From Flavobacterium aquiphilum (GTDB lineage Bacteria; Bacteroidota; Bacteroidia; Flavobacteriales; Flavobacteriaceae), in the NCBI RefSeq assembly GCF_027111335.1, contig NZ_CP114288.1, forward strand, positions 682,001-746,000: a stretch of DNA of 64,000 nt, read 5' to 3'. Both the position numbers and the translations under genes were made by a program. Below the pieces are notes generated by a model. It had not been told where the DNA came from. It saw only the letters and a list, made by a program, of their open reading frames with translations, and made no database searches. Positions 1 through 64,000 of the stretch are shown in pieces. Position 1 is the first letter of the stretch; each line of letters begins with the position of its first letter.

Positions 1-1626
1 TATGCGCCGGACAATGGGGAGTTTTCGGGAGCATTTATCCCTGATTATGAGGAAGCGGAGAAAAGCAAAGAACAATTTCTAGCCAATAGTCAAATCGATT
101 GGAATGCGCTGTATTATGCTAATCAGGATCCGGTTTTGGATACCAATGGAAAAATTATTGGTTATGCTCCCGCCAAAAGTAATTATGTTTTGTATGAAGA
201 CCATACCGATGATCAAACAATAACGGCCACTTCTGTTTTCAATACTCAAATGAGCGATAATCTTTTCTTGACGGCAGGCGGTTTTTATAGTCATCTAAAA
301 TCCCATAATTACCAGCAATTGACTGATTTATTAGGAGGTTTGTATTTTGATGACATTGATGTTTTTTACAATGGGAATCAGGCGCAGTCCGATTTGAATC
401 ATCCCGACAGACAGGTTGTGGAGGGCGATATTTATGGTTACAATTTTAATTATTTTGCTAATACTTTAAACCTGTTTACCAACTTTAAATTTACTTACGA
501 TAAAATCGATTTTTATTTGGCACAGAATTTCGTTAGTACCAATTATCAGCGGGAAGGTTTGTATCAAAACGGACTTTATCCAACCAATTCTTTTGGCAAA
601 AGTGAGAAAGTGCAATTTGAGAATTTTGGTTTCAAAGGCGGAATCCTTTTCAAAATTTCGGGTAGGCAACAGGTGAATTTTAACGGTGCTTATCTTTCCA
701 ATGCGCCGACAATGAGGAATACTTTTCCGAATTCTCGCTTGAATAATTCGGTTGTTAATGGATTGGAAAGTGAAAACATATGCAGTTTGGATGCAAGTTA
801 TTTTTTTAGAACTCCAAAGTGGCAAACCCGTTTCACACTTTTTTATGCCAAAATAAAGAACATCACGCAAACTTCATTCTTTTATGCCGAAGGGATTTTT
901 GATGATGGAGATGGATATGCAAATACCGATGCATTTGTAAGTCAGACCTTGACACATTTGGACAAGAAGAATTTAGGAGCTGAGTTCAGTTTTCAATATC
1001 AATTGAGTCCAACGCTAATGATTAATTTTTCAGCTTTTTATGGTCAGTTTACTTTTGACAGCAACCCGAATGTTACTATAACCAACGATGCACAAGCCAC
1101 TACTGAAAATCCCAATCCCACATTTGATTTTGGAACATCAACTTTAAAAAATTACAATCAGGCGGGAATGCCACAGCAGGCAGTTGCTTTGGGAATTGAA
1201 TACAGAGATCCCAAATATTGGTGGATTGGTGCCAATATCAATTATTTGGCCGAAAGTTTCATAGATATTTCTCCTATTTCCAGGACGGATACATTTTATA
1301 AAAATCCGGCAAGCGGTTTCAATTTTCCCGAAGCTTCAGAGGAAAGAGCCAGAGAGTTATTGAAACAGGAAGAATTTGACCCAATCACTTTGTTAAACAT
1401 TTCGGGAGGGAAATCTTGGAAAATAAAGGGAAAGAACATCGGGCTTTTTGCATCGATAAACAATGTTTTGGATATCAGCTACAAAACAGGTGGATACGAG
1501 CAGGCCAGAAATGCCAATTTCAGACAACTCAATCAGGATGTTTCCAGTGGCACTCCCAATTTTGGCAACAAATATTTTTATCGTTACGGCAGGACTTATT
1601 TTGTAAACCTGTACATCAATTTATAA
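1..1626 (+). CDS. TonB-dependent receptor, C-terminal part (5' end outside window)
   Basis: The reading frame is open from the first base of the window to the stop at 1626, so the gene begins upstream and only about 541 residues are seen. The visible part is a run of alternating hydrophobic/aromatic beta strands separated by polar loops, and it ends in an aromatic strand of the kind that closes outer-membrane barrels. Segments such as RQQVNFNGAYLSNAPTMRNT are typical of the TonB-dependent receptor barrel in Bacteroidetes. The signal peptide, carboxypeptidase-like domain and plug would lie upstream and cannot be checked. A DUF5689 lipoprotein follows after 19 bases, so the two are probably co-transcribed and co-function at the outer membrane. 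The substrate cannot be told from this fragment. Confidence 0.85.
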   Translation, partial: YAPDNGEFSGAFIPDYEEAEKSKEQFLANSQIDWNALYYANQDPVLDTNGKIIGYAPAKSNYVLYEDHTDDQTITATSVFNTQMSDNLFLTAGGFYSHLKSHNYQQLTDLLGGLYFDDIDVFYNGNQAQSDLNHPDRQVVEGDIYGYNFNYFANTLNLFTNFKFTYDKIDFYLAQNFVSTNYQREGLYQNGLYPTNSFGKSEKVQFENFGFKGGILFKISGRQQVNFNGAYLSNAPTMRNTFPNSRLNNSVVNGLESENICSLDASYFFRTPKWQTRFTLFYAKIKNITQTSFFYAEGIFDDGDGYANTDAFVSQTLTHLDKKNLGAEFSFQYQLSPTLMINFSAFYGQFTFDSNPNVTITNDAQATTENPNPTFDFGTSTLKNYNQAGMPQQAVALGIEYRDPKYWWIGANINYLAESFIDISPISRTDTFYKNPASGFNFPEASEERARELLKQEEFDPITLLNISGGKSWKIKGKNIGLFASINNVLDISYKTGGYEQARNANFRQLNQDVSSGTPNFGNKYFYRYGRTYFVNLYINL

Positions 1627-1645
1627 ATTTTTAAAATAGAAGAAG

Positions 1646-2995
1646 ATGAACTTAAAATTCTACACTGTTTTTTTAGGAATTGCAATGTTTTTTGTCAGTT
1701 GTGCCAAAGATGAATTTGATGTGCCAAAACTAAGCTGCAATCAGCCCGATCTAAAAGTAAATCGAACGGTTGAAGAAGTGCGAGCCGTTACAAGTTCTAT
1801 CGTGACACAATATAAATACGATGATATCATTGAAGCTTATGTGGTTTCCAGTGATGAGGCTGGGAATTTTTTTAAGACGATTTCATTCCAAACTTTGGCT
1901 ACAGCCAAAATACCGGCGACAGGTTTTAGTGTTCCGGTTGATGTTTCTAACAGTTATATTGATTTTAGATTGGGCAATAAAGTGTACATCAAAATGAAAA
2001 ATCAATACACCGATATTTACTTTGGCGGAATGCGTATTGGCGATATTTATGTTAATAGCTATAACGAAGGTGGTGTTGGCCGAATTTCTCAAAATGATTA
2101 TAAAAAAGTATTGAATGCCTCTTGCACCATGATTGATGAAAATCAGTTGGTGAAGAAGCTTACTGTTGAAGAGGCTTTGGATGATGCCAAGATAAATACT
2201 CTAATTGAATTGAAAGATGTCGAGTTTACCGAAGCGGCTTTAGGACGACATTATTATGAAGAATCTAATGATGTTGGAGGAGCAACAAATTGGAATTTAC
2301 GTGACAAAGCCGGGAATCAAATAATTTTTAGGACAAGCAGTTATGCTGACTTTTCGGGACATTTGGTGCCTGATGGAAGTGGTACTATTCGTGGGATTTT
2401 GACAAAATTTGGTTCCGATTATCAAATGATGGTCAGATCCGAAAAAGATATTGTGATGAGCGGAAACAGAAATGTTCCCTTTTTTGCAGAAGATTTTCAG
2501 TCGGTTACAAACAACGTGAATTTCGCCTTGCCAGGTTGGAGTAATATTGTCGAAAAAGCCACTAAATTATGGAGAAGCATTGTTTATAATAGCAATGGTT
2601 ATGCCGAGTTCAATACCACAAGTACCACGGCGGCTGAGAATGTAGCTTGGTTGGTTTCCCCTAAAATTAATTTAGCGAATTATAAAAATGCTGTGTTGTC
2701 TTTTAGAAGTGCACAACATGACTTGAAAATTGATTCCCCTCTCAATACGTTGGAAGTATATGTTTCGACCAATTTTGACGGGGCAAATATATCCAAAGCA
2801 AAATGGACAAAATTAGTTGCAAAAGTGCCGTCCTTGTCAACACCAGCCCGTACGTTTATCAGTTCGGGAGGAATTGATCTGTCTTCGTATTCAGGAAATA
2901 TCCAGATAGCGTTTAAATACATTGGTTCCGGAAAAGACAAAACTCTAAACGGAGCCTTTATGGTAGATGACGTCAAGATTTTTGGTGAAAAATAA
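1646..2995 (+). CDS. DUF5689 domain-containing surface lipoprotein
   Basis: This is a 449-residue protein with a lipoprotein signal peptide; the lipobox ends at Cys19 (FFVSC). The N-terminal half (about residues 35-270) resembles the DUF5689 family of Bacteroidetes, with the usual beginning VRAVTSSIVTQYKYDDIIEA. The C-terminal part (about 275-447) looks like a beta jelly-roll of the choice-of-anchor J type, ending MVDDVKIFGE. It lies 19 bases behind a TonB-dependent receptor, so it is probably the surface partner of that receptor. DUF5689 has no firm biochemical role and the ligand is unknown. A long perfect hairpin follows the stop. Confidence 0.8.
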   Translation: MNLKFYTVFLGIAMFFVSCAKDEFDVPKLSCNQPDLKVNRTVEEVRAVTSSIVTQYKYDDIIEAYVVSSDEAGNFFKTISFQTLATAKIPATGFSVPVDVSNSYIDFRLGNKVYIKMKNQYTDIYFGGMRIGDIYVNSYNEGGVGRISQNDYKKVLNASCTMIDENQLVKKLTVEEALDDAKINTLIELKDVEFTEAALGRHYYEESNDVGGATNWNLRDKAGNQIIFRTSSYADFSGHLVPDGSGTIRGILTKFGSDYQMMVRSEKDIVMSGNRNVPFFAEDFQSVTNNVNFALPGWSNIVEKATKLWRSIVYNSNGYAEFNTTSTTAAENVAWLVSPKINLANYKNAVLSFRSAQHDLKIDSPLNTLEVYVSTNFDGANISKAKWTKLVAKVPSLSTPARTFISSGGIDLSSYSGNIQIAFKYIGSGKDKTLNGAFMVDDVKIFGEK

Positions 2996-3005
2996 TAAAA
3001 TTTTA

Positions 3006-3070
3006 AACCATTAAGATATTAAGGTTCATTAAGGATTAGAAACTTAATGAACCTTAATATCTTAATGGTT
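3006..3070. terminator. Long perfect inverted repeat between convergent genes
   Basis: The arms 3006-3033 and 3043-3070 are exact reverse complements (28 bp) around a 9-base loop. The stem is AT-rich and lies between the converging DUF5689 and GH97 genes, so it could terminate transcription from both sides. No clear U-tract follows on either strand. It is much longer than an ordinary terminator stem and may be a dispersed repeat serving that role. Confidence 0.65.
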
Positions 3071-3093
3071 ATTTATTTTAATAGATAAAAAAA

Positions 3094-5226
<2,133 letters not shown>

Positions 5227-5347
5227 TTAGAGATTGATTTTTCGAATAGTTTTTCAGTGAAAACGATATATCGATTTCGTGAAAGTAAAAGTAGATGCTT
5301 TAGAGTTTGAAAAATTCAATTGTTTTAAAAAAAGTAGATTTTAATTT

Positions 5348-5378
5348 CAAAAATACAATTTAAAACATTTATAATCAA
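5348..5378 (-). promoter_or_regulatory. Candidate promoter for the GH97 gene
   Basis: On the reverse strand a TTG (5378-5376), a 20-base spacer and TATTTTTG (5355-5348) match the Flavobacterium consensus TTG-N(17-23)-TAnnTTTG. It would start transcription about 130 bases before the GH97 start codon, leaving a long AT-rich leader. This was assigned by pattern only. Confidence 0.4.
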
Positions 5379-5471
5379 TATGTTGTGATTATTTTAATTT
5401 AAAAAAAAGTGGTAAAAAGGGAAACGTAATCTAAAAAAGAAGTAGATTTTATTCCTAAAAAAGTGAAAATT

Positions 5472-7118
5472 TTATTTAGTATTGGTTCCAATCTGCATTA
5501 CTTTATCTTCAAATTCGTCTCTAGGTCCTGCCGATTTGTTTTTGAGTTGTGAACGATAATTGTAAATAGTAGAAACTGAGTATCGAAGGAATACAGCAAT
5601 TTTGGCACTGTCTTTTATTCCCAAACGAATGAGCGCAAAAATCCGTAATTCGGTATTGAGTTGTTCGCCTTCTTTTGGTTGAATAGCTTCTTCGGGTATT
5701 AATAAAGCATTAAAATCGCGAATGAAATTAGGATAGAGTTGCAAAAAGGTTTTGTCAAAGTTTGCATAAAACTCTTTTAATTCATTTTCGATATATTCTT
5801 TAGACTTTACAGCATTTATCAAATCGTTTATTTTTCCGGTAGTTACCAGCACGTTTAGTTTTCGTTGGTACTCATCTAGTTTTCCTAAATAATCAGAACA
5901 TTGGTCCATATAACGGCCAATGTATATTTCTTTCAGATAATTGGCTTCTGTCAAAGTATCATTGGAAATATTTAGCTTTTCATTAAACGAATTTAGTTCT
6001 GCATTTAATTCTGAAAGTTTATCATTGGCCATGCTTAAATCACTCTTTGCTTTCGATAATTTTTTCATTTGCCTGATAAGCAGGAACAAAAGAGTAAGTA
6101 GTATTAATGCTAAAATACTGGCACTGGTCAAAAACAGTACTAATTGAAATCTGTTGGTTTCGTTTTGCTGTTGGTATGATTCACTGATGATGGGCAGCAT
6201 CTTTGATATTTCATAAGTTCTCAATCGGGCATTGCACAGGACGGCGTCATCGAGAGAACGTTTTATATAGGTGTAAGCCCTTTCGATATCACCATCTTCA
6301 TAAAGTAGAAAGGCTAATGATCGAAGTGAAATGTATTCTTTTTTTGCCAACTCCAAATCGGATAAAGCCGAAATGCTTAGCCATTTTTTTTCCTGATTTC
6401 TATCTTTTTTCCGCTTGAATGCCTGTGAAATGATATAAGAAATTATTGCTCGGTTAGGATCGTTTTTGTGAATTTTAGGAAAGAAAGGAAGCAATAAATC
6501 AAGAGTTTCTTCAGGTTTTTTATTGTCTAAATACCAATCTGCTTTTGCAATAATATATGGAGTGGAATTGCTGGGATAAAAATTTATACAGGAATCCCGG
6601 TATTTTTTTGAGAGCAAAAGATACTTTTCTTTTTCCTGCTGGGAGGAAGCATTGTCAGCCATTTGCCCATAAACTACTCTGCTGACGCCGTAGAAAGAGC
6701 CTTTTAAGTTTGGAGTAGATGTGATTGTAATAGTATTCAATACATCAATTCCTTCTTTGTACATACCTAATGTTCCCATAATGGAAACGAGATTGAACTT
6801 AGCCTGATTTAATTTTTCTAGGTTATTAAGATTTTCGGCTATTTGGAAATTCTTTCGGGCATAAACCAAGGCCGAATCAGATTGATACGATTGGTACTCA
6901 TTATACAGCTTTTGTGTAATCGTATATTTTTGTTCAGGAACAACAGTGTGTTTTAATGATGCTTTAAGTTGGTTAATTCCGTGTTCTTTCTTTTTTGTAT
7001 AATAGGAATTGTTTTGAATTGTTTTGTCAATTGCAAGTAATAGAGTATTGGAATTATTTTGAGAAAATAAAGGGAAGAATTGAAACGAAACAATAGCAAA
7101 CAATAAAAATCGATTCAT
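5472..7118 (-). CDS. Membrane-bound SusR/DUF6377-type transcriptional regulator
   Basis: This 548-residue protein has a signal peptide (residues 1-20), a helical TPR-like region (about 40-320), one transmembrane helix (about 322-347), a coiled coil (about 350-390) and a C-terminal helix-turn-helix-like segment (about 489-523, core LIRLGIKDSAKIAVFLRYS). This architecture matches the Bacteroidetes regulators around SusR (DUF6377), in which an extracytoplasmic sensor is fused to a cytoplasmic DNA-binding domain. It lies directly upstream of the GH97 gene on the same strand, with 260 bases between them, so it probably controls that gene in response to maltose or starch products. The ligand is inferred from context only. 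Confidence 0.75.
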   Translation of the reverse strand: MNRFLLFAIVSFQFFPLFSQNNSNTLLLAIDKTIQNNSYYTKKKEHGINQLKASLKHTVVPEQKYTITQKLYNEYQSYQSDSALVYARKNFQIAENLNNLEKLNQAKFNLVSIMGTLGMYKEGIDVLNTITITSTPNLKGSFYGVSRVVYGQMADNASSQQEKEKYLLLSKKYRDSCINFYPSNSTPYIIAKADWYLDNKKPEETLDLLLPFFPKIHKNDPNRAIISYIISQAFKRKKDRNQEKKWLSISALSDLELAKKEYISLRSLAFLLYEDGDIERAYTYIKRSLDDAVLCNARLRTYEISKMLPIISESYQQQNETNRFQLVLFLTSASILALILLTLLFLLIRQMKKLSKAKSDLSMANDKLSELNAELNSFNEKLNISNDTLTEANYLKEIYIGRYMDQCSDYLGKLDEYQRKLNVLVTTGKINDLINAVKSKEYIENELKEFYANFDKTFLQLYPNFIRDFNALLIPEEAIQPKEGEQLNTELRIFALIRLGIKDSAKIAVFLRYSVSTIYNYRSQLKNKSAGPRDEFEDKVMQIGTNTK

Positions 7119-7165
7119 TAAAGTCGGATTTGTTTCCTGTAAAAATACTCAAAAATTTAAATGAA

Positions 7166-7203
7166 AAAACCGCCTTGAATCTTTGAAAGATTAAGACGGT
7201 TTT
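7166..7203 (-). terminator. Terminator after pyk
   Basis: AAAACCG and CGGTTTT flank further paired segments (AATCTTT/AAAGATT) to make a long hairpin. Read on the reverse strand it is followed by a T-rich stretch. It separates pyk from the regulator gene downstream. Confidence 0.75.
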
Positions 7204-7222
7204 ATATGATGTACTAAAAAAA

Positions 7223-8653
7223 TTACTCTATTTCAGAAACTCTTAAAGTGTTTACCATTCCTTTATCAATAATCGGCATGGCAGCCAAGTTAATCAAGAA
7301 ATCTCCTTTTTTAACAAATCCTTTTTGTTTTACAATATTATTTACATCAGTAACAGTTTCATCTGTACTAACTGATTTTTCATAATAAAATGATTTTACA
7401 CCCCATAATAAATTAAGTTGTGTTAAAATTCTTTTATTGGATGTAAAAACCAAGATGTGAGCAGAAGGTCTCCAAGCCGAAATTTGGAAAGCAGTATAAC
7501 CACTGTTAGTCAAAGTGCAAATAGCTTTCGCCTTGATTGCATTGGCCACAATGGCAGCGTGTTGACAGATAGTTTTGGTAATAAAACGGTTTGTTCTTAC
7601 CTGAGGTGAGTTTTGTGGTACTTGAATTAGTGGAGAATCTTCAACAGCTTCAAGAATTTGAGTCATTTTTTGGATTACTTGTACAGGATAATTTCCTGTG
7701 GCAGTCTCTCCCGAAAGCATTACAGCATCTGCACCATCCATTACGGAGTTGGCTACGTCATTAACTTCGGCACGCGTTGGAGTCAAGCTGGTAATCATGG
7801 TTTCCATCATTTGAGTAGCAACAATAACCGGGATTCTAGCTGTTTTTGCTCTGCGAATTAATTCTTTTTGAACTAATGGTACTTCGTGAGCAGGAAGTTC
7901 AACTCCTAAATCTCCTCTGGCAACCATTAAAGCATCACAGTAAGCAACAATTCTGTCCATGTTTTCTAATGCCTCAGGCATTTCGATTTTGGCAATAATT
8001 GGAATTTTATGCTCAGAATGTTTAGCGATTAATTCCTGTAAGTCTTGTAAGTCTCTTGGTGTTTTTACAAATGAAAGTGCAATCCAGTCTAATTTCATTT
8101 CTATTGCAAAAATGGCATCAGCAATGTCTTTTTCTGTCAATGCAGGTAATGAAATTTTAGTATTTGGCAAATTTACTCCTTTTTTGGATTTCAATTCACC
8201 ACCTTGAATTACACGAGCAACAACTTCAGATTTTTTATCGGTTTCAACGATTTCAAAAATCAATTTACCGTCGTCTAATAATATTCTTTCACCTGGATTA
8301 ACATCATTAGGAAAATTTTGGTATTTCATAAATACTCTTTTCGAAGTACCTATAATATCTTCGGCAGTTGTAAAAGTGATTAAATCACCATCATTTACTA
8401 CAACTCCATCTTCCATTACCCCTACTCGTAGTTTTGGTCCTTGTAAGTCTCCTAAAATTCCTGTAGTGTATCCAAATTCTTCGTTTATTCCACGAATAAT
8501 GTTTATTTTGTTTTTTACATCTTCATAATCAGCGTGCGAAAAATTCACTCTAAATACATTTACACCTGCTTCTATCATGTCTTTTATGATTTCTCGCGTA
8601 CTACATGCAGGCCCTAGAGTGGCTACAATTTTGGTCTTTTTATTTGTAAGCAT
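7223..8653 (-). CDS. pyk: Pyruvate kinase
   Basis: This 476-residue enzyme of glycolysis converts phosphoenolpyruvate and ADP to pyruvate and ATP in the cytosol. It opens with the typical KTKIVATLGPACSTREII segment, carries the catalytic-lysine region IIAKIEMPEAL and the MLSGETATGNYP signature, and is of ordinary length with the A, B and C domains in order. It is the last gene of a reverse-strand run (acpP, fabF, rnc, IPExxxVDY gene, pyk). It begins 5 bases after the stop of the IPExxxVDY gene, so the two are co-transcribed. A strong terminator follows. Confidence 0.97.
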   Translation of the reverse strand: MLTNKKTKIVATLGPACSTREIIKDMIEAGVNVFRVNFSHADYEDVKNKINIIRGINEEFGYTTGILGDLQGPKLRVGVMEDGVVVNDGDLITFTTAEDIIGTSKRVFMKYQNFPNDVNPGERILLDDGKLIFEIVETDKKSEVVARVIQGGELKSKKGVNLPNTKISLPALTEKDIADAIFAIEMKLDWIALSFVKTPRDLQDLQELIAKHSEHKIPIIAKIEMPEALENMDRIVAYCDALMVARGDLGVELPAHEVPLVQKELIRRAKTARIPVIVATQMMETMITSLTPTRAEVNDVANSVMDGADAVMLSGETATGNYPVQVIQKMTQILEAVEDSPLIQVPQNSPQVRTNRFITKTICQHAAIVANAIKAKAICTLTNSGYTAFQISAWRPSAHILVFTSNKRILTQLNLLWGVKSFYYEKSVSTDETVTDVNNIVKQKGFVKKGDFLINLAAMPIIDKGMVNTLRVSEIE

Positions 8654-8658
8654 TTTTA

Positions 8659-9150
8659 TTAAAAAATTAAATTGTTTTTTGATTTTATTCTATTAGTGTC
8701 AACAATATAGGTCATTGCTACATTGTCTATTGTATTCAATTTATTCATTATCTCCAAAAGGTTCAAATTCATTTCGCAATTTTCTATTTTCAAAAAGTAT
8801 TCCACTTTTTTAAATTCAGGAAGCATGTATACTTTTTTAGCTGCTTCTAAATCAATGATGTTAGAAAATAAACTTTGATTTTCTTCTTTTTGTTGGTGAA
8901 TGACTTCGTTTTTGTTTTGTATCAAATCCCAAGAAATCTCTTTTTTCTTTTCATAATAATGAAACCTGGAAAAATGAGCCTCTCCTTCTTTAACTGTAAT
9001 TTGAATTTCTTTAATAGATTTATTCAGATTTACATGAAGTTTTTGATTGATAAAATAAGCCAATCGGTAATCTTCTAATGAAGTGTGAATAGCAATTAGA
9101 CTGTAATCTATTTCGTCAAAATCGTCAAAATCCAGTTTATGAATTGCCAT
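8659..9150 (-). CDS. IPExxxVDY family protein
   Basis: This small 163-residue cytosolic protein has no signal peptide or membrane segment. It resembles the IPExxxVDY family of Flavobacteriia, which is named from a motif in other members; the N-terminal region DYSLIAIHTSLEDYRLAYFI is typical, while the IPE motif itself is degenerate here. The function is unknown. In flavobacteria it is usually found beside rnc and pyk, as it is here: 114 bases after rnc and 5 bases before pyk. This constant context suggests a housekeeping role, but none is shown. Confidence 0.75.
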   Translation of the reverse strand: MAIHKLDFDDFDEIDYSLIAIHTSLEDYRLAYFINQKLHVNLNKSIKEIQITVKEGEAHFSRFHYYEKKKEISWDLIQNKNEVIHQQKEENQSLFSNIIDLEAAKKVYMLPEFKKVEYFLKIENCEMNLNLLEIMNKLNTIDNVAMTYIVDTNRIKSKNNLIF

Positions 9151-9264
9151 TTCATTAAAAAATAAGATGTAAAGATAGCATTTCTATTTTAGCAATAGAA
9201 CGCTTTGTAGCTATGATTTTGATATTTTATTAACGAAAACGATGTAGCATTAATAACAGAATAG

Positions 9265-10005
9265 CTATTTTCTTTCAATTTTTTCTTGAAAAGCAAAATA
9301 GGCACGTTGGGAGGCTTTTTCTTCTGCTTTCTTTTTGGAAGTTGCTCTGGCTTTGGCAACTACTTTGCCGTCAATACTTAGTTTTACACCAAATAAACGT
9401 TGACCATCAAAAGCATTGTCTTCATAAATGTCGTAATGAAATTGTTTTTTTTCTTTTTGACACCATTCAATAACGAGGCTCTTGTAGCTGATAACTTTTC
9501 CTTCTAGTCTCGCAATGTCAACATAAGGAATGATTACTCTTTTTTGAATAAATTTTTCGCAATAGTTGTATCCTTTGTCTAGGTAGATAGCTCCTATCAA
9601 TGATTCGAATATATTACCGTGGATGTTTTCGCCAAAATGATGAACAGGAACTTTGCTTTCGACAAATTGAATTAAATTTAAATCTTTGCCCAATTCATTC
9701 AAATGTTCTCTACTTACTATTTTAGAGCGCATTTTTGTTAAATAACCTTCGTCTCCAAGCGGAGCTTCATTAAATAAATAAGCGGCAATCACTGAGCTAA
9801 GCATGGCATCTCCCAAAAATTCCAATCTCTCGTAGTTAATTGGATTTCCTTTTAAGTCGATACGATTGGACGATCGATGAGTAAATGCTTTTCTGTAGAA
9901 TTCTAATGTTGCAGGATCAAAACCTAGAATTGGTTGAATTGCATCAAAAAAAATCCCGTCTTCTTGAGAACGGGATTTTGAGAATATTTTTTTTATAAAA
10001 CGCAT
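9265..10005 (-). CDS. rnc: Ribonuclease III
   Basis: This 246-residue double-strand-specific endoribonuclease processes rRNA precursors and regulatory duplexes. The catalytic domain contains the signature NYERLEFLGDAML (about residues 58-70) and the second acidic site in HGNIFESLIGAIYLDKG. A double-stranded RNA-binding domain occupies about residues 165-240 and ends in a basic KKKAEEKASQRAYFAF helix. It begins 7 bases after the fabF stop, so it belongs to the acpP-fabF-rnc transcription unit. An N-terminal extension of about 25 residues is usual in this group. Confidence 0.97.
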   Translation of the reverse strand: MRFIKKIFSKSRSQEDGIFFDAIQPILGFDPATLEFYRKAFTHRSSNRIDLKGNPINYERLEFLGDAMLSSVIAAYLFNEAPLGDEGYLTKMRSKIVSREHLNELGKDLNLIQFVESKVPVHHFGENIHGNIFESLIGAIYLDKGYNYCEKFIQKRVIIPYVDIARLEGKVISYKSLVIEWCQKEKKQFHYDIYEDNAFDGQRLFGVKLSIDGKVVAKARATSKKKAEEKASQRAYFAFQEKIERK

Positions 10006-10012
10006 ATACGTA

Positions 10013-11272
10013 TTATGCTTTGTAATCTAATTTTTTCACCAAAACACATGCATTGTGACCACCAAATCCAAAAGTGTTACTCATAACAACGTTCATTTCT
10101 CTTTTTTGAGCAACGTTGAAAGTAAAGTTTAATTTTGGATCAATGTTTTCATCATCGGTAAAATGATTGATTGTTGGAGGAACGATACCATGTTTTATCG
10201 AAAGAATACAAGATATAGCTTCGATAGCTCCTGTAGCACCAAGTAAATGACCTGTCATTGATTTTGTTGAATTTAGGTTCATTGTATAAGCATGCTCACC
10301 AAAAACTTGTAGAATTGCTTTTGATTCTCCAATATCTCCTAGAGGCGTTGAAGTTCCGTGCATATTTACACCATCAACATCAGTTGGTTTTAAGCCTGCA
10401 TCTCTCAAGCAATTTATCATTACATTTTTGGCTCCTAATCCTTCTGGATGTGGTGCGGTGATGTGATAAGCATCGGCTGACATTCCACCCCCGCCAATTT
10501 CACAGTAAATTTTTGCGCCACGGGCTTTAGCGTGTTCGTATTCTTCTAAAATTAACGCACCAGCACCTTCGCCAAGTACAAATCCATCTCTGTCTTTGTC
10601 CATTGGTCTTGAAGCTGTTTTTGGATCGTCATTTCTGGTTGATAAAGCATGCATAGCATTAAAACCACCCATTCCTGCAATAGTTACAGCTGCTTCAGAA
10701 CCACCTGTTACAATTGCATCAGCATGACCAAGACGAATATAATTGAAAGCGTCAATAATAGCATTTGTTGATGAAGCACAAGCAGAAACAGTTGTGAAAT
10801 TTGGACCTCTTAGTCCGTACTTCATTGAAATATGACCACCTGCAATATCAGCAATCATTTTTGGTATAAAGAAAGGGTTGAATTTTGGTGTACCGTCACC
10901 GGCTGCATAATTAAGAACCTCAATTTGAAAAGTTTCTAATCCGCCAATTCCAGAACCCCAAATAACACCTACTCTGTCTTTGTCTAATTTTTCAAAGTCG
11001 AAACCGGCATCTTTTATAGCTTCGTCTGATGCAACCATTGCGTATTGTGCGTAACGGTCCATTTTTCTTGCCTCTTTTCTGTCGATAAATTCTTCAACAT
11101 TGAAGTTTTTTACTTCACAGGCAAACTGTGTTCTAAATTTTGAAGCATCATAATAAGTTATTGGAGCAGCTCCACTAGTACCATTAATTAGACCATTCCA
11201 AAATTCCTCAATATTGTTACCAATCGGAGTGAGAGCACCAAGGCCAGTTACAACAACTCTTCTTAAAGCCAT
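10013..11272 (-). CDS. fabF: 3-oxoacyl-[acyl-carrier-protein] synthase II
   Basis: FabF condenses malonyl-ACP with acyl-ACP in fatty acid elongation. The Cys-His-His triad is visible in VSACASSTNA, MHGTSTPLGD and SMTGHLLGATG. The start at 11272 gives MALRRVVVTGLG and 419 residues, as in close homologues; the frame extends 10 residues further upstream to 11302, but that stretch is not conserved-looking. acpP lies just upstream on the same strand, the usual pairing of the carrier protein with its condensing enzyme, and rnc follows. Confidence 0.96.
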   Translation of the reverse strand: MALRRVVVTGLGALTPIGNNIEEFWNGLINGTSGAAPITYYDASKFRTQFACEVKNFNVEEFIDRKEARKMDRYAQYAMVASDEAIKDAGFDFEKLDKDRVGVIWGSGIGGLETFQIEVLNYAAGDGTPKFNPFFIPKMIADIAGGHISMKYGLRGPNFTTVSACASSTNAIIDAFNYIRLGHADAIVTGGSEAAVTIAGMGGFNAMHALSTRNDDPKTASRPMDKDRDGFVLGEGAGALILEEYEHAKARGAKIYCEIGGGGMSADAYHITAPHPEGLGAKNVMINCLRDAGLKPTDVDGVNMHGTSTPLGDIGESKAILQVFGEHAYTMNLNSTKSMTGHLLGATGAIEAISCILSIKHGIVPPTINHFTDDENIDPKLNFTFNVAQKREMNVVMSNTFGFGGHNACVLVKKLDYKA

Positions 11273-11398
11273 AACGTATATATTTTTGTTATCTTTCAAC
11301 AAATAAAGCCCATGCTTTCTTACTATAAAGAGACATGGGTATATTGTTTATATAATTTGATTGAAATTCAATCGAATAGTTAATTTAATCAAATAATA

Positions 11399-11438
11399 AC
11401 ACCCGAATCTAAATTTTTAAATTTTAGAAATCGGGTGT
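11399..11438 (-). terminator. Hairpin between acpP and fabF
   Basis: ACACCCGA and TCGGGTGT close a stem that continues with TCTAAA/TTTAGA. It lies 7 bases after the acpP stop and is followed by a T-rich stretch on the reverse strand. It may terminate or attenuate transcription so that acpP is expressed more strongly than fabF. Confidence 0.65.
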
Positions 11439-11445
11439 AGTATTA

Positions 11446-11682
11446 TTATTTTTTTGCTTCCTCAATGTAAGAGATAGCTTGACCTACAGTAGCGATGTTT
11501 TCTGCTTGATCGTCTGGAATTTGGATATCAAATTCTTTTTCGAATTCCATAATAAGCTCAACAGTGTCTAATGAGTCAGCTCCCAAATCATTAGTGAAGC
11601 TTGCTTCTGTTACAACTTCGTTTTCGTCAACACCTAATTTGTCTACGATAATCGCTTTTACTCTTGATGCAATGTCTGACAT
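11446..11682 (-). CDS. acpP: Acyl carrier protein
   Basis: This 78-residue acidic protein carries growing acyl chains on a 4'-phosphopantetheine arm. The attachment serine is Ser37 in the conserved [14 protein letters not shown] motif. Its length and four-helix pattern are standard. It lies upstream of fabF with a hairpin between them and has a near-perfect promoter in front, fitting the high expression expected of ACP. Confidence 0.98.
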
Positions 11683-11713
11683 AATCTTTTAATTTTAGAA
11701 TTTAATTTGTTGG

Positions 11714-11743
11714 CAAAAATAAAACAACTTTATTTTAAAACAA
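11714..11743 (-). promoter_or_regulatory. Promoter of acpP
   Basis: On the reverse strand TTG (11743-11741), 19 bases, then TATTTTTG (11721-11714) match the flavobacterial vegetative promoter exactly. The start codon follows about 30 bases later. The neighbouring CAA at 11744-11746 offers an alternative -33 at 22 bases. Confidence 0.7.
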
Positions 11744-11860
11744 CAATTTAGTGAATAAATGTGTGTACTAATTTATAAAATTTATTTCAACAAAGATTTC
11801 TTAAACCTATTTAATTTCGTTTTTTATTCCTTTTTTTGCATAAATTTTAAAAATTGAATT

Positions 11861-12430
11861 ATGAAAAGAATACTGATATTTGCTTCTGGATCGGGGACTA
11901 ACGCTAAAAATATTATTGAATATTTTGGTACGAAAACATCTGGAACTGTAGTGGCAGTTTTTTCAAATAATTCGAAAGCAACCGTTCTTGAAAAAGCTCA
12001 AAAATTGAATGTTCCGACAGAAATTTTCTCAAAAGAAGAACTAAATTCAGGAAAAGTATTGCAAAAAGTAAATGCGTTTCAGCCGGATTTGATCGTGTTG
12101 GCAGGATTTTTATTAAAATTTCCTGATGATTTAATTGAGGCTTACTCTAATAAGGTAATAAATATACATCCGGCACTATTGCCAAAATTTGGCGGAAAAG
12201 GAATGTATGGCATGCATGTTCATAAAGCCGTAGTTGAAAATAAGGAGAAAGAAAGCGGAATAACGATTCATTATGTGAATGAAAACTATGACGAAGGAGC
12301 GGTTATATTTCAACAAAGTTTTGCTCTTTCAGAAACGGATACTCCAGAATCTGTAGCGGACAAAATCCATGAATTGGAACAAAAATATTTTCCAAAAGTA
12401 ATTGAAGGACTTCTGACTTCTAACCTTTAA
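11861..12430 (+). CDS. purN: Phosphoribosylglycinamide formyltransferase
   Basis: This 189-residue enzyme transfers a formyl group from 10-formyl-tetrahydrofolate to GAR in purine synthesis. It begins with the FASGSGTNAKNI phosphate-binding segment and contains the catalytic region NIHPALLPKFGGKGMYGMHV, with the usual Asn and His, and a later NYDEGAVIFQQ. Its length is standard. rnhA follows after 9 bases and a purF-like gene lies 1.6 kb downstream, so purine-related genes are loosely grouped here. No clear TAnnTTTG promoter was seen before it. Confidence 0.96.
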   Translation: MKRILIFASGSGTNAKNIIEYFGTKTSGTVVAVFSNNSKATVLEKAQKLNVPTEIFSKEELNSGKVLQKVNAFQPDLIVLAGFLLKFPDDLIEAYSNKVINIHPALLPKFGGKGMYGMHVHKAVVENKEKESGITIHYVNENYDEGAVIFQQSFALSETDTPESVADKIHELEQKYFPKVIEGLLTSNL

Positions 12431-12439
12431 TTTCGTATT

Positions 12440-12919
12440 TTGAATCACGACGTACATATTTATACGGATGGTGCGGCCAAGGGTAATCCCGGAAATGGAG
12501 GTTATGGAGTGGTTATGGAATGGGTTGGCAAGCCTTATAAAAAAGAGTTTTACGAGGGCTTCAGACATACAACCAATAATCGAATGGAACTGTTGGCTGT
12601 CATTGTAGGTTTGGAGAAGCTAAAAAAAGAGAATACTTCAGTTTTAATTCAATCAGATTCTAAGTATGTTGTAGATGCCGTAGAGAAAAGATGGGTTTTT
12701 GGTTGGGAGAAGAAGGGATTCGCAGGAAAGAAAAATCCTGATTTATGGAAGCGTTTTCTTATTGTTTACCGAAAACACCGTGTGGATTTTAAATGGATTA
12801 AAGGACATAATAATCATCCTCAAAACGAAAGATGTGACGAATTAGCAGTCATGGCTTCAATGCAAAAACAACTTTCGATAGACGAATTTTACGAAAAAGA
12901 AGAGGGTAAACTTTTATGA
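12440..12919 (+). CDS. rnhA: Ribonuclease HI
   Basis: This 159-residue enzyme cleaves RNA in RNA-DNA hybrids. The acidic active site is in place: Asp in IYTDGAAKGNPGNGG, Glu in TTNNRMELLAV, Asp in QSDSKYVVDAVE and Asp in NERCDELAV. The only sensible start is a TTG at 12440; upstream in frame there is only ATT, CGT, TTT and then the purN stop. The 9-base gap to purN suggests translation by coupling to the upstream gene. Confidence 0.95.
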   Translation: MNHDVHIYTDGAAKGNPGNGGYGVVMEWVGKPYKKEFYEGFRHTTNNRMELLAVIVGLEKLKKENTSVLIQSDSKYVVDAVEKRWVFGWEKKGFAGKKNPDLWKRFLIVYRKHRVDFKWIKGHNNHPQNERCDELAVMASMQKQLSIDEFYEKEEGKLL

Positions 12920-12940
12920 AAACTTTGCAAATTCAACCCT

Positions 12941-12971
12941 TTGCAATATTGCAACTTATAGACTATCTTTG
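12941..12971 (+). promoter_or_regulatory. Promoter with overlapping 14-bp palindrome
   Basis: TTG (12941-12943), 20 bases, then TATCTTTG (12964-12971) fit the flavobacterial consensus and lie 23 bases before the PfkB kinase start. The -33 box is the first half of the perfect palindrome TTGCAATATTGCAA (12941-12954), placed where a repressor could block polymerase. Confidence 0.65.
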
Positions 12972-12994
12972 CACCCTAATTCGAAACACACATA

Positions 12995-13918
12995 ATGAAT
13001 AAATTATTGATTGTTGGAACTGTAGCTTTCGACGCAATTGAAACCCCTTTTGGAAAAACTGATAAAATTTTAGGAGGAGCGGCAACATATATTGGGATAT
13101 CTGCTTCTTTTTTCAATGTGCAATCGGCTATAGTTTCTGTGGTTGGTGATGATTTTCCTGAGGAATATTTGAAATTGCTTACCGATAGAAATATTGATAT
13201 TTCGGGTATTGAAATTGTAAAGGGAGGTAAGACTTTCTTTTGGAGCGGGCTGTACCACAACGATTTGAATTCAAGAGATACTTTGGTTACCGAGCTTAAT
13301 GTTTTGGCTGATTTTCAGCCAAAAGTTCCTCAAGATTATAAGAATGCTGAAGTTGTGATGTTAGGAAACTTACATCCGTTAGTGCAAAGCAGTGTTTTGG
13401 ATCAAATGGAAACAAAACCAAAATTAGTAGTTTTGGATACCATGAACTTTTGGATGGATTGCGCATTACCTGAATTATTGGCAATCATCAAAAGAGTAGA
13501 TGTTATTACAATAAATGATGAAGAAGCGCGTCAGCTTTCCGGAGAATATTCTTTGGTGAAAGCAGCTGCAAAAATTCACGAAATGGGACCAAAATATGTG
13601 GTAATCAAAAAAGGAGAACACGGAGCGTTGTTGTTCCATGGGGAAGAAATTTTCTTTGCTCCTGCATTGCCTTTAGAAGAAGTTTTTGATCCAACAGGAG
13701 CTGGAGATACTTTTGCAGGTGGATTTTCTGGATTTATTGCGCAAAGTGAAAATGTTTCTTTCGATAATATGAAAAACGCGATAATACATGGTTCCAATTT
13801 GGCTTCTTTCAGTGTGGAGAAATTTGGAACTGAGCGAATGATTCAGTTAGATAAAAAAGAAGTGCACGAGAGATTAAAACAGTTTAAATCTCTGACTCAG
13901 TTCGAAATAGAAATATAA
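12995..13918 (+). CDS. PfkB-family carbohydrate/nucleoside kinase
   Basis: This 307-residue ribokinase-fold kinase has the N-terminal GGAATYIGISASFF substrate-binding segment and the C-terminal PfkB signature DPTGAGDTFAGGF, whose Asp is the catalytic base and whose GAGD forms the anion hole. The fold and length are standard, but the residues do not allow a firm choice between ribokinase, adenosine kinase and another sugar kinase. It has its own promoter and a strong terminator, so it is monocistronic. It lies between rnhA and a PurF-like gene, which makes a nucleoside substrate plausible but unproven. Confidence 0.9.
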   Translation: MNKLLIVGTVAFDAIETPFGKTDKILGGAATYIGISASFFNVQSAIVSVVGDDFPEEYLKLLTDRNIDISGIEIVKGGKTFFWSGLYHNDLNSRDTLVTELNVLADFQPKVPQDYKNAEVVMLGNLHPLVQSSVLDQMETKPKLVVLDTMNFWMDCALPELLAIIKRVDVITINDEEARQLSGEYSLVKAAAKIHEMGPKYVVIKKGEHGALLFHGEEIFFAPALPLEEVFDPTGAGDTFAGGFSGFIAQSENVSFDNMKNAIIHGSNLASFSVEKFGTERMIQLDKKEVHERLKQFKSLTQFEIEI

Positions 13919-13925
13919 TGTTCTT

Positions 13926-13949
13926 AAGCCTCTTTATGAGGCTTTTTTT
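13926..13949 (+). terminator. Rho-independent terminator after PfkB kinase
   Basis: AAGCCTC and GAGGCTT form a 7-bp stem with a 5-base loop followed by a T tract, 8 bases after the stop codon. Confidence 0.9.
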
Positions 13950-14052
13950 AATTAGTGCAGTCAATATTTATAAGAAAGAGTACGAATTTGCATCGTATTT
14001 AATCAAAAAAATTGACTTATGATAAGACCAATAACTACAAACAATAAAAACA

Positions 14053-15951
14053 ATGAGCGACGCTTTAAAACACGAATGTGGAATAGCTTTAGTTAGACTT
14101 TTAAAACCTCTTGAATATTATAAAGAGAAGTATGGAACTGCTTTTTACGGTATTCAAAAAATGTACTTGATGATGGAGAAACAGCACAATCGTGGTCAAG
14201 ATGGTGCAGGTTTTGCTAGTATAAAGATGGATGTGGAGCCTGGTGAGAGATACATCAGCCGAGTACGTTCTAATCATTCACAGCCTATTCAGGATGTTTT
14301 TAAACAGATCAATGAAAGAATAAATGAGGTGATGGTTGACCATCCGGAATATGCGGATAATGTTACAGAATTGAAAGCCAATATCCCGTATGTAGGAGAA
14401 TTGTTTTTAGGACATGTTCGTTACGGTACTTTTGGAAAAAACAGTATCGAGAGTGTTCACCCGTTTTTACGCCAAAGTAACTGGATGCACAGAAACCTTA
14501 TTTTGGCTGGGAATTTTAACATGACGAATGTTAAAGAACTTTTTCAAAATTTGGTTGAGTTAGGGCAACATCCAAAAGAAATGGCGGATACGGTTACCGT
14601 AATGGAAAAAATTGGTCACTTTCTTGATAAAGAAGTAATGCAATTGTACCAAGACTGTAAAGCGGAAGGTTATTCAAAAAGAGAAGCCTCGCCAGTGATT
14701 GCAGAGCGTTTGGATATTGCAAAAATTTTGGGCCGTTCTGCCAAAAATCTAGATGGAGGATATGCAATGGCAGGTCTTTTAGGTCATGGTGATGCTTTTG
14801 TATTTAGAGATCCAGCCGGAATTCGTCCTGCTTATTTTTATCAAGACGATGAAGTAGTTGTTGTAGCATCTGAGCGACCAGTTATTCAAACGGTATTCAA
14901 CGTGCCTTTTGAGAGTGTTAAGGAAATCGATCCAGGAAACGCTTTGATTATTAAGAAAAGCGGGAAAGTTACCATGAATCAAATTTTGGAACCAACCGTT
15001 AAGAAAGCGTGTTCATTTGAACGTATTTATTTTTCAAGAGGAAGTGATGCTGAAATTTATCAGGAAAGAAAGAATTTAGGAAAACTTATTTTGCCATCAG
15101 TATTGAAAGCTATCGATAGTGATACAGATAACACGGTTTTCTCATACATTCCAAATACGGCTGAAACCTCTTTCTACGGATTGGTTGAAGCTGCACAAGA
15201 CTTTTTAAATCAAAGAAAGAAAAATTATATTCTTGAAAACAAAGATACTTTAACAGTAGATTCTTTGGATGAATTACTCTCTGTAAAAATCAGAACCGAA
15301 AAAGTAGCAATAAAAGACGCTAAACTTAGAACTTTTATTACCGAAGACAGTAGCAGGGATGATTTAGTAGCTCACGTTTATGATGTGACTTATGGTGTAA
15401 TCAAACCAGAAGATAATTTGGTTATTATCGACGATAGTATTGTTCGTGGTACGACTCTTAAAATGAGTATCATTAAAATGATGGATCGTTTGAAACCAAA
15501 GAGAATTGTAATCGTTTCATCTGCTCCGCAAATACGTTATCCGGACTGTTACGGAATTGATATGGCTAAACTCGAAGGGCTTGTTGCATTTAGAGCAGCA
15601 TTAGAATTGTTGAAAGAAAGAAGCTTGTATCATATTGTTGATGACGTTTATGCAAAATGTAAAGCGCAGGAAAATTTTGTTGATAGTGAAGTGGTAAATT
15701 ATGTTACTGCTATTTATGAGCCTTTTACAGACCAAGAGATTTCAGATAAAATTGCCGAAATGTTAAGCTCTCCTGAAATAAACGCCGAAGTAAAAATTAT
15801 TTTCCAATCAGTTGAAGATTTGCATATTGCTTGTCCTAAAAATTTAGGAGACTGGTATTTCACAGGAAATTATCCTACTCATGGAGGAAATAGAGTTGTT
15901 AACAGAGCCTTTATGAATTTCTATGAAGGTAAAGATGCAAGGGCATATTAA
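14053..15951 (+). CDS. PurF-like amidophosphoribosyltransferase (long form)
   Basis: This 632-residue class II glutamine amidotransferase is fused to a phosphoribosyltransferase. Canonical PurF makes phosphoribosylamine from PRPP and glutamine. The likely nucleophile is Cys9 in HECGIALV, so an 8-residue propeptide would have to be removed, much as in Bacillus PurF. The glutamine-site motif QHNRGQDGAGF and the PRPP loop VIIDDSIVRGTTLK are intact. The protein is over 100 residues longer than ordinary PurF, with extra sequence in the first domain and at the C-terminus (ending YEGKDARAY). Bacteroidetes often carry such a long form beside a standard PurF, and whether it does the same reaction is not clear from sequence. 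Four tandem repeats follow it. Confidence 0.85.
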   Translation: MSDALKHECGIALVRLLKPLEYYKEKYGTAFYGIQKMYLMMEKQHNRGQDGAGFASIKMDVEPGERYISRVRSNHSQPIQDVFKQINERINEVMVDHPEYADNVTELKANIPYVGELFLGHVRYGTFGKNSIESVHPFLRQSNWMHRNLILAGNFNMTNVKELFQNLVELGQHPKEMADTVTVMEKIGHFLDKEVMQLYQDCKAEGYSKREASPVIAERLDIAKILGRSAKNLDGGYAMAGLLGHGDAFVFRDPAGIRPAYFYQDDEVVVVASERPVIQTVFNVPFESVKEIDPGNALIIKKSGKVTMNQILEPTVKKACSFERIYFSRGSDAEIYQERKNLGKLILPSVLKAIDSDTDNTVFSYIPNTAETSFYGLVEAAQDFLNQRKKNYILENKDTLTVDSLDELLSVKIRTEKVAIKDAKLRTFITEDSSRDDLVAHVYDVTYGVIKPEDNLVIIDDSIVRGTTLKMSIIKMMDRLKPKRIVIVSSAPQIRYPDCYGIDMAKLEGLVAFRAALELLKERSLYHIVDDVYAKCKAQENFVDSEVVNYVTAIYEPFTDQEISDKIAEMLSSPEINAEVKIIFQSVEDLHIACPKNLGDWYFTGNYPTHGGNRVVNRAFMNFYEGKDARAY

Positions 15952-16033
15952 TCAAATGTTGCCGTTTAACGGTTTTTAGTTGTATTTTATCGACTTTATT
16001 TTAAAAAAAGGTTGACTCAAATTATATTTGGTC

Positions 16034-16108
16034 TACCATAATTTTAGTAGGTTAAGTTTATGGTAGATTTGGGGCAAAAAGGGTGAAAGTAAAATTTCAC
16101 CTTTTTTA
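16034..16108 (+). ncRNA. Candidate small RNA, copy 1 of 4
   Basis: TATATTTG (16023-16030) is a perfect -7 box placed so that transcription would begin about at 16034. The predicted RNA of about 75 bases has a 5' hairpin (TACCATAA pairing with TTATGGTA), a linker GATTTGGGGCAAAAA and a 3' terminator hairpin (GGTGAAA/TTTCACC, then T tract). Its differences from copies 2-4 fall in the two loops; both stems are unchanged. No canonical -33 TTG is found at the right distance, so the promoter is uncertain. Confidence 0.6.
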
Positions 16109-16223
16109 TTGGAGTAAAGTGAGGTAAATGTCTTAATTAATAAAAAGGGATAACAATTCGACGAGTATTTAAGGTGTTCATCGAAAATAGTAGCACAATA
16201 GTTAATTTCAATATACATTTGAG

Positions 16224-16300
16224 TACCATAATTTTTAGTAGGTTAAATTTTATGGTAGATTTGGGGCAAAAAGGGTGAAAGTAACATTTCACCTTTTTTA
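16224..16300 (+). ncRNA. Candidate small RNA, copy 2 of 4
   Basis: The -7 box is TACATTTG at 16214-16221. The block is the same as copies 3 and 4 except for one extra T in the loop before TTATGGTA. It keeps the 5' hairpin, the GGGGC linker and the terminator with its T tract ending near 16300. Confidence 0.6.
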
Positions 16301-16413
16301 TTGGAATAAAATGTCGTTAATGTGTTTTAAATCAAAACATTATCTGTTAAACGAGTATTTAGGGCTTTCGTCGAAAATAATAGTACAATAGTTAATTTCA
16401 ATATACATTTGAG

Positions 16414-16490
16414 TACCATAATTTTTAGTAGGTTAAATTTATGGTAGATTTGGGGCAAAAAGGGTGAAAGTAACATTTCACCTTTTTTAT
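16414..16490 (+). ncRNA. Candidate small RNA, copy 3 of 4
   Basis: The -7 box is TACATTTG at 16404-16411. The 77-base block is identical to copy 4 over its whole length. It has the 8-bp 5' stem, the single-stranded GATTTGGGGCAAAAA linker and a 7-bp terminator stem with a 6-base loop. Confidence 0.6.
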
Positions 16491-16603
16491 TGAAATAAAT
16501 CGGCTAAAACTTATTGACAGTCAATAGATTGACATTTAAACGAATATTTAGGATGTTCATCGAAAATAGTGTCAAAACAGTTTATTTTGACGTACATTTG
16601 AAC

Positions 16604-16680
16604 TACCATAATTTTTAGTAGGTTAAATTTATGGTAGATTTGGGGCAAAAAGGGTGAAAGTAACATTTCACCTTTTTTAT
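16604..16680 (+). ncRNA. Candidate small RNA, copy 4 of 4
   Basis: The -7 box is TACATTTG at 16593-16600. The block is identical to copy 3, but the sequence upstream of the box has drifted (TTTATTTTGACG in place of GTTAATTTCAATA). After the terminator the repeat ends and A-rich sequence leads to the sod terminator. Confidence 0.6.
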
Positions 16681-16743
16681 TGGAATAAAGTCTTTAAAAG
16701 AGAAAAGAATATAGATAATAGAAAAAAGAGTAAAATGTGTTTA

Positions 16744-16776
16744 TAAAAAAATAGACGAACAAACTCTAGGTTCGTC
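16744..16776 (-). terminator. Terminator after superoxide dismutase
   Basis: On the reverse strand GACGAAC and GTTCGTC form a 7-bp stem with a 9-base loop, followed by TATTTTTTT. It lies about 40 bases beyond the sod stop codon. Confidence 0.85.
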
Positions 16777-16816
16777 CGTCTATCTTCTATGTTCTTTATT
16801 TTATTTTGTCAAAAGA

Positions 16817-17425
16817 CTATTTCTCTAGAGCAAAACGTCTAGCAACTTCAGTCCAGTTAATTACATTAAAGAAAGCTTCGATATAATCAGGTCTTCTGTT
16901 TTGATAGTGTAAATAATAAGCGTGTTCCCAAACGTCCATTCCTAAAATTGGAGTTCCACCACAACCAACTTCTGGCATCAAAGGGTTGTCTTGGTTTGGA
17001 GTTCCGCAAACGTCAAGTTTTCCGCCTTTTTGCACACATAACCAAGCCCATCCTGAACCAAATTGTGTAGCACCAGCTTTAGCAAATTTGGCTTTAAATT
17101 CTTCAAAAGAACCAAAAGAACTCTCAATTGCAGCTAGTAATTCACCAGTTGGAAGCCCGCCACCGTTTGGAGACATAACAGTCCAAAATAAGTTGTGGTT
17201 GTAAAATCCACCACCGTTGTTACGAACTGCAGCATTTGATTTATCAAGGTTGATTAAGATGTTTTCGATAGTTTTTCCTTCCAAATCAGTTCCAGTGATA
17301 GCTGCGTTCAAATTTGTTGTATAAGCATTGTGATGTTTTGTATGGTGGATTTCCATTGTACGAGCATCAATATGAGGTTCCAATGCGTCATACGCATAAG
17401 GTAATTGCGGTAATTCAAAAGCCAT
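16817..17425 (-). CDS. sodA: Superoxide dismutase (Mn/Fe family, Mn-type signature)
   Basis: This 202-residue enzyme converts superoxide to oxygen and hydrogen peroxide. The metal ligands are recognisable: His27 in [11 protein letters not shown], the His in FYNHNLFW, and the Asp and His in [12 protein letters not shown]. The GGG before FYNHNLFW and Gln in PNQDNPL are features of the manganese type rather than the iron type, though metal use in this family can be flexible. No signal peptide is seen, so it is cytosolic. It is a single-gene unit with its own terminator. The choice of sodA over sodB rests only on these residues. Confidence 0.93.
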
Positions 17426-17560
17426 AATAGTAGTTGTTTAATGATTTATAAAATATTTTATTCAAAATTAAACATTTAACTTTGGAATAGAAAATTCTAT
17501 TTTGTTATAATTTTATCAAATAAAGTTATAGAACAATTCTGATTGTAATAATACGAATGA

Positions 17561-17710
17561 TTAGGAGCTGTTTCCTGCTGTCCATTACAAGCTCTCAGTC
17601 ATAAACCATTTTTCTATTGGGCTACAAGGAGCTTCCGTTGGTCGCTCTTGCACCCCAAGAAAAAATAGGTTTATTCCCTCGAGGCTTTCCATTTCCATCA
17701 GGGCTAGGGA
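17561..17710. repeat. Dispersed hairpin element, long copy (shares ends with 39580-39664)
   Basis: The left end TTAGGAGCTGTTTCCTGCTG and right end ATCAGGGCTAGGGA match the copy at 39580-39664. Between them lies an imperfect stem of about 19 bp (17602-17621 with 17653-17673). The core CTTGCACCCCAAGA recurs as CTTGAACCCCAAGA in the other copy. It fills much of the 355-base gap between sod and addA; no ORF of note is present there. Confidence 0.7.
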
Positions 17711-17741
17711 ATTTGAGCTTTAAAGAAGTTTTAGTATAAAT

Positions 17742-17777
17742 CAGAAATCAAAAATCGTTAATCAAAAATCTAAAATC
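17742..17777 (+). promoter_or_regulatory. Leader element of addA shared with recJ
   Basis: A stretch built from repeated AATC and AAAATC (core CAGAAATC, AAAATCGTTAATC, AAAATC) ends 3 bases before the addA ATG. Nearly the same sequence lies at the same distance before recJ (45963-45998, reverse strand). It may be a translation-enhancing A-rich leader, a regulatory site or a common intergenic repeat. Confidence 0.5.
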
Positions 17778-17780
17778 CCA

Positions 17781-20700
17781 ATGGAAAGACCTTCTTTTGC
17801 CATATATGACGCTTCGGCCGGTTCCGGAAAAACTTATGCACTTGTCAAAGAATATCTCAAAATTATTTTGACGGCAAATAAGAACGATGCTTATCGAAAT
17901 ATATTGGCAATAACTTTTACCAACAAGGCAGTGCACGAAATGAAAAGCCGAATCGTTGGTAGTTTATCCGAATTTGCAAAAGACGAACCTAACTCGAAAG
18001 CTTCAGATTTAATGCAAGATTTGGTAAATGGCAGACGAAGCGAAGTTAATCCAGAAGAATGGGCTGAGGAGCCAATAGGTCTTTCTGTAATTCAAATCAA
18101 AACCAAATCCCAACAAATCATAAAGCATATTATTCATAATTATGCTGCTTTTGATATATCCACTATTGATAAATTCACGCATAAAGTGATTCGTGCTTTT
18201 GCCCATGATTTGGGATTGCCCATGACTTTTGAGGTGACTTTGGATACCGAAAATTTGTTGACAGAATCTGTTGATGCCATCATCGCACAAGCCGGAGAAG
18301 ATGAAACCCTGACAAAATTGCTCATCGATTTCACGATGGAAAAAACCGATGATGATAAATCTTGGGATATTTCGCGAGAGATTTTGGAAACAGGAAAATT
18401 AGTGCTGAATGAAAATAACCGAAATGAAATTGTGCATTTTCACGATAAATCAATAAGTGATTTCATCGCCGTAAAAGAAAAATTGGTTCAGGCTTGCAAA
18501 GATTTAGAAAAGGAGAATGCCGAATGCGCTAATGAATTGTTGCAGTTAATTGATAAAAACGGAGTCGATTTGAAATCCTTTTCGAGAGGTACTTTTCCTA
18601 ATCATCTTCAAGCTATAGCGGATGGGAAATTCAATCCAAAAAACAAAATGTTTCGGGAGTTCGAGGATATTGCTATCAATAAAACGGCAAAAGACCGAGC
18701 GATAATAGAAAACAGTATACCTGAGTTGCTTCAAAGTCTTAGTGGAATTTATAAAAACTTCGAGAAACGAAATTTCTATAAAGCCTTTTTGAAAAACATT
18801 ACACCATTATCGTTGTTGAATACGGTGAGCAACGAATTGGAGAAAATTCAAAACGAACAAAATATCCTTTCAATCTCGGAATTCAATGCGATTATTCATC
18901 GCGAAATTCAAAACCAACCCGCCCCTTTTATATATGAACGATTGGGAGAGCGTTACCGCCATTTTTTTATTGACGAATTTCAGGATACTTCCGAAATGCA
19001 ATGGCAAAATTTGATTCCGCTTATCGACAATGCACTTGCGGGCCAAGATGATTCGGGACAAAAAGGGACGTTGATGATTGTTGGCGATCCAAAACAGTCT
19101 ATTTATCGTTGGCGAGGAGGTAAGGCGGAGCAATTTATTGAGTTGAGTAAAGATCAAAATCCTTTCAGTAATCCTGAAAAAAAGCTAGAACATTTAGACA
19201 AAAATTACAGAAGTTATTCGCAGATAATCGAATTCAATAATGATTTTTTCAAATTGTTGTCTAATGAATTTACTAATCCTGATTACAAAGATTTATATGA
19301 AAATCATAGCCATCAGAAGATAAATAATAAAGTAGGCGGCTATGTGAATATCTCCTTTTTGCCAGAGATAGAATCCTCAGAAGATGATGAAGAAGCTCTT
19401 GATAAAACGGAGCAGTATGTTTTGGCTACATTAAATACTATCCAAAAAGTTCTAAAAGAAGGTTTTGAATATAAAGACATTGTAATTCTGACCCGAAAAA
19501 GAAGTCAGGGAATCGCTGTTGCTAATTATTTGACGGAACAAAAAATTCCGCTCTTGTCTTCGGAAACATTGATGATTAAAAATGCAACCGAAGTTCAATT
19601 GATCATTCATATTTTGAAATATTTGAAGAACAGTTCCGATTTGGAATCAAAGGCGAACTTTTTACAATATTTGGCACAAAACAAACAAAATCAATTGCCG
19701 GTTCATGATTTCATCGCCGAAGGAATGGACTTGAAAGATGAAGTGGCTTTCGAAAAATGGCTTGAAAATTGTAACGTCGAACTTTCTTTCCAAAATATCA
19801 GAAAGAAATCATTGTATGAAGCGGTTGAAATTATTATTTCAAAGTTCCTCCCCCCAACCCCCTCCAAAGGAGGGGGAGTCGAAGATGGAATCGGTTCGAA
19901 TATCGAAAGCGGTCATGTATTAAATTCTAATAAATTAGGATATATGACAGGAGGAAATTTTTCTCATCTTTTGATTGATAAAGCAAAAGAAATGAGAGAT
20001 AATCCAACTAAGGCAGAAAAGATTCTTTGGTCAGAACTTAGGTCAAAAGCTTTAGATGAAAAGTTTCGGCAACAACATCTTATAGGTGATTTTATAGTGG
20101 ATTTTGTTTGTTTGTCAAAAAAGTTAGTGATAGAAGTGGATGGAGGTATTCATGATTTACAGAAAGAATATGATGAACAAAGAACTTTAAGTTTAAATGA
20201 AAAAGGGTTTAAGGTAATTCGATTTACAAATGATGAAGTGATAAGCAGTATTTCGATTGTTTTGAATAAAATAAAAGAAGAATTGGAATTACAAAAAATT
20301 CTTTTAAAAGAAGGTATAGATGATAAAGATATTTTTATAGATAAAGTCTCCCCAAAGTCTCCCTCCCCTTCGGGGAGGGTTGGGGAGGGGACAGCCTATG
20401 TTCAATATTTTTTGGATATTGTTCTTGAGCGCGATGTTCGCAATCAGGCAGGAATTTCAGATTTCCTTAATTATTGGGACAAAAACTCGGAGAAATTCAG
20501 CATTCCTTCTCCCGAAGGGACGAATGCGGTTCGAATAATGACTATTCATAAATCAAAGGGGTTGGAGTTTCCCGTGGTGATAATGCCTTTTGCGGAAGAA
20601 GATTATAATCGAAAACCGAAAGATAAATTGTGGCTCAGTGCCGAAGAAGAGGATTTGGATATGCCAAAGGTGTTAGTGGATAATAGTAGTGCTATTGAAG

Positions 20701-21500
20701 AATTTGGAGAAGAGGCATCGGCAGTTTATAATCTGAAAAAGCAGGAAGAATTACTAGATAATATAAATGTATTGTATGTTGCTTTAACTAGGGCGGAGGA
20801 GCAATTGTATGTTATTTCTCAAAATGTTAAACCGAGAAAAGATGGGGAATATCCGAGTAATATGGCTTCATTTTTTATAAAATATTTGATGCAACAAGGG
20901 CTTTATGAGGAGAATAAATTAGGATATGAATTTGGGAATTCAACAAAGTTATCAGATAAAGAAATACATATTGACACTACCAAAAATATTCCTGTTGTAG
21001 CGGAAATATTGAATCCTAAAAACATAAAAATTGCCCAACGAGAGGCATTGATGTGGGGAACTCATCAACAGGAAGCAATTGAATTTGGTAATGTTATACA
21101 TGAAATACTTTCTTTTATTGCGACAAGAAATGATGTTGAATTAGCAATTGAGAAAGCTGTTGAAAACGGATTGATTACGATACTTCAAAAAGACGTTGTT
21201 TATAATTCCATTAATCAGATAGTAAATCATATGGATTTAGGGGATTATTTTTCAGAAGGAAGTGAAGTTTTGAATGAGAAAACAATTATTCAGAAAGAAG
21301 GAGGTATTGTTAAGCCGGATAGAATGGTAATCAATAAAGCCAATGAAGTTTTTCTGTTGGATTATAAAACAGGTGTTCCAAATCAAAAATATAGTTATCA
21401 GTTGGAAAATTATCAAACAGCCATCGAGAAAATGGGATTCAAAGTGCAAAAAAAAGCACTTGTGTACATAGGAACCGAAATTGATGTGATACATTTGTAA
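17781..21500 (+). CDS. addA: AddA/RecB-like helicase-nuclease with in-frame DUF559 insertion
   Basis: This UvrD-superfamily helicase with a C-terminal RecB-type nuclease probably works with the AddB-like protein (24394-27159) in processing double-strand breaks. Visible motifs are Walker A SAGSGKT (12-18), motif Ia ITFTNKAVHEMKSR, DEFQDTS (about 396-402), VGDPKQSIYRWRGG (about 432-446), motif V TIHKSKGLEFPVV (about 920) and the nuclease core DRMV...LLDYKTG (about 1180-1200). At 1239 residues it is longer than its relatives because about 182 residues (689-870) are a foreign DUF559 cassette between GC-rich hairpins. The host frame is open on both sides, so a full-length fusion can be made. Without the insert it would be about 1057 residues. 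Confidence 0.92.
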   Translation: MERPSFAIYDASAGSGKTYALVKEYLKIILTANKNDAYRNILAITFTNKAVHEMKSRIVGSLSEFAKDEPNSKASDLMQDLVNGRRSEVNPEEWAEEPIGLSVIQIKTKSQQIIKHIIHNYAAFDISTIDKFTHKVIRAFAHDLGLPMTFEVTLDTENLLTESVDAIIAQAGEDETLTKLLIDFTMEKTDDDKSWDISREILETGKLVLNENNRNEIVHFHDKSISDFIAVKEKLVQACKDLEKENAECANELLQLIDKNGVDLKSFSRGTFPNHLQAIADGKFNPKNKMFREFEDIAINKTAKDRAIIENSIPELLQSLSGIYKNFEKRNFYKAFLKNITPLSLLNTVSNELEKIQNEQNILSISEFNAIIHREIQNQPAPFIYERLGERYRHFFIDEFQDTSEMQWQNLIPLIDNALAGQDDSGQKGTLMIVGDPKQSIYRWRGGKAEQFIELSKDQNPFSNPEKKLEHLDKNYRSYSQIIEFNNDFFKLLSNEFTNPDYKDLYENHSHQKINNKVGGYVNISFLPEIESSEDDEEALDKTEQYVLATLNTIQKVLKEGFEYKDIVILTRKRSQGIAVANYLTEQKIPLLSSETLMIKNATEVQLIIHILKYLKNSSDLESKANFLQYLAQNKQNQLPVHDFIAEGMDLKDEVAFEKWLENCNVELSFQNIRKKSLYEAVEIIISKFLPPTPSKGGGVEDGIGSNIESGHVLNSNKLGYMTGGNFSHLLIDKAKEMRDNPTKAEKILWSELRSKALDEKFRQQHLIGDFIVDFVCLSKKLVIEVDGGIHDLQKEYDEQRTLSLNEKGFKVIRFTNDEVISSISIVLNKIKEELELQKILLKEGIDDKDIFIDKVSPKSPSPSGRVGEGTAYVQYFLDIVLERDVRNQAGISDFLNYWDKNSEKFSIPSPEGTNAVRIMTIHKSKGLEFPVVIMPFAEEDYNRKPKDKLWLSAEEEDLDMPKVLVDNSSAIEEFGEEASAVYNLKKQEELLDNINVLYVALTRAEEQLYVISQNVKPRKDGEYPSNMASFFIKYLMQQGLYEENKLGYEFGNSTKLSDKEIHIDTTKNIPVVAEILNPKNIKIAQREALMWGTHQQEAIEFGNVIHEILSFIATRNDVELAIEKAVENGLITILQKDVVYNSINQIVNHMDLGDYFSEGSEVLNEKTIIQKEGGIVKPDRMVINKANEVFLLDYKTGVPNQKYSYQLENYQTAIEKMGFKVQKKALVYIGTEIDVIHL
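19847..20390 (+). mobile_element. DUF559 endonuclease-like cassette with inverted 30-bp hairpin ends
   Basis: The cassette is about 544 bp and interrupts addA in frame. The left end 19847-19876 and right end 20361-20390 are inverted copies of a 30-bp unit: 8-bp GC-rich stem, 3-base loop, 11-base G-rich tail. The interior is AT-rich and encodes a DUF559 domain from a possible ATG at 19944. Its motifs are KAEKILWSELRSK, FRQQHLIGDFIVDFVC and LVIEVDGGIHD, with Asp and ExD placed as in the PD-(D/E)xK/Vsr-like nuclease fold, then GFKVIRFTNDEV. No target duplication is evident. The helicase resumes at AYVQYFLD. A self-mobilising role is inferred from the arrangement only. Confidence 0.7.
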
Positions 21501-21569
21501 AAACAAAATAATTATCAAATAATCAAATTTAGGGTATATTTGTCTTTAAATTTTTAAAAATTAATAAAA

Positions 21570-22763
21570 ATGTACGGTAAAATTAAAGAACATTTACAGT
21601 CAGAACTTCAAGATATTGAAGATAACGGTATTTTTAAAAAGGAGAGAATTATAACTTCTCCCCAAGGAGCAGAAATTACGATTTCGACAGGAGAAAAAGT
21701 TTTAAATTTTTGTGCCAATAATTATTTAGGGTTGTCTTCTCATCCAGAAGTTATTCAAGCTGCAAAAGATGCAATGGACACCCATGGATTTGGAATGTCA
21801 TCAGTGCGGTTTATTTGCGGGACGCAAGATATTCATAAAACATTAGAAAAAAAGATAGCCGATTTTTATGGTACTGAAGATACAATATTGTATGCCGCTG
21901 CTTTTGATGCCAATGGAGGTGTTTTCGAGCCTCTGTTTGGAGAAAATGATGCGATTATTTCTGATAGCTTAAATCATGCTTCTATTATCGATGGAGTACG
22001 TTTGTGTAAGGCGGCTCGCTATCGTTATGAGAATAGTAATATGGAGGATCTCGAACAGCAGTTAATTAAGGCTAATGAGCAAGGAGCCCGTTTTAAAATA
22101 ATAGTTACTGATGGAGTTTTTTCTATGGACGGAGTAGTTGCGCCCTTGGATAAAATCTGTGACTTGGCCGATAAATATGATGCTTTGGTTATGGTAGATG
22201 AATGTCATGCCGCAGGATTTATAGGGGCAACCGGCAAGGGGACACTTGAAGCAAAAGGAGTAATGGGACGTGTGGATATTGTTACGGGGACGTTAGGAAA
22301 AGCTTTGGGAGGTGCTATGGGAGGTTATACAACTGCCAAAAAAGAAATAATTGAATTATTGCGTCAGCGTTCTAGGCCTTATTTATTTTCAAATTCGCTT
22401 GCGCCTGCTATTGTTGGGGCATCAATTAAAGTGTTTGAATTACTAGAAAAAGATACTGTGTTAAGAGATAAATTGGAATGGAACGCAAATTACTTTAAAG
22501 CAGGTATGAAAAACGCGGGTTTTGATATAGTGGAAGGGGATTCGGCTATTGTTCCAGTAATGTTGTATGATGCTAAATTAGCACAGATTATGGCCGGTGA
22601 GTTGTTAAAAGAAGGGGTGTATGTAATAGGTTTCTTCTTTCCGGTAGTGCCTAAAGATAAAGCTAGGATAAGAGTGCAATTATCAGCGGCTCATACGAAG
22701 GAACATTTGGATAAAGCAATCGAAGCTTTTGTAATTGTGGGTAAAAGACTTGCTGTAATATAA
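21570..22763 (+). CDS. kbl: Glycine C-acetyltransferase (2-amino-3-ketobutyrate CoA ligase)
   Basis: This 397-residue PLP enzyme of the alpha-oxoamine synthase family cleaves 2-amino-3-oxobutyrate with CoA to glycine and acetyl-CoA in threonine breakdown. The PLP lysine lies in [16 protein letters not shown], with DECHAAGF before it supplying the Asp that contacts the pyridine ring. Its length and the start [13 protein letters not shown] are typical of Kbl rather than of BioF or HemA. A TATATTTG box lies about 30 bases before the start but without a clear -33. No threonine dehydrogenase gene is beside it in this window. Confidence 0.93.
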
Positions 22764-22808
22764 TTGTTAAAATTTTGGTTTCATGAGCGTTTTATTTAAC
22801 ATTTTATT

Positions 22809-22838
22809 TTGTTGTTACAGAAAATCATCCTATTTTTG
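22809..22838 (+). promoter_or_regulatory. Promoter of the OmpA-family gene
   Basis: TTG (22809-22811), 19 bases, TATTTTTG (22831-22838) give an exact flavobacterial promoter about 37 bases before the start codon. Confidence 0.7.
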
Positions 22839-22874
22839 TTTCAAATTAACTAATTGTAATTAAAAATAACAAGT

Positions 22875-24329
22875 ATGAAACATGTTAACAAACTTCTAGT
22901 TGCTGTAGCAATGGTGATGGGGTTAAGCTCTCAAGCACAAGACAGTAACAATAAATGGGCTATCGGTTTTGGAGTAAACGCGATTGACTACAGATCTAGT
23001 GCTGGTGGTGACTTTATGAGTCATTTTGACCAACCTTTTATGGTAAGTGATAACTGGAACATTCTTCCTTCAGTTTCTTACATCAACGTATCAAGATACG
23101 TAGGAAGTGGTTTTATCGTTGGACTTACAGGATCTATCAATCAAATTGATAAATTTGTTGTAGCTATTCCTGGGCGTACACCAGGTAAACCAGATTATAC
23201 AGCAATAAATCCTGGTGATTTAATGTATTACGGAATTGATCTTACAGCTTCATATAGTTTCCAAGAATTAATTAAATCTAAAGTGCTTGATCCAAGATTA
23301 AGCGTAGGTGGAGGTTATACTTTCTTAGGAGACGAGAGTTACGGAACTGTAAACCCTGGAATTGGATTAAACATTTGGTTTACTGAAAACGTAGGTCTTT
23401 CTTTATTGGGAACTTACAAAAAATCATTCGGAGACAGAACATATGCTGATAATAAAACTCCAGATGCTCCTTCTTATTCTCAATATTCTGCAGGTTTAGT
23501 TTTCAAATTTGGAGCTAAAGATACTGATGGAGACGGAGTATATGACAAAGATGATGCTTGTCCAGAAACAGCTGGTTTGAAACAATTCAACGGATGTCCT
23601 GATTCTGATTCAGACGGTATCGAAGATTCAAAAGATAAATGTCCTACAGTTGCTGGTACAGCTGAATTCCAAGGATGTACTGATACTGATGGTGACGGTG
23701 TAGCTGATCCAGATGACGCTTGTCCTTCAGTTGCTGGTTTGAAACAGTTCCAAGGTTGTCCTGATTCAGATGGTGACGGAATTACTGATGCTTCTGATAA
23801 ATGTCCTAAAGAGGCAGGTCCTGCTTCAAATGGTGGATGTCCAGTATTAGACGCTGATAAAGACGGTGTAGCTGATAAAGAGGATGCTTGTCCTACAGTA
23901 CCTGGTCCTGCAAGTAACAAAGGATGTCCTGAAGTAACTGAACAAGTTATACAAGATCTTAAAGTTCAAGCTAGAGCGGTTTACTTTGTAACAGGTAAAG
24001 CTGTTCTTGAGACTGCTGACAAAGGAGCTACAGATGGTAGATTGGAAGCAATCAAAGAAATCCTTAAAAACTACCCTAACGCTAAATTTGCTATAGAAGG
24101 TCATACAGACAACACTGGTAGTGCTAAAATAAACCAAAAACTATCTGAAGATAGAGCTAAGGTTGTTATGGATAAATTAATCGAAAAAGGTGTTAACCCA
24201 GCTAACTTAACTTCTGCAGGTTTTGGTTCAACTAAACCAGTTGCTACTAACAAAACTAAAGAAGGTAGAGCTCTTAACAGAAGAACTGAAATTAGACACA
24301 TTGGTTCAGTTTACGAAGGTAAATTATAA
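22875..24329 (+). CDS. OmpA-family outer-membrane protein with thrombospondin type 3 repeats
   Basis: This 484-residue protein has a signal peptide (1-21), an 8-strand-like beta barrel (about 25-215), five calcium-binding thrombospondin type 3 repeats (about 217-355, motif DxDGDGxxDxxDxCP) and a C-terminal OmpA peptidoglycan-binding domain (about 365-480, with EGHTDNTGSAKINQKLSEDR). It anchors the outer membrane to the cell wall and is usually very abundant in flavobacteria. The strong promoter and tight terminator fit high expression. The regular GAT/GAC-rich repeats produce long open frames on the opposite strand, which are not genes. Confidence 0.95.
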   Translation: MKHVNKLLVAVAMVMGLSSQAQDSNNKWAIGFGVNAIDYRSSAGGDFMSHFDQPFMVSDNWNILPSVSYINVSRYVGSGFIVGLTGSINQIDKFVVAIPGRTPGKPDYTAINPGDLMYYGIDLTASYSFQELIKSKVLDPRLSVGGGYTFLGDESYGTVNPGIGLNIWFTENVGLSLLGTYKKSFGDRTYADNKTPDAPSYSQYSAGLVFKFGAKDTDGDGVYDKDDACPETAGLKQFNGCPDSDSDGIEDSKDKCPTVAGTAEFQGCTDTDGDGVADPDDACPSVAGLKQFQGCPDSDGDGITDASDKCPKEAGPASNGGCPVLDADKDGVADKEDACPTVPGPASNKGCPEVTEQVIQDLKVQARAVYFVTGKAVLETADKGATDGRLEAIKEILKNYPNAKFAIEGHTDNTGSAKINQKLSEDRAKVVMDKLIEKGVNPANLTSAGFGSTKPVATNKTKEGRALNRRTEIRHIGSVYEGKL

Positions 24330-24350
24330 TCAAATCTTCTAAATAATTTT

Positions 24351-24382
24351 AAAAAGCCATTCTTAATTGAATGGCTTTTTTT
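24351..24382 (+). terminator. Rho-independent terminator after the OmpA-family gene
   Basis: AAAGCCATTC and GAATGGCTTT form a 10-bp stem with a 6-base loop and a T tract. It lies between the stop and the addB start, so addB needs read-through or its own promoter. Confidence 0.92.
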
Positions 24383-24393
24383 ATTTTTATAAA

Positions 24394-27159
24394 ATGACAA
24401 ATAATTCCTTTTTAGATAAAATTGCTGAAGTAATAATAACGGGGTATCAAAACATAGTTACTGATACTATAATAGTCTTGCCTAACAAACGTGCTAAAAT
24501 ATTCCTAATTGAAGCGCTAAAAAAACAAGCAGATAAAAATACTTTTTCGCCAGAAATAATAAGTATTGAAGATTTTGTTCAAAATATCGCACAGATACGA
24601 ACAATTGACCCAATAGAATTATTATTTGAATTTTATGAAGTCTATTTGTCAATCACAGATAAAAATAACCAACAATCATTTGAGATTTTTGCCAATTGGG
24701 CAAAGACATTGCTACAGGATTTTAATGAAATTGACCGTTATCTCCTAGATCCAAATCATGTGTTATCTTATCTGAAAGATATTGAGGATATTAAAAAGTG
24801 GGGAGTTGAAGTAGAAAACAAAACACAATTACTCGAGAACTATATTGATTTTTGGAAACTATTACCTAAATATTATCAATCACTATATGAGCATTTACTA
24901 AAAAAAGGAATTGGTTATCAAGGTTTGATTTATCGTGAAGCGGTGAAGAACATCAATAATTTTTCAAAATTGATTCAAGGGAAACAGTTTGTTTTTGCAG
25001 GTTTTAATGCCTTGAACGCTTCAGAGGAAAAAATAATTCAACATCTTATTGCTTCCGATCAGGCAAAGATTTATTGGGATGCTGACCAAACATTTCTAAA
25101 CGACCCGTATCATGACGCTGGTTTGTTTTTGCGTCGCTTTAAAGAAAGTTGGAAACATTATAAATCGAATCCTTTTGAATGGATTGTTGATGATTTTTCG
25201 GGAATCAAAAACATACAAGTTATTGGCACTCCAAAAACTATTGGTCAAGCCAAAATTGCCGGAAGTATTATTGAAAAAATCAATATTGAAAATCCGAATA
25301 CAACTCTTGACAAGGTCGCTATTGTCTTAGGAGAAGAAAATTTGTTGATTCCACTCTTGTATTCGTTGCCTGATTCTGTTGGAGCTTTGAATATTACTAT
25401 GGGGTATTCTAGCAAAAACAACCCTGTTCAAATTCTGATTGCCAAATTGTTTAAAATGCATACTAATGCTTTGTCAAGAAATAATAGCAGTTATGTTTTT
25501 TATTATAAAGATGTATTGGATATTCTGACTCATCCGTTGATTGAGCCTTATGCCAAGACGAGTGCCTTGGTAGGGATTATAAATAAAAACAATTATACGT
25601 TTATCAGCCATAATAAATTATTGGAATTAAATGAAAATGCCAATGATTTATTTTTGCTTCTATTTCAAAGATGGGAGAAAGGTTCGATTGCTGTTTTGGA
25701 AATAATCTCTAGTTTATTATTAAAGGTTAAGAATAATTTAAGCAATGATAACGAAGAAGAAAAAATTGCAAAAACCTTCGTCTATGCGATTTTCAAAGTG
25801 ATTAATAAACTAATAAATTATTATTCTAAGCATCAAGGAATTGACTCAATTGAGACATTATATGCAATTTATAAGCAGGTAATTGATTTGGCCGAAGTTT
25901 CATTTGAAGGAGAACCTTTGAATGGATTGCAAATCATGGGAGTTCTTGAAAGCAGGGTTTTGGATTTTGAAACCGTTATTATCACTTCGATGAATGAGGG
26001 AAAATTTCCGGCGGGAAAATCGCAAAATTCTTTTATTCCGTATGATGTGAAACGTGAATTGGGACTACCGACTTTCAAGGAAAAAGATGCAATTTATACC
26101 TATCATTTTTATCATTTATTGCAACGGGCTAAAAACATTTATTTGCTTTACAATACCGAAAGCGAAGGTTTGGATGCCGGTGAAAAAAGCCGTTTTATTA
26201 CCCAATTGGAAGTCGAGAAACAGCCTAAACACACTTTAACCCACGAAATTTATAATGCGGTTTTGCCTGAGACTGCTTATCAGCCAATGAAAATTCCGAA
26301 ATCGGAGAAAGTGATGTTGCGCTTAAAAGAAATAGCCGAAAAAGGTTTTTCGCCTTCAGCGTTGACAAGTTATATTCGGAATCCGATTCAGTTTTATTTT
26401 CAAAAGATTTTGAGGATTAGTGAAGTGGAAGAGGTTGAAGAAAATATCGCGTTGAATACTTTGGGGACAATTATTCATGAGACTTTGCGTGTTTTGTATG
26501 AACCTTTCGTTGGTGAATTTATTTCTGAAACCGATATTAAAAATTGTATCGAGAAAATTGATTCCGAAGTTTTGATTCAATTCAAGTTGGTTTACAAGGA
26601 AGGCGAAATAAAAAAGGGGCGAAATTTATTGGCTTTTGAAGTGGCAAAACGCAATGTTTTCAATTTCCTGAAAATGGAATTGGAAAGCATTAAAAGCGGA
26701 GATGCCATAAAAATTCTGGAGCTTGAAAAAACTTTTGAAAGAAAGTTAGAACATCCTAGTTTGCCATTTCCGATTTTGATAAAAGGGAATGTGGACAGAA
26801 TTGAAGAACGCAATGGAAACATCAGAATCATTGATTACAAAACCGGTAAAGTTGAAAAAACCAATGTGACCTTGAAATCCTGGAAAGGACTGACTGACGA
26901 TATTAAAAATGATAAAATTATTCAGGTTTTGGCGTATGCCTATATGTATGAGAAAAACACAAACGGGAAACCAATAGAAGCCGGAATAGTCTCTTTTAAA
27001 AATTTAAAATCGGGATTTTTGCCTTTCAATATTAAAGAAGAAAAAGAAAGTATTGCTATTATTAGTGACGAAATTCAATCCAATTATTTGGAACAAATTG
27101 TTTTACTGCTGAATGAAATATTGGATGTGACAATTCCTTTTGAGGAGAAAATTGTATAA
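24394..27159 (+). CDS. addB: AddB-like PD-(D/E)XK nuclease family protein
   Basis: This 921-residue protein resembles the second subunit of AddAB-type helicase-nucleases. The N-terminal helicase-like region opens with TIIVLPNKRAKIFLIEAL but lacks a good Walker A, as is common in AddB of this phylum. The nuclease domain begins at FSPSALTSYIRNPIQFYF and holds the active-site pattern GTIIHETL, then GNVDRIEERNGNIRIIDYKTGK (in two parts: VDRI and IIDYKTG). The ATG at 24394 was chosen because the nine extra upstream codons lie inside the preceding terminator. It probably pairs with the AddA-like protein encoded 2.9 kb upstream, although kbl and the OmpA-family gene separate them. Confidence 0.88.
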   Translation: MTNNSFLDKIAEVIITGYQNIVTDTIIVLPNKRAKIFLIEALKKQADKNTFSPEIISIEDFVQNIAQIRTIDPIELLFEFYEVYLSITDKNNQQSFEIFANWAKTLLQDFNEIDRYLLDPNHVLSYLKDIEDIKKWGVEVENKTQLLENYIDFWKLLPKYYQSLYEHLLKKGIGYQGLIYREAVKNINNFSKLIQGKQFVFAGFNALNASEEKIIQHLIASDQAKIYWDADQTFLNDPYHDAGLFLRRFKESWKHYKSNPFEWIVDDFSGIKNIQVIGTPKTIGQAKIAGSIIEKINIENPNTTLDKVAIVLGEENLLIPLLYSLPDSVGALNITMGYSSKNNPVQILIAKLFKMHTNALSRNNSSYVFYYKDVLDILTHPLIEPYAKTSALVGIINKNNYTFISHNKLLELNENANDLFLLLFQRWEKGSIAVLEIISSLLLKVKNNLSNDNEEEKIAKTFVYAIFKVINKLINYYSKHQGIDSIETLYAIYKQVIDLAEVSFEGEPLNGLQIMGVLESRVLDFETVIITSMNEGKFPAGKSQNSFIPYDVKRELGLPTFKEKDAIYTYHFYHLLQRAKNIYLLYNTESEGLDAGEKSRFITQLEVEKQPKHTLTHEIYNAVLPETAYQPMKIPKSEKVMLRLKEIAEKGFSPSALTSYIRNPIQFYFQKILRISEVEEVEENIALNTLGTIIHETLRVLYEPFVGEFISETDIKNCIEKIDSEVLIQFKLVYKEGEIKKGRNLLAFEVAKRNVFNFLKMELESIKSGDAIKILELEKTFERKLEHPSLPFPILIKGNVDRIEERNGNIRIIDYKTGKVEKTNVTLKSWKGLTDDIKNDKIIQVLAYAYMYEKNTNGKPIEAGIVSFKNLKSGFLPFNIKEEKESIAIISDEIQSNYLEQIVLLLNEILDVTIPFEEKIV

Positions 27160-27162
27160 AAA

Positions 27163-27459
27163 ATGAGTAAGAAATGGTTCAACTTATTTGAGTTTTTCAA
27201 AAGCACAATTTCAATTAATCTTGTGGCTAGTTTTTTTGTTTTTCTTTTTGAAGGACCTATCCCTTTTAATTATTCAATTCTCAGTTTTGGTTTTGTTTTA
27301 AGTCTGCTTTTCAAGGAAGTTAATTCTAAAAATGATTACGTGTTTTATTTTAACAACCAAATTTCCAGAATACAGCTTTGGGTTTCATCATGGTGTATTA
27401 CGTTTGTCTTTTTATTGCTTTCTGTGTGTGTTTTTAATCTAATAAAGCTATTGTTTTGA
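27163..27459 (+). CDS. Small membrane protein, unknown function
   Basis: This 98-residue hydrophobic protein has about three membrane segments (roughly residues 15-30, 36-50 and 70-97) and a short polar loop KEVNSKNDYVFYFNNQ between the last two. I do not recognise the family. It starts 3 bases after the addB stop and its stop overlaps the TTG start of the following ABC ATPase in TTGA, so the pair is translationally coupled. It may be the membrane partner of that ATPase, but it is much smaller than a normal permease. Confidence 0.7.
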   Translation: MSKKWFNLFEFFKSTISINLVASFFVFLFEGPIPFNYSILSFGFVLSLLFKEVNSKNDYVFYFNNQISRIQLWVSSWCITFVFLLLSVCVFNLIKLLF

Positions 27460-28127
27460 AAAAGCATTTATTGGAGATAGACAGTGTTCAGAAAACTTTT
27501 GAGAATAAAAACATATTGTCAGACGTTTATTTGAAATGCGGGACAAGTGATATCATTGGTCTTTTGGGCAGAAATGGCTCGGGCAAATCAACTTTGCTAA
27601 AAATTATTTTCGGAATAGAATCTGCCGACTTTAAATTTGTTAGAATTGATGGCAGTGTAAAAACTAAGACCAAGGATTTATTTAGCGAGATTAGTTATTT
27701 GCCGCAGGACAATTATATTCCTAAAGCATTTTCAGTAAAAAAAGCTATACAACTGTCAGTTTCCAAAGATAGGATTTCCGAGTTTTATACTGATGAATTG
27801 ATTAGTACGATGCTAGAGAAGAAAATCGCCCATTTGTCTGGTGGTGAATTGCGATATTTAGAAATTAAAATTATTCTCAATAATTCTTCTAAATTTATTC
27901 TGCTCGATGAACCTTATAATGGGTTATCTCCTTTGATGGTCGAAAAGATAAATGAATTGATAATGGAGAATTCAAAAATAAAAGGGATAATCATTTCCGA
28001 TCATAATTATGAAAATGTAATCAAAGTGTCAAACAGATTGATTTTGCTCAAAGAAGCCAAAGCACACCATTTGCTTTGCAAAGAAGAATTAATAGAAAAA
28101 GGATATTTGAAAGAAGGAATGCTTTAG
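27456..28127 (+). CDS. ABC transporter ATP-binding protein
   Basis: This 223-residue ATPase subunit has Walker A GRNGSGKSTLLK (about residues 37-48), signature LSGGELRYLEIK, Walker B FILLDEPYNGLSP and an H-loop ISDHNYENV. The start is a TTG overlapping the stop of the preceding small membrane gene. The protein is near the minimum size for the family and has no membrane part. The only visible partner is the 98-residue protein just upstream, so the transported substrate, or even a transport role, is unknown. Its 3' end overlaps the convergent hydrolase gene by 4 bases. Confidence 0.88.
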   Translation: MKKHLLEIDSVQKTFENKNILSDVYLKCGTSDIIGLLGRNGSGKSTLLKIIFGIESADFKFVRIDGSVKTKTKDLFSEISYLPQDNYIPKAFSVKKAIQLSVSKDRISEFYTDELISTMLEKKIAHLSGGELRYLEIKIILNNSSKFILLDEPYNGLSPLMVEKINELIMENSKIKGIIISDHNYENVIKVSNRLILLKEAKAHHLLCKEELIEKGYLKEGML

Positions 28128-28906
28128 ATTGTTTTGATAAAAGAACTTAAAACTGCAAGTAATTCTTCCTGGTTTTCTATTGAACTCATGTGACCATCAC
28201 CAAAAGTCACCAATTCGACATCGGTACCTTTTATTTGCTCGAGATTTTCTTGATAATTGAGAACAGGATCTTTTTTTCCTAAAATCAATAATTTTGGGAA
28301 AGTAGTTGTATGCAAAAGAAACTCCCTGTCTTTACGGATTTTCATTCCTTCAAGAGAGGCCACGATTCCCTGTAAAGGTGTTTTTAAAGCCTGAATTTTT
28401 ACGGCCTCGATTTCATTGACAAGGATTTCTCTATTTTCTTCACTGAATAAATTGGCGATGGAAAGCCTGATAAAAGTTTCGTAATCTTTTTTGACCGCTT
28501 TGATGGCACGGTCTCTGTTTTTCTTTCTTTCGGAGCTGTCTTCTTTGGAGGTAGAGTTTAGTAATACCAATCCTTTTATTTTTTCGGGATATAATTCGGC
28601 GAAAGCCAAAGAAACATAGCCACCCATCGAATGTCCAACCAAAATAGCTTTTCGAATCTTTAATTTGGATAAAACCTCGTGAACCACATCGGCATTTTCT
28701 TCCATGGTTTGGACATAGCCCAAACTCTCCGTTTCGCCATGTCCCAATAAATCGATCGTTATGATTCGGTTTTTTTTACTTAACTCGGAAACATAATTAT
28801 CCCACATCGTTTTGTTTTCCAAAAAACCGTGAAGCAAGACTACCGCTGTGCCTTTTCCGGTATCAGTATAGGAGATTTGGGTATTTTTGTAGAGAAGTGT
28901 TTCCAA
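28124..28906 (-). CDS. Alpha/beta hydrolase
   Basis: This 260-residue alpha/beta-fold hydrolase has the nucleophile elbow VGHSMGGYVS (Ser near residue 93), an oxyanion HGF in VVLLHGFLENKTMWDNY, an acid in LGKKDPVLNY and a C-terminal His in GDGHMSSIE. There is no signal peptide. The family includes esterases, haloperoxidase-like enzymes and lactonases, and the substrate cannot be assigned. It is tail-to-tail with the ABC ATPase gene and overlaps it by 4 bases. Confidence 0.9.
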   Translation of the reverse strand: METLLYKNTQISYTDTGKGTAVVLLHGFLENKTMWDNYVSELSKKNRIITIDLLGHGETESLGYVQTMEENADVVHEVLSKLKIRKAILVGHSMGGYVSLAFAELYPEKIKGLVLLNSTSKEDSSERKKNRDRAIKAVKKDYETFIRLSIANLFSEENREILVNEIEAVKIQALKTPLQGIVASLEGMKIRKDREFLLHTTTFPKLLILGKKDPVLNYQENLEQIKGTDVELVTFGDGHMSSIENQEELLAVLSSFIKTI

Positions 28907-28995
28907 TAGGATGAGAATTATGTTGATAGTTTAGAATGCAAAATTAAATTTTTAAATTTCTAAATAAGGTATTTGAGAGACATTTTATAAATCAA

Positions 28996-29024
28996 AAACG
29001 ACTTCCATTTTCTGAAAGCCGTTT
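28996..29024 (-). terminator. Hairpin after the AIM24-like gene
   Basis: On the reverse strand AAACGGCTTTC pairs, with mismatches, to GGAAGTCGTTTT and is followed by TTTGATTT. It lies 17 bases beyond the stop of the gene at 29041-29847. Confidence 0.6.
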
Positions 29025-29040
29025 GTGTTTTTTATTAAAA

Positions 29041-29847
29041 TTAAAACCGATTATCCCCATCCAAAAGATTGCCAAGTCCACCAAGTAAACTTCCTTCGTC
29101 ACGACTGTTACCGCCTGATCTTGGTGCTGATGCGATTATTCTGTCCGCCAATCTAGAGAAAGGTAGAGATTGAATGTAAACAGTACCCGGGCCGCGAAGG
29201 GTTGCGTAAAACAAACCTTCTCCTCCAAAAATCGAATTCTTGATTCCGCCTATAAATTCAATGTCATAATCGACATCTTTTGTGAAACCAATAATGCAAC
29301 CGGTGTCCACTTTCAGAACTTCGCCGTGAGCCAATTCTTTTTTAGCCATTGTTCCTCCCGAATGCACAAAAGCCATTCCGTCTCCTTCAATTTTTTGCAT
29401 GATGAAACCTTCACCCCCAAATAAACCACGACCCAATTTTTGAGAAAATTCAATTCCGACAGAAACTCCTTTGGCAGCGCACAAAAAAGAACTTTTTTGA
29501 CAAATGAATTTTCCTTGAAATTGCGTTAAATCAATCGGGAGAATTTTTCCCGGATAGGGCGAAGCAAACGAAACTTTGCTTTTGGTGTTGCCTTGGTTTA
29601 AAAAAGCGGTCATGAACATGCTTTCGCCGGTTAGGACTCTTTTTCCGGCATTCAAAAGTTTACCGAATAAACCGCCCGATCCAGATTGCTGAGAACCGTC
29701 GCCAAAAATGGTTTCCATTTGTATGTTATTTTCCATCATCATAAAACTGCCTGCTTCGGCAATTACTATTTCCTGCGGATCGAGTTCAATCTCGACATAC
29801 TGCATTTCTTCTCCAAAAATCTGATAATCTATTTCGTGTGCTTGCAT
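29041..29847 (-). CDS. TIGR00266/AIM24 family protein
   Basis: This 268-residue soluble protein is of the AIM24/TIGR00266 family. Family features are the opening IDYQIFGEEMQYVEIELDP, the Gly-rich GLFGGEGFIMQKIEGDG and the repeated beta-strand pattern of a double-stranded beta-helix. The C-terminus is Gly/Ser/Arg-rich (SGGNSRDEGSLLGGLGNLL). The biochemical role of bacterial members is not established. It is a single-gene unit between aminopeptidase P and the hydrolase, with terminators on both sides. Confidence 0.88.
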   Translation of the reverse strand: MQAHEIDYQIFGEEMQYVEIELDPQEIVIAEAGSFMMMENNIQMETIFGDGSQQSGSGGLFGKLLNAGKRVLTGESMFMTAFLNQGNTKSKVSFASPYPGKILPIDLTQFQGKFICQKSSFLCAAKGVSVGIEFSQKLGRGLFGGEGFIMQKIEGDGMAFVHSGGTMAKKELAHGEVLKVDTGCIIGFTKDVDYDIEFIGGIKNSIFGGEGLFYATLRGPGTVYIQSLPFSRLADRIIASAPRSGGNSRDEGSLLGGLGNLLDGDNRF

Positions 29848-29930
29848 GATTTCGTGTGTTTAGTTTTTTCAAATGAGTCGGAAGTGGATTTGTAATGTTA
29901 CAAGTGTAAATGTGAATTTTATCGTAAATA

Positions 29931-29956
29931 AAAACGGCTCGCATTACCGCAAGCCG
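29931..29956 (-). terminator. Terminator after pepP
   Basis: On the reverse strand GGCTTGC and GCGAGCC (one mismatch) form a stem around a short loop, followed by GTTTTTATTT. It lies about 35 bases after the pepP stop. Confidence 0.75.
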
Positions 29957-29990
29957 CCTATCATCTTTTATCTATATTCTTTTTTCTGAA

Positions 29991-31283
29991 TTAAGAATTC
30001 ATCAAACTCTCGATTTCTTCCACTTCAATCGGAATGTTACGCATTAAGTTGAAAGGCTCTCCTTTTTCCTGAACAACCACATTGTCTTCCAAACGAATTC
30101 CGAAACCTTCGGCCGGAATGTAGATTCCCGGTTCAACGGTGAAAACCATGTTGGCTTTCATCGGTTCGTGCAACAATCCGTAATCGTGCGTGTCCAATCC
30201 CATGTGGTGCGAAGTTCCGTGCATGAAATATTTTTTATAAGCCGGCCAATCTGGGTTTTCGTTTTGCACATCAGCTTTATCGATTAATCCCAAACCAAGC
30301 AATTCCGAAGTCATGATTTTACCCACTTCCACGTGGTATTGTTTCCAAAGTGTTCCCGGAGTAAGCATTTTGGTTGCTTCATTTTTAACTCTTAAAACCG
30401 CATTGTAAACGGCTTTTTGCCTGTCTGAATAACGTCCCGAAACAGGAATTGTTCTCGTTAAATCACTCGAATAATTGGCATATTCGGCGGCTACATCCAA
30501 TAAAACCAAATCACCCGCCTTGCATTGTTGGTTGTTTTCGATGTAGTGCAACACATTGGCATTATTTCCTGAAGCGATGATCGGAGTATAAGCAAACCCT
30601 TTAGAACGGTTGCGAATAAACTCGTGAATCAATTCGGCTTCGATTTCGTATTCGGTTACGTTTGGTTTTACGAATGACAATAATCTGCGAAAACCTTTCT
30701 CGGTAATATTACAGGCATTTTGGATTAAATCCAATTCTTCAGATTCTTTTACCGAACGGATGCGTTGTAAAATTGGGTTGCTTTTGGCTACCTGATGTGC
30801 AGGATATTTGGCTTTCCACCATTTTACAAAACGGGCTTCGCGGGTTTCAGTTTCCACCGATGCACGATAATGTTCGTTGGTATTGATGTACATCGTGTCT
30901 GCATAAGTCATCATTTCGTTTAAGACTTTTTCAAAATCCTGCAACCAATAAACGGTTTTAACTCCCGAAACTTCAAAAGCGCGCTCTTTAGTCAGTTTTT
31001 CGCCTTCCCAAACGGCGATGTGATCGTTGGTTTCTCTCAGGAACAACATTTCCCTTTGATTTTCATAAGGAGCGTCCGGAAAAAGTAATAAGATACTTTC
31101 TTCCTGATCAACACCAGATAAATAGAAAATATCGCGATGCTGTGCAAAAGGTAAAGTACTGTCTGCCGAAACGGGATAAATATCATTAGAATTAAATACG
31201 GCTACACTATTTGGCTTCATTTGAGCCATGAATTTTGCTCTGTTTTTTGTGAAAAGAGCGCGGTCAATTTGATGATATTTCAT
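29991..31283 (-). CDS. pepP: Xaa-Pro aminopeptidase (aminopeptidase P)
   Basis: This 430-residue metalloprotease removes N-terminal residues before proline. The N-terminal AMP_N domain (about 1-135) includes LPFAQHRDIFYLSGVDQEES. The pita-bread catalytic domain carries the dinuclear metal ligands: Asp residues in LDVAAEYANYSSDLTR, His in HGTSHHMGLDTHD, Glu in FTVEPGIY and Glu in IRLEDNV. No signal peptide is present. It is a single-gene unit with a terminator behind it. An upstream gap of 362 bases contains an unusual palindrome. Confidence 0.95.
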   Translation of the reverse strand: MKYHQIDRALFTKNRAKFMAQMKPNSVAVFNSNDIYPVSADSTLPFAQHRDIFYLSGVDQEESILLLFPDAPYENQREMLFLRETNDHIAVWEGEKLTKERAFEVSGVKTVYWLQDFEKVLNEMMTYADTMYINTNEHYRASVETETREARFVKWWKAKYPAHQVAKSNPILQRIRSVKESEELDLIQNACNITEKGFRRLLSFVKPNVTEYEIEAELIHEFIRNRSKGFAYTPIIASGNNANVLHYIENNQQCKAGDLVLLDVAAEYANYSSDLTRTIPVSGRYSDRQKAVYNAVLRVKNEATKMLTPGTLWKQYHVEVGKIMTSELLGLGLIDKADVQNENPDWPAYKKYFMHGTSHHMGLDTHDYGLLHEPMKANMVFTVEPGIYIPAEGFGIRLEDNVVVQEKGEPFNLMRNIPIEVEEIESLMNS

Positions 31284-31535
31284 TTTAAATGATGATTAAG
31301 TATTGAATTATCAAAAATAGTAACTTTCAAAATGAAATAGCCATTAGTATAGTTTTTTTTAAGAACCTAAATCAATTATTATTTTTTGAAGCGGAAACAT
31401 AAGGTTTTTTTTGGAGACATTGTTCCCGCTTTTCGTTGCAATCTTTTTATTTTTAAAGAAAAAATAAAAAGGATTTCCACTGCAATCGGGGCTAAAGGGA
31501 AACATTTTTGCTTTTTTGTAATCATAAAAAAATTT

Positions 31536-31582
31536 CCCGTAGAGACGCACGGTAGAGACGCACTGCAGTGCGTCTCTACGGG
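31536..31582. repeat. GAGACG palindrome with a duplicated arm
   Basis: 31552-31579 is a perfect 28-bp palindrome centred on CTGCAG (arms GTAGAGACGCAC and GTGCGTCTCTAC). The arm CCCGTAGAGACGCAC is present a second time just before it (31536-31550) and can pair with GTGCGTCTCTACGGG (31568-31582). It is GC-rich amid AT-rich DNA. Apart from it and the terminator next to it, nothing else was seen in the 362-base gap 31284-31645. Confidence 0.8.
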
Positions 31583-31584
31583 TT

Positions 31585-31619
31585 AAAAAAACGCCACAAA
31601 AGAATAAATCCATTGTGGC
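31585..31619 (-). terminator. Terminator after HMG-CoA synthase
   Basis: GCCACA and TGTGGC form a 6-bp stem (one more pair possible) with a 15-base loop. On the reverse strand it is followed by GTTTTTTTAACC. It lies 26 bases after the stop. Confidence 0.7.
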
Positions 31620-31645
31620 ATTTTTGTTTTATTAAAAGTGAAAAA

Positions 31646-33007
31646 TTAATCAACCCATTTATAATAACGGGCACCAATTAAATTTGGAATTTCGCTTTCT
31701 ATTCGGTCTAGAATCCATTCTTTTTTTGGAGTCTGCACCGATTGATTTTGTTCTTTTTTATGTAGTTTTTCGTAAGTCTCAAAATCAATTTCAAAACTTT
31801 CATCAAGTGTTTCAAAAAGATTGATATTCGTAATAGCCGATTTCCATTCAGGTTGAATAGTACCTTCAAAAACTTTCGATTTGGAACCACTTCCGTAAGC
31901 TAAAAATCCGAATTTTTCGTCTGCAATTTCTTTTTTGCTGTCATAAAAATGAGCCAAAGTAGAAAGCAATCCCATAAAAATAGAACCCGTATATAAGTTC
32001 CCAATTATAGAAGAAGCGATTTCTGCAGGTTGTAATTTTTCAGAAACAAAGGCTTTGTAATCATCAGATTTGCTGATTTCTTTTAGCTTAGTTTGATATT
32101 CTGCAGCGTTTTCGTCACCCGAAAGAATAGGAGTTGCAGCATCAAGGGCATAAATTTCGGACAACATTCTTCGTCCTTGGAACGCATAAGGCAAATGCAT
32201 TACGATACTTTTCCAAGATTGGTAAACAGTATCCTTTGAGTTTATTAATTTTTTGAACGAGAAATAAGCATCTCTAGTTCTGTCCATATAACATTGGTTC
32301 GAATATTGCCCATCAAAAACCGGCTGGTCTTTGTGAATTTCGATTTCGCTTTCTAAATTTTCGAACCAAGATTCGTTGTTTGAGTTTCCTGTGATTTCCT
32401 GTTTTGAAATGGTTCTGTACGGTTTGAAGAAATCGAAAACACCTTTTGTGCTAACACCCCAATTGTTTTCGAAAGAGATAATTCTTGGGTTGGCAGTAAT
32501 TAGCATTGCGACAGCTCCGGCTCCCTGTGTATATTCTCCGGTGGAATTCAAGTCGTATTTAGCAAAATCGGTAGTGACAACGATTGCTTTTTTGGTAGGG
32601 TTAAGTTTTACAAAATCAAGGCAGTTTTGCAGTGCATCAACCCCTCCGATACAGGCGAAAGTAAAATCAACAACATCACATTCGGATAAAGTGTTCTCTC
32701 CAAATTTCTGTTCCATCAAAGAAATTAAGTACGAACTTATGGGTTTTGAACTGTCGACACCGCTTTCGGTTCCCACATATATACGTGCAATTTCGTTTAA
32801 GTTGATATTGTTATCCTGGATTAGTTTTGTCAAGGCATTGGCGCCAAAAACCACTGTGTCTTGGTGTAAATCCGGTAAAGTCATTTTTAATAAACCGAGT
32901 CCTTTTTCTAATTTTTCGGGTTCTATGTTTCTGGCTTTTGCCAATGTTTTTATAGGTAAGTGTAGTTTGGCAACATCAAATGCAATAGCGTCAATTCCGG
33001 TTTTCAT
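31646..33007 (-). CDS. Hydroxymethylglutaryl-CoA synthase family protein
   Basis: This 453-residue thiolase-fold enzyme condenses acetyl-CoA with acetoacetyl-CoA to HMG-CoA for the mevalonate route to isoprenoids. The nucleophilic Cys lies in VDFTFACIGGVDAL (about residue 116), with YVGTESGVDSSKP before it and DFAKYDLNSTGEYTQGAGAVAM after it, as in bacterial HMG-CoA synthases. The mevalonate route is usual in Flavobacteriaceae. No other mevalonate gene lies beside it in this window. A 214-codon open frame on the opposite strand is a by-product of its codon use. Confidence 0.92.
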   Translation of the reverse strand: MKTGIDAIAFDVAKLHLPIKTLAKARNIEPEKLEKGLGLLKMTLPDLHQDTVVFGANALTKLIQDNNINLNEIARIYVGTESGVDSSKPISSYLISLMEQKFGENTLSECDVVDFTFACIGGVDALQNCLDFVKLNPTKKAIVVTTDFAKYDLNSTGEYTQGAGAVAMLITANPRIISFENNWGVSTKGVFDFFKPYRTISKQEITGNSNNESWFENLESEIEIHKDQPVFDGQYSNQCYMDRTRDAYFSFKKLINSKDTVYQSWKSIVMHLPYAFQGRRMLSEIYALDAATPILSGDENAAEYQTKLKEISKSDDYKAFVSEKLQPAEIASSIIGNLYTGSIFMGLLSTLAHFYDSKKEIADEKFGFLAYGSGSKSKVFEGTIQPEWKSAITNINLFETLDESFEIDFETYEKLHKKEQNQSVQTPKKEWILDRIESEIPNLIGARYYKWVD

Positions 33008-33240
33008 GTATAAAATTTAAAGCTGTAAAGTTAAAATTGCTTTGGGGAAATACAATATTTTAAAGACTATAATAATGGATGCCTTTTAATTTTTAGGGAA
33101 TATCTTGTAAACTTTGCTTTGAATTATAGGATTGTTAGTTTTTTTAGCCTTTATCAATTAAATATAAATTGGTCTTTAATTTTAATACTTTTTTAATTTG
33201 AAAGACAATCGATTACATTGCTGCAATAGTGATTAAAAAC

Positions 33241-33269
33241 TACGTATTTTATTACGTATTCACTACGTA
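33241..33269 (+). promoter_or_regulatory. Three TACGTA sites upstream of sdhCAB
   Basis: TACGTA, itself a palindrome, occurs at 33241-33246, 33253-33258 and 33264-33269, at 12- and 11-base intervals, about one helical turn. The flanks are also alike (TTACGTATT or CTACGTAT). The array is about 55-85 bases upstream of the sdh -33 box, a typical activator position. It lies in the 386-base gap 33008-33393, which otherwise shows only the sdh promoter. Confidence 0.5.
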
Positions 33270-33323
33270 TCCTTTAAGTACTTTAAAATGATTATAAATA
33301 GTGGCGTAAAATTGCAAGTTTGG

Positions 33324-33354
33324 TTGCTATTCTTTTCTAATTACTCTAAATTTG
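33324..33354 (+). promoter_or_regulatory. Promoter of the sdhCAB operon
   Basis: TTG (33324-33326), 20 bases, TAAATTTG (33347-33354) fit the flavobacterial promoter. Transcription would begin near 33360, after the upstream in-frame ATG at 33352, which supports the sdhC start at 33394. Confidence 0.65.
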
Positions 33355-33393
33355 TTCCACTTTTTAAAAAAAATAAAAACAATTTATATTATT

Positions 33394-34059
33394 ATGGCAA
33401 AATCTGCAATGTTGAAGTCGTCTATAGCCAAAAAAGTGGCCATGGCGCTTTCAGGACTTTTTTTGATTATGTTTCTATCGCTGCATTTCTTTATTAATTT
33501 AGTTTCGGTTTTCAGTGCCGATTCATTTAATGCGATGTCACATTTTATGGGTTACAATCCGCTAATCCAATTTGTAATGCAGCCAATCTTGGTTGCTGGG
33601 GTTGTTTTTCACTTCATAATGGGATTTGTATTGGAGTTGAAAAACAAAAAGGCTAGACCTGTTGCCTATGTAAAATATGATGGTGCTGCAAATGCATCCT
33701 GGGCATCAAGAAACATGATTATTTCTGGATTAGTTGTATTGGCTTTCTTAGGTTTGCACTTTTACGATTTCTGGGTTCATGAAATGGTTTATAAATATGT
33801 TGAGTCAAATATAATTGACGAAACAAGATACTATCCTGAATTGGTGGCTAAATTTGAAAGCCCTGTTCGTACAGGATTATACAGTATTGCTTTCGTTTTA
33901 TTGGGATTACACCTTTGGCACGGATTCACTTCTTCTTTGCAATCTGTAGGATTTGACAATAAAATAGGGAAGTCATTACATAAATTATGTTATGCATTTG
34001 CAGTTATAGTTCCTGTTGGATTTATTTTCATCGCACTATTTCACCATTTTAATAATTAA
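33394..34059 (+). CDS. sdhC: Succinate dehydrogenase cytochrome b subunit
   Basis: This 221-residue membrane anchor of complex II / fumarate reductase has five membrane helices, as in the single-subunit diheme type paired with menaquinone. Likely heme-ligand histidines sit in the hydrophobic segments LSLHFFINL, VVFHFIMGF, LGLHFYDFW and LLGLHLWHGF. The ATG at 33394 (MAKSAMLKSS) was chosen over 33352 because a good promoter places the RNA start between them. sdhA and sdhB follow, so the operon is sdhCAB. Confidence 0.95.
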   Translation: MAKSAMLKSSIAKKVAMALSGLFLIMFLSLHFFINLVSVFSADSFNAMSHFMGYNPLIQFVMQPILVAGVVFHFIMGFVLELKNKKARPVAYVKYDGAANASWASRNMIISGLVVLAFLGLHFYDFWVHEMVYKYVESNIIDETRYYPELVAKFESPVRTGLYSIAFVLLGLHLWHGFTSSLQSVGFDNKIGKSLHKLCYAFAVIVPVGFIFIALFHHFNN

Positions 34060-34158
34060 TATCAATCTATAATGAAATAAGTATTATTGTATTTGGTGGC
34101 GAAAACCGATTTGATAATGCTAATTGCATACGACAGATAAAAAAATATATATCAATAT

Positions 34159-36168
34159 ATGAAACTAGATTCTAAAATTCCAGAAGGTCACATTTCACAG
34201 AAATGGACTGATTATAAAGATCACTTAAAGTTAGTTGCACCAAACAACCGACCAAAAATAGATATTATCGTAGTAGGTACAGGATTGGCTGGAGCTTCGG
34301 CTGCTGCTTCTTTTGCTGAAATGGGTTATAACGTAAAAGCATTTTGTTACCAAGATTCTCCACGTCGTGCGCACTCAATCGCTGCACAAGGAGGTATCAA
34401 CGCAGCAAAAAATTACCAAAATGACGGTGACAGTACTTTCCGTTTATTTTATGATACAATTAAAGGAGGTGATTACCGTGCTCGTGAGGCAAACGTTCAC
34501 CGTTTAGCTGAAGTTTCTGGAAACATCATTGACCAATGTGTGGCTCAAGGAGTTCCTTTTGCACGTGATTACGGTGGATTGTTAGACAACCGTTCTTTTG
34601 GTGGTACACAAGTACAACGTACTTTTTATGCTGCTGGACAAACAGGACAACAATTATTGTTAGGAGCTTATTCAGCTTTATCAAGACAAATCGGTTTGGG
34701 ACGTGTGGACATGTACAATCGTCACGAAATGTTGGAACTGGTAAAAGTGGACGGTAAAGCTCGTGGAATCATTGCCCGTAATTTGATTACCGGAGAAATC
34801 GAAAGACATTCTGCTCACGCTGTAATCATTGCTTCGGGAGGATACGGAAACGTTTATTTCCTTTCTACAAATGCAATGGGATCAAACGTAACTGCTGGTT
34901 GGAAAATACACAAACAAGGAGCTTTGTTCGCAAATCCTTGCTATGTTCAAATCCACCCAACTTGTATTCCGGTACACGGAACAAACCAATCTAAATTAAC
35001 GTTGATGTCAGAGTCGTTAAGAAACTCTGGACGTATTTGGGTTCCAAAGAAAAAAGAAGATGCTGAAGCAATTCGTGCAGGTAAATTGAAACCAACACAA
35101 ATCGCTGAAGAAGATAGAGATTACTACTTAGAAAGAAGATACCCTGCGTTTGGTAACTTAGTTCCTCGTGACGTAGCTTCCAGAGCTGCAAAAGAACGTT
35201 GTGATGCTGGTTACGGAATTGAGGCTAACGATACTAACGAAGGAGTTTACTTGGATTTCTCAACAGAGATTCAAAATAAAGGTAAACAAACAGCTTACGC
35301 AAAAGGAAATCACAACCCTTCCCAAGAAGAAATTACTAAACTTGGAAAAGCTTGGTTGGAAGAAAAATACGGTAACTTGTTTACAATGTACCAAAAAATC
35401 ACGGATGAAAATCCATATGAAACTCCAATGAAAATTTATCCTGCAGTTCACTACACAATGGGTGGTGTTTGGGTAGATTACAACTTACAATCTACAATTC
35501 CAGGTTGTTTCGTTGCAGGAGAGGCTAACTTCTCTGATCACGGAGCGAACCGTTTGGGAGCTTCTGCTTTGATGCAAGGTTTGGCTGACGGTTATTTTGT
35601 ATTGCCTTACACAGTTTCTGATTATTTAGCAGGTGATATTCGTACTGGAAAAATCTCTACAGATTTACCTGAATTCGTTGAAGCTGAGAAAAATGTTAAA
35701 GAAAGCATCAGTAAATTCTTAGCTAATAATGGAACTAAATCAGTGGATCATTTCCACAAACGTTTAGGAAACATCATGTGGAATAAAGTTGGAATGGGAC
35801 GTAATGAGCAAGGTTTAAAAGAAGCGATTGAAGAAATTGCTGCTTTGAAAGAAGAATTCTTCAAAGATGTTTACGTACCAGGAAATGCAGATGAATTGAA
35901 TCCTGAGTTGGAAAAAGCGCTTCGTGTTGCTGACTTCATCGAATTAGGACAATTAATGGCAATCGACGCTTTACAACGTAAAGAATCTTGTGGAGGTCAC
36001 TTCCGTGAAGAATATCAAGATGCTGAAGGAGAAACTCTACGTGATGACGAAAACTTCAAATTTGTTGGAGCTTGGGAATACAAAGGCTACGACATCAAAA
36101 ATGAAGAGCTTCACAAAGAAGAATTGAAATACGAGTTTATTAAAATAGCCGCAAGAAATTACAAATAA
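34159..36168 (+). CDS. sdhA: Succinate dehydrogenase flavoprotein subunit
   Basis: This 669-residue catalytic subunit oxidises succinate to fumarate (or the reverse). The FAD-binding [15 protein letters not shown] is near residue 37. The His that binds FAD covalently is in [18 protein letters not shown], and catalytic residues lie in HPTCIPVHG and [11 protein letters not shown]-terminal [12 protein letters not shown] is the usual signature. The length fits the Bacteroidetes/epsilonproteobacterial type. It lies between sdhC (99 bases upstream) and sdhB (6 bases downstream). Confidence 0.98.
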
Positions 36169-36174
36169 GAGATC

Positions 36175-36936
36175 ATGAGCGCAGCAAAAAATATCAATAT
36201 AAGCCTTCAAATTTGGCGTCAGAAGAACTCCAAAGAAAAAGGGAAAATGGAAACATACAAATTAAATGATGTTTCTACAGCAAGTTCATTTTTGGAAATG
36301 TTGGACCAATTGAACGAACAATTAGTAAACGAGAGAAAAGAGCCAGTAGCATTTGACCACGATTGTCGTGAAGGAATCTGCGGAATGTGTTCTTTGTATA
36401 TCAATGGTCGTGCACACGGTCCGGATACAGGAATCACTACTTGTCAGTTACACATGAGAATGTTCAATGACGGTGATACTATCGTTATCGAGCCATGGCG
36501 TTCGGCAGCTTTCCCAGTAATCAAAGATTTGATTGTTGATAGAACTTCTTTCGATAGAATTCAACAAGCAGGAGGTTTCGTATCTGTAAATACTTCTGGT
36601 AATACTATCGATGCAAACACAATTCCAGTTCCTAAAGATGATGCAGACAAAGCTTTCGAAGCAGCTGCTTGTATCGGTTGTGGAGCTTGTGTAGCTACTT
36701 GTAAAAATGGTTCTGCAATGTTATTCGTTGGAGCAAAAGTATCTCAATACGCATTGTTACCACAAGGTAGAGTAGAAGCCACAGCACGTGTATTGAACAT
36801 GGTTCGTCAAATGGATGAAGAAGGTTTTGGTAACTGTACCAACACGGGAGCTTGCGAAATCGAATGTCCAAAAGGAATTTCTTTGGAAAACATCGCTCGT
36901 ATGAACAGAGAATATCTGTCAGCAAGTTTGAAATAA
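36175..36936 (+). CDS. sdhB: Succinate dehydrogenase iron-sulfur subunit
   Basis: This 253-residue electron-transfer subunit has three clusters: the [2Fe-2S] site in [16 protein letters not shown], and the [4Fe-4S] and [3Fe-4S] sites formed by [14 protein letters not shown] and [14 protein letters not shown]. It passes electrons from the FAD of SdhA to the heme membrane subunit. The start is 6 bases after the sdhA stop. A clear terminator ends the operon. Confidence 0.98.
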
Positions 36937-36967
36937 TATTTTTAGGCATTAGCCAAAAACAGAAATA

Positions 36968-36997
36968 AAAACGTCCCGAGAAATTGGGACGTTTTTT
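36968..36997 (+). terminator. Terminator of the sdhCAB operon
   Basis: AAAACGTCCC and GGGACGTTTT form a 10-bp stem with an 8-base loop and a T tract, about 30 bases after the sdhB stop. Confidence 0.93.
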
Positions 36998-37066
36998 GTT
37001 TGTATAAAACCTTCGTGTATCTATTTTTTTCTTTGCGTATCTTTGTGAAATAGTAAGCTATTCAAA

Positions 37067-37834
37067 ATGAAAATCGCACTTATACAATCGTCTTTGGCCT
37101 GGGAAAACCCAGAAAAAAACAGAAAAAAACTCGGAGAAAAAATTAACGCTATTTTCGAGCATGTTGATTTAATAGTACTTCCCGAAATGTTTACTTCTGG
37201 ATTTACTATGGAACCCAATATCGTAGCCGAAACCATGCAGGGGGAAACGATTGTTTGGTTAAAACATTTGGCGAAGGCCAAAAATGCGGCCATCACCGGA
37301 AGTTTGGTCATTACAGAGAATGACAATTTTTATAACCGATTGGTTTTCGTATTTCCTTCGGGTGAAGTTCAGTTTTACGACAAAAGACATTTGTTTACTT
37401 TGGCGGGAGAAGACGAAATTTATACTGCTGGTAAGCAAAAATTAATCGTAGAATATAAAGGCTGGAAAATTTGTCCGTTGATTTGTTATGATTTGCGTTT
37501 TCCTGTTTTTGCCAGAAACGTTGAGGAATATGATGTTTTGGTTTATGTTGCCAATTGGCCAAAAGCACGAATAAATGCCTGGGATTCTTTGCTTAAAGCA
37601 CGTGCCATAGAAAATATGAGTTATACCATTGGAGTTAATCGCATCGGAGAAGACGACAACAAACATGAGTATAACGGACATTCCCAAGTCGTTAATTTCT
37701 TGGGGGATTACTTGATGGAACCAATAGAAACAAAAGGCGTTTTTATTGTCGAATTAAACAAAGCCGAATTGCTCCTTGCCAGAAAAAAGTTCAACTTCTT
37801 AAATGACCGGGATTCTTTTGTGCTAAAAGGGTGA
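37067..37834 (+). CDS. Nitrilase-family amidohydrolase (omega-amidase-like)
   Basis: This 255-residue protein of the nitrilase superfamily has the Glu-Lys-Cys triad in LPEMFTSGF, FYDKRHLF and ICYDLRFPVF. The sequence resembles the YafV/Nit2 type, which hydrolyses 2-oxoglutaramate or 2-oxosuccinamate and repairs transamination by-products; that substrate is inferred. No signal peptide is seen. Its last 12 bases overlap the end of the convergent lipoprotein gene. Confidence 0.9.
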   Translation: MKIALIQSSLAWENPEKNRKKLGEKINAIFEHVDLIVLPEMFTSGFTMEPNIVAETMQGETIVWLKHLAKAKNAAITGSLVITENDNFYNRLVFVFPSGEVQFYDKRHLFTLAGEDEIYTAGKQKLIVEYKGWKICPLICYDLRFPVFARNVEEYDVLVYVANWPKARINAWDSLLKARAIENMSYTIGVNRIGEDDNKHEYNGHSQVVNFLGDYLMEPIETKGVFIVELNKAELLLARKKFNFLNDRDSFVLKG

Positions 37835-39511
37835 TGATTTAGCTTTCTTCTTCTCTGTTTCTTTAGGTTTTTTCTTTTTGGCTACTGCAGGGTCATAAGG
37901 AATGCTTAAGTCAAAACTTTCTTCCTGATCAAAATTAGCATGAAGGTTTATTTCCTTAGAGGAATAGATTATTTCTTCTGCTTGTCTTTTTTCAAGATAA
38001 TTTCCAGTGTCCCATTGCTTGTTTTTATTGTCATCATAAATGGCCCGAAGTGTATATTTACTTGGCTCTAAGAGATTGAATTCAATTCTTGTCTTATCTT
38101 CGGTATAAGCACTTGCTTTAACGACATCTCCTTTTTCATCTGTCAACTGAATAATGACAGGGAAGCGATTTACGTTTTTCAAAGTCAGAAAAATATTCCC
38201 GGTATCTGTAAATTTTTGTGTGCTTACCTTAAAGGATAATGTATCATTTGTTTTTTCAAAAAAGTCGGTAAGTGCGCCCGGCAGCATTTTTAAATGATAT
38301 TTCTGTGACTCATCAGTTTTAAAATCAACGAATAATTGTTGGTTGAATTCGTCATATTCTGTAGTAAAAGGCACAGCAACCGAATCCTTATCGGTTAATT
38401 TCATTTTTGTTTTATCAAATTTCACCAAAGGAGTACTGGATTCCAAAGTAAAACGCTCTCTAAAAGCTAAGTTCCCAGCTTGAACAGCCTTTATATTTAA
38501 GGTGTCTTTTTTTTGATTTTTGATTTTAAAACCAAAAGTTTTTTCATATTTATCTTTTACCAGATGTAAAGAAAGAGAATCCGTTTTTATCGGTTTATAC
38601 CATACAAATAAGGAGTCTTTTTTGCTCATTTTTGTAACTATCGATGGTATGATTTCTTCTTTGTTTTTTAAGACAATTTTTGGGCTTTCTTCCTGCTTGT
38701 TTATTTTGCCTTCATAGCCCAAAATTAGTTTGTTCCCAGAGGCTTGCACAGGTTTTATGGCTTTAAAAGGCATTGTTTCCTTGAACAGTTCCATTTCAAA
38801 AACAGTGTCGTTCGGAATCGTTACAATTCCTTTATTGAAGGCGATTTTGTCTGATTTTGGGTTGAATTTATTGTTTTTATTATTGTCTTTCAGAGCAATC
38901 AAATAATATTTACCTGCTTTTAAATTCTCCAATCGCCATGTTTTCAAACTATCCAAAGTGTTCGTAATGTAGCGTGGACCCTCTTTATAAATAGTAGAAT
39001 CATTGAACTTTTCATTTGCTTCATAAAGCATAATCGAGACAAAAGAGGCAACTTCTTTGTCGTAAGCATCTTTCACCCTGCCGCCAAGGGCTAATGAGTC
39101 TATATAATCTCCGGTAGAAAATACGTATTTGAATTGATTGTACGGATTTCCTTCATTATTGTCGGTAATACTCTGTCCAAAATTCAGGCTGTAAGTAGTA
39201 TTGGGCTGCAAAGTATCGTTAATGGTAATAGTCAATTTTTTTGTGGCCGTTGTCGGAACGATTAACAGCTCATTCTTCATTGGTGGCGAAATAATCAATT
39301 GCTTGTTTAGGTCTTTGATTTTAACATTCTCGTCAAAAATAAGTCTGATTTTATTGCCTGTAAATTTTGTAGAATAATTTTCAGGGAAACTAGATACTAA
39401 TACTGGTGGAATGGTGTCTTTTGCACCACCAGTAATGGCTCCTCTTTTGGCACAACTAATAAAAAAAAGCAAAAGCAAAAAAGGAATATATTTAAACAGT
39501 TTTTGTAACAT
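37823..39511 (-). CDS. Ig-like domain lipoprotein
   Basis: This 562-residue lipoprotein has a lipobox ending at Cys20 (FFISC) followed by AKRGAITGGAKDTIPPVLVSSFPEN. The next stretch, about residues 35-140, is an SbsA-type Ig-like domain (NKIRLIFDENVKIKDLNKQL). The rest is beta-rich with repeated sandwich-like segments, and the tail is Lys-rich (KKKKPKETEKKKAKSS). It is widespread in Flavobacteriia, usually outer-membrane associated and without known function. It overlaps the convergent nitrilase gene by 12 bases. Confidence 0.85.
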   Translation of the reverse strand: MLQKLFKYIPFLLLLFFISCAKRGAITGGAKDTIPPVLVSSFPENYSTKFTGNKIRLIFDENVKIKDLNKQLIISPPMKNELLIVPTTATKKLTITINDTLQPNTTYSLNFGQSITDNNEGNPYNQFKYVFSTGDYIDSLALGGRVKDAYDKEVASFVSIMLYEANEKFNDSTIYKEGPRYITNTLDSLKTWRLENLKAGKYYLIALKDNNKNNKFNPKSDKIAFNKGIVTIPNDTVFEMELFKETMPFKAIKPVQASGNKLILGYEGKINKQEESPKIVLKNKEEIIPSIVTKMSKKDSLFVWYKPIKTDSLSLHLVKDKYEKTFGFKIKNQKKDTLNIKAVQAGNLAFRERFTLESSTPLVKFDKTKMKLTDKDSVAVPFTTEYDEFNQQLFVDFKTDESQKYHLKMLPGALTDFFEKTNDTLSFKVSTQKFTDTGNIFLTLKNVNRFPVIIQLTDEKGDVVKASAYTEDKTRIEFNLLEPSKYTLRAIYDDNKNKQWDTGNYLEKRQAEEIIYSSKEINLHANFDQEESFDLSIPYDPAVAKKKKPKETEKKKAKSSPF

Positions 39512-39579
39512 AAAGTGCTGAAATTTGATTCTACAAAATAACGATTATATTTACTGTAATCGAAATATTTCACAAATTA

Positions 39580-39664
39580 TTAGGAGCTATTTCCTGCTGT
39601 CCGCTGTATCTGTGGTCTTGAACCCCAAGACCACAGGATGCCGCTACTATCAGGGCTAGGGATT
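39580..39664. repeat. Dispersed hairpin element, short copy
   Basis: It begins TTAGGAGCTATTTCCTGCTG and ends ATCAGGGCTAGGGA like the copy at 17561-17710. The centre is an 11-bp perfect stem (39610-39620 with 39626-39636) with a 5-base loop. It lies in the 252-base gap before queD. Confidence 0.75.
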
Positions 39665-39763
39665 TACAGCAAATAACATAGTTTTGTTGAGAAAACAGTT
39701 GACTACATTTTCAGGCCATTTCTCGTGCGAATTCATTAAATTTGCAGTCAAAATAAATCTTCA

Positions 39764-40216
39764 ATGAGCAATATCAGAATTACCAAACAATTTAATTTTG
39801 AAACCGGTCACGCTTTATACGGATACGACGGGAAATGTAAAAATGTACACGGCCATAGTTATAAATTATCGGTTACCGTTATTGGAAAGCCGATTACTGA
39901 TCGAAGCAATGTGAAGTTTGGTATGGTCATTGATTTTTCTGATTTGAAAAAGATTGTAAAAGAAGAGATTGTCGATCAATTCGATCATGCCACTGTTTTT
40001 AATCAAACCACTCCGCATATAGAGTTGGCCAATGAATTAAAAGACCGTGGACATCATGTGATTTTAGTCGATTATCAGCCAACAAGCGAGAATATGGTAG
40101 TCGATTTTTCTCAAAGAATCATCCGCAGATTGCCTCAAAATATTCATCTTTTTTCGTTGAAATTGCAAGAAACCGAGTCTTCGTTTGCCGAATGGTTTGC
40201 AAGTGACAATCAATAA
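39764..40216 (+). CDS. queD: 6-carboxytetrahydropterin synthase family protein
   Basis: This 150-residue T-fold enzyme belongs to the 6-pyruvoyl-tetrahydropterin synthase/QueD family. The zinc-binding histidines are in FETGHALYGYDGKCKNVHGHSYKLSV (in two parts: GHALYG and VHGHSY), the catalytic Cys is in DGKCKNVHG, and the Glu is in LQETESSFAEW. QueD makes the queuosine precursor from dihydroneopterin triphosphate. Queuosine neighbours are absent here, so a folate or biopterin role cannot be excluded. lpxH follows 14 bases later. Confidence 0.88.
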   Translation: MSNIRITKQFNFETGHALYGYDGKCKNVHGHSYKLSVTVIGKPITDRSNVKFGMVIDFSDLKKIVKEEIVDQFDHATVFNQTTPHIELANELKDRGHHVILVDYQPTSENMVVDFSQRIIRRLPQNIHLFSLKLQETESSFAEWFASDNQ

Positions 40217-40230
40217 TTTATACGTAGTTC

Positions 40231-40986
40231 ATGCAATTTTCCAATAATAAAAAAATCTATTTTGCCTCCGATCAGCATTTTGGTGCACCAACTCGTGAGT
40301 TGAGTTTTCCAAGAGAGCAAAAGTTTGTCGCTTGGCTGGACAAAGTAAAAGACGATGCCGAAGCGATATTTCTTTTGGGTGATTTATTTGATTTTTGGTT
40401 CGAATACAAAACCGTTGTTCCTAAAGGCTTTGTCCGTATTTTAGGGAAGTTGGCCGAAATTCGCGACAGTGGTATCCCTATTTATTTCTTTGTGGGAAAT
40501 CATGATTTATGGATGGCCGACTATTTTGAAACCGAATTGAACATTCCTGTTTACCACGACAACAAAGAATTTACTTTTAATGGTAAAACCTTTTTGATTG
40601 GTCATGGCGACGGAAAAGGTCCGGGAGATTTAGGATACAAACGCATGAAAAAAGTGTTTACCAATCCTCTTTCCAAGTGGCTTTTCAGATGGCTTCATCC
40701 TGATCTTGGTGTAAGATTGGCTCAATACCTTTCTGTTAAAAATAAACTCATTTCAGGTGCCGAAGACGTTAAATTCTTGGGTGAAGAAAAAGAATGGCTT
40801 ATCCTTTATGCCAAACGAAAATTGGAAACCAAACACTATAATTATTTTGTTTTTGGTCACCGTCATTTGCCAATGATAAAGCCAGTTGGAGAAAATTCCG
40901 ATTATGTAAATCTGGGGGATTGGATCACCTATTTTACTTATGGAGTTTTTGATGGAGAAACTTTCGAGATTAAAAAGTTTGAATAA
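40231..40986 (+). CDS. lpxH: UDP-2,3-diacylglucosamine diphosphatase
   Basis: This 251-residue calcineurin-like phosphoesterase removes UMP from UDP-2,3-diacylglucosamine to give lipid X in lipid A synthesis at the inner face of the cytoplasmic membrane. Metal-binding motifs are in order: SDQHFGAP, LGDLFDFWFEY, VGNHDLW, IGHGDGKGPGD and FGHRHLP. The extended GHGDGKGPGD is usual in Bacteroidetes LpxH. It begins 14 bases after queD and may be co-transcribed with it. Confidence 0.92.
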   Translation: MQFSNNKKIYFASDQHFGAPTRELSFPREQKFVAWLDKVKDDAEAIFLLGDLFDFWFEYKTVVPKGFVRILGKLAEIRDSGIPIYFFVGNHDLWMADYFETELNIPVYHDNKEFTFNGKTFLIGHGDGKGPGDLGYKRMKKVFTNPLSKWLFRWLHPDLGVRLAQYLSVKNKLISGAEDVKFLGEEKEWLILYAKRKLETKHYNYFVFGHRHLPMIKPVGENSDYVNLGDWITYFTYGVFDGETFEIKKFE

Positions 40987-41040
40987 ACCACATTGTTTTT
41001 AGTGTAACTCATTTTTCGGTATTTCACAAATAAAATAACG

Positions 41041-41721
41041 ATGGCAACCGATAATCATAAATTAGATAATCCTGTTTGGTATTCAGTCTCCGAAACGCAT
41101 AAGAATTTTGGAATTGATTTTGGAACCATAAAATTTTACCATCCAGATTATTGCCCTTTTGGGGGCTTAATTGTCGCAGAAAATACAGAAAATCACATTT
41201 CGGAATATGCGAAACTCGTCAATAATTTTCATATTATCGGAAACAAACCAACTGTTCCGGATAATTTGAAATTGGACCATGAATTAATCTGTCTTCAAAT
41301 GATTATTCATGAAAGAATTGAGGGTGAAAACAAAGATCAGATTGTGAAATTAGGTGAGAATCATCTAGATGATTTATTAGGATTGGTCAAAATAGTTTAT
41401 CCTGAGTATTTCAAAAAGAAGACTTCCTCTTTGGGTAATTATTACGGAATTTATAAAAATAACCAGCTCGTTGCCGTAACGGGGGAACGAATGCAAATGG
41501 ATGAATTTACAGAAGTAAGCGCTGTAATTACACATCCAGAGCATACTGGAAAAGGTTACGCGAAGCAATTAGTGGCTCATACTGTTAATGCAATTTTGAA
41601 ACAAAGCAAAACTCCGTTCTTGCATGTTGCCGAATCCAATATAGGAGCAATCAAATTGTATGAAAAACTAGGTTTTCAAACTAGAGCAAAAATTAGTGTT
41701 TGGAATATTGTCCAAAAATAA
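41041..41721 (+). CDS. GNAT family N-acetyltransferase
   Basis: This 226-residue protein has a C-terminal GNAT domain (about 130-224). It includes the acetyl-CoA loop HPEHTGKGYAKQLVA (Gx-G/A type) and the final AESNIGAIKLYEKLGFQTR. The N-terminal 120 residues do not look like a known domain. The acceptor is unknown; relatives are often annotated only as FR47-like acetyltransferases. It ends 8 bases before the convergent cytochrome gene. Confidence 0.85.
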   Translation: MATDNHKLDNPVWYSVSETHKNFGIDFGTIKFYHPDYCPFGGLIVAENTENHISEYAKLVNNFHIIGNKPTVPDNLKLDHELICLQMIIHERIEGENKDQIVKLGENHLDDLLGLVKIVYPEYFKKKTSSLGNYYGIYKNNQLVAVTGERMQMDEFTEVSAVITHPEHTGKGYAKQLVAHTVNAILKQSKTPFLHVAESNIGAIKLYEKLGFQTRAKISVWNIVQK

Positions 41722-41729
41722 CAGTGAAA

Positions 41730-42947
41730 CTATTTGCTGTTTTCCGCTTTTGGATAGATCGCTATTTTATGGGTTCTTAAAATATAATTGGACATTTCTG
41801 CATTATTTGAAAGCTGAAAACGAATAGCATTCGATGGTTGTTTCTGCATATGGCATTCCACACAATTATTGACCAGTAATGAGGCTGGCATCGTTTTAAG
41901 AGTAGATTCGGTGTGTTTGATCTCTTGATGACAGGAGAGACAAATTTTAGAATAGGAAGCTAGGTTTTGTGATGCATTTTCATGTGGATTGTGACAGGTA
42001 ATGCAATCCATTTTTTCGCTTTTGATAAAGCATTTGCTTTGTGCCAATAATCGATATTGATTTCCGTGTACATCAAAATTGGCTGTACTATTAGGGTCAC
42101 TCAGGCTTCTTATATAATCCGAAAGTTTATCGCCGGGTTTAAATTCGAAACGTGATTTTATTTTTATACCATCATTTCCAGCGTGACAAAGAGCACAAGC
42201 GTCAAGCTTTTGTTGTCGACTTAGCGATTGGTAAGAGACAATGTAGTTTGCTATTTTTACATTTGGATTTTTCAGATGAAATTCGGCATGTTTTTTGGCT
42301 GGTCCATGACAACGCTCACAGTCAATTCCGTAAACGATCGTTTTTTTATTGACAATATCTTCAGCGTCCATCGTAAGAAAATTGTTTTCGCTGGAACTTT
42401 GATTTACAGTTCTGCTGCTTATGTTTGAGCTGTGACAGGCATAACAATCTTTAACAACTTTTCGATCGAAATACGGTTTGTCTGCCGGAAAACCTGGACT
42501 CGTTGCCCAGCTTTTTACTGATGTGTAATAGGAAAGCGGTAATTCGTAGGTATTATTGTTTCGCCAATAGACAGAAGTTTGTGCATGTTTGCTGCCAAAA
42601 ACAATTTCAAATCGATGTGCAGCAACTTCTTTACTATTTTTGTAAAGAACCTGATAAAGGCTGTCGTTGCGTTCCTCGATTGCTAATTTGGTGCTTTTGT
42701 CATAAACAAAAATATTTTTTCCTTTGCTTAAAGCACCTAAAATATTTTCAGGAATGGCTGGTGCGGTCGCTTTGAAATGCGAGCTGTGAAAAGTTGATTC
42801 AGATTGTGTTTGATGACATTGTACACAACTTTCGGATCCTGCATAATCAGTTCCTCGGGGATCAATATATTCTTCAGTTTTATTAGTGCAACTTGTAAAA
42901 AAAATTATAAAAACTGCAATCGCAAAAAGTAATTTTGTTTTTCCCAT
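41730..42947 (-). CDS. Seven-heme cytochrome c lipoprotein
   Basis: This 405-residue lipoprotein (lipobox Cys20, FFTSC) has seven CxxCH heme-binding motifs: CVQCH, CYACH, CERCH, CALCH, CITCH, CLSCH and CVECH. Between the first two is a beta-rich stretch of about 110 residues without hemes. The heme spacing recalls the multiheme cytochrome family that includes NrfA- and octaheme-like proteins, but no full catalytic signature is visible. It would carry electrons in the periplasm or on the outer membrane. No partner oxidoreductase lies beside it, so its role is open. Confidence 0.88.
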   Translation of the reverse strand: MGKTKLLFAIAVFIIFFTSCTNKTEEYIDPRGTDYAGSESCVQCHQTQSESTFHSSHFKATAPAIPENILGALSKGKNIFVYDKSTKLAIEERNDSLYQVLYKNSKEVAAHRFEIVFGSKHAQTSVYWRNNNTYELPLSYYTSVKSWATSPGFPADKPYFDRKVVKDCYACHSSNISSRTVNQSSSENNFLTMDAEDIVNKKTIVYGIDCERCHGPAKKHAEFHLKNPNVKIANYIVSYQSLSRQQKLDACALCHAGNDGIKIKSRFEFKPGDKLSDYIRSLSDPNSTANFDVHGNQYRLLAQSKCFIKSEKMDCITCHNPHENASQNLASYSKICLSCHQEIKHTESTLKTMPASLLVNNCVECHMQKQPSNAIRFQLSNNAEMSNYILRTHKIAIYPKAENSK

Positions 42948-42991
42948 TGCAGTAAATATACTTTTTTTTCGAATAAATCAGAAGAAAACTA

Positions 42992-44266
42992 CTACTCGTG
43001 TTTTTCGTGGTCTTCCATGTCTTTTTGTAAATCTAATGTTCTAAATCCAGGTAGTTTTAATCCTGTAAAAATTACAACAAGCAGTGTCATACTTCCTCCA
43101 AAAACAACTGCCGAAACTGTTCCCATAAGTTTTGCGGTCAAGCCACTTTCGAACGCGCCTAATTCATTAGATGAACCAACAAATATTGAATTTACTGCCG
43201 ATACACGACCACGCATATGATCCGGAGTTTTGAGCTGTAAAATTGTTTGACGGATTACCACTGAAAAACCATCGGTGACGCCACTCATAAATAAAGCAAA
43301 AACGGATAACCAAAACCATGTTGAAAGGCCAAAAACAATAATGCAAATACCAAAACCAAAAATAGCGGCCAAAAGCTTAATTCCCGCATTTTTATAAAAA
43401 GGTAAATGAGTAGAAACGAACATGGTTAACAAAGCACCTACTGCCGGAGCAGCTCTTAAAATACCAAAACCTTCGGGGCCTACTTTTAGAATGTCTTGTG
43501 CAAAAATGGGAAGCAACGCGACAGCACCTCCAAAAAGAACCGCGACCATATCTAGCGTTAAAGCTCCCAAAATGGATTTATTGGTAAAAACAAATTTTAC
43601 GCCTTCCTTTAAACTTTCCATTACGGGCTCTCCGATTTTTGTGTTTAAAATAGGCTTTTTGGAAATTTGTGTCAGAATCAATAATGCAAAAACGGAACAG
43701 GCAAAAATGGAACACATCGACCAATGAACCCCAATCCAAGTTATCGAAAATCCCGCTACAGCAGGTCCTGCTACAGAACCAATCTGCCAAACCGAACTGC
43801 TCCAAGTTGCTGCATTTGGATAAACTTTTTTAGGGACAATTAGCGATAAAAGAGAAAATATTGTTGGGCCAAGAAACGATCTAACCAATCCACCTAAAAA
43901 AACCAGAAAATAAATGGAATACAGAACAGTATTTGTTGACCAACCGCTTACAACTTTTGGCCAAGTCAGTAAAAACAGTCCAAAACTTATTATTGAAAAT
44001 CCTAGAATGCATTTAACAAGCATCCCTTTTTTTTCTTTTTGATCTACAATATGACCGGCAAATAACGCCATTGCAATGGCAGGAATCACTTCCATTAATC
44101 CAATTATTCCTAAAGAAAGCGCACTTTTGGTTAAACTATATACCTCCCATTCTATGATGATGAATTGCATTGACCATGCAAAAACCATAGCAAACCGCAA
44201 TAATAAAAACACGTTAAATTCTGTATAACGCAAGGCAGCATATGGATCTTTTGTTTTTTTACTCAT
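42992..44266 (-). CDS. MFS transporter
   Basis: This 424-residue permease has about twelve membrane helices and is of the enterobactin-exporter-like (MFS_3/EntS) type. The loop between helices 2 and 3 is GHIVDQKEKKGMLVKC and the mid-protein DHMRGRVSAVNSIFVG is typical of this subgroup. It may export a siderophore or another small molecule; the substrate cannot be fixed. The start is 5 bases after recJ ends... on the reverse strand recJ lies upstream, with the recJ stop at 44272 and this start at 44266, so both may share a transcript. Confidence 0.88.
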   Translation of the reverse strand: MSKKTKDPYAALRYTEFNVFLLLRFAMVFAWSMQFIIIEWEVYSLTKSALSLGIIGLMEVIPAIAMALFAGHIVDQKEKKGMLVKCILGFSIISFGLFLLTWPKVVSGWSTNTVLYSIYFLVFLGGLVRSFLGPTIFSLLSLIVPKKVYPNAATWSSSVWQIGSVAGPAVAGFSITWIGVHWSMCSIFACSVFALLILTQISKKPILNTKIGEPVMESLKEGVKFVFTNKSILGALTLDMVAVLFGGAVALLPIFAQDILKVGPEGFGILRAAPAVGALLTMFVSTHLPFYKNAGIKLLAAIFGFGICIIVFGLSTWFWLSVFALFMSGVTDGFSVVIRQTILQLKTPDHMRGRVSAVNSIFVGSSNELGAFESGLTAKLMGTVSAVVFGGSMTLLVVIFTGLKLPGFRTLDLQKDMEDHEKHE

Positions 44267-44271
44267 AATTT

Positions 44272-45960
44272 TTATTTAATGTCTTTTAATCGTAATTGAA
44301 TGCTTACTTTGTCATTCCATTCATTTTCATCGATGCAATATACGGCTTCAAATTCTTTTTGATCAGAGATTAACTCTTTTTTATGTCCTAGGCCAAAGCC
44401 AATGGCAGCAAGGCCTTCGGAGTTATTTTGTTTTACGAATAACTTTAAATGCTCATCCTCAGAGCCAAGCGTTTTCGCATAACCTGTATCTTTTATTTTT
44501 TTGGTTAAAAAAATGGGAGTCATGTTTAATGGGCCAAAAGGTTCAAATTGTTTCAGGATCCGAATTAATTTTGGAGTGATGTTTTCAAAATCAATTTCGG
44601 CATCTACAGATATTTCCGGAATTAACTGATCAGGATGAATGGTTTCCTGAACTGTTTTTTCAAATGCATTTTTGAAGATTTGATAATTTTCTTCCTTCAA
44701 AGTCATTCCTGCAGCATACATGTGTCCTCCAAATTGTTCCAGATGTTCCGAACAGGCTTCGAGCGCATTGTACACGTCGAATCCTTTCACCGATCGCGCC
44801 GAAGCGGCATATTTGTCGCCACTTTTTGTAAAAACCAATGTAGGGCGATAATAAGTTTCAATCAATCTGGAAGCCACAATTCCAATAACACCTTTGTGCC
44901 AATCCTCCTGAAAAACCACCGATGTAAAGTTGTTTTCTTCTTGATTTTGGGTAATTTGTTGGAGCGCTTCTTTGGTAATTTGTTTGTCCAGATCTTTTCG
45001 GTCAGAATTGTATTGTTCAATTTCTGAAGCAAATTGTTGTGCTTGCTCAAAATCAAATTCTGACAACAATTCGACGGCATGATTACCGTGTTTGATACGT
45101 CCCGCAGCATTGATTCGCGGAGCAATGATAAACACCACATCAGTAATGTCGAGCGTTTTCTTTTTTATCTGGTGTACCAATGCTTTAATTCCAGGTCTCG
45201 GCTGGGCATTGATTACTTGTAATCCGAAATAAGCCAAAACACGGTTTTCGCCAGTTAAGGGTACAATGTCGGCAGCAATTGCTATGGCTACTAAATCAAG
45301 ATACGAAACCAAATCTTCGATAGTTTGGTTTCTGTTGGTTCCTAAAGCCTGAATAAGTTTAAAACCAACACCGCAACCGCATAATTCGTCATAAGGGTAG
45401 CTGCAATCTTCTCGTTTTGGATCTAGAACCGCAACGGCTTCGGGTATAATTTCCCCTGGTCTGTGGTGGTCACAAACGATGAAATCAATGTTTCGCTCTT
45501 TTGCGTAAGCGATATGATCTATGGATTTTATACCACAATCCAGGGCAATAATGAGTGAGAATCCGTTATCGTCGGCAAAATCAATTCCTGCGTACGAAAT
45601 GCCATAACCTTCATTGTAACGATCAGGAATATAGGTCGCTATGTTGGGATAAAAGCTTTTTAAATAGGAAGAAACAAGTGATACTGCGGTTGTGCCGTCA
45701 ACATCATAATCCCCAAATATGAGGATGTTTTCCTGATTTGCAATAGCATTTTCAATGCGCGCGACGGCTTTGTCCATGTCCTTCATTAGGTAAGGATCAT
45801 GCAAATCGTCCAAACTTGGCCTGAAAAAAAGTCTGGCTTGTTCAAAAGTTTCAATGCCCCTTTGAATTAACAAAGTAGCAATAAATTCTTCTACATTCAA
45901 AGCTTGAGCTAAGTGCTTTATTTTTTCTTCAGCAGGTTTTGGCTTTAGTGTCCAACGCAT
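44272..45960 (-). CDS. recJ: Single-stranded-DNA-specific exonuclease RecJ
   Basis: This 562-residue 5'-3' exonuclease acts in recombination and mismatch repair. DHH-family motifs are in order: FGDYDVDGTTAV (near 80), ALDCGI, VCDHHRPGE and APRINAAGRI. Then comes the DHHA1 domain with GGHMYAAGMTL, and a C-terminal OB-like domain. Length and order are standard for Bacteroidetes. The start codon is preceded by an AATC-rich leader almost the same as that before addA, another recombination gene. The MFS gene follows closely. Confidence 0.96.
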   Translation of the reverse strand: MRWTLKPKPAEEKIKHLAQALNVEEFIATLLIQRGIETFEQARLFFRPSLDDLHDPYLMKDMDKAVARIENAIANQENILIFGDYDVDGTTAVSLVSSYLKSFYPNIATYIPDRYNEGYGISYAGIDFADDNGFSLIIALDCGIKSIDHIAYAKERNIDFIVCDHHRPGEIIPEAVAVLDPKREDCSYPYDELCGCGVGFKLIQALGTNRNQTIEDLVSYLDLVAIAIAADIVPLTGENRVLAYFGLQVINAQPRPGIKALVHQIKKKTLDITDVVFIIAPRINAAGRIKHGNHAVELLSEFDFEQAQQFASEIEQYNSDRKDLDKQITKEALQQITQNQEENNFTSVVFQEDWHKGVIGIVASRLIETYYRPTLVFTKSGDKYAASARSVKGFDVYNALEACSEHLEQFGGHMYAAGMTLKEENYQIFKNAFEKTVQETIHPDQLIPEISVDAEIDFENITPKLIRILKQFEPFGPLNMTPIFLTKKIKDTGYAKTLGSEDEHLKLFVKQNNSEGLAAIGFGLGHKKELISDQKEFEAVYCIDENEWNDKVSIQLRLKDIK

Positions 45961-45962
45961 TA

Positions 45963-45998
45963 AATTTTTGATTTTAGATTAACGATTTTAGATTTCTG
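45963..45998 (-). promoter_or_regulatory. Leader element of recJ shared with addA
   Basis: Read on the reverse strand this is the same AATC-rich sequence as 17742-17777, ending 2 bases before the recJ ATG. Plus-strand 45985-46009 also folds as a hairpin (GATTTC/GAAATC core), which could end transcription from the HopJ-like gene. Confidence 0.5.
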
Positions 45999-46019
45999 AA
46001 ATCTAAAATTTTAAATAAA

Positions 46020-46364
46020 TTATTTCAATTCCAAAGCTTCACCTTCAAATTGAATTCCGTCCCAGCCTGTTTTCATGAAGTTGCGAATGTTTTGATGATT
46101 AGTTCCATTTGGATCCCCTAAAACTTCTTCAAAATAATAAGCTCCAAAACAAGCTAATGTTTCGTCAACGGATAATTTTTGTAATTGTGCGAAAGCAAAT
46201 AATTTACAAGAACCTGAATTAGTTCCTGCCGCATTATGTGTATCCCCGTTTTGAAAAGCGGTAGGGATAAAATTGTAATTTTCTTCTATTGTATCAATTG
46301 TTTCAGCAAATGTGTTAGCTGTTGGGTTTTGTCTTAGTTTGTCTAAAAAGTTATTGATTGTCAT
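46020..46364 (-). CDS. HopJ type III effector family protein
   Basis: This 114-residue soluble protein matches the small HopJ family by its opening FLDKLRQNPTANTFAETI and the conserved GTNSGSCKLFAFAQLQKLS. Although the family is named after a Pseudomonas effector, members are found in many free-living bacteria without type III secretion, and a housekeeping role is more likely here. The function is unknown. It lies 10 bases after rsmI on the same strand. Confidence 0.88.
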   Translation of the reverse strand: MTINNFLDKLRQNPTANTFAETIDTIEENYNFIPTAFQNGDTHNAAGTNSGSCKLFAFAQLQKLSVDETLACFGAYYFEEVLGDPNGTNHQNIRNFMKTGWDGIQFEGEALELK

Positions 46365-46374
46365 ATTTATGTAT

Positions 46375-47088
46375 TTATTCTTCTTTTTGAAATTTGTTTT
46401 TCTTGGCTTCTTTTACAATTGTTTTTCCGGCAACGATAACAACAATTTCGCCACGAGGGGCAGTTTTTTCGAAGTGGGTTAAGACTTCTTTTGCCGTACC
46501 GCGTCTATTTTCTTCATGTAGTTTTGATAATTCTCGGCAAACGCAAATTTGTCGGTCTTCGCCAAAATAAGTGATAAACTCGGCTAAAGTTTTGACCAAT
46601 TTATGCGGGGAAACATACAGAATCATCGTTCGGGTTTCTTCTGCTAATTCGAGATATCGGGTTTGTCTTCCTTTTTTTTCTGGAAGGAAACCTTCAAAAA
46701 CGAATTTGTCATTGGGTAAACCACTGTTCACTAAAGCAGGTACAAAAGCTGTTGCGCCGGGCAGGCATTCTACTGCAATTCCGTTTTCGATACAAGCACG
46801 AGTAAGTAAAAAACCAGGATCTGAAATCGCTGGTGTTCCCGCATCCGAAATCAAAGCAATGTTTTCACCGGCTTTTAATCTGGAAATTATATTCTCAGTG
46901 GTTTTGTGTTCGTTATGCATATGATGACTGTGCATATGTGTGCCAATCTCAAAATGCTTGAGCAGTTTACCGCTCGTTCTGGTGTCTTCGGCCAGAATTA
47001 AATCTACTTCTTTAAGAATCCTAATGGCTCGAAAAGTCATGTCTTCGAGGTTGCCGATAGGAGTTGGTACGATATATAATTTTGACAT
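46375..47088 (-). CDS. rsmI: 16S rRNA (cytidine(1402)-2'-O)-methyltransferase
   Basis: This 237-residue SAM-dependent tetrapyrrole-methylase-fold enzyme methylates C1402 in the ribosomal decoding centre. It shows the opening LYIVPTPIGNLEDMTFRAI, LAEDTRTSGKLLKHF, ALISDAGTPAISDPGFLL and the C-terminal CRELSKLHEE. Length is usual for the short Bacteroidetes form. The LRR lipoprotein gene ends 8 bases upstream, and the HopJ-like gene follows after 10 bases. Confidence 0.96.
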   Translation of the reverse strand: MSKLYIVPTPIGNLEDMTFRAIRILKEVDLILAEDTRTSGKLLKHFEIGTHMHSHHMHNEHKTTENIISRLKAGENIALISDAGTPAISDPGFLLTRACIENGIAVECLPGATAFVPALVNSGLPNDKFVFEGFLPEKKGRQTRYLELAEETRTMILYVSPHKLVKTLAEFITYFGEDRQICVCRELSKLHEENRRGTAKEVLTHFEKTAPRGEIVVIVAGKTIVKEAKKNKFQKEE

Positions 47089-47096
47089 TTTTTAAA

Positions 47097-48263
47097 TTAA
47101 AAACAATTTGTGGTTACTTGACAATTATATCCATAAGTATTAATTAAATTTTTAACATATTCAAGTTCAGTTGGGTTACAACAAATTGAATTTAAATTTG
47201 GATTTAAATAAAATGAATATCTGATCGTTGAGCCATTACCAGTACCAATAGTTTTAACAATCAAGTATTCTAATTTATTTGAATAGCAATCTAAATTCGT
47301 TAATAGGGGGCAATCACGCGTATCTAAAGTTTTTAATTGGTTAAAAGAACAGTCAATATTGTTTAGTTCTTTTAATCCTTTTAGATTCAATGATGATAAT
47401 TGGTTTCCATTGCATTTAAGGGAATTCATTTTTGTGCAATTATCAAGTATTAATTCTGTTAATGCATTATGATCGCAATCTAACCATCCTAGATTTGTAC
47501 AATTGGAACTATTTAATTTAGTTATTTTATTTGAACTGCATTGTAAATTATGAATGATTTTTAAGTCGCTAATGTCTAATGAAGTTAATGAATTATTATT
47601 CACACTTAAATTTTCCAAATTAGCTAAATGTTTTACTGATAGAGTGGTTAATAAATTATTGTCACCAGTTATATATTTTATTTTATCTGAATTCTCAATG
47701 TTTAGGTCACTAATTTTATTATTTTCAAATCGTACTATTTCTAATTTTGGTAATGATTTCAAATTTAGAGATGTTAATTGATTGCCATAGCATAAAAGTT
47801 CTTGCAGATTGTTTAAACCTTGTACGTTTAAATTTGTGATTTTATTAGAATGGCAATATAAAATTTCTAATTTTGTAAAACTAGAAACATCTATGCTGCC
47901 AATACTGTTATAACCACAGTATAATCTTTTAAGATTTGGAAATGATTGTAAACCTTCTAAATTCGTAATATTTGCACTTTGAAGATCTAAAGCACTAACA
48001 TTTTCGGCTTCACAAACTTGAATAATCCCGTCATCATTTGTATCAATTTTAAATTGAAAACCTTGTAAATTTGTGGCTATAGAGTTAATATCATTTTTTG
48101 ATGATAACAGTTTTGCTTTAAAATTGGCGTCAGGTATGTTAACTATTTGTTTGCAATCTGGATCGGTGCTTATGTTTTTAGATTCATCTTCGTTTGAATT
48201 AGAACACCCGGAGATTATTAAACTAAAACAGCATAAGAAATAAATAAGTGGTTTGATGCTCAT
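47097..48263 (-). CDS. Leucine-rich-repeat lipoprotein
   Basis: This 388-residue lipoprotein has a lipobox ending at Cys20 (IISGC). From about residue 90 to 340 it is built of about a dozen repeats of roughly 21 residues with the pattern LxxLxCxxNxLxxLxL (for example LQELLCYGNQLTSLNL), the cysteine/asparagine ladder of a bacterial LRR solenoid. A short Cys pair region ends the protein (ICCNPTELE...NCQVTTNCF). It probably faces the cell surface and binds protein or glycan. No T9SS C-terminal domain is seen. Confidence 0.82.
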   Translation of the reverse strand: MSIKPLIYFLCCFSLIISGCSNSNEDESKNISTDPDCKQIVNIPDANFKAKLLSSKNDINSIATNLQGFQFKIDTNDDGIIQVCEAENVSALDLQSANITNLEGLQSFPNLKRLYCGYNSIGSIDVSSFTKLEILYCHSNKITNLNVQGLNNLQELLCYGNQLTSLNLKSLPKLEIVRFENNKISDLNIENSDKIKYITGDNNLLTTLSVKHLANLENLSVNNNSLTSLDISDLKIIHNLQCSSNKITKLNSSNCTNLGWLDCDHNALTELILDNCTKMNSLKCNGNQLSSLNLKGLKELNNIDCSFNQLKTLDTRDCPLLTNLDCYSNKLEYLIVKTIGTGNGSTIRYSFYLNPNLNSICCNPTELEYVKNLINTYGYNCQVTTNCF

Positions 48264-48317
48264 TCTTAAGGTAAATTTGGGTTTGAAATGCGATATAATA
48301 AATAGGTTAAGAAAGGA

Positions 48318-49262
48318 TTAAAACGAAAGGAATTTTTTCTCAATGATTTCCATAAAGCGTGCTTCATACTCATCTTTTCCTTCCCAATTATTGTAATCTG
48401 GTTTTACCATTTCGTCAATAAATGTTTTGGTTTCCAGATAAGTGTCAAATGTAATGAGTTGGCTTATAACACGGTTGTAATCCTCATTATTACCACCAAA
48501 AAGATGTTTTACAAAAGCAATCCTGTCGTTGAGTCCAATATTGATTTCTTTGGCTAGTTTATCATTTAAGGTAACTGTTTTGGGCTCTGTTTTTTCGGGC
48601 TCCGTTTGAGGGGCATTCGAAGTGGTTTCTTCTGGAATGTCAAAAGAAGAAGGAACGGGTGGGTTGGAATCAGCTTCTTGCTTTTTACCTGTAGATGGAA
48701 CTTTTACAAAATCAGGATCAGTATAATGACCACCAAGTAAGTCATCAAAAGAGATTTGGACAGCTTCTTTTTTCTTTGGGGTTTCAGGTTTAGCAGGTTC
48801 TATCGGTTGAATTTCTGTTTCGTCCAAAGAGAATAAAGGTTTTTCAACAGGTGCTTCTTCTGCAGTTTCTAAAGTTTCTACAGTGTTTGAAGTTGGAATT
48901 TCTTCTTCAGCGATTGCTGTGATTTCTTCTTCTTTAGTTTCTTCAACAACCGAAATGATTTCTTTTTCCTCAATAACTTCAACTACAGAATCTTCTTCTG
49001 ACATTGGGTCTGTAATTGCAGCAGGTTTTTGAAATTCGGGAACAGAAATAGTTTCGAAAAACTCCTTCATTTTTTCTACAACTTCGGCTTGGCCAATAGT
49101 AGGTTTTGGTTCTCCAAAATAATTTTCAACAAATCGTAAAACGGCTAATTTTTCATATAATTTCTGTGTTTCCAGATAAAGCTGGTTGATATCAGATTTA
49201 TCTTTTAATTGTAAAATTCTATGAGCAATGCTAATTAAGTCGGCTTCCAATTTTTTCTTCAT
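48318..49262 (-). CDS. Conserved hypothetical protein with acidic linker
   Basis: This 314-residue cytosolic protein has no signal peptide. It has a helical N-terminus (about 1-85), a long Glu/Pro/Thr-rich low-complexity linker (about 85-235) and a conserved helical C-terminus (about 235-314, with INIGLNDRIAFVKHLFGGNNEDY). The ends with a disordered middle suggest a scaffold or tether. I do not recognise a characterised family, though similar proteins appear in other flavobacteria. Confidence 0.75.
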   Translation of the reverse strand: MKKKLEADLISIAHRILQLKDKSDINQLYLETQKLYEKLAVLRFVENYFGEPKPTIGQAEVVEKMKEFFETISVPEFQKPAAITDPMSEEDSVVEVIEEKEIISVVEETKEEEITAIAEEEIPTSNTVETLETAEEAPVEKPLFSLDETEIQPIEPAKPETPKKKEAVQISFDDLLGGHYTDPDFVKVPSTGKKQEADSNPPVPSSFDIPEETTSNAPQTEPEKTEPKTVTLNDKLAKEINIGLNDRIAFVKHLFGGNNEDYNRVISQLITFDTYLETKTFIDEMVKPDYNNWEGKDEYEARFMEIIEKKFLSF

Positions 49263-49496
49263 GGCTTCTGAAATTATGATGAATATGGCTTTTTTATGAT
49301 AGTGTTCTTGTTTGTAATGATTTAGCGGGATAAGCTTCTTTTTTTCTATTTATTATCGAAATAAGACCTGTCCAATCTCTGAATTGGCAAAAATTATCTA
49401 CTTTTGAAACGAGGTAAAATAGAAGTTTACCCAGACAATTTATTACGGATACAAAGTAATAAAAACTATTCATTTTTTAAGCTAGAAAAAAATAAA

Positions 49497-50108
49497 ATGT
49501 TTCTCGAAAACACAGTAAATCATAAAGAGCAATTTGGATGGATTGAAGTCATTTGCGGCTCCATGTTTTCGGGAAAAACCGAAGAACTCATCCGAAGGTT
49601 AAGACGGGCACAGTTTGCCAAACAACGAGTAGAAATCTTTAAACCTGCTATCGATACCCGTTATCATGAGGAAATGGTAGTGTCACATGACAGCAACGAA
49701 ATTCGTTCAACACCGGTTCCCGCAGCTGCCAATATCGCTATTTTGGCGCAAGGTTGTGATGTGATCGGGATTGATGAAGCCCAGTTTTTTGATGACGAAA
49801 TCGTGACGGTTTGTAACGACCTTGCCAATCAGGGAATTCGTGTCATTGTTGCTGGTTTGGATATGGATTTCAAAGGCAATCCTTTCGGGCCTATGCCTGC
49901 GCTTATGGCCACAGCCGAGTATGTGACCAAAGTACATGCGGTGTGTACACGAACCGGGAATCTGGCGAATTACAGTTTTCGAAAAACAGACAACGACAAA
50001 CTCGTTATGCTGGGTGAGACTGAAGAATACGAGCCTTTGAGCCGTGCGGCCTATTTTCACGCCATGCGAAAAGATGAAAAAAATGACGAGAATAAAAAAT
50101 TTAAATAA
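49497..50108 (+). CDS. tdk: Thymidine kinase
   Basis: This 203-residue type II thymidine kinase has P-loop [15 protein letters not shown], the catalytic region IDEAQFFDD and the lasso segment [15 protein letters not shown]. The start at 49497 ([15 protein letters not shown]) is chosen because 31 codons upstream look unconserved; TACTTTTG at 49399-49406 is a possible -7 box. The zinc-binding cysteines of many TKs are reduced: only one Cys remains in CTRTG, and the second pair is replaced by EPLSRAAY. murF-alr follows 9 bases after the stop. Confidence 0.95.
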
Positions 50109-50117
50109 AACTCAAGA

Positions 50118-52592
50118 TTGAATTTAAATATTTCAAATATTGAAAGTGTTCTCCAATCAAAATGGGATAGAAATCCTGATGGAGAGACTATAGACACTGT
50201 TTCTATAGACAGCCGTTCTTTGCAAAACAATGAGAAAACGCTCTTTTTTGCATTAGCCGGAGCGAATCACGATGCCCATATTTACATAAAAGATTTAATT
50301 GCAAAAGGCGTTCGTTATTTTGTGGTGACCCATATTCCCGATGGTCTTGAGGGAAAAGCCAATTTTTTGGTTGTCAATAATACGTTGAAAGCGTTACAAC
50401 AGTTTGCAGCTTATTACCGAAGCCTTTTTTCGTTTCCGATTATTGGAGTAACGGGAAGTAACGGTAAAACCATCGTAAAAGAATGGCTCAATTTCCTGTT
50501 GAGTCCCGACTATAATATCATCCGAAGCCCGAAAAGCTATAACTCACAAGTGGGGGTTCCGTTGTCAGTTTTGGCTATAAACGAACAGCATAATTTAGGG
50601 ATTTTTGAAGCCGGGATTTCGACGGTTTCGGAAATGGACAAACTAGAGAAAATCATTCGGCCAACGGTCGGAATTTTGACCAATATCGGCTCTGCCCACG
50701 ATGAAGGCTTTGAAAATTTGGATGAAAAAATCAAGGAAAAAATGTTGCTTTTCCAACATTCGGAAGTAGTGATTTATCAAAAAAATGAGTTAACAGATAA
50801 TTTCATGTCAAGTTCTTCCTCCCTCTCTTTTGGAGAGGGGCGGGGTGAGGCTATTTCATGGTCTTTTACAGATGAAACCGCCGCTGTTTTTGTGTCCAAA
50901 AAAGAGCATACGCACGACCATACACTTATTGAATATACATGCAAAGGGAATGTTTCGGCCTTGGAAATCCCTTTTGTGGACGATGCTTCTGTCGAAAATG
51001 TGATTTCCTGTCTTTTGGTTTTGTTGTATTTGGAATACGATGCCAAAACGATTCAAAGCCGAATCGAATTATTGTTTCCGATTGAAATGCGTTTGAAAGT
51101 GAAAAAGGGAATCAATAATTGTAGCCTTATCGATGACAGTTACAGTTCCGATTTTCAGTCTTTGAAAATAGCATTGGATTTTCTTGAAAGCCAAAAACAG
51201 CATCAGAAGAAGACGGTAATTCTTTCGGATATTTTTCAAAGCGGATTATCGAATGAAGCTTTGTATTCTAAAGTGGCCGAGCTGATTATTTCCAATAATA
51301 TTAACCGTGTTATCGGAATTGGCGAAACGATTTCTACTTTGAAAACAAAACTTCCGAATGCTTCATTTTTTAAAGATAGCAATGAATTTTTGGCGCAATT
51401 GGAGCAGTTGAATTTCGAAAATGAAACCATTCTTATAAAAGGAGCGCGATCTTTCCAGTTTGAAGAAATCGTGGCGGCATTTGCAGAGAAAACACACGAA
51501 ACCGTTCTTGAAATTAACCTGAATGCAATAAGTCATAACTTTAATTTTTTCAAATCAAAACTAAAACCAACGACCAAAATGATGGCGATGGTTAAAGCTT
51601 TTGGTTATGGAAGCGGGGGTTTTGAAATTGCAAAATTGCTTGAGCATCACAAATTGGATTATTTGGGTGTGGCTTTCGCCGATGAGGGAATTTCGCTGAA
51701 AACCGCGGGCATCAAATTGCCGATTATGGTTTTGAATCCGGAGAATACCAGTTTCCCGGCAATTATTCAGCATCAATTGGAACCGGAAATTTACAGTCTG
51801 AAAGGATTGAATGCTTTTCTGAAAATTGCTGAACAGAAAAAATTAAAAGATTTTCCTATTCATATAAAAATGGATACCGGAATGCATCGTTTGGGTTTTG
51901 AATTAAACACGATTGATGATTTAATCGTTACTTTGAAAGGAAACCAAACGGTCAAAGTGAAGAGCATTCTTTCGCATTTGGCTACCAGTGATGACCCGCA
52001 ACAGAAAGATTTTGTTCAATATCAAATTGGGTTATTCGAAAAATTATCTTCGAAATTAATGAATGAATTGGGGATTAGTCCTATCCGCCATATTTTGAAT
52101 ACATCCGGTATCAGTAATTTTCCGGAAGCGCAATACGATATGGTTCGTTTGGGAATTGGTTTGTATGGTGTTTCCAATGATTCGGAGGAGCAAAAATACC
52201 TTGAAAACGTTGGAACGTTAAAATCGGTTATTTCCCAAATCAGGACAATTCAGCCAGGCGAAAGCGTGGGCTACGGCAGACGGTTTATGGCGGAGAGAGA
52301 ATCTAAAATAGCTACGATCCCGATTGGTTATGCTGACGGAATTTCGAGACATTGGGGGAATGGTGTTGGATTTGTAACCATTAAAAATATAAAAGCACCT
52401 GTTCTTGGAAGCGTTTGCATGGATATGTTAATGGCGGACGTGACCGGGATTGACTGTAAAGAAGGGGATTCGGTGGTGATTTTTGGCGAAAGCCCGACCG
52501 TGACTTATATGGCCGAACAACTGAAAACAATTCCGTATGAAATTCTTACTAGTATTTCGCAAAGAGTTAAGAGGGTTTTTTATAGGGAATAA
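50118..52592 (+). CDS. murF-alr: Bifunctional MurF / alanine racemase fusion
   Basis: This 824-residue fusion is typical of Bacteroidetes. The MurF half (about 1-450) adds D-Ala-D-Ala to the UDP-muramoyl tripeptide, with ATP-binding GVTGSNGKTIVKEWL near 108. The racemase half (about 458-824) makes D-alanine, with PLP lysine in MAMVKAFGYGSGGFE (near 491) and the Tyr region ESVGYGRRFM (near 716). The start is a TTG at 50118. An odd stretch SSSSSLSFGEGRGEA (about 232-246) in the MurF part is encoded by an inserted 30-bp hairpin element, in frame, so the gene remains intact. Confidence 0.95.
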   Translation: MNLNISNIESVLQSKWDRNPDGETIDTVSIDSRSLQNNEKTLFFALAGANHDAHIYIKDLIAKGVRYFVVTHIPDGLEGKANFLVVNNTLKALQQFAAYYRSLFSFPIIGVTGSNGKTIVKEWLNFLLSPDYNIIRSPKSYNSQVGVPLSVLAINEQHNLGIFEAGISTVSEMDKLEKIIRPTVGILTNIGSAHDEGFENLDEKIKEKMLLFQHSEVVIYQKNELTDNFMSSSSSLSFGEGRGEAISWSFTDETAAVFVSKKEHTHDHTLIEYTCKGNVSALEIPFVDDASVENVISCLLVLLYLEYDAKTIQSRIELLFPIEMRLKVKKGINNCSLIDDSYSSDFQSLKIALDFLESQKQHQKKTVILSDIFQSGLSNEALYSKVAELIISNNINRVIGIGETISTLKTKLPNASFFKDSNEFLAQLEQLNFENETILIKGARSFQFEEIVAAFAEKTHETVLEINLNAISHNFNFFKSKLKPTTKMMAMVKAFGYGSGGFEIAKLLEHHKLDYLGVAFADEGISLKTAGIKLPIMVLNPENTSFPAIIQHQLEPEIYSLKGLNAFLKIAEQKKLKDFPIHIKMDTGMHRLGFELNTIDDLIVTLKGNQTVKVKSILSHLATSDDPQQKDFVQYQIGLFEKLSSKLMNELGISPIRHILNTSGISNFPEAQYDMVRLGIGLYGVSNDSEEQKYLENVGTLKSVISQIRTIQPGESVGYGRRFMAERESKIATIPIGYADGISRHWGNGVGFVTIKNIKAPVLGSVCMDMLMADVTGIDCKEGDSVVIFGESPTVTYMAEQLKTIPYEILTSISQRVKRVFYRE
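50821..50850 (+). repeat. 30-bp hairpin element inside murF-alr
   Basis: The stem CCCTCTCT/GGAGAGGG (with one mismatch at the loop side), 3-base loop and tail GCGGGGTGAGG match the unit that bounds the DUF559 cassette. It is read through in frame and adds about 10-14 residues to MurF. Confidence 0.75.
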
Positions 52593-52656
52593 TGCTGTTT
52601 TTTGTAAAAGATTAACTATATTCGTTACATTATAAACTAACCAAAATCAAAACATT

Positions 52657-53085
52657 ATGGGATTTATCAGTGATTTCAAAGCCTTTTTGATGAAAGGCGA
52701 AATAGTGAATTTGGCTACAGCGGTAATTGTTGGGGGTGCATTCGGAAAAATTGTGACCTCTTTTACAAATGACGTTTTAATGCCGCCTATTGGATTATTA
52801 TTAGGAAAAGTTGATTTTAAAAACCTGAAAATTGTGCTTCAGGAAGGCATTCCCGCAGTTATGGAAAATGGTGCCGAAAAAGCGCCAGCCGTAGCAGAAG
52901 TTGCGATTAACTATGGTTCTTTTATTCAAACCGTTTTTGATTTTGTGATTATTGGTTTTTGTATTTTTATGGTATTAAAAGCCTATGAAAAAACCAAAAA
53001 ACAAGAAGCAGTGGTTGAAGCTCCTCCAGCAGGGCCAACACAGGAAGAATTACTTGCCGAAATCAGGGATTTATTGAAAAAGTAA
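52657..53085 (+). CDS. mscL: Large-conductance mechanosensitive channel
   Basis: This 142-residue membrane channel opens under hypo-osmotic stress to release solutes. The first helix, with NLATAVIVGGAFGKIVTS, contains the gate-forming residues of MscL, and the second helix is FVIIGFCIFMVLKAY. The C-terminal cytoplasmic bundle ends TQEELLAEIRDLLKK, the standard end of the family. Length is usual. Intergenic repeats and a terminator follow. Confidence 0.97.
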   Translation: MGFISDFKAFLMKGEIVNLATAVIVGGAFGKIVTSFTNDVLMPPIGLLLGKVDFKNLKIVLQEGIPAVMENGAEKAPAVAEVAINYGSFIQTVFDFVIIGFCIFMVLKAYEKTKKQEAVVEAPPAGPTQEELLAEIRDLLKK

Positions 53086-53089
53086 CTCC

Positions 53090-53277
53090 TAAGATTCTAA
53101 GTCAATAAGTTTCTGAGTTAAAAATCTTAGTATCTCCGGAACTCAGCAACTTTGAAAAAGAAATTATACCGCTTTACACTATATATTCTAACTAAACCAC
53201 CTTATAAACGGGTGGTTCTTTTTTTAAGATACTAAGTTTTTAAGTTACTTGGTAAAAACTTAGAATTTCAGGAACTT
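53090..53277. repeat. Two degenerate AAG/CTTAG-rich repeats flanking a terminator
   Basis: The 304-base gap 53086-53389 contains two diverged copies (53090-53145 and 53225-53277) that share TAAGAT-CTAAGT, AAGTT-CT, AAAAA and GGAACT in the same order. Each is also weakly self-complementary. They resemble the TTAAGATATTAAG-type sequence of the 3006-3070 hairpin. Confidence 0.55.
53195..53225 (+). terminator. Rho-independent terminator after mscL
   Basis: AACCACC and GGTGGTT form a 7-bp stem with a 9-base loop, followed by CTTTTTTT. It lies 110 bases after the mscL stop. Confidence 0.85.
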
Positions 53278-53326
53278 AAAAATACTTGTTTAATTTATAA
53301 CAATTTGTTAATTTTTGTGAACCCCC

Positions 53327-53356
53327 TTGTTTCTTTTTGAAGATTACATACTTTTG
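53327..53356 (+). promoter_or_regulatory. Promoter of asd
   Basis: TTG (53327-53329), exactly 19 bases, TACTTTTG (53349-53356) form a consensus flavobacterial promoter 33 bases before the asd start. Confidence 0.75.
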
Positions 53357-53389
53357 TAAAAAAAATAAATAGACTATAAAATATATACA

Positions 53390-54379
53390 ATGAGAATAGC
53401 AGTTGTAGGAGCTACCGGAATGGTTGGCGAAATAATGTTGAAAGTATTGGCGGAAAGAAACTTTCCTGTAACAGAATTAATCCCAGTTGCATCTGAGAAA
53501 TCAGTTGGGAAAGAAATCGAATTCAAAGGGAAAAAATATAAAGTGGTTGGTCTTCAAACTGCAGTTGACTTGAAAGCAGACATCGCTTTGTTCTCTGCCG
53601 GTGGAGGAACATCACTAGAATGGGCTCCTAAATTTGCGGAAGCGGGAACTACCGTTATTGACAATTCATCTGCATGGAGAATGGATCCTACCAAAAAATT
53701 GGTTGTTCCTGAAATCAATGCCAATCAATTGACAAAAGAGGATAAAATTATTGCCAACCCAAACTGTTCGACTATCCAAATGGTATTGGCTTTGGCTCCA
53801 TTGCATGAAAAATATAACATAAAACGTGTAATCGTTTCTACTTACCAATCTATTACAGGAACGGGTGTAAAAGCGGTTCAACAATTTGAAAACGAAGTGG
53901 CCGGAGTAAAAGGCGACATGGTTTATAAATACGAAATCAACCGTAACTGTATCCCGCAATGTGATGTTTTTGAAGATAACGGATACACTAAAGAAGAGAT
54001 GAAATTGGTTAAAGAAACCAAAAAAATCTTAAGTGACGATTCTATCAAAGTAACGGCTACCGCTGTGCGTGTACCGGTTGTTGGTGGACATAGTGAAGCT
54101 GTGAATGTGGAATTCAGCAATGATTTTGACGTTAACGAAGTTAGAACTATTTTGAGTCAAACTGATGGAGTGGTGGTTCAGGATAATTTAGACACTTTCA
54201 CTTACCCAATGCCAAAATATGCCGAAGGTAAAAATGAAGTTTTTGTTGGTAGAATCCGTCGTGACGAAAGCCAGGCAAACACTTTGAACATGTGGATTGT
54301 TGCCGATAACTTGAGAAAAGGAGCTGCGACAAACACTATACAAATCGCAGAATATTTAATTGCTGCAAACTTGGTTTAA
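53390..54379 (+). CDS. asd: Aspartate-semialdehyde dehydrogenase
   Basis: This 329-residue NADP-dependent enzyme of the lysine/threonine/methionine pathway reduces aspartyl phosphate to the semialdehyde. The dinucleotide-binding start VVGATGMVGEIMLK, the active-site Cys in NPNCSTIQMV and the His in VRVPVVGGHSEAV are all present. Length is standard. It is a single-gene unit with a consensus promoter and a strong terminator. Confidence 0.97.
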   Translation: MRIAVVGATGMVGEIMLKVLAERNFPVTELIPVASEKSVGKEIEFKGKKYKVVGLQTAVDLKADIALFSAGGGTSLEWAPKFAEAGTTVIDNSSAWRMDPTKKLVVPEINANQLTKEDKIIANPNCSTIQMVLALAPLHEKYNIKRVIVSTYQSITGTGVKAVQQFENEVAGVKGDMVYKYEINRNCIPQCDVFEDNGYTKEEMKLVKETKKILSDDSIKVTATAVRVPVVGGHSEAVNVEFSNDFDVNEVRTILSQTDGVVVQDNLDTFTYPMPKYAEGKNEVFVGRIRRDESQANTLNMWIVADNLRKGAATNTIQIAEYLIAANLV

Positions 54380-54397
54380 TCCATTTTACTATTATAT

Positions 54398-54442
54398 AAA
54401 TCCGATTGACTTTAAAATAATATAAAGTTAATCGGATTTTTT
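54398..54442 (+). terminator. Terminator after asd
   Basis: AAATCCGATTGACTTTA pairs with TAAAGTTAATCGGATTT (one mismatch) and is followed by a T tract. It begins 19 bases after the stop. Confidence 0.9.
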
Positions 54443-54454
54443 CTATTCTATGAT

Positions 54455-54462
54455 TACCTTTG
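54455..54462 (+). promoter_or_regulatory. -7 box before the His-rich gene
   Basis: TACCTTTG is a perfect TAnnTTTG box only 6 bases before the ATG at 54469, so the message would be nearly or fully leaderless. No clear -33 TTG lies 17-23 bases upstream. Confidence 0.45.
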
Positions 54463-54468
54463 CACCGG

Positions 54469-54825
54469 ATGAGAAAAAGGATTGTCATATTAAATTTTTT
54501 CTGGGCATTTGCGGTATTGTTCGCAATGCTTTTCCAAACTGCGCATACTTATCAGCATCTGGCGCAACAGCTTTCAGAAAAAAAATGCCATCATTCTCAC
54601 ACATCTAAGCATGATATTACCCATCAGCATCACAATTTTGACCATTGTTATGTTTGTGATTTTAAAATAAGCAGTTTTACTTATTCTGAAATTGCTTCCT
54701 ATGGATTTCAAGATGCTATAATACACTCTGAATATACTTTTTTCAAATCCAGAGAAATTACCGAATTCTTTAAAGGGAGCCTTTTTGCACTTCGGGCACC
54801 TCCTGTTTTTATTGCTTTTTTATAG
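54469..54825 (+). CDS. His/Cys-rich small exported protein, unknown
   Basis: This protein of about 118 residues has one N-terminal membrane helix or signal peptide (ILNFFWAFAVLFAMLFQTAH). It is followed by a dense metal-binding-like stretch, CHHSHTSKHDITHQHHNFDH then CYVC. The C-terminal half is not recognisable. The ATG at 54469 was preferred to the TTG at 54460 because of the promoter box that overlaps the latter. It precedes a TonB receptor on the same strand by 147 bases and may be a periplasmic metal sensor, chaperone or buffer for it. The metal is unproven. Confidence 0.7.
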   Translation: MRKRIVILNFFWAFAVLFAMLFQTAHTYQHLAQQLSEKKCHHSHTSKHDITHQHHNFDHCYVCDFKISSFTYSEIASYGFQDAIIHSEYTFFKSREITEFFKGSLFALRAPPVFIAFL

Positions 54826-54923
54826 AGTTTGAAATTTACATTTATTTAAAAAATAAACATGTAAGTTTCTAGATGAATTTTTGATTCACAAATAAATTAT
54901 GTAAAAATATTTCTTTCATTTCT

Positions 54924-54953
54924 CCCTTTCCTTTGGAGAGGGTTGGGGTGAGG
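54924..54953 (+). repeat. 30-bp hairpin element between genes
   Basis: Stem CCCTTTCC/GGAGAGGG (one G-T pair), TTT loop and tail TTGGGGTGAGG match the unit around the DUF559 cassette. It lies 20 bases before the TonB receptor start codon, within its leader. Confidence 0.75.
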
Positions 54954-54972
54954 AACAATAAAATCATTTTAA

Positions 54973-57180
54973 ATGAAAAGATATATAGTTGCCCTATTTT
55001 TGGGGCTTACCGCCTTTTTGCAGGCACAAAATTCCATAACCGGAAAAGTCACCGATTCCAAAAACAATTCATTGGCAGGCGTTATCGTCGATGCCTCCGA
55101 TTTGCATAAATCAACAAAAACAGACGAAAACGGAGTTTATACTTTGACCGCACTTCCAAACGGTAATTTAACTTTAGTGTTTTCATCCGTGGGGTTTGCG
55201 ACCCAAAATAAAAAGATCGAAAAAGTCCAAAACACGCAGACACTCGATGTTGTTATGGAAGAACTGGCCTTTCAGATGGATGAGGTTATTGTCTCCACGC
55301 CATTTTCCAAATTGCAATCCCAAAACGTAATGAAAATTGACCGCGAAAGTGTTAAAACAATGCAGGAAAAGGGGAGTGCCACCTTGATTGAAGGATTGGC
55401 AACCATTCCGGGAGTTTCACAAGTTTCTACAGGAACTTCTATAGGTAAACCAGTAATCCGCGGATTGAGCGGGAACAGGGTTTTGGTATATACACAGGGA
55501 ATCCGATTGGAGAATCAACAATTTGGAGATGAACACGGGCTTGGACTCAACGACGCCGGAGTGGAAAATGTTGAGGTTATAAAAGGTCCGGCTTCCTTGC
55601 TTTACGGTTCGGATGCGCTAGGTGGGGTTTTGTTTTTTAATCCCGAAAAGTTTGCCTTGGCGAATACTTTTCAGGGCGATTTTGGACAACGAATGTTTTC
55701 GAATACGCTCGGAACCAGTACAACTTTAGGTTTGAAAACATCCACCGATAATTGGAAATATTTGGTACGCGGTTCTTACAACACCCAATCCGATTATAAA
55801 ATTCCCGATGGTGACCGTGTGACCAACACCCGTTTTCAGGAAATGGATTTCAAGGCCGGATTAGGGTACAGCAACGCCAAATTTTCGAGTGTGTTGCGAT
55901 ACAATTACAACAATCTTGATGTGGGAATTCCGGAGGATGGAATCGCTGATCAAACCACTTCCAAAAAAACAGCTTTTCCTAAACAAGGGGTTTACAATAA
56001 TTTATTCTCCTTGAACAACACCCTGTTTTTTACCGATTCCAAATTGGATGTGAATTTGGGTTATATCCGAAATGACAGAAACGAATTTGAAGACAGTGAT
56101 GTTGCGGTTTTGCACATGATTTTAAACACGTTTGACTATAATGTCAAATATTATCTTCCTAAACTAGGGAAAGTTGAAACCATATTTGGAATACAGGGAA
56201 TGTCTCAAGAAAATAGAAATCTCGGAGAAGAATATTTAATTCCAAACGCAACAACGAATGACTTTGGCGTTTTTGGAACTGGGATTTATAATTGGGGAGA
56301 AAGTTCGATTCAGGGAGGACTTCGTTTTGATTACCGACATTTAGTTTCCGAAGAATATGGAATCGTTGGGGATGAAGGTTATTTTGAAGCACTTGATAAA
56401 AATTATGACAGTTTCAACGCTTCATTGGGTTACAAAACCAATTTTGCCAAGGATTTATCTTTCCGATTGAATACGGCAACGGGTTTTAGGGCTCCGAATT
56501 TGGCCGAGCTTTCGTCCAACGGAGTTCACGAAGGAACTTTTCGTTATGAAATAGGAAACGCAGATTTAAAAACCGAACAAAATTTGCAAACCGATTTGGA
56601 TTTGGAATACAAAAGCACCCATTTTGAGTTTAGTGTAAGCGGTTTTTATAATCATATCAACGATTATATTTATTCGTCACCAACCGGAGCAGAAATTGAT
56701 GGATTCAAGGTTTATGATTACATCCAGAATAATGCCAATTTGTATGGAGGAGAATTAGCTTTGCACATTCACCCGCATCCATTGGATTGGTTGCATATCG
56801 AATCTAGTTTTGAAACCGTTACGGGAAAATTGCAGGATGGTGGTTACTTGCCACAAATCCCTGCCAACAATTGGGACAATACCATAAAAACCGATTTTAA
56901 GATTGGCAATTGGCTTGAAGATGCATTTGCCACTTTGAATGTTTCGACAACTTTCAGTCAGGATAAAGTAAGCGGATATGATATTTCTTCAGATGGTTAT
57001 ACGTTGTTTAATATGGGGTTTGGCGGTAAGGTGAAATTGGGCAAAACAGCTTTTGATATCAATTTGAATGGTAATAACTTGCTCAATAAAACCTATATAC
57101 CGCATTTATCTCGATTGGCTACTTCAGGAATACCCAATCTGGGACGGAATTTTGTTTTGGGAGTTGCTTTTAAGTTCTAA
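54973..57180 (+). CDS. TonB-dependent receptor (probable metal receptor, ZnuD-like)
   Basis: This 735-residue outer-membrane receptor has a signal peptide (1-18), a carboxypeptidase regulatory-like domain (about 20-95), a plug (about 110-225, with GKPVIRGLSGNRVLVYTQGI and IKGPASLLYGSDALGG) and a 22-strand barrel ending FVLGVAFKF. The short plug and the motif GDEHGLGLNDAG resemble zinc and copper receptors rather than SusC-type transporters. It follows a His/Cys-rich small protein, which supports a metal substrate. This is inference. A hairpin element lies in its leader. Confidence 0.88.
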   Translation: MKRYIVALFLGLTAFLQAQNSITGKVTDSKNNSLAGVIVDASDLHKSTKTDENGVYTLTALPNGNLTLVFSSVGFATQNKKIEKVQNTQTLDVVMEELAFQMDEVIVSTPFSKLQSQNVMKIDRESVKTMQEKGSATLIEGLATIPGVSQVSTGTSIGKPVIRGLSGNRVLVYTQGIRLENQQFGDEHGLGLNDAGVENVEVIKGPASLLYGSDALGGVLFFNPEKFALANTFQGDFGQRMFSNTLGTSTTLGLKTSTDNWKYLVRGSYNTQSDYKIPDGDRVTNTRFQEMDFKAGLGYSNAKFSSVLRYNYNNLDVGIPEDGIADQTTSKKTAFPKQGVYNNLFSLNNTLFFTDSKLDVNLGYIRNDRNEFEDSDVAVLHMILNTFDYNVKYYLPKLGKVETIFGIQGMSQENRNLGEEYLIPNATTNDFGVFGTGIYNWGESSIQGGLRFDYRHLVSEEYGIVGDEGYFEALDKNYDSFNASLGYKTNFAKDLSFRLNTATGFRAPNLAELSSNGVHEGTFRYEIGNADLKTEQNLQTDLDLEYKSTHFEFSVSGFYNHINDYIYSSPTGAEIDGFKVYDYIQNNANLYGGELALHIHPHPLDWLHIESSFETVTGKLQDGGYLPQIPANNWDNTIKTDFKIGNWLEDAFATLNVSTTFSQDKVSGYDISSDGYTLFNMGFGGKVKLGKTAFDINLNGNNLLNKTYIPHLSRLATSGIPNLGRNFVLGVAFKF

Positions 57181-57202
57181 GGATGAAGTTTTATAAAATT
57201 AC

Positions 57203-57236
57203 AAACCCCAATAGCAAAAGTTATTGGGGTTTGGTT
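57203..57236. terminator. Bidirectional terminator between the TonB receptor gene and mtgA
   Basis: AAACCCCAATA and TATTGGGGTTT form an 11-bp stem with an 8-base loop. T-rich sequence follows on the plus strand and A-rich sequence precedes it, so it can serve both convergent genes. Confidence 0.88.
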
Positions 57237-57980
57237 TTAATATTCAATTTTTCCGATATGCTTCATAATCCGGACAATTTTTGTCTTTCGGTTATTGATG
57301 TAGGAGGATGAGCTTGTGGCTTTGTATTTTCTTGGGTTGGGCAAAATGGCGGCGATTCCTGCAGCTTGTTGTAGAGTCAAACTCGAAGCGTCCCGGCGGT
57401 ACCAGTGTTCGGTTGCGGCATACGCCCCATAAACGCCGTCACCCATTTCGATGCTGTTGAGGTAAACTTCCATGATGCGTTTTTTGCCCCAAATAATTTC
57501 TATTAAAACGGTGAAATAAGCTTCCAGGCCTTTTCGGAGGTAACTTCGGCCTTGCCAAAGAAAAACATTTTTGGCGGTTTGTTGTGAAATGGTGCTTCCG
57601 CCTTTTATTTTTCGACCTCTTTCATTGCTTTTGTAGGCTTTTTGCATCGCGATAAAATCAAAGCCGTTGTGGGTTAAGAAAGTTCCGTCTTCACTGGCAA
57701 TTACTGCTTTTTGAAGGTTCATGGAAATTTTATCGATAGGCTCCCAATTGTGACTGAAATAAATTTCTTTTCCAGCAGCTTTGTTTTCAAAATAGCGGAT
57801 TACCATCAAAGGAGTGAACGGAACAGGTACAAATTTGAAAAGCACCACAAGTGCAACTGAAATCCCAAAAAACCACAGCAGTGCTTTTAGAAGAAACCAT
57901 TTTATTTTGGCTCCAAAACTTTTGGATTGCTTTTTGGAGGGTTTTTTAGTTGTTTTTTTGGGAGTTATTTTGGTTGCCAT
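57237..57980 (-). CDS. mtgA: Monofunctional peptidoglycan transglycosylase
   Basis: This 247-residue membrane-anchored glycosyltransferase of family GT51 polymerises lipid II into glycan strands. After a Lys-rich start and one membrane helix (about 27-50) it shows the catalytic Glu in [47 protein letters not shown] and [14 protein letters not shown]. No transpeptidase domain is present. It begins 3 bases after the stop of the FAD oxidoreductase gene, so the two are co-transcribed. Confidence 0.96.
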
Positions 57981-57983
57981 TTT

Positions 57984-59096
57984 TTATGTTAAATCTGCTA
58001 ATTCGGTTCCTATTAAACTGCCAATTGCTACTCCCATTCCGCCAAGGCGAACGCCACAATACACGTTTTCAGAGAGTTGAGAAACAATCGGTTTTTTGCT
58101 GTTTCCAATGCCCATAATCCCACTCCAGCGGTGTTCAATTCGGACATACTGATTGGGCAAAATTACTTTTTTTAATAAGTCTTCCAATTTTTTTTGCACA
58201 ATTTCTGTCTCACCAAATTCGGTTGTTGTTTCGGTTTCAAAGTCTAAATTCCTGCCGCCTCCAAGAAGAATTCGGTTATCAATATTCCTGAAATAATAAT
58301 AACCTCTGTCCAAATGGAAAGTTCCTTTTATGTCCAGATTTGGGATGGGTTCTGTAATTAAAACCTGTGCCCTTGCTGGTTTTACACCGCCTTTGGTTAG
58401 TGAATTGGAAAAGCCATTGGTTGCAAATAATAATTTTTTGGTAGTAAAACTAAAATCGCCCAGTGCTACTTCAACGCAATTTTCGTTATCAAAAAAAGAG
58501 GTAACGGTTTGCTGGTTCAGTATTAAAATATCTTTCTCAACTGCTTTTTTCAGAAGTGCCTGCATCATGTTTCCAGTATCTATTTGGGCTTCAAAAGGAT
58601 TGAAAATCAAATATTCGTTAACGTCTCCAAAACCAAAACGATCTACTTCTTTGGCAAATACATCGCTTTTGAACATTGGTTTTAAGATTTCATTGATGAA
58701 AGGCAACTTATTTAAACATTCAGAAAAACTGCTGTCGTCGTCATTCAAAAATAATTCATAGCCGCCGTATGGTTTGAAATCGATGGTGCTGTCGCCAAGG
58801 TGTTTTCTCAATAGTTGAAGCCCATTCCATCTTTTATGGATGAGTTGGATAACGTCTTCCTCGGTATGTGTTTTTAAATCTTCGATGATTTCAGAAATAC
58901 TCCCAAAGCAGGCAAATCCGGCATTTTTGGTGCTGGCTCCTTGTGGTAACATTCCTTTTTCGAGTATAAGTATTTTGCTGTCAGGGTATTTTTCGCGTAA
59001 GCGTAAGCCTGTATGCAAACCTACGATTCCGCTTCCTACGATGGTGAAATCAATATTTGTAAACCAATTTTTTAATTCCCAATAGCTTAGCTGCAT
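57984..59096 (-). CDS. FAD-dependent oxidoreductase (DAO family)
   Basis: This 370-residue protein of the D-amino acid oxidase/glycine oxidase family has the FAD-binding VGSGIVGLHTGLRLRE (about 20-35), GASTKNAGFACFG and a C-terminal GVRLGGMGVAIGSLIG. The family oxidises amines or amino acids; the substrate here is not defined. It lies directly upstream of mtgA on the same strand, which might hint at cell-wall amino acid metabolism, but that is speculative. Confidence 0.88.
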   Translation of the reverse strand: MQLSYWELKNWFTNIDFTIVGSGIVGLHTGLRLREKYPDSKILILEKGMLPQGASTKNAGFACFGSISEIIEDLKTHTEEDVIQLIHKRWNGLQLLRKHLGDSTIDFKPYGGYELFLNDDDSSFSECLNKLPFINEILKPMFKSDVFAKEVDRFGFGDVNEYLIFNPFEAQIDTGNMMQALLKKAVEKDILILNQQTVTSFFDNENCVEVALGDFSFTTKKLLFATNGFSNSLTKGGVKPARAQVLITEPIPNLDIKGTFHLDRGYYYFRNIDNRILLGGGRNLDFETETTTEFGETEIVQKKLEDLLKKVILPNQYVRIEHRWSGIMGIGNSKKPIVSQLSENVYCGVRLGGMGVAIGSLIGTELADLT

Positions 59097-59325
59097 TTGA
59101 CCTTTTTTTTATAAAATTAAATAAAATTTCCAGTTTTTGACTCTTACGTTTTGGTAATGTTGGGTGTAAAAATATTTTTTAGGTAATGTGTGTATTAATG
59201 TTGAAAATATAAGGCTTTGGCATCATAATTGTGCATTAAAAATAGATTTGAAAAAGCAGTCATGTGCTTTGAATATGGGTAAAAAACGCTGCGGAAAGTC
59301 TAATAGTAAAATTAAATGAACAGTT

Positions 59326-59739
59326 ATGTTTGAAAATATTGATGAACTTATTGAAGTAAATTTAAAACTGTTATTTGCATCAAAATCTCAATTTATGATG
59401 CGAATTAATTTCAAGGATGAATACGGTTTTAATTTAAAAAATTCGAAAGTGTTTGCCGAAATTTTAGAGCATAAAGGACTTATTGTATTAGAAAAAACTC
59501 AAGGATTCCGTTGTGATTTAACTGATGTTGGAAGGCAGATTTGCCAAAGTGGAGGTTGGATTAAGTATAAACAAACGATTGAATCTTTGACCAAATTAAA
59601 AGATTTAGATACGGTGGATTCTCAAGTTAAAATGATGGAACAATCATTAGTAAGAAAAATAATTGTGGCAAGTATCATTATGTTTACATTGTGTCTTCTC
59701 ATTACCCTGTTTGCAATTAAATTACTCAATGTTTATTAG
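59326..59739 (+). CDS. Small tail-anchored protein with winged-helix-like domain
   Basis: This 137-residue protein has about 100 polar residues and one C-terminal membrane helix (about 112-134, KIIVASIIMFTLCLLITLFA). The soluble part has a helix-helix-strand-strand pattern (FAEILEHKGLIVLEKTQGFRCDLTDVGRQI) reminiscent of a winged helix. I do not recognise the family. It stands alone; TAGATTTG at 59243-59250 could be its -7 box with a TTG 23 bases before. A DNA-binding role tethered to the membrane is possible but untested. Confidence 0.65.
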   Translation: MFENIDELIEVNLKLLFASKSQFMMRINFKDEYGFNLKNSKVFAEILEHKGLIVLEKTQGFRCDLTDVGRQICQSGGWIKYKQTIESLTKLKDLDTVDSQVKMMEQSLVRKIIVASIIMFTLCLLITLFAIKLLNVY

Positions 59740-59865
59740 TCAGGTTTAAGACTTTTTAATAAAAAAAGAATTCTCCCTTTTTAATCTTTTTTTATGATTG
59801 ACTATTTATCCTAATTGAGAATTATAGTGTTATATTTGAAATGTGAATATGTATTTTAAATAATT

Positions 59866-61767
59866 ATGAGAAAAACACTCTTTTTAATGCTAACAATGAT
59901 GAGTTTGACAGCAAGTGCCCAAAATGTAATGACACCGGAATTACTGTGGAAATTAGGGAGAATTACTCCGCTAGGAGTTTCAAAGGACGGTAAAAATGTT
60001 GTTTATAAAGTTTCGACACCTTCAGTCGAAGAAAATAAATCCAGTTCTAAATATTATAAGGTTGACATGAACTCCGGAACTGTAGCTGAAATTAAGGATA
60101 CAAAAGAAGTTTTAGCTGATAAAAATGTTTCACCTGACGGGAAATACATAGTTTACAATGAAGAGGTGAAACTTGACAATGTATTAGGAGCAGATTATTA
60201 TCCTAATTTGGACAAATCTAATGTTAAAATTTACAATGGCTTGGATTACCGTCATTGGGATACTTGGAACGAAGGGAAATTCAATCATGTTTTTTACAAA
60301 GAAAATAAAGAGGGTGCACAAGGAACTGATATTCTAAAAGGGGAACGCTTCGATAGTCCTCAAAAACCTTTCGGAGGAGACGAAGATTATAATTGGTCGC
60401 CTGATGGGAAAAGCATCGTGTATGTGTGCAAGAAAAAATCAGGTACTGAATATGCGCTTTCTACAGACACCAATATATATGAGTACAATCTTGAAACAGG
60501 TAAAACCATCAACAGAACCGAGGGGAATTTAGGGTACGATACGGCTCCACAATTTTCACCTTCAGGAGACTTGACTTGGTTGCAAATGAAGAGAGATGGA
60601 TATGAGTCCGATAAAAATGATTTGATTGTTAGTTACAAAGGTTTGAAAATAAACCTTACTGCTAATTGGGACGGAACGGTAAGTAGTTTCAAATGGAGCA
60701 ATGATGGGAAAAAGATTTATTTTGTAGCACCAATTGACGGTACATTACAGGTTTTTGAGGTTAATTTCCCTGGATTGACAAAGATTGCGATTACTGTAAA
60801 ACAAGTTACAAATGGTGATTTTGATGTACATGATTTGGTTGGTTTTTCTGGCGATGATTTGATTGTTACAAGAAACGATATGAACCATGCAGCTGAGATT
60901 TATCTATACAATTTGAAGAAAAAGACTTGGAAGCAATTGACAAATGTTAATACAGCAAGATACTCAACATTGGCATTGAGTAAAACAGAAAGACGTTATG
61001 TAACAACAACGGATGGTAAAAAAATGTTGGTTTGGGTAATCTTGCCTCCAAATTTTGATGCTTCAAAAAAATATCCAACACTTTTATATTGCCAGGGAGG
61101 ACCACAGTCTCCATTGACCCAATCGTATTCTTTCCGTTGGAATTTCCAGTTAATGGCCGCTAACGGATATGTTGTGGTTGCGCCTAACCGTCGTGGAATG
61201 CAAGGGCATGGTGTAGAATGGAATGAACAAATTAGTAAAGATTGGGGCGGACAAGTGATGGACGATTATCTTTCGGCTATTGATGATGTGGCCAAAGAAA
61301 GTTATGTAGATAAAAGTCGTTTGGGCTGTGTTGGTGCAAGTTATGGTGGTTATTCTGTGTTTTATTTGGCTGGAATTCATAACAACCGTTTCAAAACATT
61401 TATTGCCCACGATGGAGTTTTCAATACCCAAAGTATGTTCGGGACTACTGAAGAAGTTTTCTTCAACTACTGGGATTTTGGTGGGGCTTATTGGGAGAAA
61501 GACAATGCTGTGGCTCAAAAAGCATACACAAAATTCAATCCTATAAATTATGTTCAAAATTGGAATAAGCCTATTTTGATTATTCAGGGAGGAATTGATT
61601 TCAGGGTGCCAATTGGTCAAGCTCAAGAAGCTTTTCAGGCAGCGCAAATACGTGGTTTAAAAAGCCGATTATTATATTTCCCTGAAGAGAATCACTGGGT
61701 GTTAAAACCACAAAATGCTCAGATTTGGCAAAATGAGTTTTTTAAATGGCTTAAAGAAACCTTGTAG
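59866..61767 (+). CDS. S9 family prolyl oligopeptidase / dipeptidyl peptidase
   Basis: This 633-residue serine peptidase has a signal peptide (1-19), an N-terminal beta-propeller (about 25-370) and a C-terminal alpha/beta-hydrolase domain. The triad is Ser492 in GASYGGYS, Asp578 in GGIDFRVP and His610 in EENHWV. The domain order matches dipeptidyl-peptidase/acylaminoacyl-peptidase types in S9, which act on short peptides in the periplasm. A C1 peptidase follows on the same strand. Confidence 0.93.
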   Translation: MRKTLFLMLTMMSLTASAQNVMTPELLWKLGRITPLGVSKDGKNVVYKVSTPSVEENKSSSKYYKVDMNSGTVAEIKDTKEVLADKNVSPDGKYIVYNEEVKLDNVLGADYYPNLDKSNVKIYNGLDYRHWDTWNEGKFNHVFYKENKEGAQGTDILKGERFDSPQKPFGGDEDYNWSPDGKSIVYVCKKKSGTEYALSTDTNIYEYNLETGKTINRTEGNLGYDTAPQFSPSGDLTWLQMKRDGYESDKNDLIVSYKGLKINLTANWDGTVSSFKWSNDGKKIYFVAPIDGTLQVFEVNFPGLTKIAITVKQVTNGDFDVHDLVGFSGDDLIVTRNDMNHAAEIYLYNLKKKTWKQLTNVNTARYSTLALSKTERRYVTTTDGKKMLVWVILPPNFDASKKYPTLLYCQGGPQSPLTQSYSFRWNFQLMAANGYVVVAPNRRGMQGHGVEWNEQISKDWGGQVMDDYLSAIDDVAKESYVDKSRLGCVGASYGGYSVFYLAGIHNNRFKTFIAHDGVFNTQSMFGTTEEVFFNYWDFGGAYWEKDNAVAQKAYTKFNPINYVQNWNKPILIIQGGIDFRVPIGQAQEAFQAAQIRGLKSRLLYFPEENHWVLKPQNAQIWQNEFFKWLKETL

Positions 61768-61800
61768 ATTGTAATTTAATTAATAATTTAGTAACGATAA

Positions 61801-61827
61801 TGTAACAATATTTTGGTTTTTGTTACA
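61801..61827. promoter_or_regulatory. Inverted repeat TGTAACAA / TTGTTACA
   Basis: Perfect 8-bp arms (61801-61808 and 61820-61827) with an 11-base spacer lie 29 bases before the C1 peptidase start. It may be an operator or a weak terminator of the S9 peptidase gene; no T tract follows. Confidence 0.4.
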
Positions 61828-61855
61828 AATGTAAAAACTATAACTTATTTTAAAA

Positions 61856-63052
61856 ATGTATAAATTATCAATTAAATCACTTTTTATTGCAACAACTCTA
61901 GTGGTTGGAATGAATTCGATGACTGCTCAAGATGGGTTAGTTAACTCATTGAAAGTAAATGCCAGTGAAAAAAGCGCAGAAAGTTTCAAGTTTACTGATG
62001 TTATTAATTTGGCTAATACTTCCATTAAGAACCAAGGATCTTCGGGAACTTGTTGGAGTTATTCTACGAATTCGTTTTTAGAATCCGAGATGATCAGAAT
62101 GGGAAAACAGCCAGTTGAATTATCACAGGTTTTTTCTGCTAGAAATGCTTATGTTGAAAAAGGAAAAAATTACGTGCGCATGCATGGAGCCGTAACTTTG
62201 GGAGACGGAGGGGAATTGCATGATGTAATTAATATGTACAGAAAGTATGGAGCTGTTCCACAATCCGTTTATACAGGATTGAATTATGGTACTTCGAAAA
62301 ATAAGTTCGCTGAAATGGCTGCTTTGACTGAGGGTATGTTGGCTGCAATTGTGAAAAATCCGAATGGCGAATTAACTCCTAACTGGGAGAAAGCCTATGC
62401 TGCTGTAATCGATTCTTATTTAGGACAAGTTCCTGAGAATTTTATGTACAAAGGAAAAAGCTATACGCCACAAACTTTTGCCAAAGAAGTTGTGGGAATC
62501 AATCCGGAGGAATATGTGGAATTTGCATCTTATGCCAATGTTCCTTACTATACAAAAACGATGATGATGGTTCCGGATAACTGGTCATTTGATTTGGTTT
62601 ATAATATCAAAATGAACGATATGACGGCTATCATTGACAATGCATTGAAAAACGGTTATACTGTAGCTTGGGCATCAGATGTGAGCGAGAAAAGTTTTAG
62701 TTGGAAAAATGGATTGGCTTATGTTCCAACTAAAAAGTTTGATGAAATGACGGCCGAAGAAAAAGAAAATATGTTCAACGGACCAAAACCAGAATTGGAA
62801 ATTACCGAGGAAATTCGCCAAAAAGCATTTGACAATTACCAAACCACTGACGATCACGCAATGCATATTGTTGGTATTGCCAAAGACCAAATGGGAAAAG
62901 AGTATTATATCGTAAAAAATTCTTGGGGATCAACTAATGATTATAAAGGATATTTGTATGTGAGCAAAAATTTTGTAAAATACAAAACAACTTCATTGAT
63001 GGTAAATAAAGGAGGTCTTCCATCTGATATTGCTAAGAAAATAGGGGCTTAA
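61856..63052 (+). CDS. C1 family cysteine peptidase (PepC/bleomycin hydrolase-like)
   Basis: This 398-residue papain-fold peptidase resembles aminopeptidase C. The triad is Cys66 in SSGTCWSY, His334 in DDHAMHIVG and Asn355 in VKNSWGS. Unlike cytosolic PepC it has a signal peptide (about 1-24, ending TAQ), so it acts outside the cytoplasm. Such exported C1B peptidases are common in flavobacteria and complement the S9 peptidase just upstream in peptide breakdown. Confidence 0.92.
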   Translation: MYKLSIKSLFIATTLVVGMNSMTAQDGLVNSLKVNASEKSAESFKFTDVINLANTSIKNQGSSGTCWSYSTNSFLESEMIRMGKQPVELSQVFSARNAYVEKGKNYVRMHGAVTLGDGGELHDVINMYRKYGAVPQSVYTGLNYGTSKNKFAEMAALTEGMLAAIVKNPNGELTPNWEKAYAAVIDSYLGQVPENFMYKGKSYTPQTFAKEVVGINPEEYVEFASYANVPYYTKTMMMVPDNWSFDLVYNIKMNDMTAIIDNALKNGYTVAWASDVSEKSFSWKNGLAYVPTKKFDEMTAEEKENMFNGPKPELEITEEIRQKAFDNYQTTDDHAMHIVGIAKDQMGKEYYIVKNSWGSTNDYKGYLYVSKNFVKYKTTSLMVNKGGLPSDIAKKIGA

Positions 63053-63078
63053 TAAAATTTAAAGCTTTAATTACAAAG

Positions 63079-63110
63079 AAAACCTCACAATATTGTGAGG
63101 TTTTTATTTT
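63079..63110 (+). terminator. Terminator after the C1 peptidase
   Basis: AAAACCTCACAA and TTGTGAGGTTTT form a perfect 26-bp palindrome (63079-63104), followed by TATTTTTA. It begins 26 bases after the stop. Confidence 0.92.
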
Positions 63111-63187
63111 TAAAACTATCTGAGTTCAGGTAAAGTTTTTCAATTAAGTCTGCTGAAGATTCTAAGTTTATTCATTTTTGTAATTCT

Positions 63188-63195
63188 TATCTTTG
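63188..63195 (+). promoter_or_regulatory. -7 box before the sensor gene
   Basis: TATCTTTG fits TAnnTTTG and lies 4 bases before the ATG, suggesting a leaderless transcript. A -33 TTG at proper spacing is not seen. Confidence 0.4.
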
Positions 63196-63199
63196 AAAT

Positions 63200-64000
63200 A
63201 TGAACAGTAAAAAAAGCTATATCCCTATAAAGATATTTATCAGTTATCTAGTTTTGGCGGCACTTTTTGTAGGTGTAAGCTGGTTTCTATATTCGGAAAA
63301 CAGAGGGTTTTCTGAGACAGAGAGTAAAGTTACCAAAGAGAATAATAAGATTTTAAAAGTTAGTAATTTACTTTCTAATATATACAAAACCGAAAGTTTA
63401 GCTAGAATAACCATTCAATCAGATTCAAAGAAGGACTTTGAAAATTATATTTCCAAAACGGATTCTTTAAAGCTAGAAATCGATTCTTTAAAACTATTGG
63501 TAACAACTCAGTATCAAATTACATTGTTGGATAGTGTGAAGCTTTTGTTATCTAAAAAAACAAATAATATAAAGGATCTTAAAAGCATAAAAAATAAATC
63601 AAATGATGAAACGGCTCTCAAAAAAGCCATTAATGATTTGACAAAAATGGAATCATCGCTTAGAAAACTTCAGTTGGAAGATTTTATAAAACAACCAGCT
63701 AAATTGGGGAATTATCAGCAAAGTGTCCTTAAAAAATATGTTGCTTATTTAAACGAAAATATTCCAGATGACAGTACGAATACATTAAGTAAAAAAGAAT
63801 CGGATTCGATTATAATGGTGTCAAAAACCTTGTTGAATGAGGTCAAAAATGCAACTTTGAAGAAGAAATTCACATTAAATTTGGAAGAAAATAAGTTGCT
63901 TCAAAATGAACTTCTAATTTCAGATCAACTAAGAAAAGTCTTGAGTATTATCGAAACCGAAATAATTAGAAATACAACAAGAAACTATCAGGAAAAGGAA
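63200..64000 (+). CDS. Sensor histidine kinase-like protein, N-terminal part (3' end outside window)
   Basis: The frame is open from the ATG at 63200 to the last base of the window, giving 267 residues without a stop. It begins with a short basic stretch and one membrane helix (about residues 12-30, YLVLAALFVGVSWFLYS). A long extracytoplasmic helical region follows with heptad-like repeats (for example TDSLKLEIDSLKLLV), as in CHASE3-type four-helix sensor domains. Flavobacterial hybrid histidine kinases begin in this way, but the kinase domains would lie beyond the window, so the assignment is by resemblance only. Confidence 0.65.
   Translation, partial: MNSKKSYIPIKIFISYLVLAALFVGVSWFLYSENRGFSETESKVTKENNKILKVSNLLSNIYKTESLARITIQSDSKKDFENYISKTDSLKLEIDSLKLLVTTQYQITLLDSVKLLLSKKTNNIKDLKSIKNKSNDETALKKAINDLTKMESSLRKLQLEDFIKQPAKLGNYQQSVLKKYVAYLNENIPDDSTNTLSKKESDSIIMVSKTLLNEVKNATLKKKFTLNLEENKLLQNELLISDQLRKVLSIIETEIIRNTTRNYQEKE

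Follow-up and report, generated by a model that had tools for sequence, protein, structure and literature searches.

The 64-kb window (the whole stretch of DNA analysed here) holds an AddA/RecB-like helicase-nuclease gene whose single open frame encloses a DUF559 nuclease domain set between two inverted hairpin units (Table 1). Pfam places UvrD-helicase at residues 11-458 of the 1239-aa product and UvrD_C at residues 471-1013, with the DUF559 match (E 1.2e-33) nested in the latter, and the cassette adds 181 residues between two host anchors. This uninterrupted frame confirms the in-frame DUF559 insertion in a helicase gene proposed in the preliminary description of the locus. The name AddA given there to the host holds in part: the protein is a helicase-nuclease of the AddA/RecB kind, but the several NCBIfam AddA/RecB models that match all fall below cut-off, so we label it AddA/RecB-like.

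Table 1. Positions, in window coordinates, of the host gene and of the parts of the cassette within it
Feature	Position	Strand	Basis
Host gene, AddA/RecB-like helicase-nuclease, 1239 aa including the insert	17781..21500	+	ORF, Pfam, NCBIfam
In-frame cassette (unit, DUF559, inverted unit), 544 bp	19847..20390	+	repeats; occupied and empty relatives
Left unit, C-rich arm CCTCCCCCC	19847..19855	+	
Left hairpin, 8-bp stem and 3-nt loop; in-frame reading within PPTPSKGGG	19858..19876	+	
DUF559 (PF04480) nuclease domain, residues 733-836	19977..20288	+	
Right hairpin, 8-bp stem and 3-nt loop; in-frame reading within SPSPSGRVGEG	20361..20379	+	
Right unit, G-rich arm GGGGAGGGG, inverted relative to the left arm	20382..20390	+	

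The cassette ends are inverted repeats of 33 nt (19846-19878 and 20359-20391; 79% complementary) and qualify as transposon-type terminal inverted repeats. Each carries a stem-loop with a GC stem, CCCCCTCC-AAA-GGAGGGGG on the left and CCCTCCCC-TTC-GGGGAGGG on the right. The inversion and the 8-bp GC stems described earlier are thus present, while the two units proved similar rather than identical. As single-stranded DNA the two ends fold moderately better than shuffled sequences (z -2.0 and -2.3), and the 30-nt units are free of stop codons in all six frames. The pattern CCCTCC-N0-14-GGAGGG matches the window twice, at the two cassette ends, and 100 shuffles gave no match; across the 5.05-Mb genome there are 26 matches, against none for the reversed control. 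An imperfect further unit, with three mismatches to the left unit, lies at 54924-54948 of the window on the minus strand.

Pfam found no splicing (Hint) domain in the 1239-aa protein (E ≤ 0.001), the ground on which we rejected an intein, and no separate DNA-binding region in the insert; PADLOC returned weak matches only. An AlphaFold model of the AddA segment was poor (pTM 0.35) and was used solely to note that both hairpin-encoded stretches have low confidence.

Occupancy of the addA site and other host genes

The gene was found in 39 of 40 relatives, and the cassette occupies the addA site in two of 25 same-genus genomes (G000 and G007), the genus being taken as Flavobacterium from how protein hits are named. 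The other same-genus frames are open and 1047-1103 aa long, contig-cut genomes aside. DUF559 is therefore not a fixed feature of this position, as it would be if all relatives carried it: the cassette is absent from 23 of the 25 same-genus addA genes. At this site G017 and G019 encode just a brief linker, SPNLAKGGG, which looks like a decayed single unit.

Occupancy differs even between sister species. In an AddA tree of host sequence alone, built from 19 of 37 rows after the 18 that lacked an anchor had been dropped, G007 pairs with G010 as its sister (support 99). Their DNA aligns with 280 of 300 bases identical on each flank (93%), and between the flanks a 514-nt insert in G007 faces a 16-nt linker in G010, both in frame. 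The search for an empty site suggested by the preliminary description thus yielded a near-exact one. No target duplication is visible in this one close pair, in which the linker replaces the insert, and the difference may reflect either gain or loss. Over the whole AddA tree the occupancy pattern requires four changes, three of them forced by starred branches, and occupied rows show no clear clustering (as low a count came up in 74 of 500 shuffles). The present analysis revealed no cutting, excision, new insertion or strain-level insertion.

In-frame insertion of DUF559 recurs in many other genes. Of 249 genomes of the genus 135 have the domain, as do 222 of 395 in the phylum (E ≤ 0.001), and 1496 of 1930 candidates were long DUF559-domain proteins at E ≤ 1e-6. 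Among the best 120 of these 1496, the hosts are mainly LeuRS, followed by AddA, MetH and IleRS; there are several insertion sites per gene, sometimes two copies per protein, and the inserts are mostly flanked by similar P/G/S peptides. Fetched loci added RecG, and further hosts are HsdR, HsdM, type ISP and Eco57I-type enzymes, methylmalonyl-CoA mutase, PriA, an HrpA-like helicase, MmeI, additional HsdR/HsdM, other methylases and an EPSP synthase-NUDIX fusion. M23 peptidase and N-formylglutamate amidohydrolase carry DUF559 as end fusions. HemF, HisF and HsdS are probable hosts named from motifs read by eye, as is part of the IleRS labels. Single host proteins with two cassettes occur at L047 (G016), L074 (G146) and L082 (G153). 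The in-frame share in our four locus sets gives no unbiased rate, because these were picked for long frames. That so many bacterial genes contain this kind of cassette suggests a mobile element, not previously described, with links to a repeat family.

End units and their association with DUF559

The units of the addA cassette conform to the plan of a triplex motif, in which a hairpin is joined through a short spacer to a third strand that mirrors the purine stem. Over 315 units, which are not independent of one another, stem type and arm type covary, as a triplex would ask, and the spacer is 2 or 3 nt in 229. The sequence GTAG/CTAC near the stem is rare among units, and GACG occurs there in 4 of 40 units from the window's genome, 3 of 64 from the genus, 2 of 46 from the phylum and 1 of 140 from the wider set. 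On the rarity of GACG we rejected identity with CGTC-tagged REPs; the units of G424 (L284-L290) are exceptional in that AGCCTGACG adjoins the stem and 11 of 19 have GACG, an incidence of the CGTC-like tag unmatched elsewhere. Terminator-like hairpins are also unlikely, because many of the hairpins lie inside coding frames and are paired with an inverted copy.

The 26 units of the genome to which the window belongs (below, the home genome) were sorted by eye into three flank types, and a second pattern added six units. The flank type around a second DUF559 gene (at 2907030) is not that around the addA cassette. Three solo units of the third flank type (L035, L040 and L044, at 1761443, 2798509 and 4039549) lie inside long frames without DUF559 and are like in-frame palindromic insertions. 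Pairs of units 300-800 bp apart number two among the 26 of the home genome and two among the 39 of G424, the two genomes whose units were listed in full. All four enclose DUF559, and none holds another cargo gene. Three further pairs at this spacing, in G007, G128 and G460 among the units listed, likewise contain DUF559. A 1053-bp pair in G617 is without it, and in G099 a 757-aa frame (L269:887-3157) has three units in frame and no DUF559. The two DUF559 copies of G424 differ in their hairpin loops, and cargo-less pairs in that genome, 127-190 bp apart, have loops matching those of one or the other DUF559 pair.

The association extends beyond a single genome, in keeping with the earlier proposal. 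Hairpins lie within 330 bp on both sides of 21 of 69 DUF559 copies; at control positions within these loci the figure is 7 of 2129. In a set of named loci that spans many phyla, the 80 best out of 543 confirmed, inverted repeats scoring at least 16 link the flanks of 30 of 80 DUF559 loci and 2 of 573 controls; at a score of at least 20 the counts are 19 of 80 and 1 of 573. In 26 of these 80 loci DUF559 sits within a frame of at least 400 aa. Under a strict pattern, 40 of 189 DUF559 copies have units on both sides, and 113 have no unit within 360 bp on either side. The arms point inward in 18 of the 28 symmetric pairs and outward in 10, and 12 pairs are mixed, so there is no single fixed architecture. 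A stand-alone DUF559 branch (L093-L102) has almost no flanking units and perhaps represents a non-mobile lineage within the family.

Genome-wide counts show the same tie between DUF559 and hairpins, whose absence would have contradicted the preliminary description. Within the genus (388 unit matches, 28 for the control pattern), the 48 genomes with DUF559 at E ≤ 1e-20 average 6.2 units and the 73 without average 1.26 (p 1e-9). Exceptions run both ways: seven genomes without a strong DUF559 match have at least four units, and six of the 48 with one have none. Across the phylum, with the second pattern (952 matches, control 5), at least two units occur in 58 of 159 genomes with strong DUF559 and in 18 of 236 without (Mann-Whitney p 6e-15), while G643, G344 and G383 are unit-rich (55, 32 and 16 units) without a strong DUF559 match. 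Within ten hand-picked families, covering 140 of the 395 genomes, the permutation p was 2e-4; three of the ten (f24, f39 and f47) run against the trend or without it, and family f38, counted apart, gave 8 of 41 against 0 of 4. This co-occurrence is a correlation in which kinship is partly controlled.

Unit number follows DUF559 with rho 0.55 and Y1 transposases with rho 0.17 (p 0.055). Genomes rich in Y1 genes and lacking DUF559 mostly have 0-2 units, and in both DUF559 classes the presence of Y1 genes goes with a slightly higher unit count. None of the four Y1 genes of the home genome is flanked by units. With this low rho and these unflanked genes, HUH/RAYT (Y1) transposases are poorly supported as mobilisers of the units.

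The nuclease domain

By its fold and its conserved acidic and histidine residues, the cargo is a nuclease of the EDxHD/Vsr kind. Foldseek matched the domain to 3HRL (2.7e-7) and I-Bth0305I (1.7e-4), with Vsr (1cw0) at just 0.044, and the conserved D, E, D and H are present in 168, 168, 167 and 164 of 169 inserted copies. In a model of the nuclease with its spacers (19878-20360) the core is confident; residues 1-23 and 154-160, the spacers that join the core to the hairpins, are low (<50).

Inserted nucleases are under purifying selection even within their hosts, with median domain dN/dS values of 0.11-0.19. The medians are 0.136 at the AddA site (9 pairs), 0.116 at the RecG site (20 pairs), 0.158 and 0.113 at MetH sites 1 and 2 (32 and 10 pairs) and 0.193 at LeuRS site 1 (38 pairs), counting only pairs of 60-99% identity with dS below 2.5. 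In a midpoint-rooted FastTree phylogeny of 188 domains (from 250 rows, less two that were too short and those that were near-identical or gappy), copies cluster mostly by insertion site. Nested within these clusters are jumps between sites. One clade of 69 rows (0.991), six of them without a label under the labelling pattern, consists of LeuRS copies except for a nested group (0.966) in which 16 AddA copies join two LeuRS copies; three MetH site-1 copies fall within a clade otherwise made up of site-2 copies (0.998). The site-1 and site-3 copies of the same LeuRS protein are sisters with weak support (0.41).

Origin of the cassette and relation to known systems

We interpret the insert as probably one member of a family of minimal mobile cassettes, each spread by its own nuclease, through homing or transposition, and tolerated in frame. 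The nuclease would nick or cut DNA; its target would most likely be a unit or sequence close by, or else a host allele that lacks the cassette, and repair would presumably copy the hairpin-ended cassette into the break. Within genes, survival would be restricted to in-frame events in permissive loops, where the units, stop-free here, would read as flexible Pro/Gly/Ser linkers; such readable units would therefore make intron or intein splicing unnecessary. Loss of the nuclease would leave solo units or short inverted pairs as dispersed repeats. We infer that DUF559 is the driver of mobility, via homing, transposition or cutting at units, from circumstantial evidence: the cargo-less cognate pairs, the co-occurrence, the conserved residues and the homing-endonuclease fold. 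The idea of a minimal, hairpin-ended unit that its host tolerates in frame, put forward in the preliminary description, agrees with the stop-free units, the open frames and the near-exact empty site of the sister species.

Much of this could also be due to allelic homing alone, in which the nuclease recognises a conserved host sequence and cuts empty alleles, and recombination copies the cassette, as with intein and intron endonucleases but without splicing; the hairpins would then be tolerated linkers or repair homology. Arguing for this are the clustering of domains by insertion site, the scattered occupancy of conserved host genes and a nearest functional fold match that is the catalytic domain of a homing endonuclease. 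Yet cargo-less inverted pairs with matching loops, intergenic stand-alone copies with the same ends and jumps between unrelated sites would go unexplained, and the short domain comes with no separate DNA-binding region that Pfam could find in the insert, so we regard homing alone as unlikely. Alternatively, triplex-motif units may be mobile or unstable by other means, such as another enzyme or replication and repair errors, with DUF559 hitch-hiking between two of them. Unit-rich genomes without a strong DUF559 match would fit such a passenger, as would the weak positive Y1 trend and the genome instability reported at such units in E. coli (PMC4666352). A passenger, however, would hardly be the sole cargo of all four 300-800-bp pairs in the home genome and G424, nor would it be expected to remain under purifying selection even in hosts, and Y1-rich genomes without DUF559 have few units; we consider this quite improbable.

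Selection on the nuclease would also be expected if the insert were a useful accessory domain, retained for extra nuclease activity in AddA and other DNA enzymes, its mobility being past or irrelevant. Many hosts do act on DNA (AddA, RecG, PriA, HsdR, HsdM, MmeI and type ISP enzymes among them), but LeuRS, IleRS, MetH and methylmalonyl-CoA mutase are hosts as well, and nearly all same-genus addA genes lack the insert. We give this explanation very little credence.

The mobile cassettes that we favour resemble several known systems in part. Triplex motifs (TM, earlier PIT) were described by Holder et al. in 2015 from E. coli and over 260 bacterial genomes, with 23 in E. coli MG1655 and triplex formation demonstrated for one E. 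coli motif; the authors report no transposase or integrase remnants around them (PMC4666352). They share with our units the GC hairpin, the 2-3 nt spacer, the purine arm mirroring the stem and the inverted pairs, and the E. coli consensus resembles units that flank DUF559 in Proteobacteria; there they are described without mobility genes, whereas the present units bound a nuclease gene, in frame. REP/REPIN sequences with RAYTs also comprise short hairpins arranged as inverted pairs, and an autonomous gene lying between two of them is the proposed mobiliser, but that gene is a HUH transposase and the repeats carry a GTAG tag (PMC3733652; see also PMC3116915); the cassettes have a DUF559 nuclease, lack a GTAG tag and lie in frame in their hosts. 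Homing endonucleases of the EDxHD kind, I-Bth0305I (PDB 3R3P) among them, have a related fold and spread into conserved genes (PMC3943268), while the cassette is without intron or intein, is hairpin-ended and has a short domain with no added DNA-binding region. Rickettsia palindromic elements are palindromic in-frame insertions in unrelated genes, but as described (PMC10969869) they have no nuclease, and their repeat differs from ours. Inteins, too, are nuclease-bearing in-frame inserts in conserved enzymes, and are set apart by the splicing domain that Pfam did not find in the cassette. Elsewhere, VsrA, a DUF559 protein of Caulobacter, is reported to be tied to an SOS response (2026; PMC12907096), and recombination is reported in Legionella among segments with a transposase and DUF559 (PMC12308824). 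Within the part of the literature covered, we found no description of a DUF559-hairpin association or of in-frame endonuclease insertion in LeuRS.

A broader proposal, towards which we are drawn while leaning slightly against it, is that DUF559 cassettes are the autonomous partners of bacterial triplex-motif repeats. They would form a splicing-free class of mobile element in which a Vsr-like nuclease acts on triplex or hairpin ends and is placed in frame inside essential enzymes, and would have left the dispersed repeats, those of E. coli among them, as non-autonomous remains. If this is true, the repeats that Holder et al. found without any mobility gene would be supplied with one. The in-frame cassettes show that a nuclease can persist, splicing-free, in conserved and often essential genes, and they explain the stray DUF559 annotations in many aminoacyl-tRNA synthetases, MetH and repair helicases. 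Laboratory strains of Flavobacterium and ycjD of E. coli K-12 offer a directly testable system.

In E. coli K-12 MG1655 (L292:4206-4761), the DUF559 gene ycjD has motif 9 of the Holder et al. set at a distance of 167 bp, on one side only; the chance that one among 18 loci would fall within 400 bp is about 0.0045, as judged post hoc. Over at least 80% of its length the ycjD region is matched in 3330 of 5426 E. coli genomes. The fabI-sapF interval is not a clean empty ycjD site, since the three ycjD-less strains that were opened have efflux genes there. Among other matches to the site, one belongs to a different locus, and in a fourth strain ycjD lies beside an IS.
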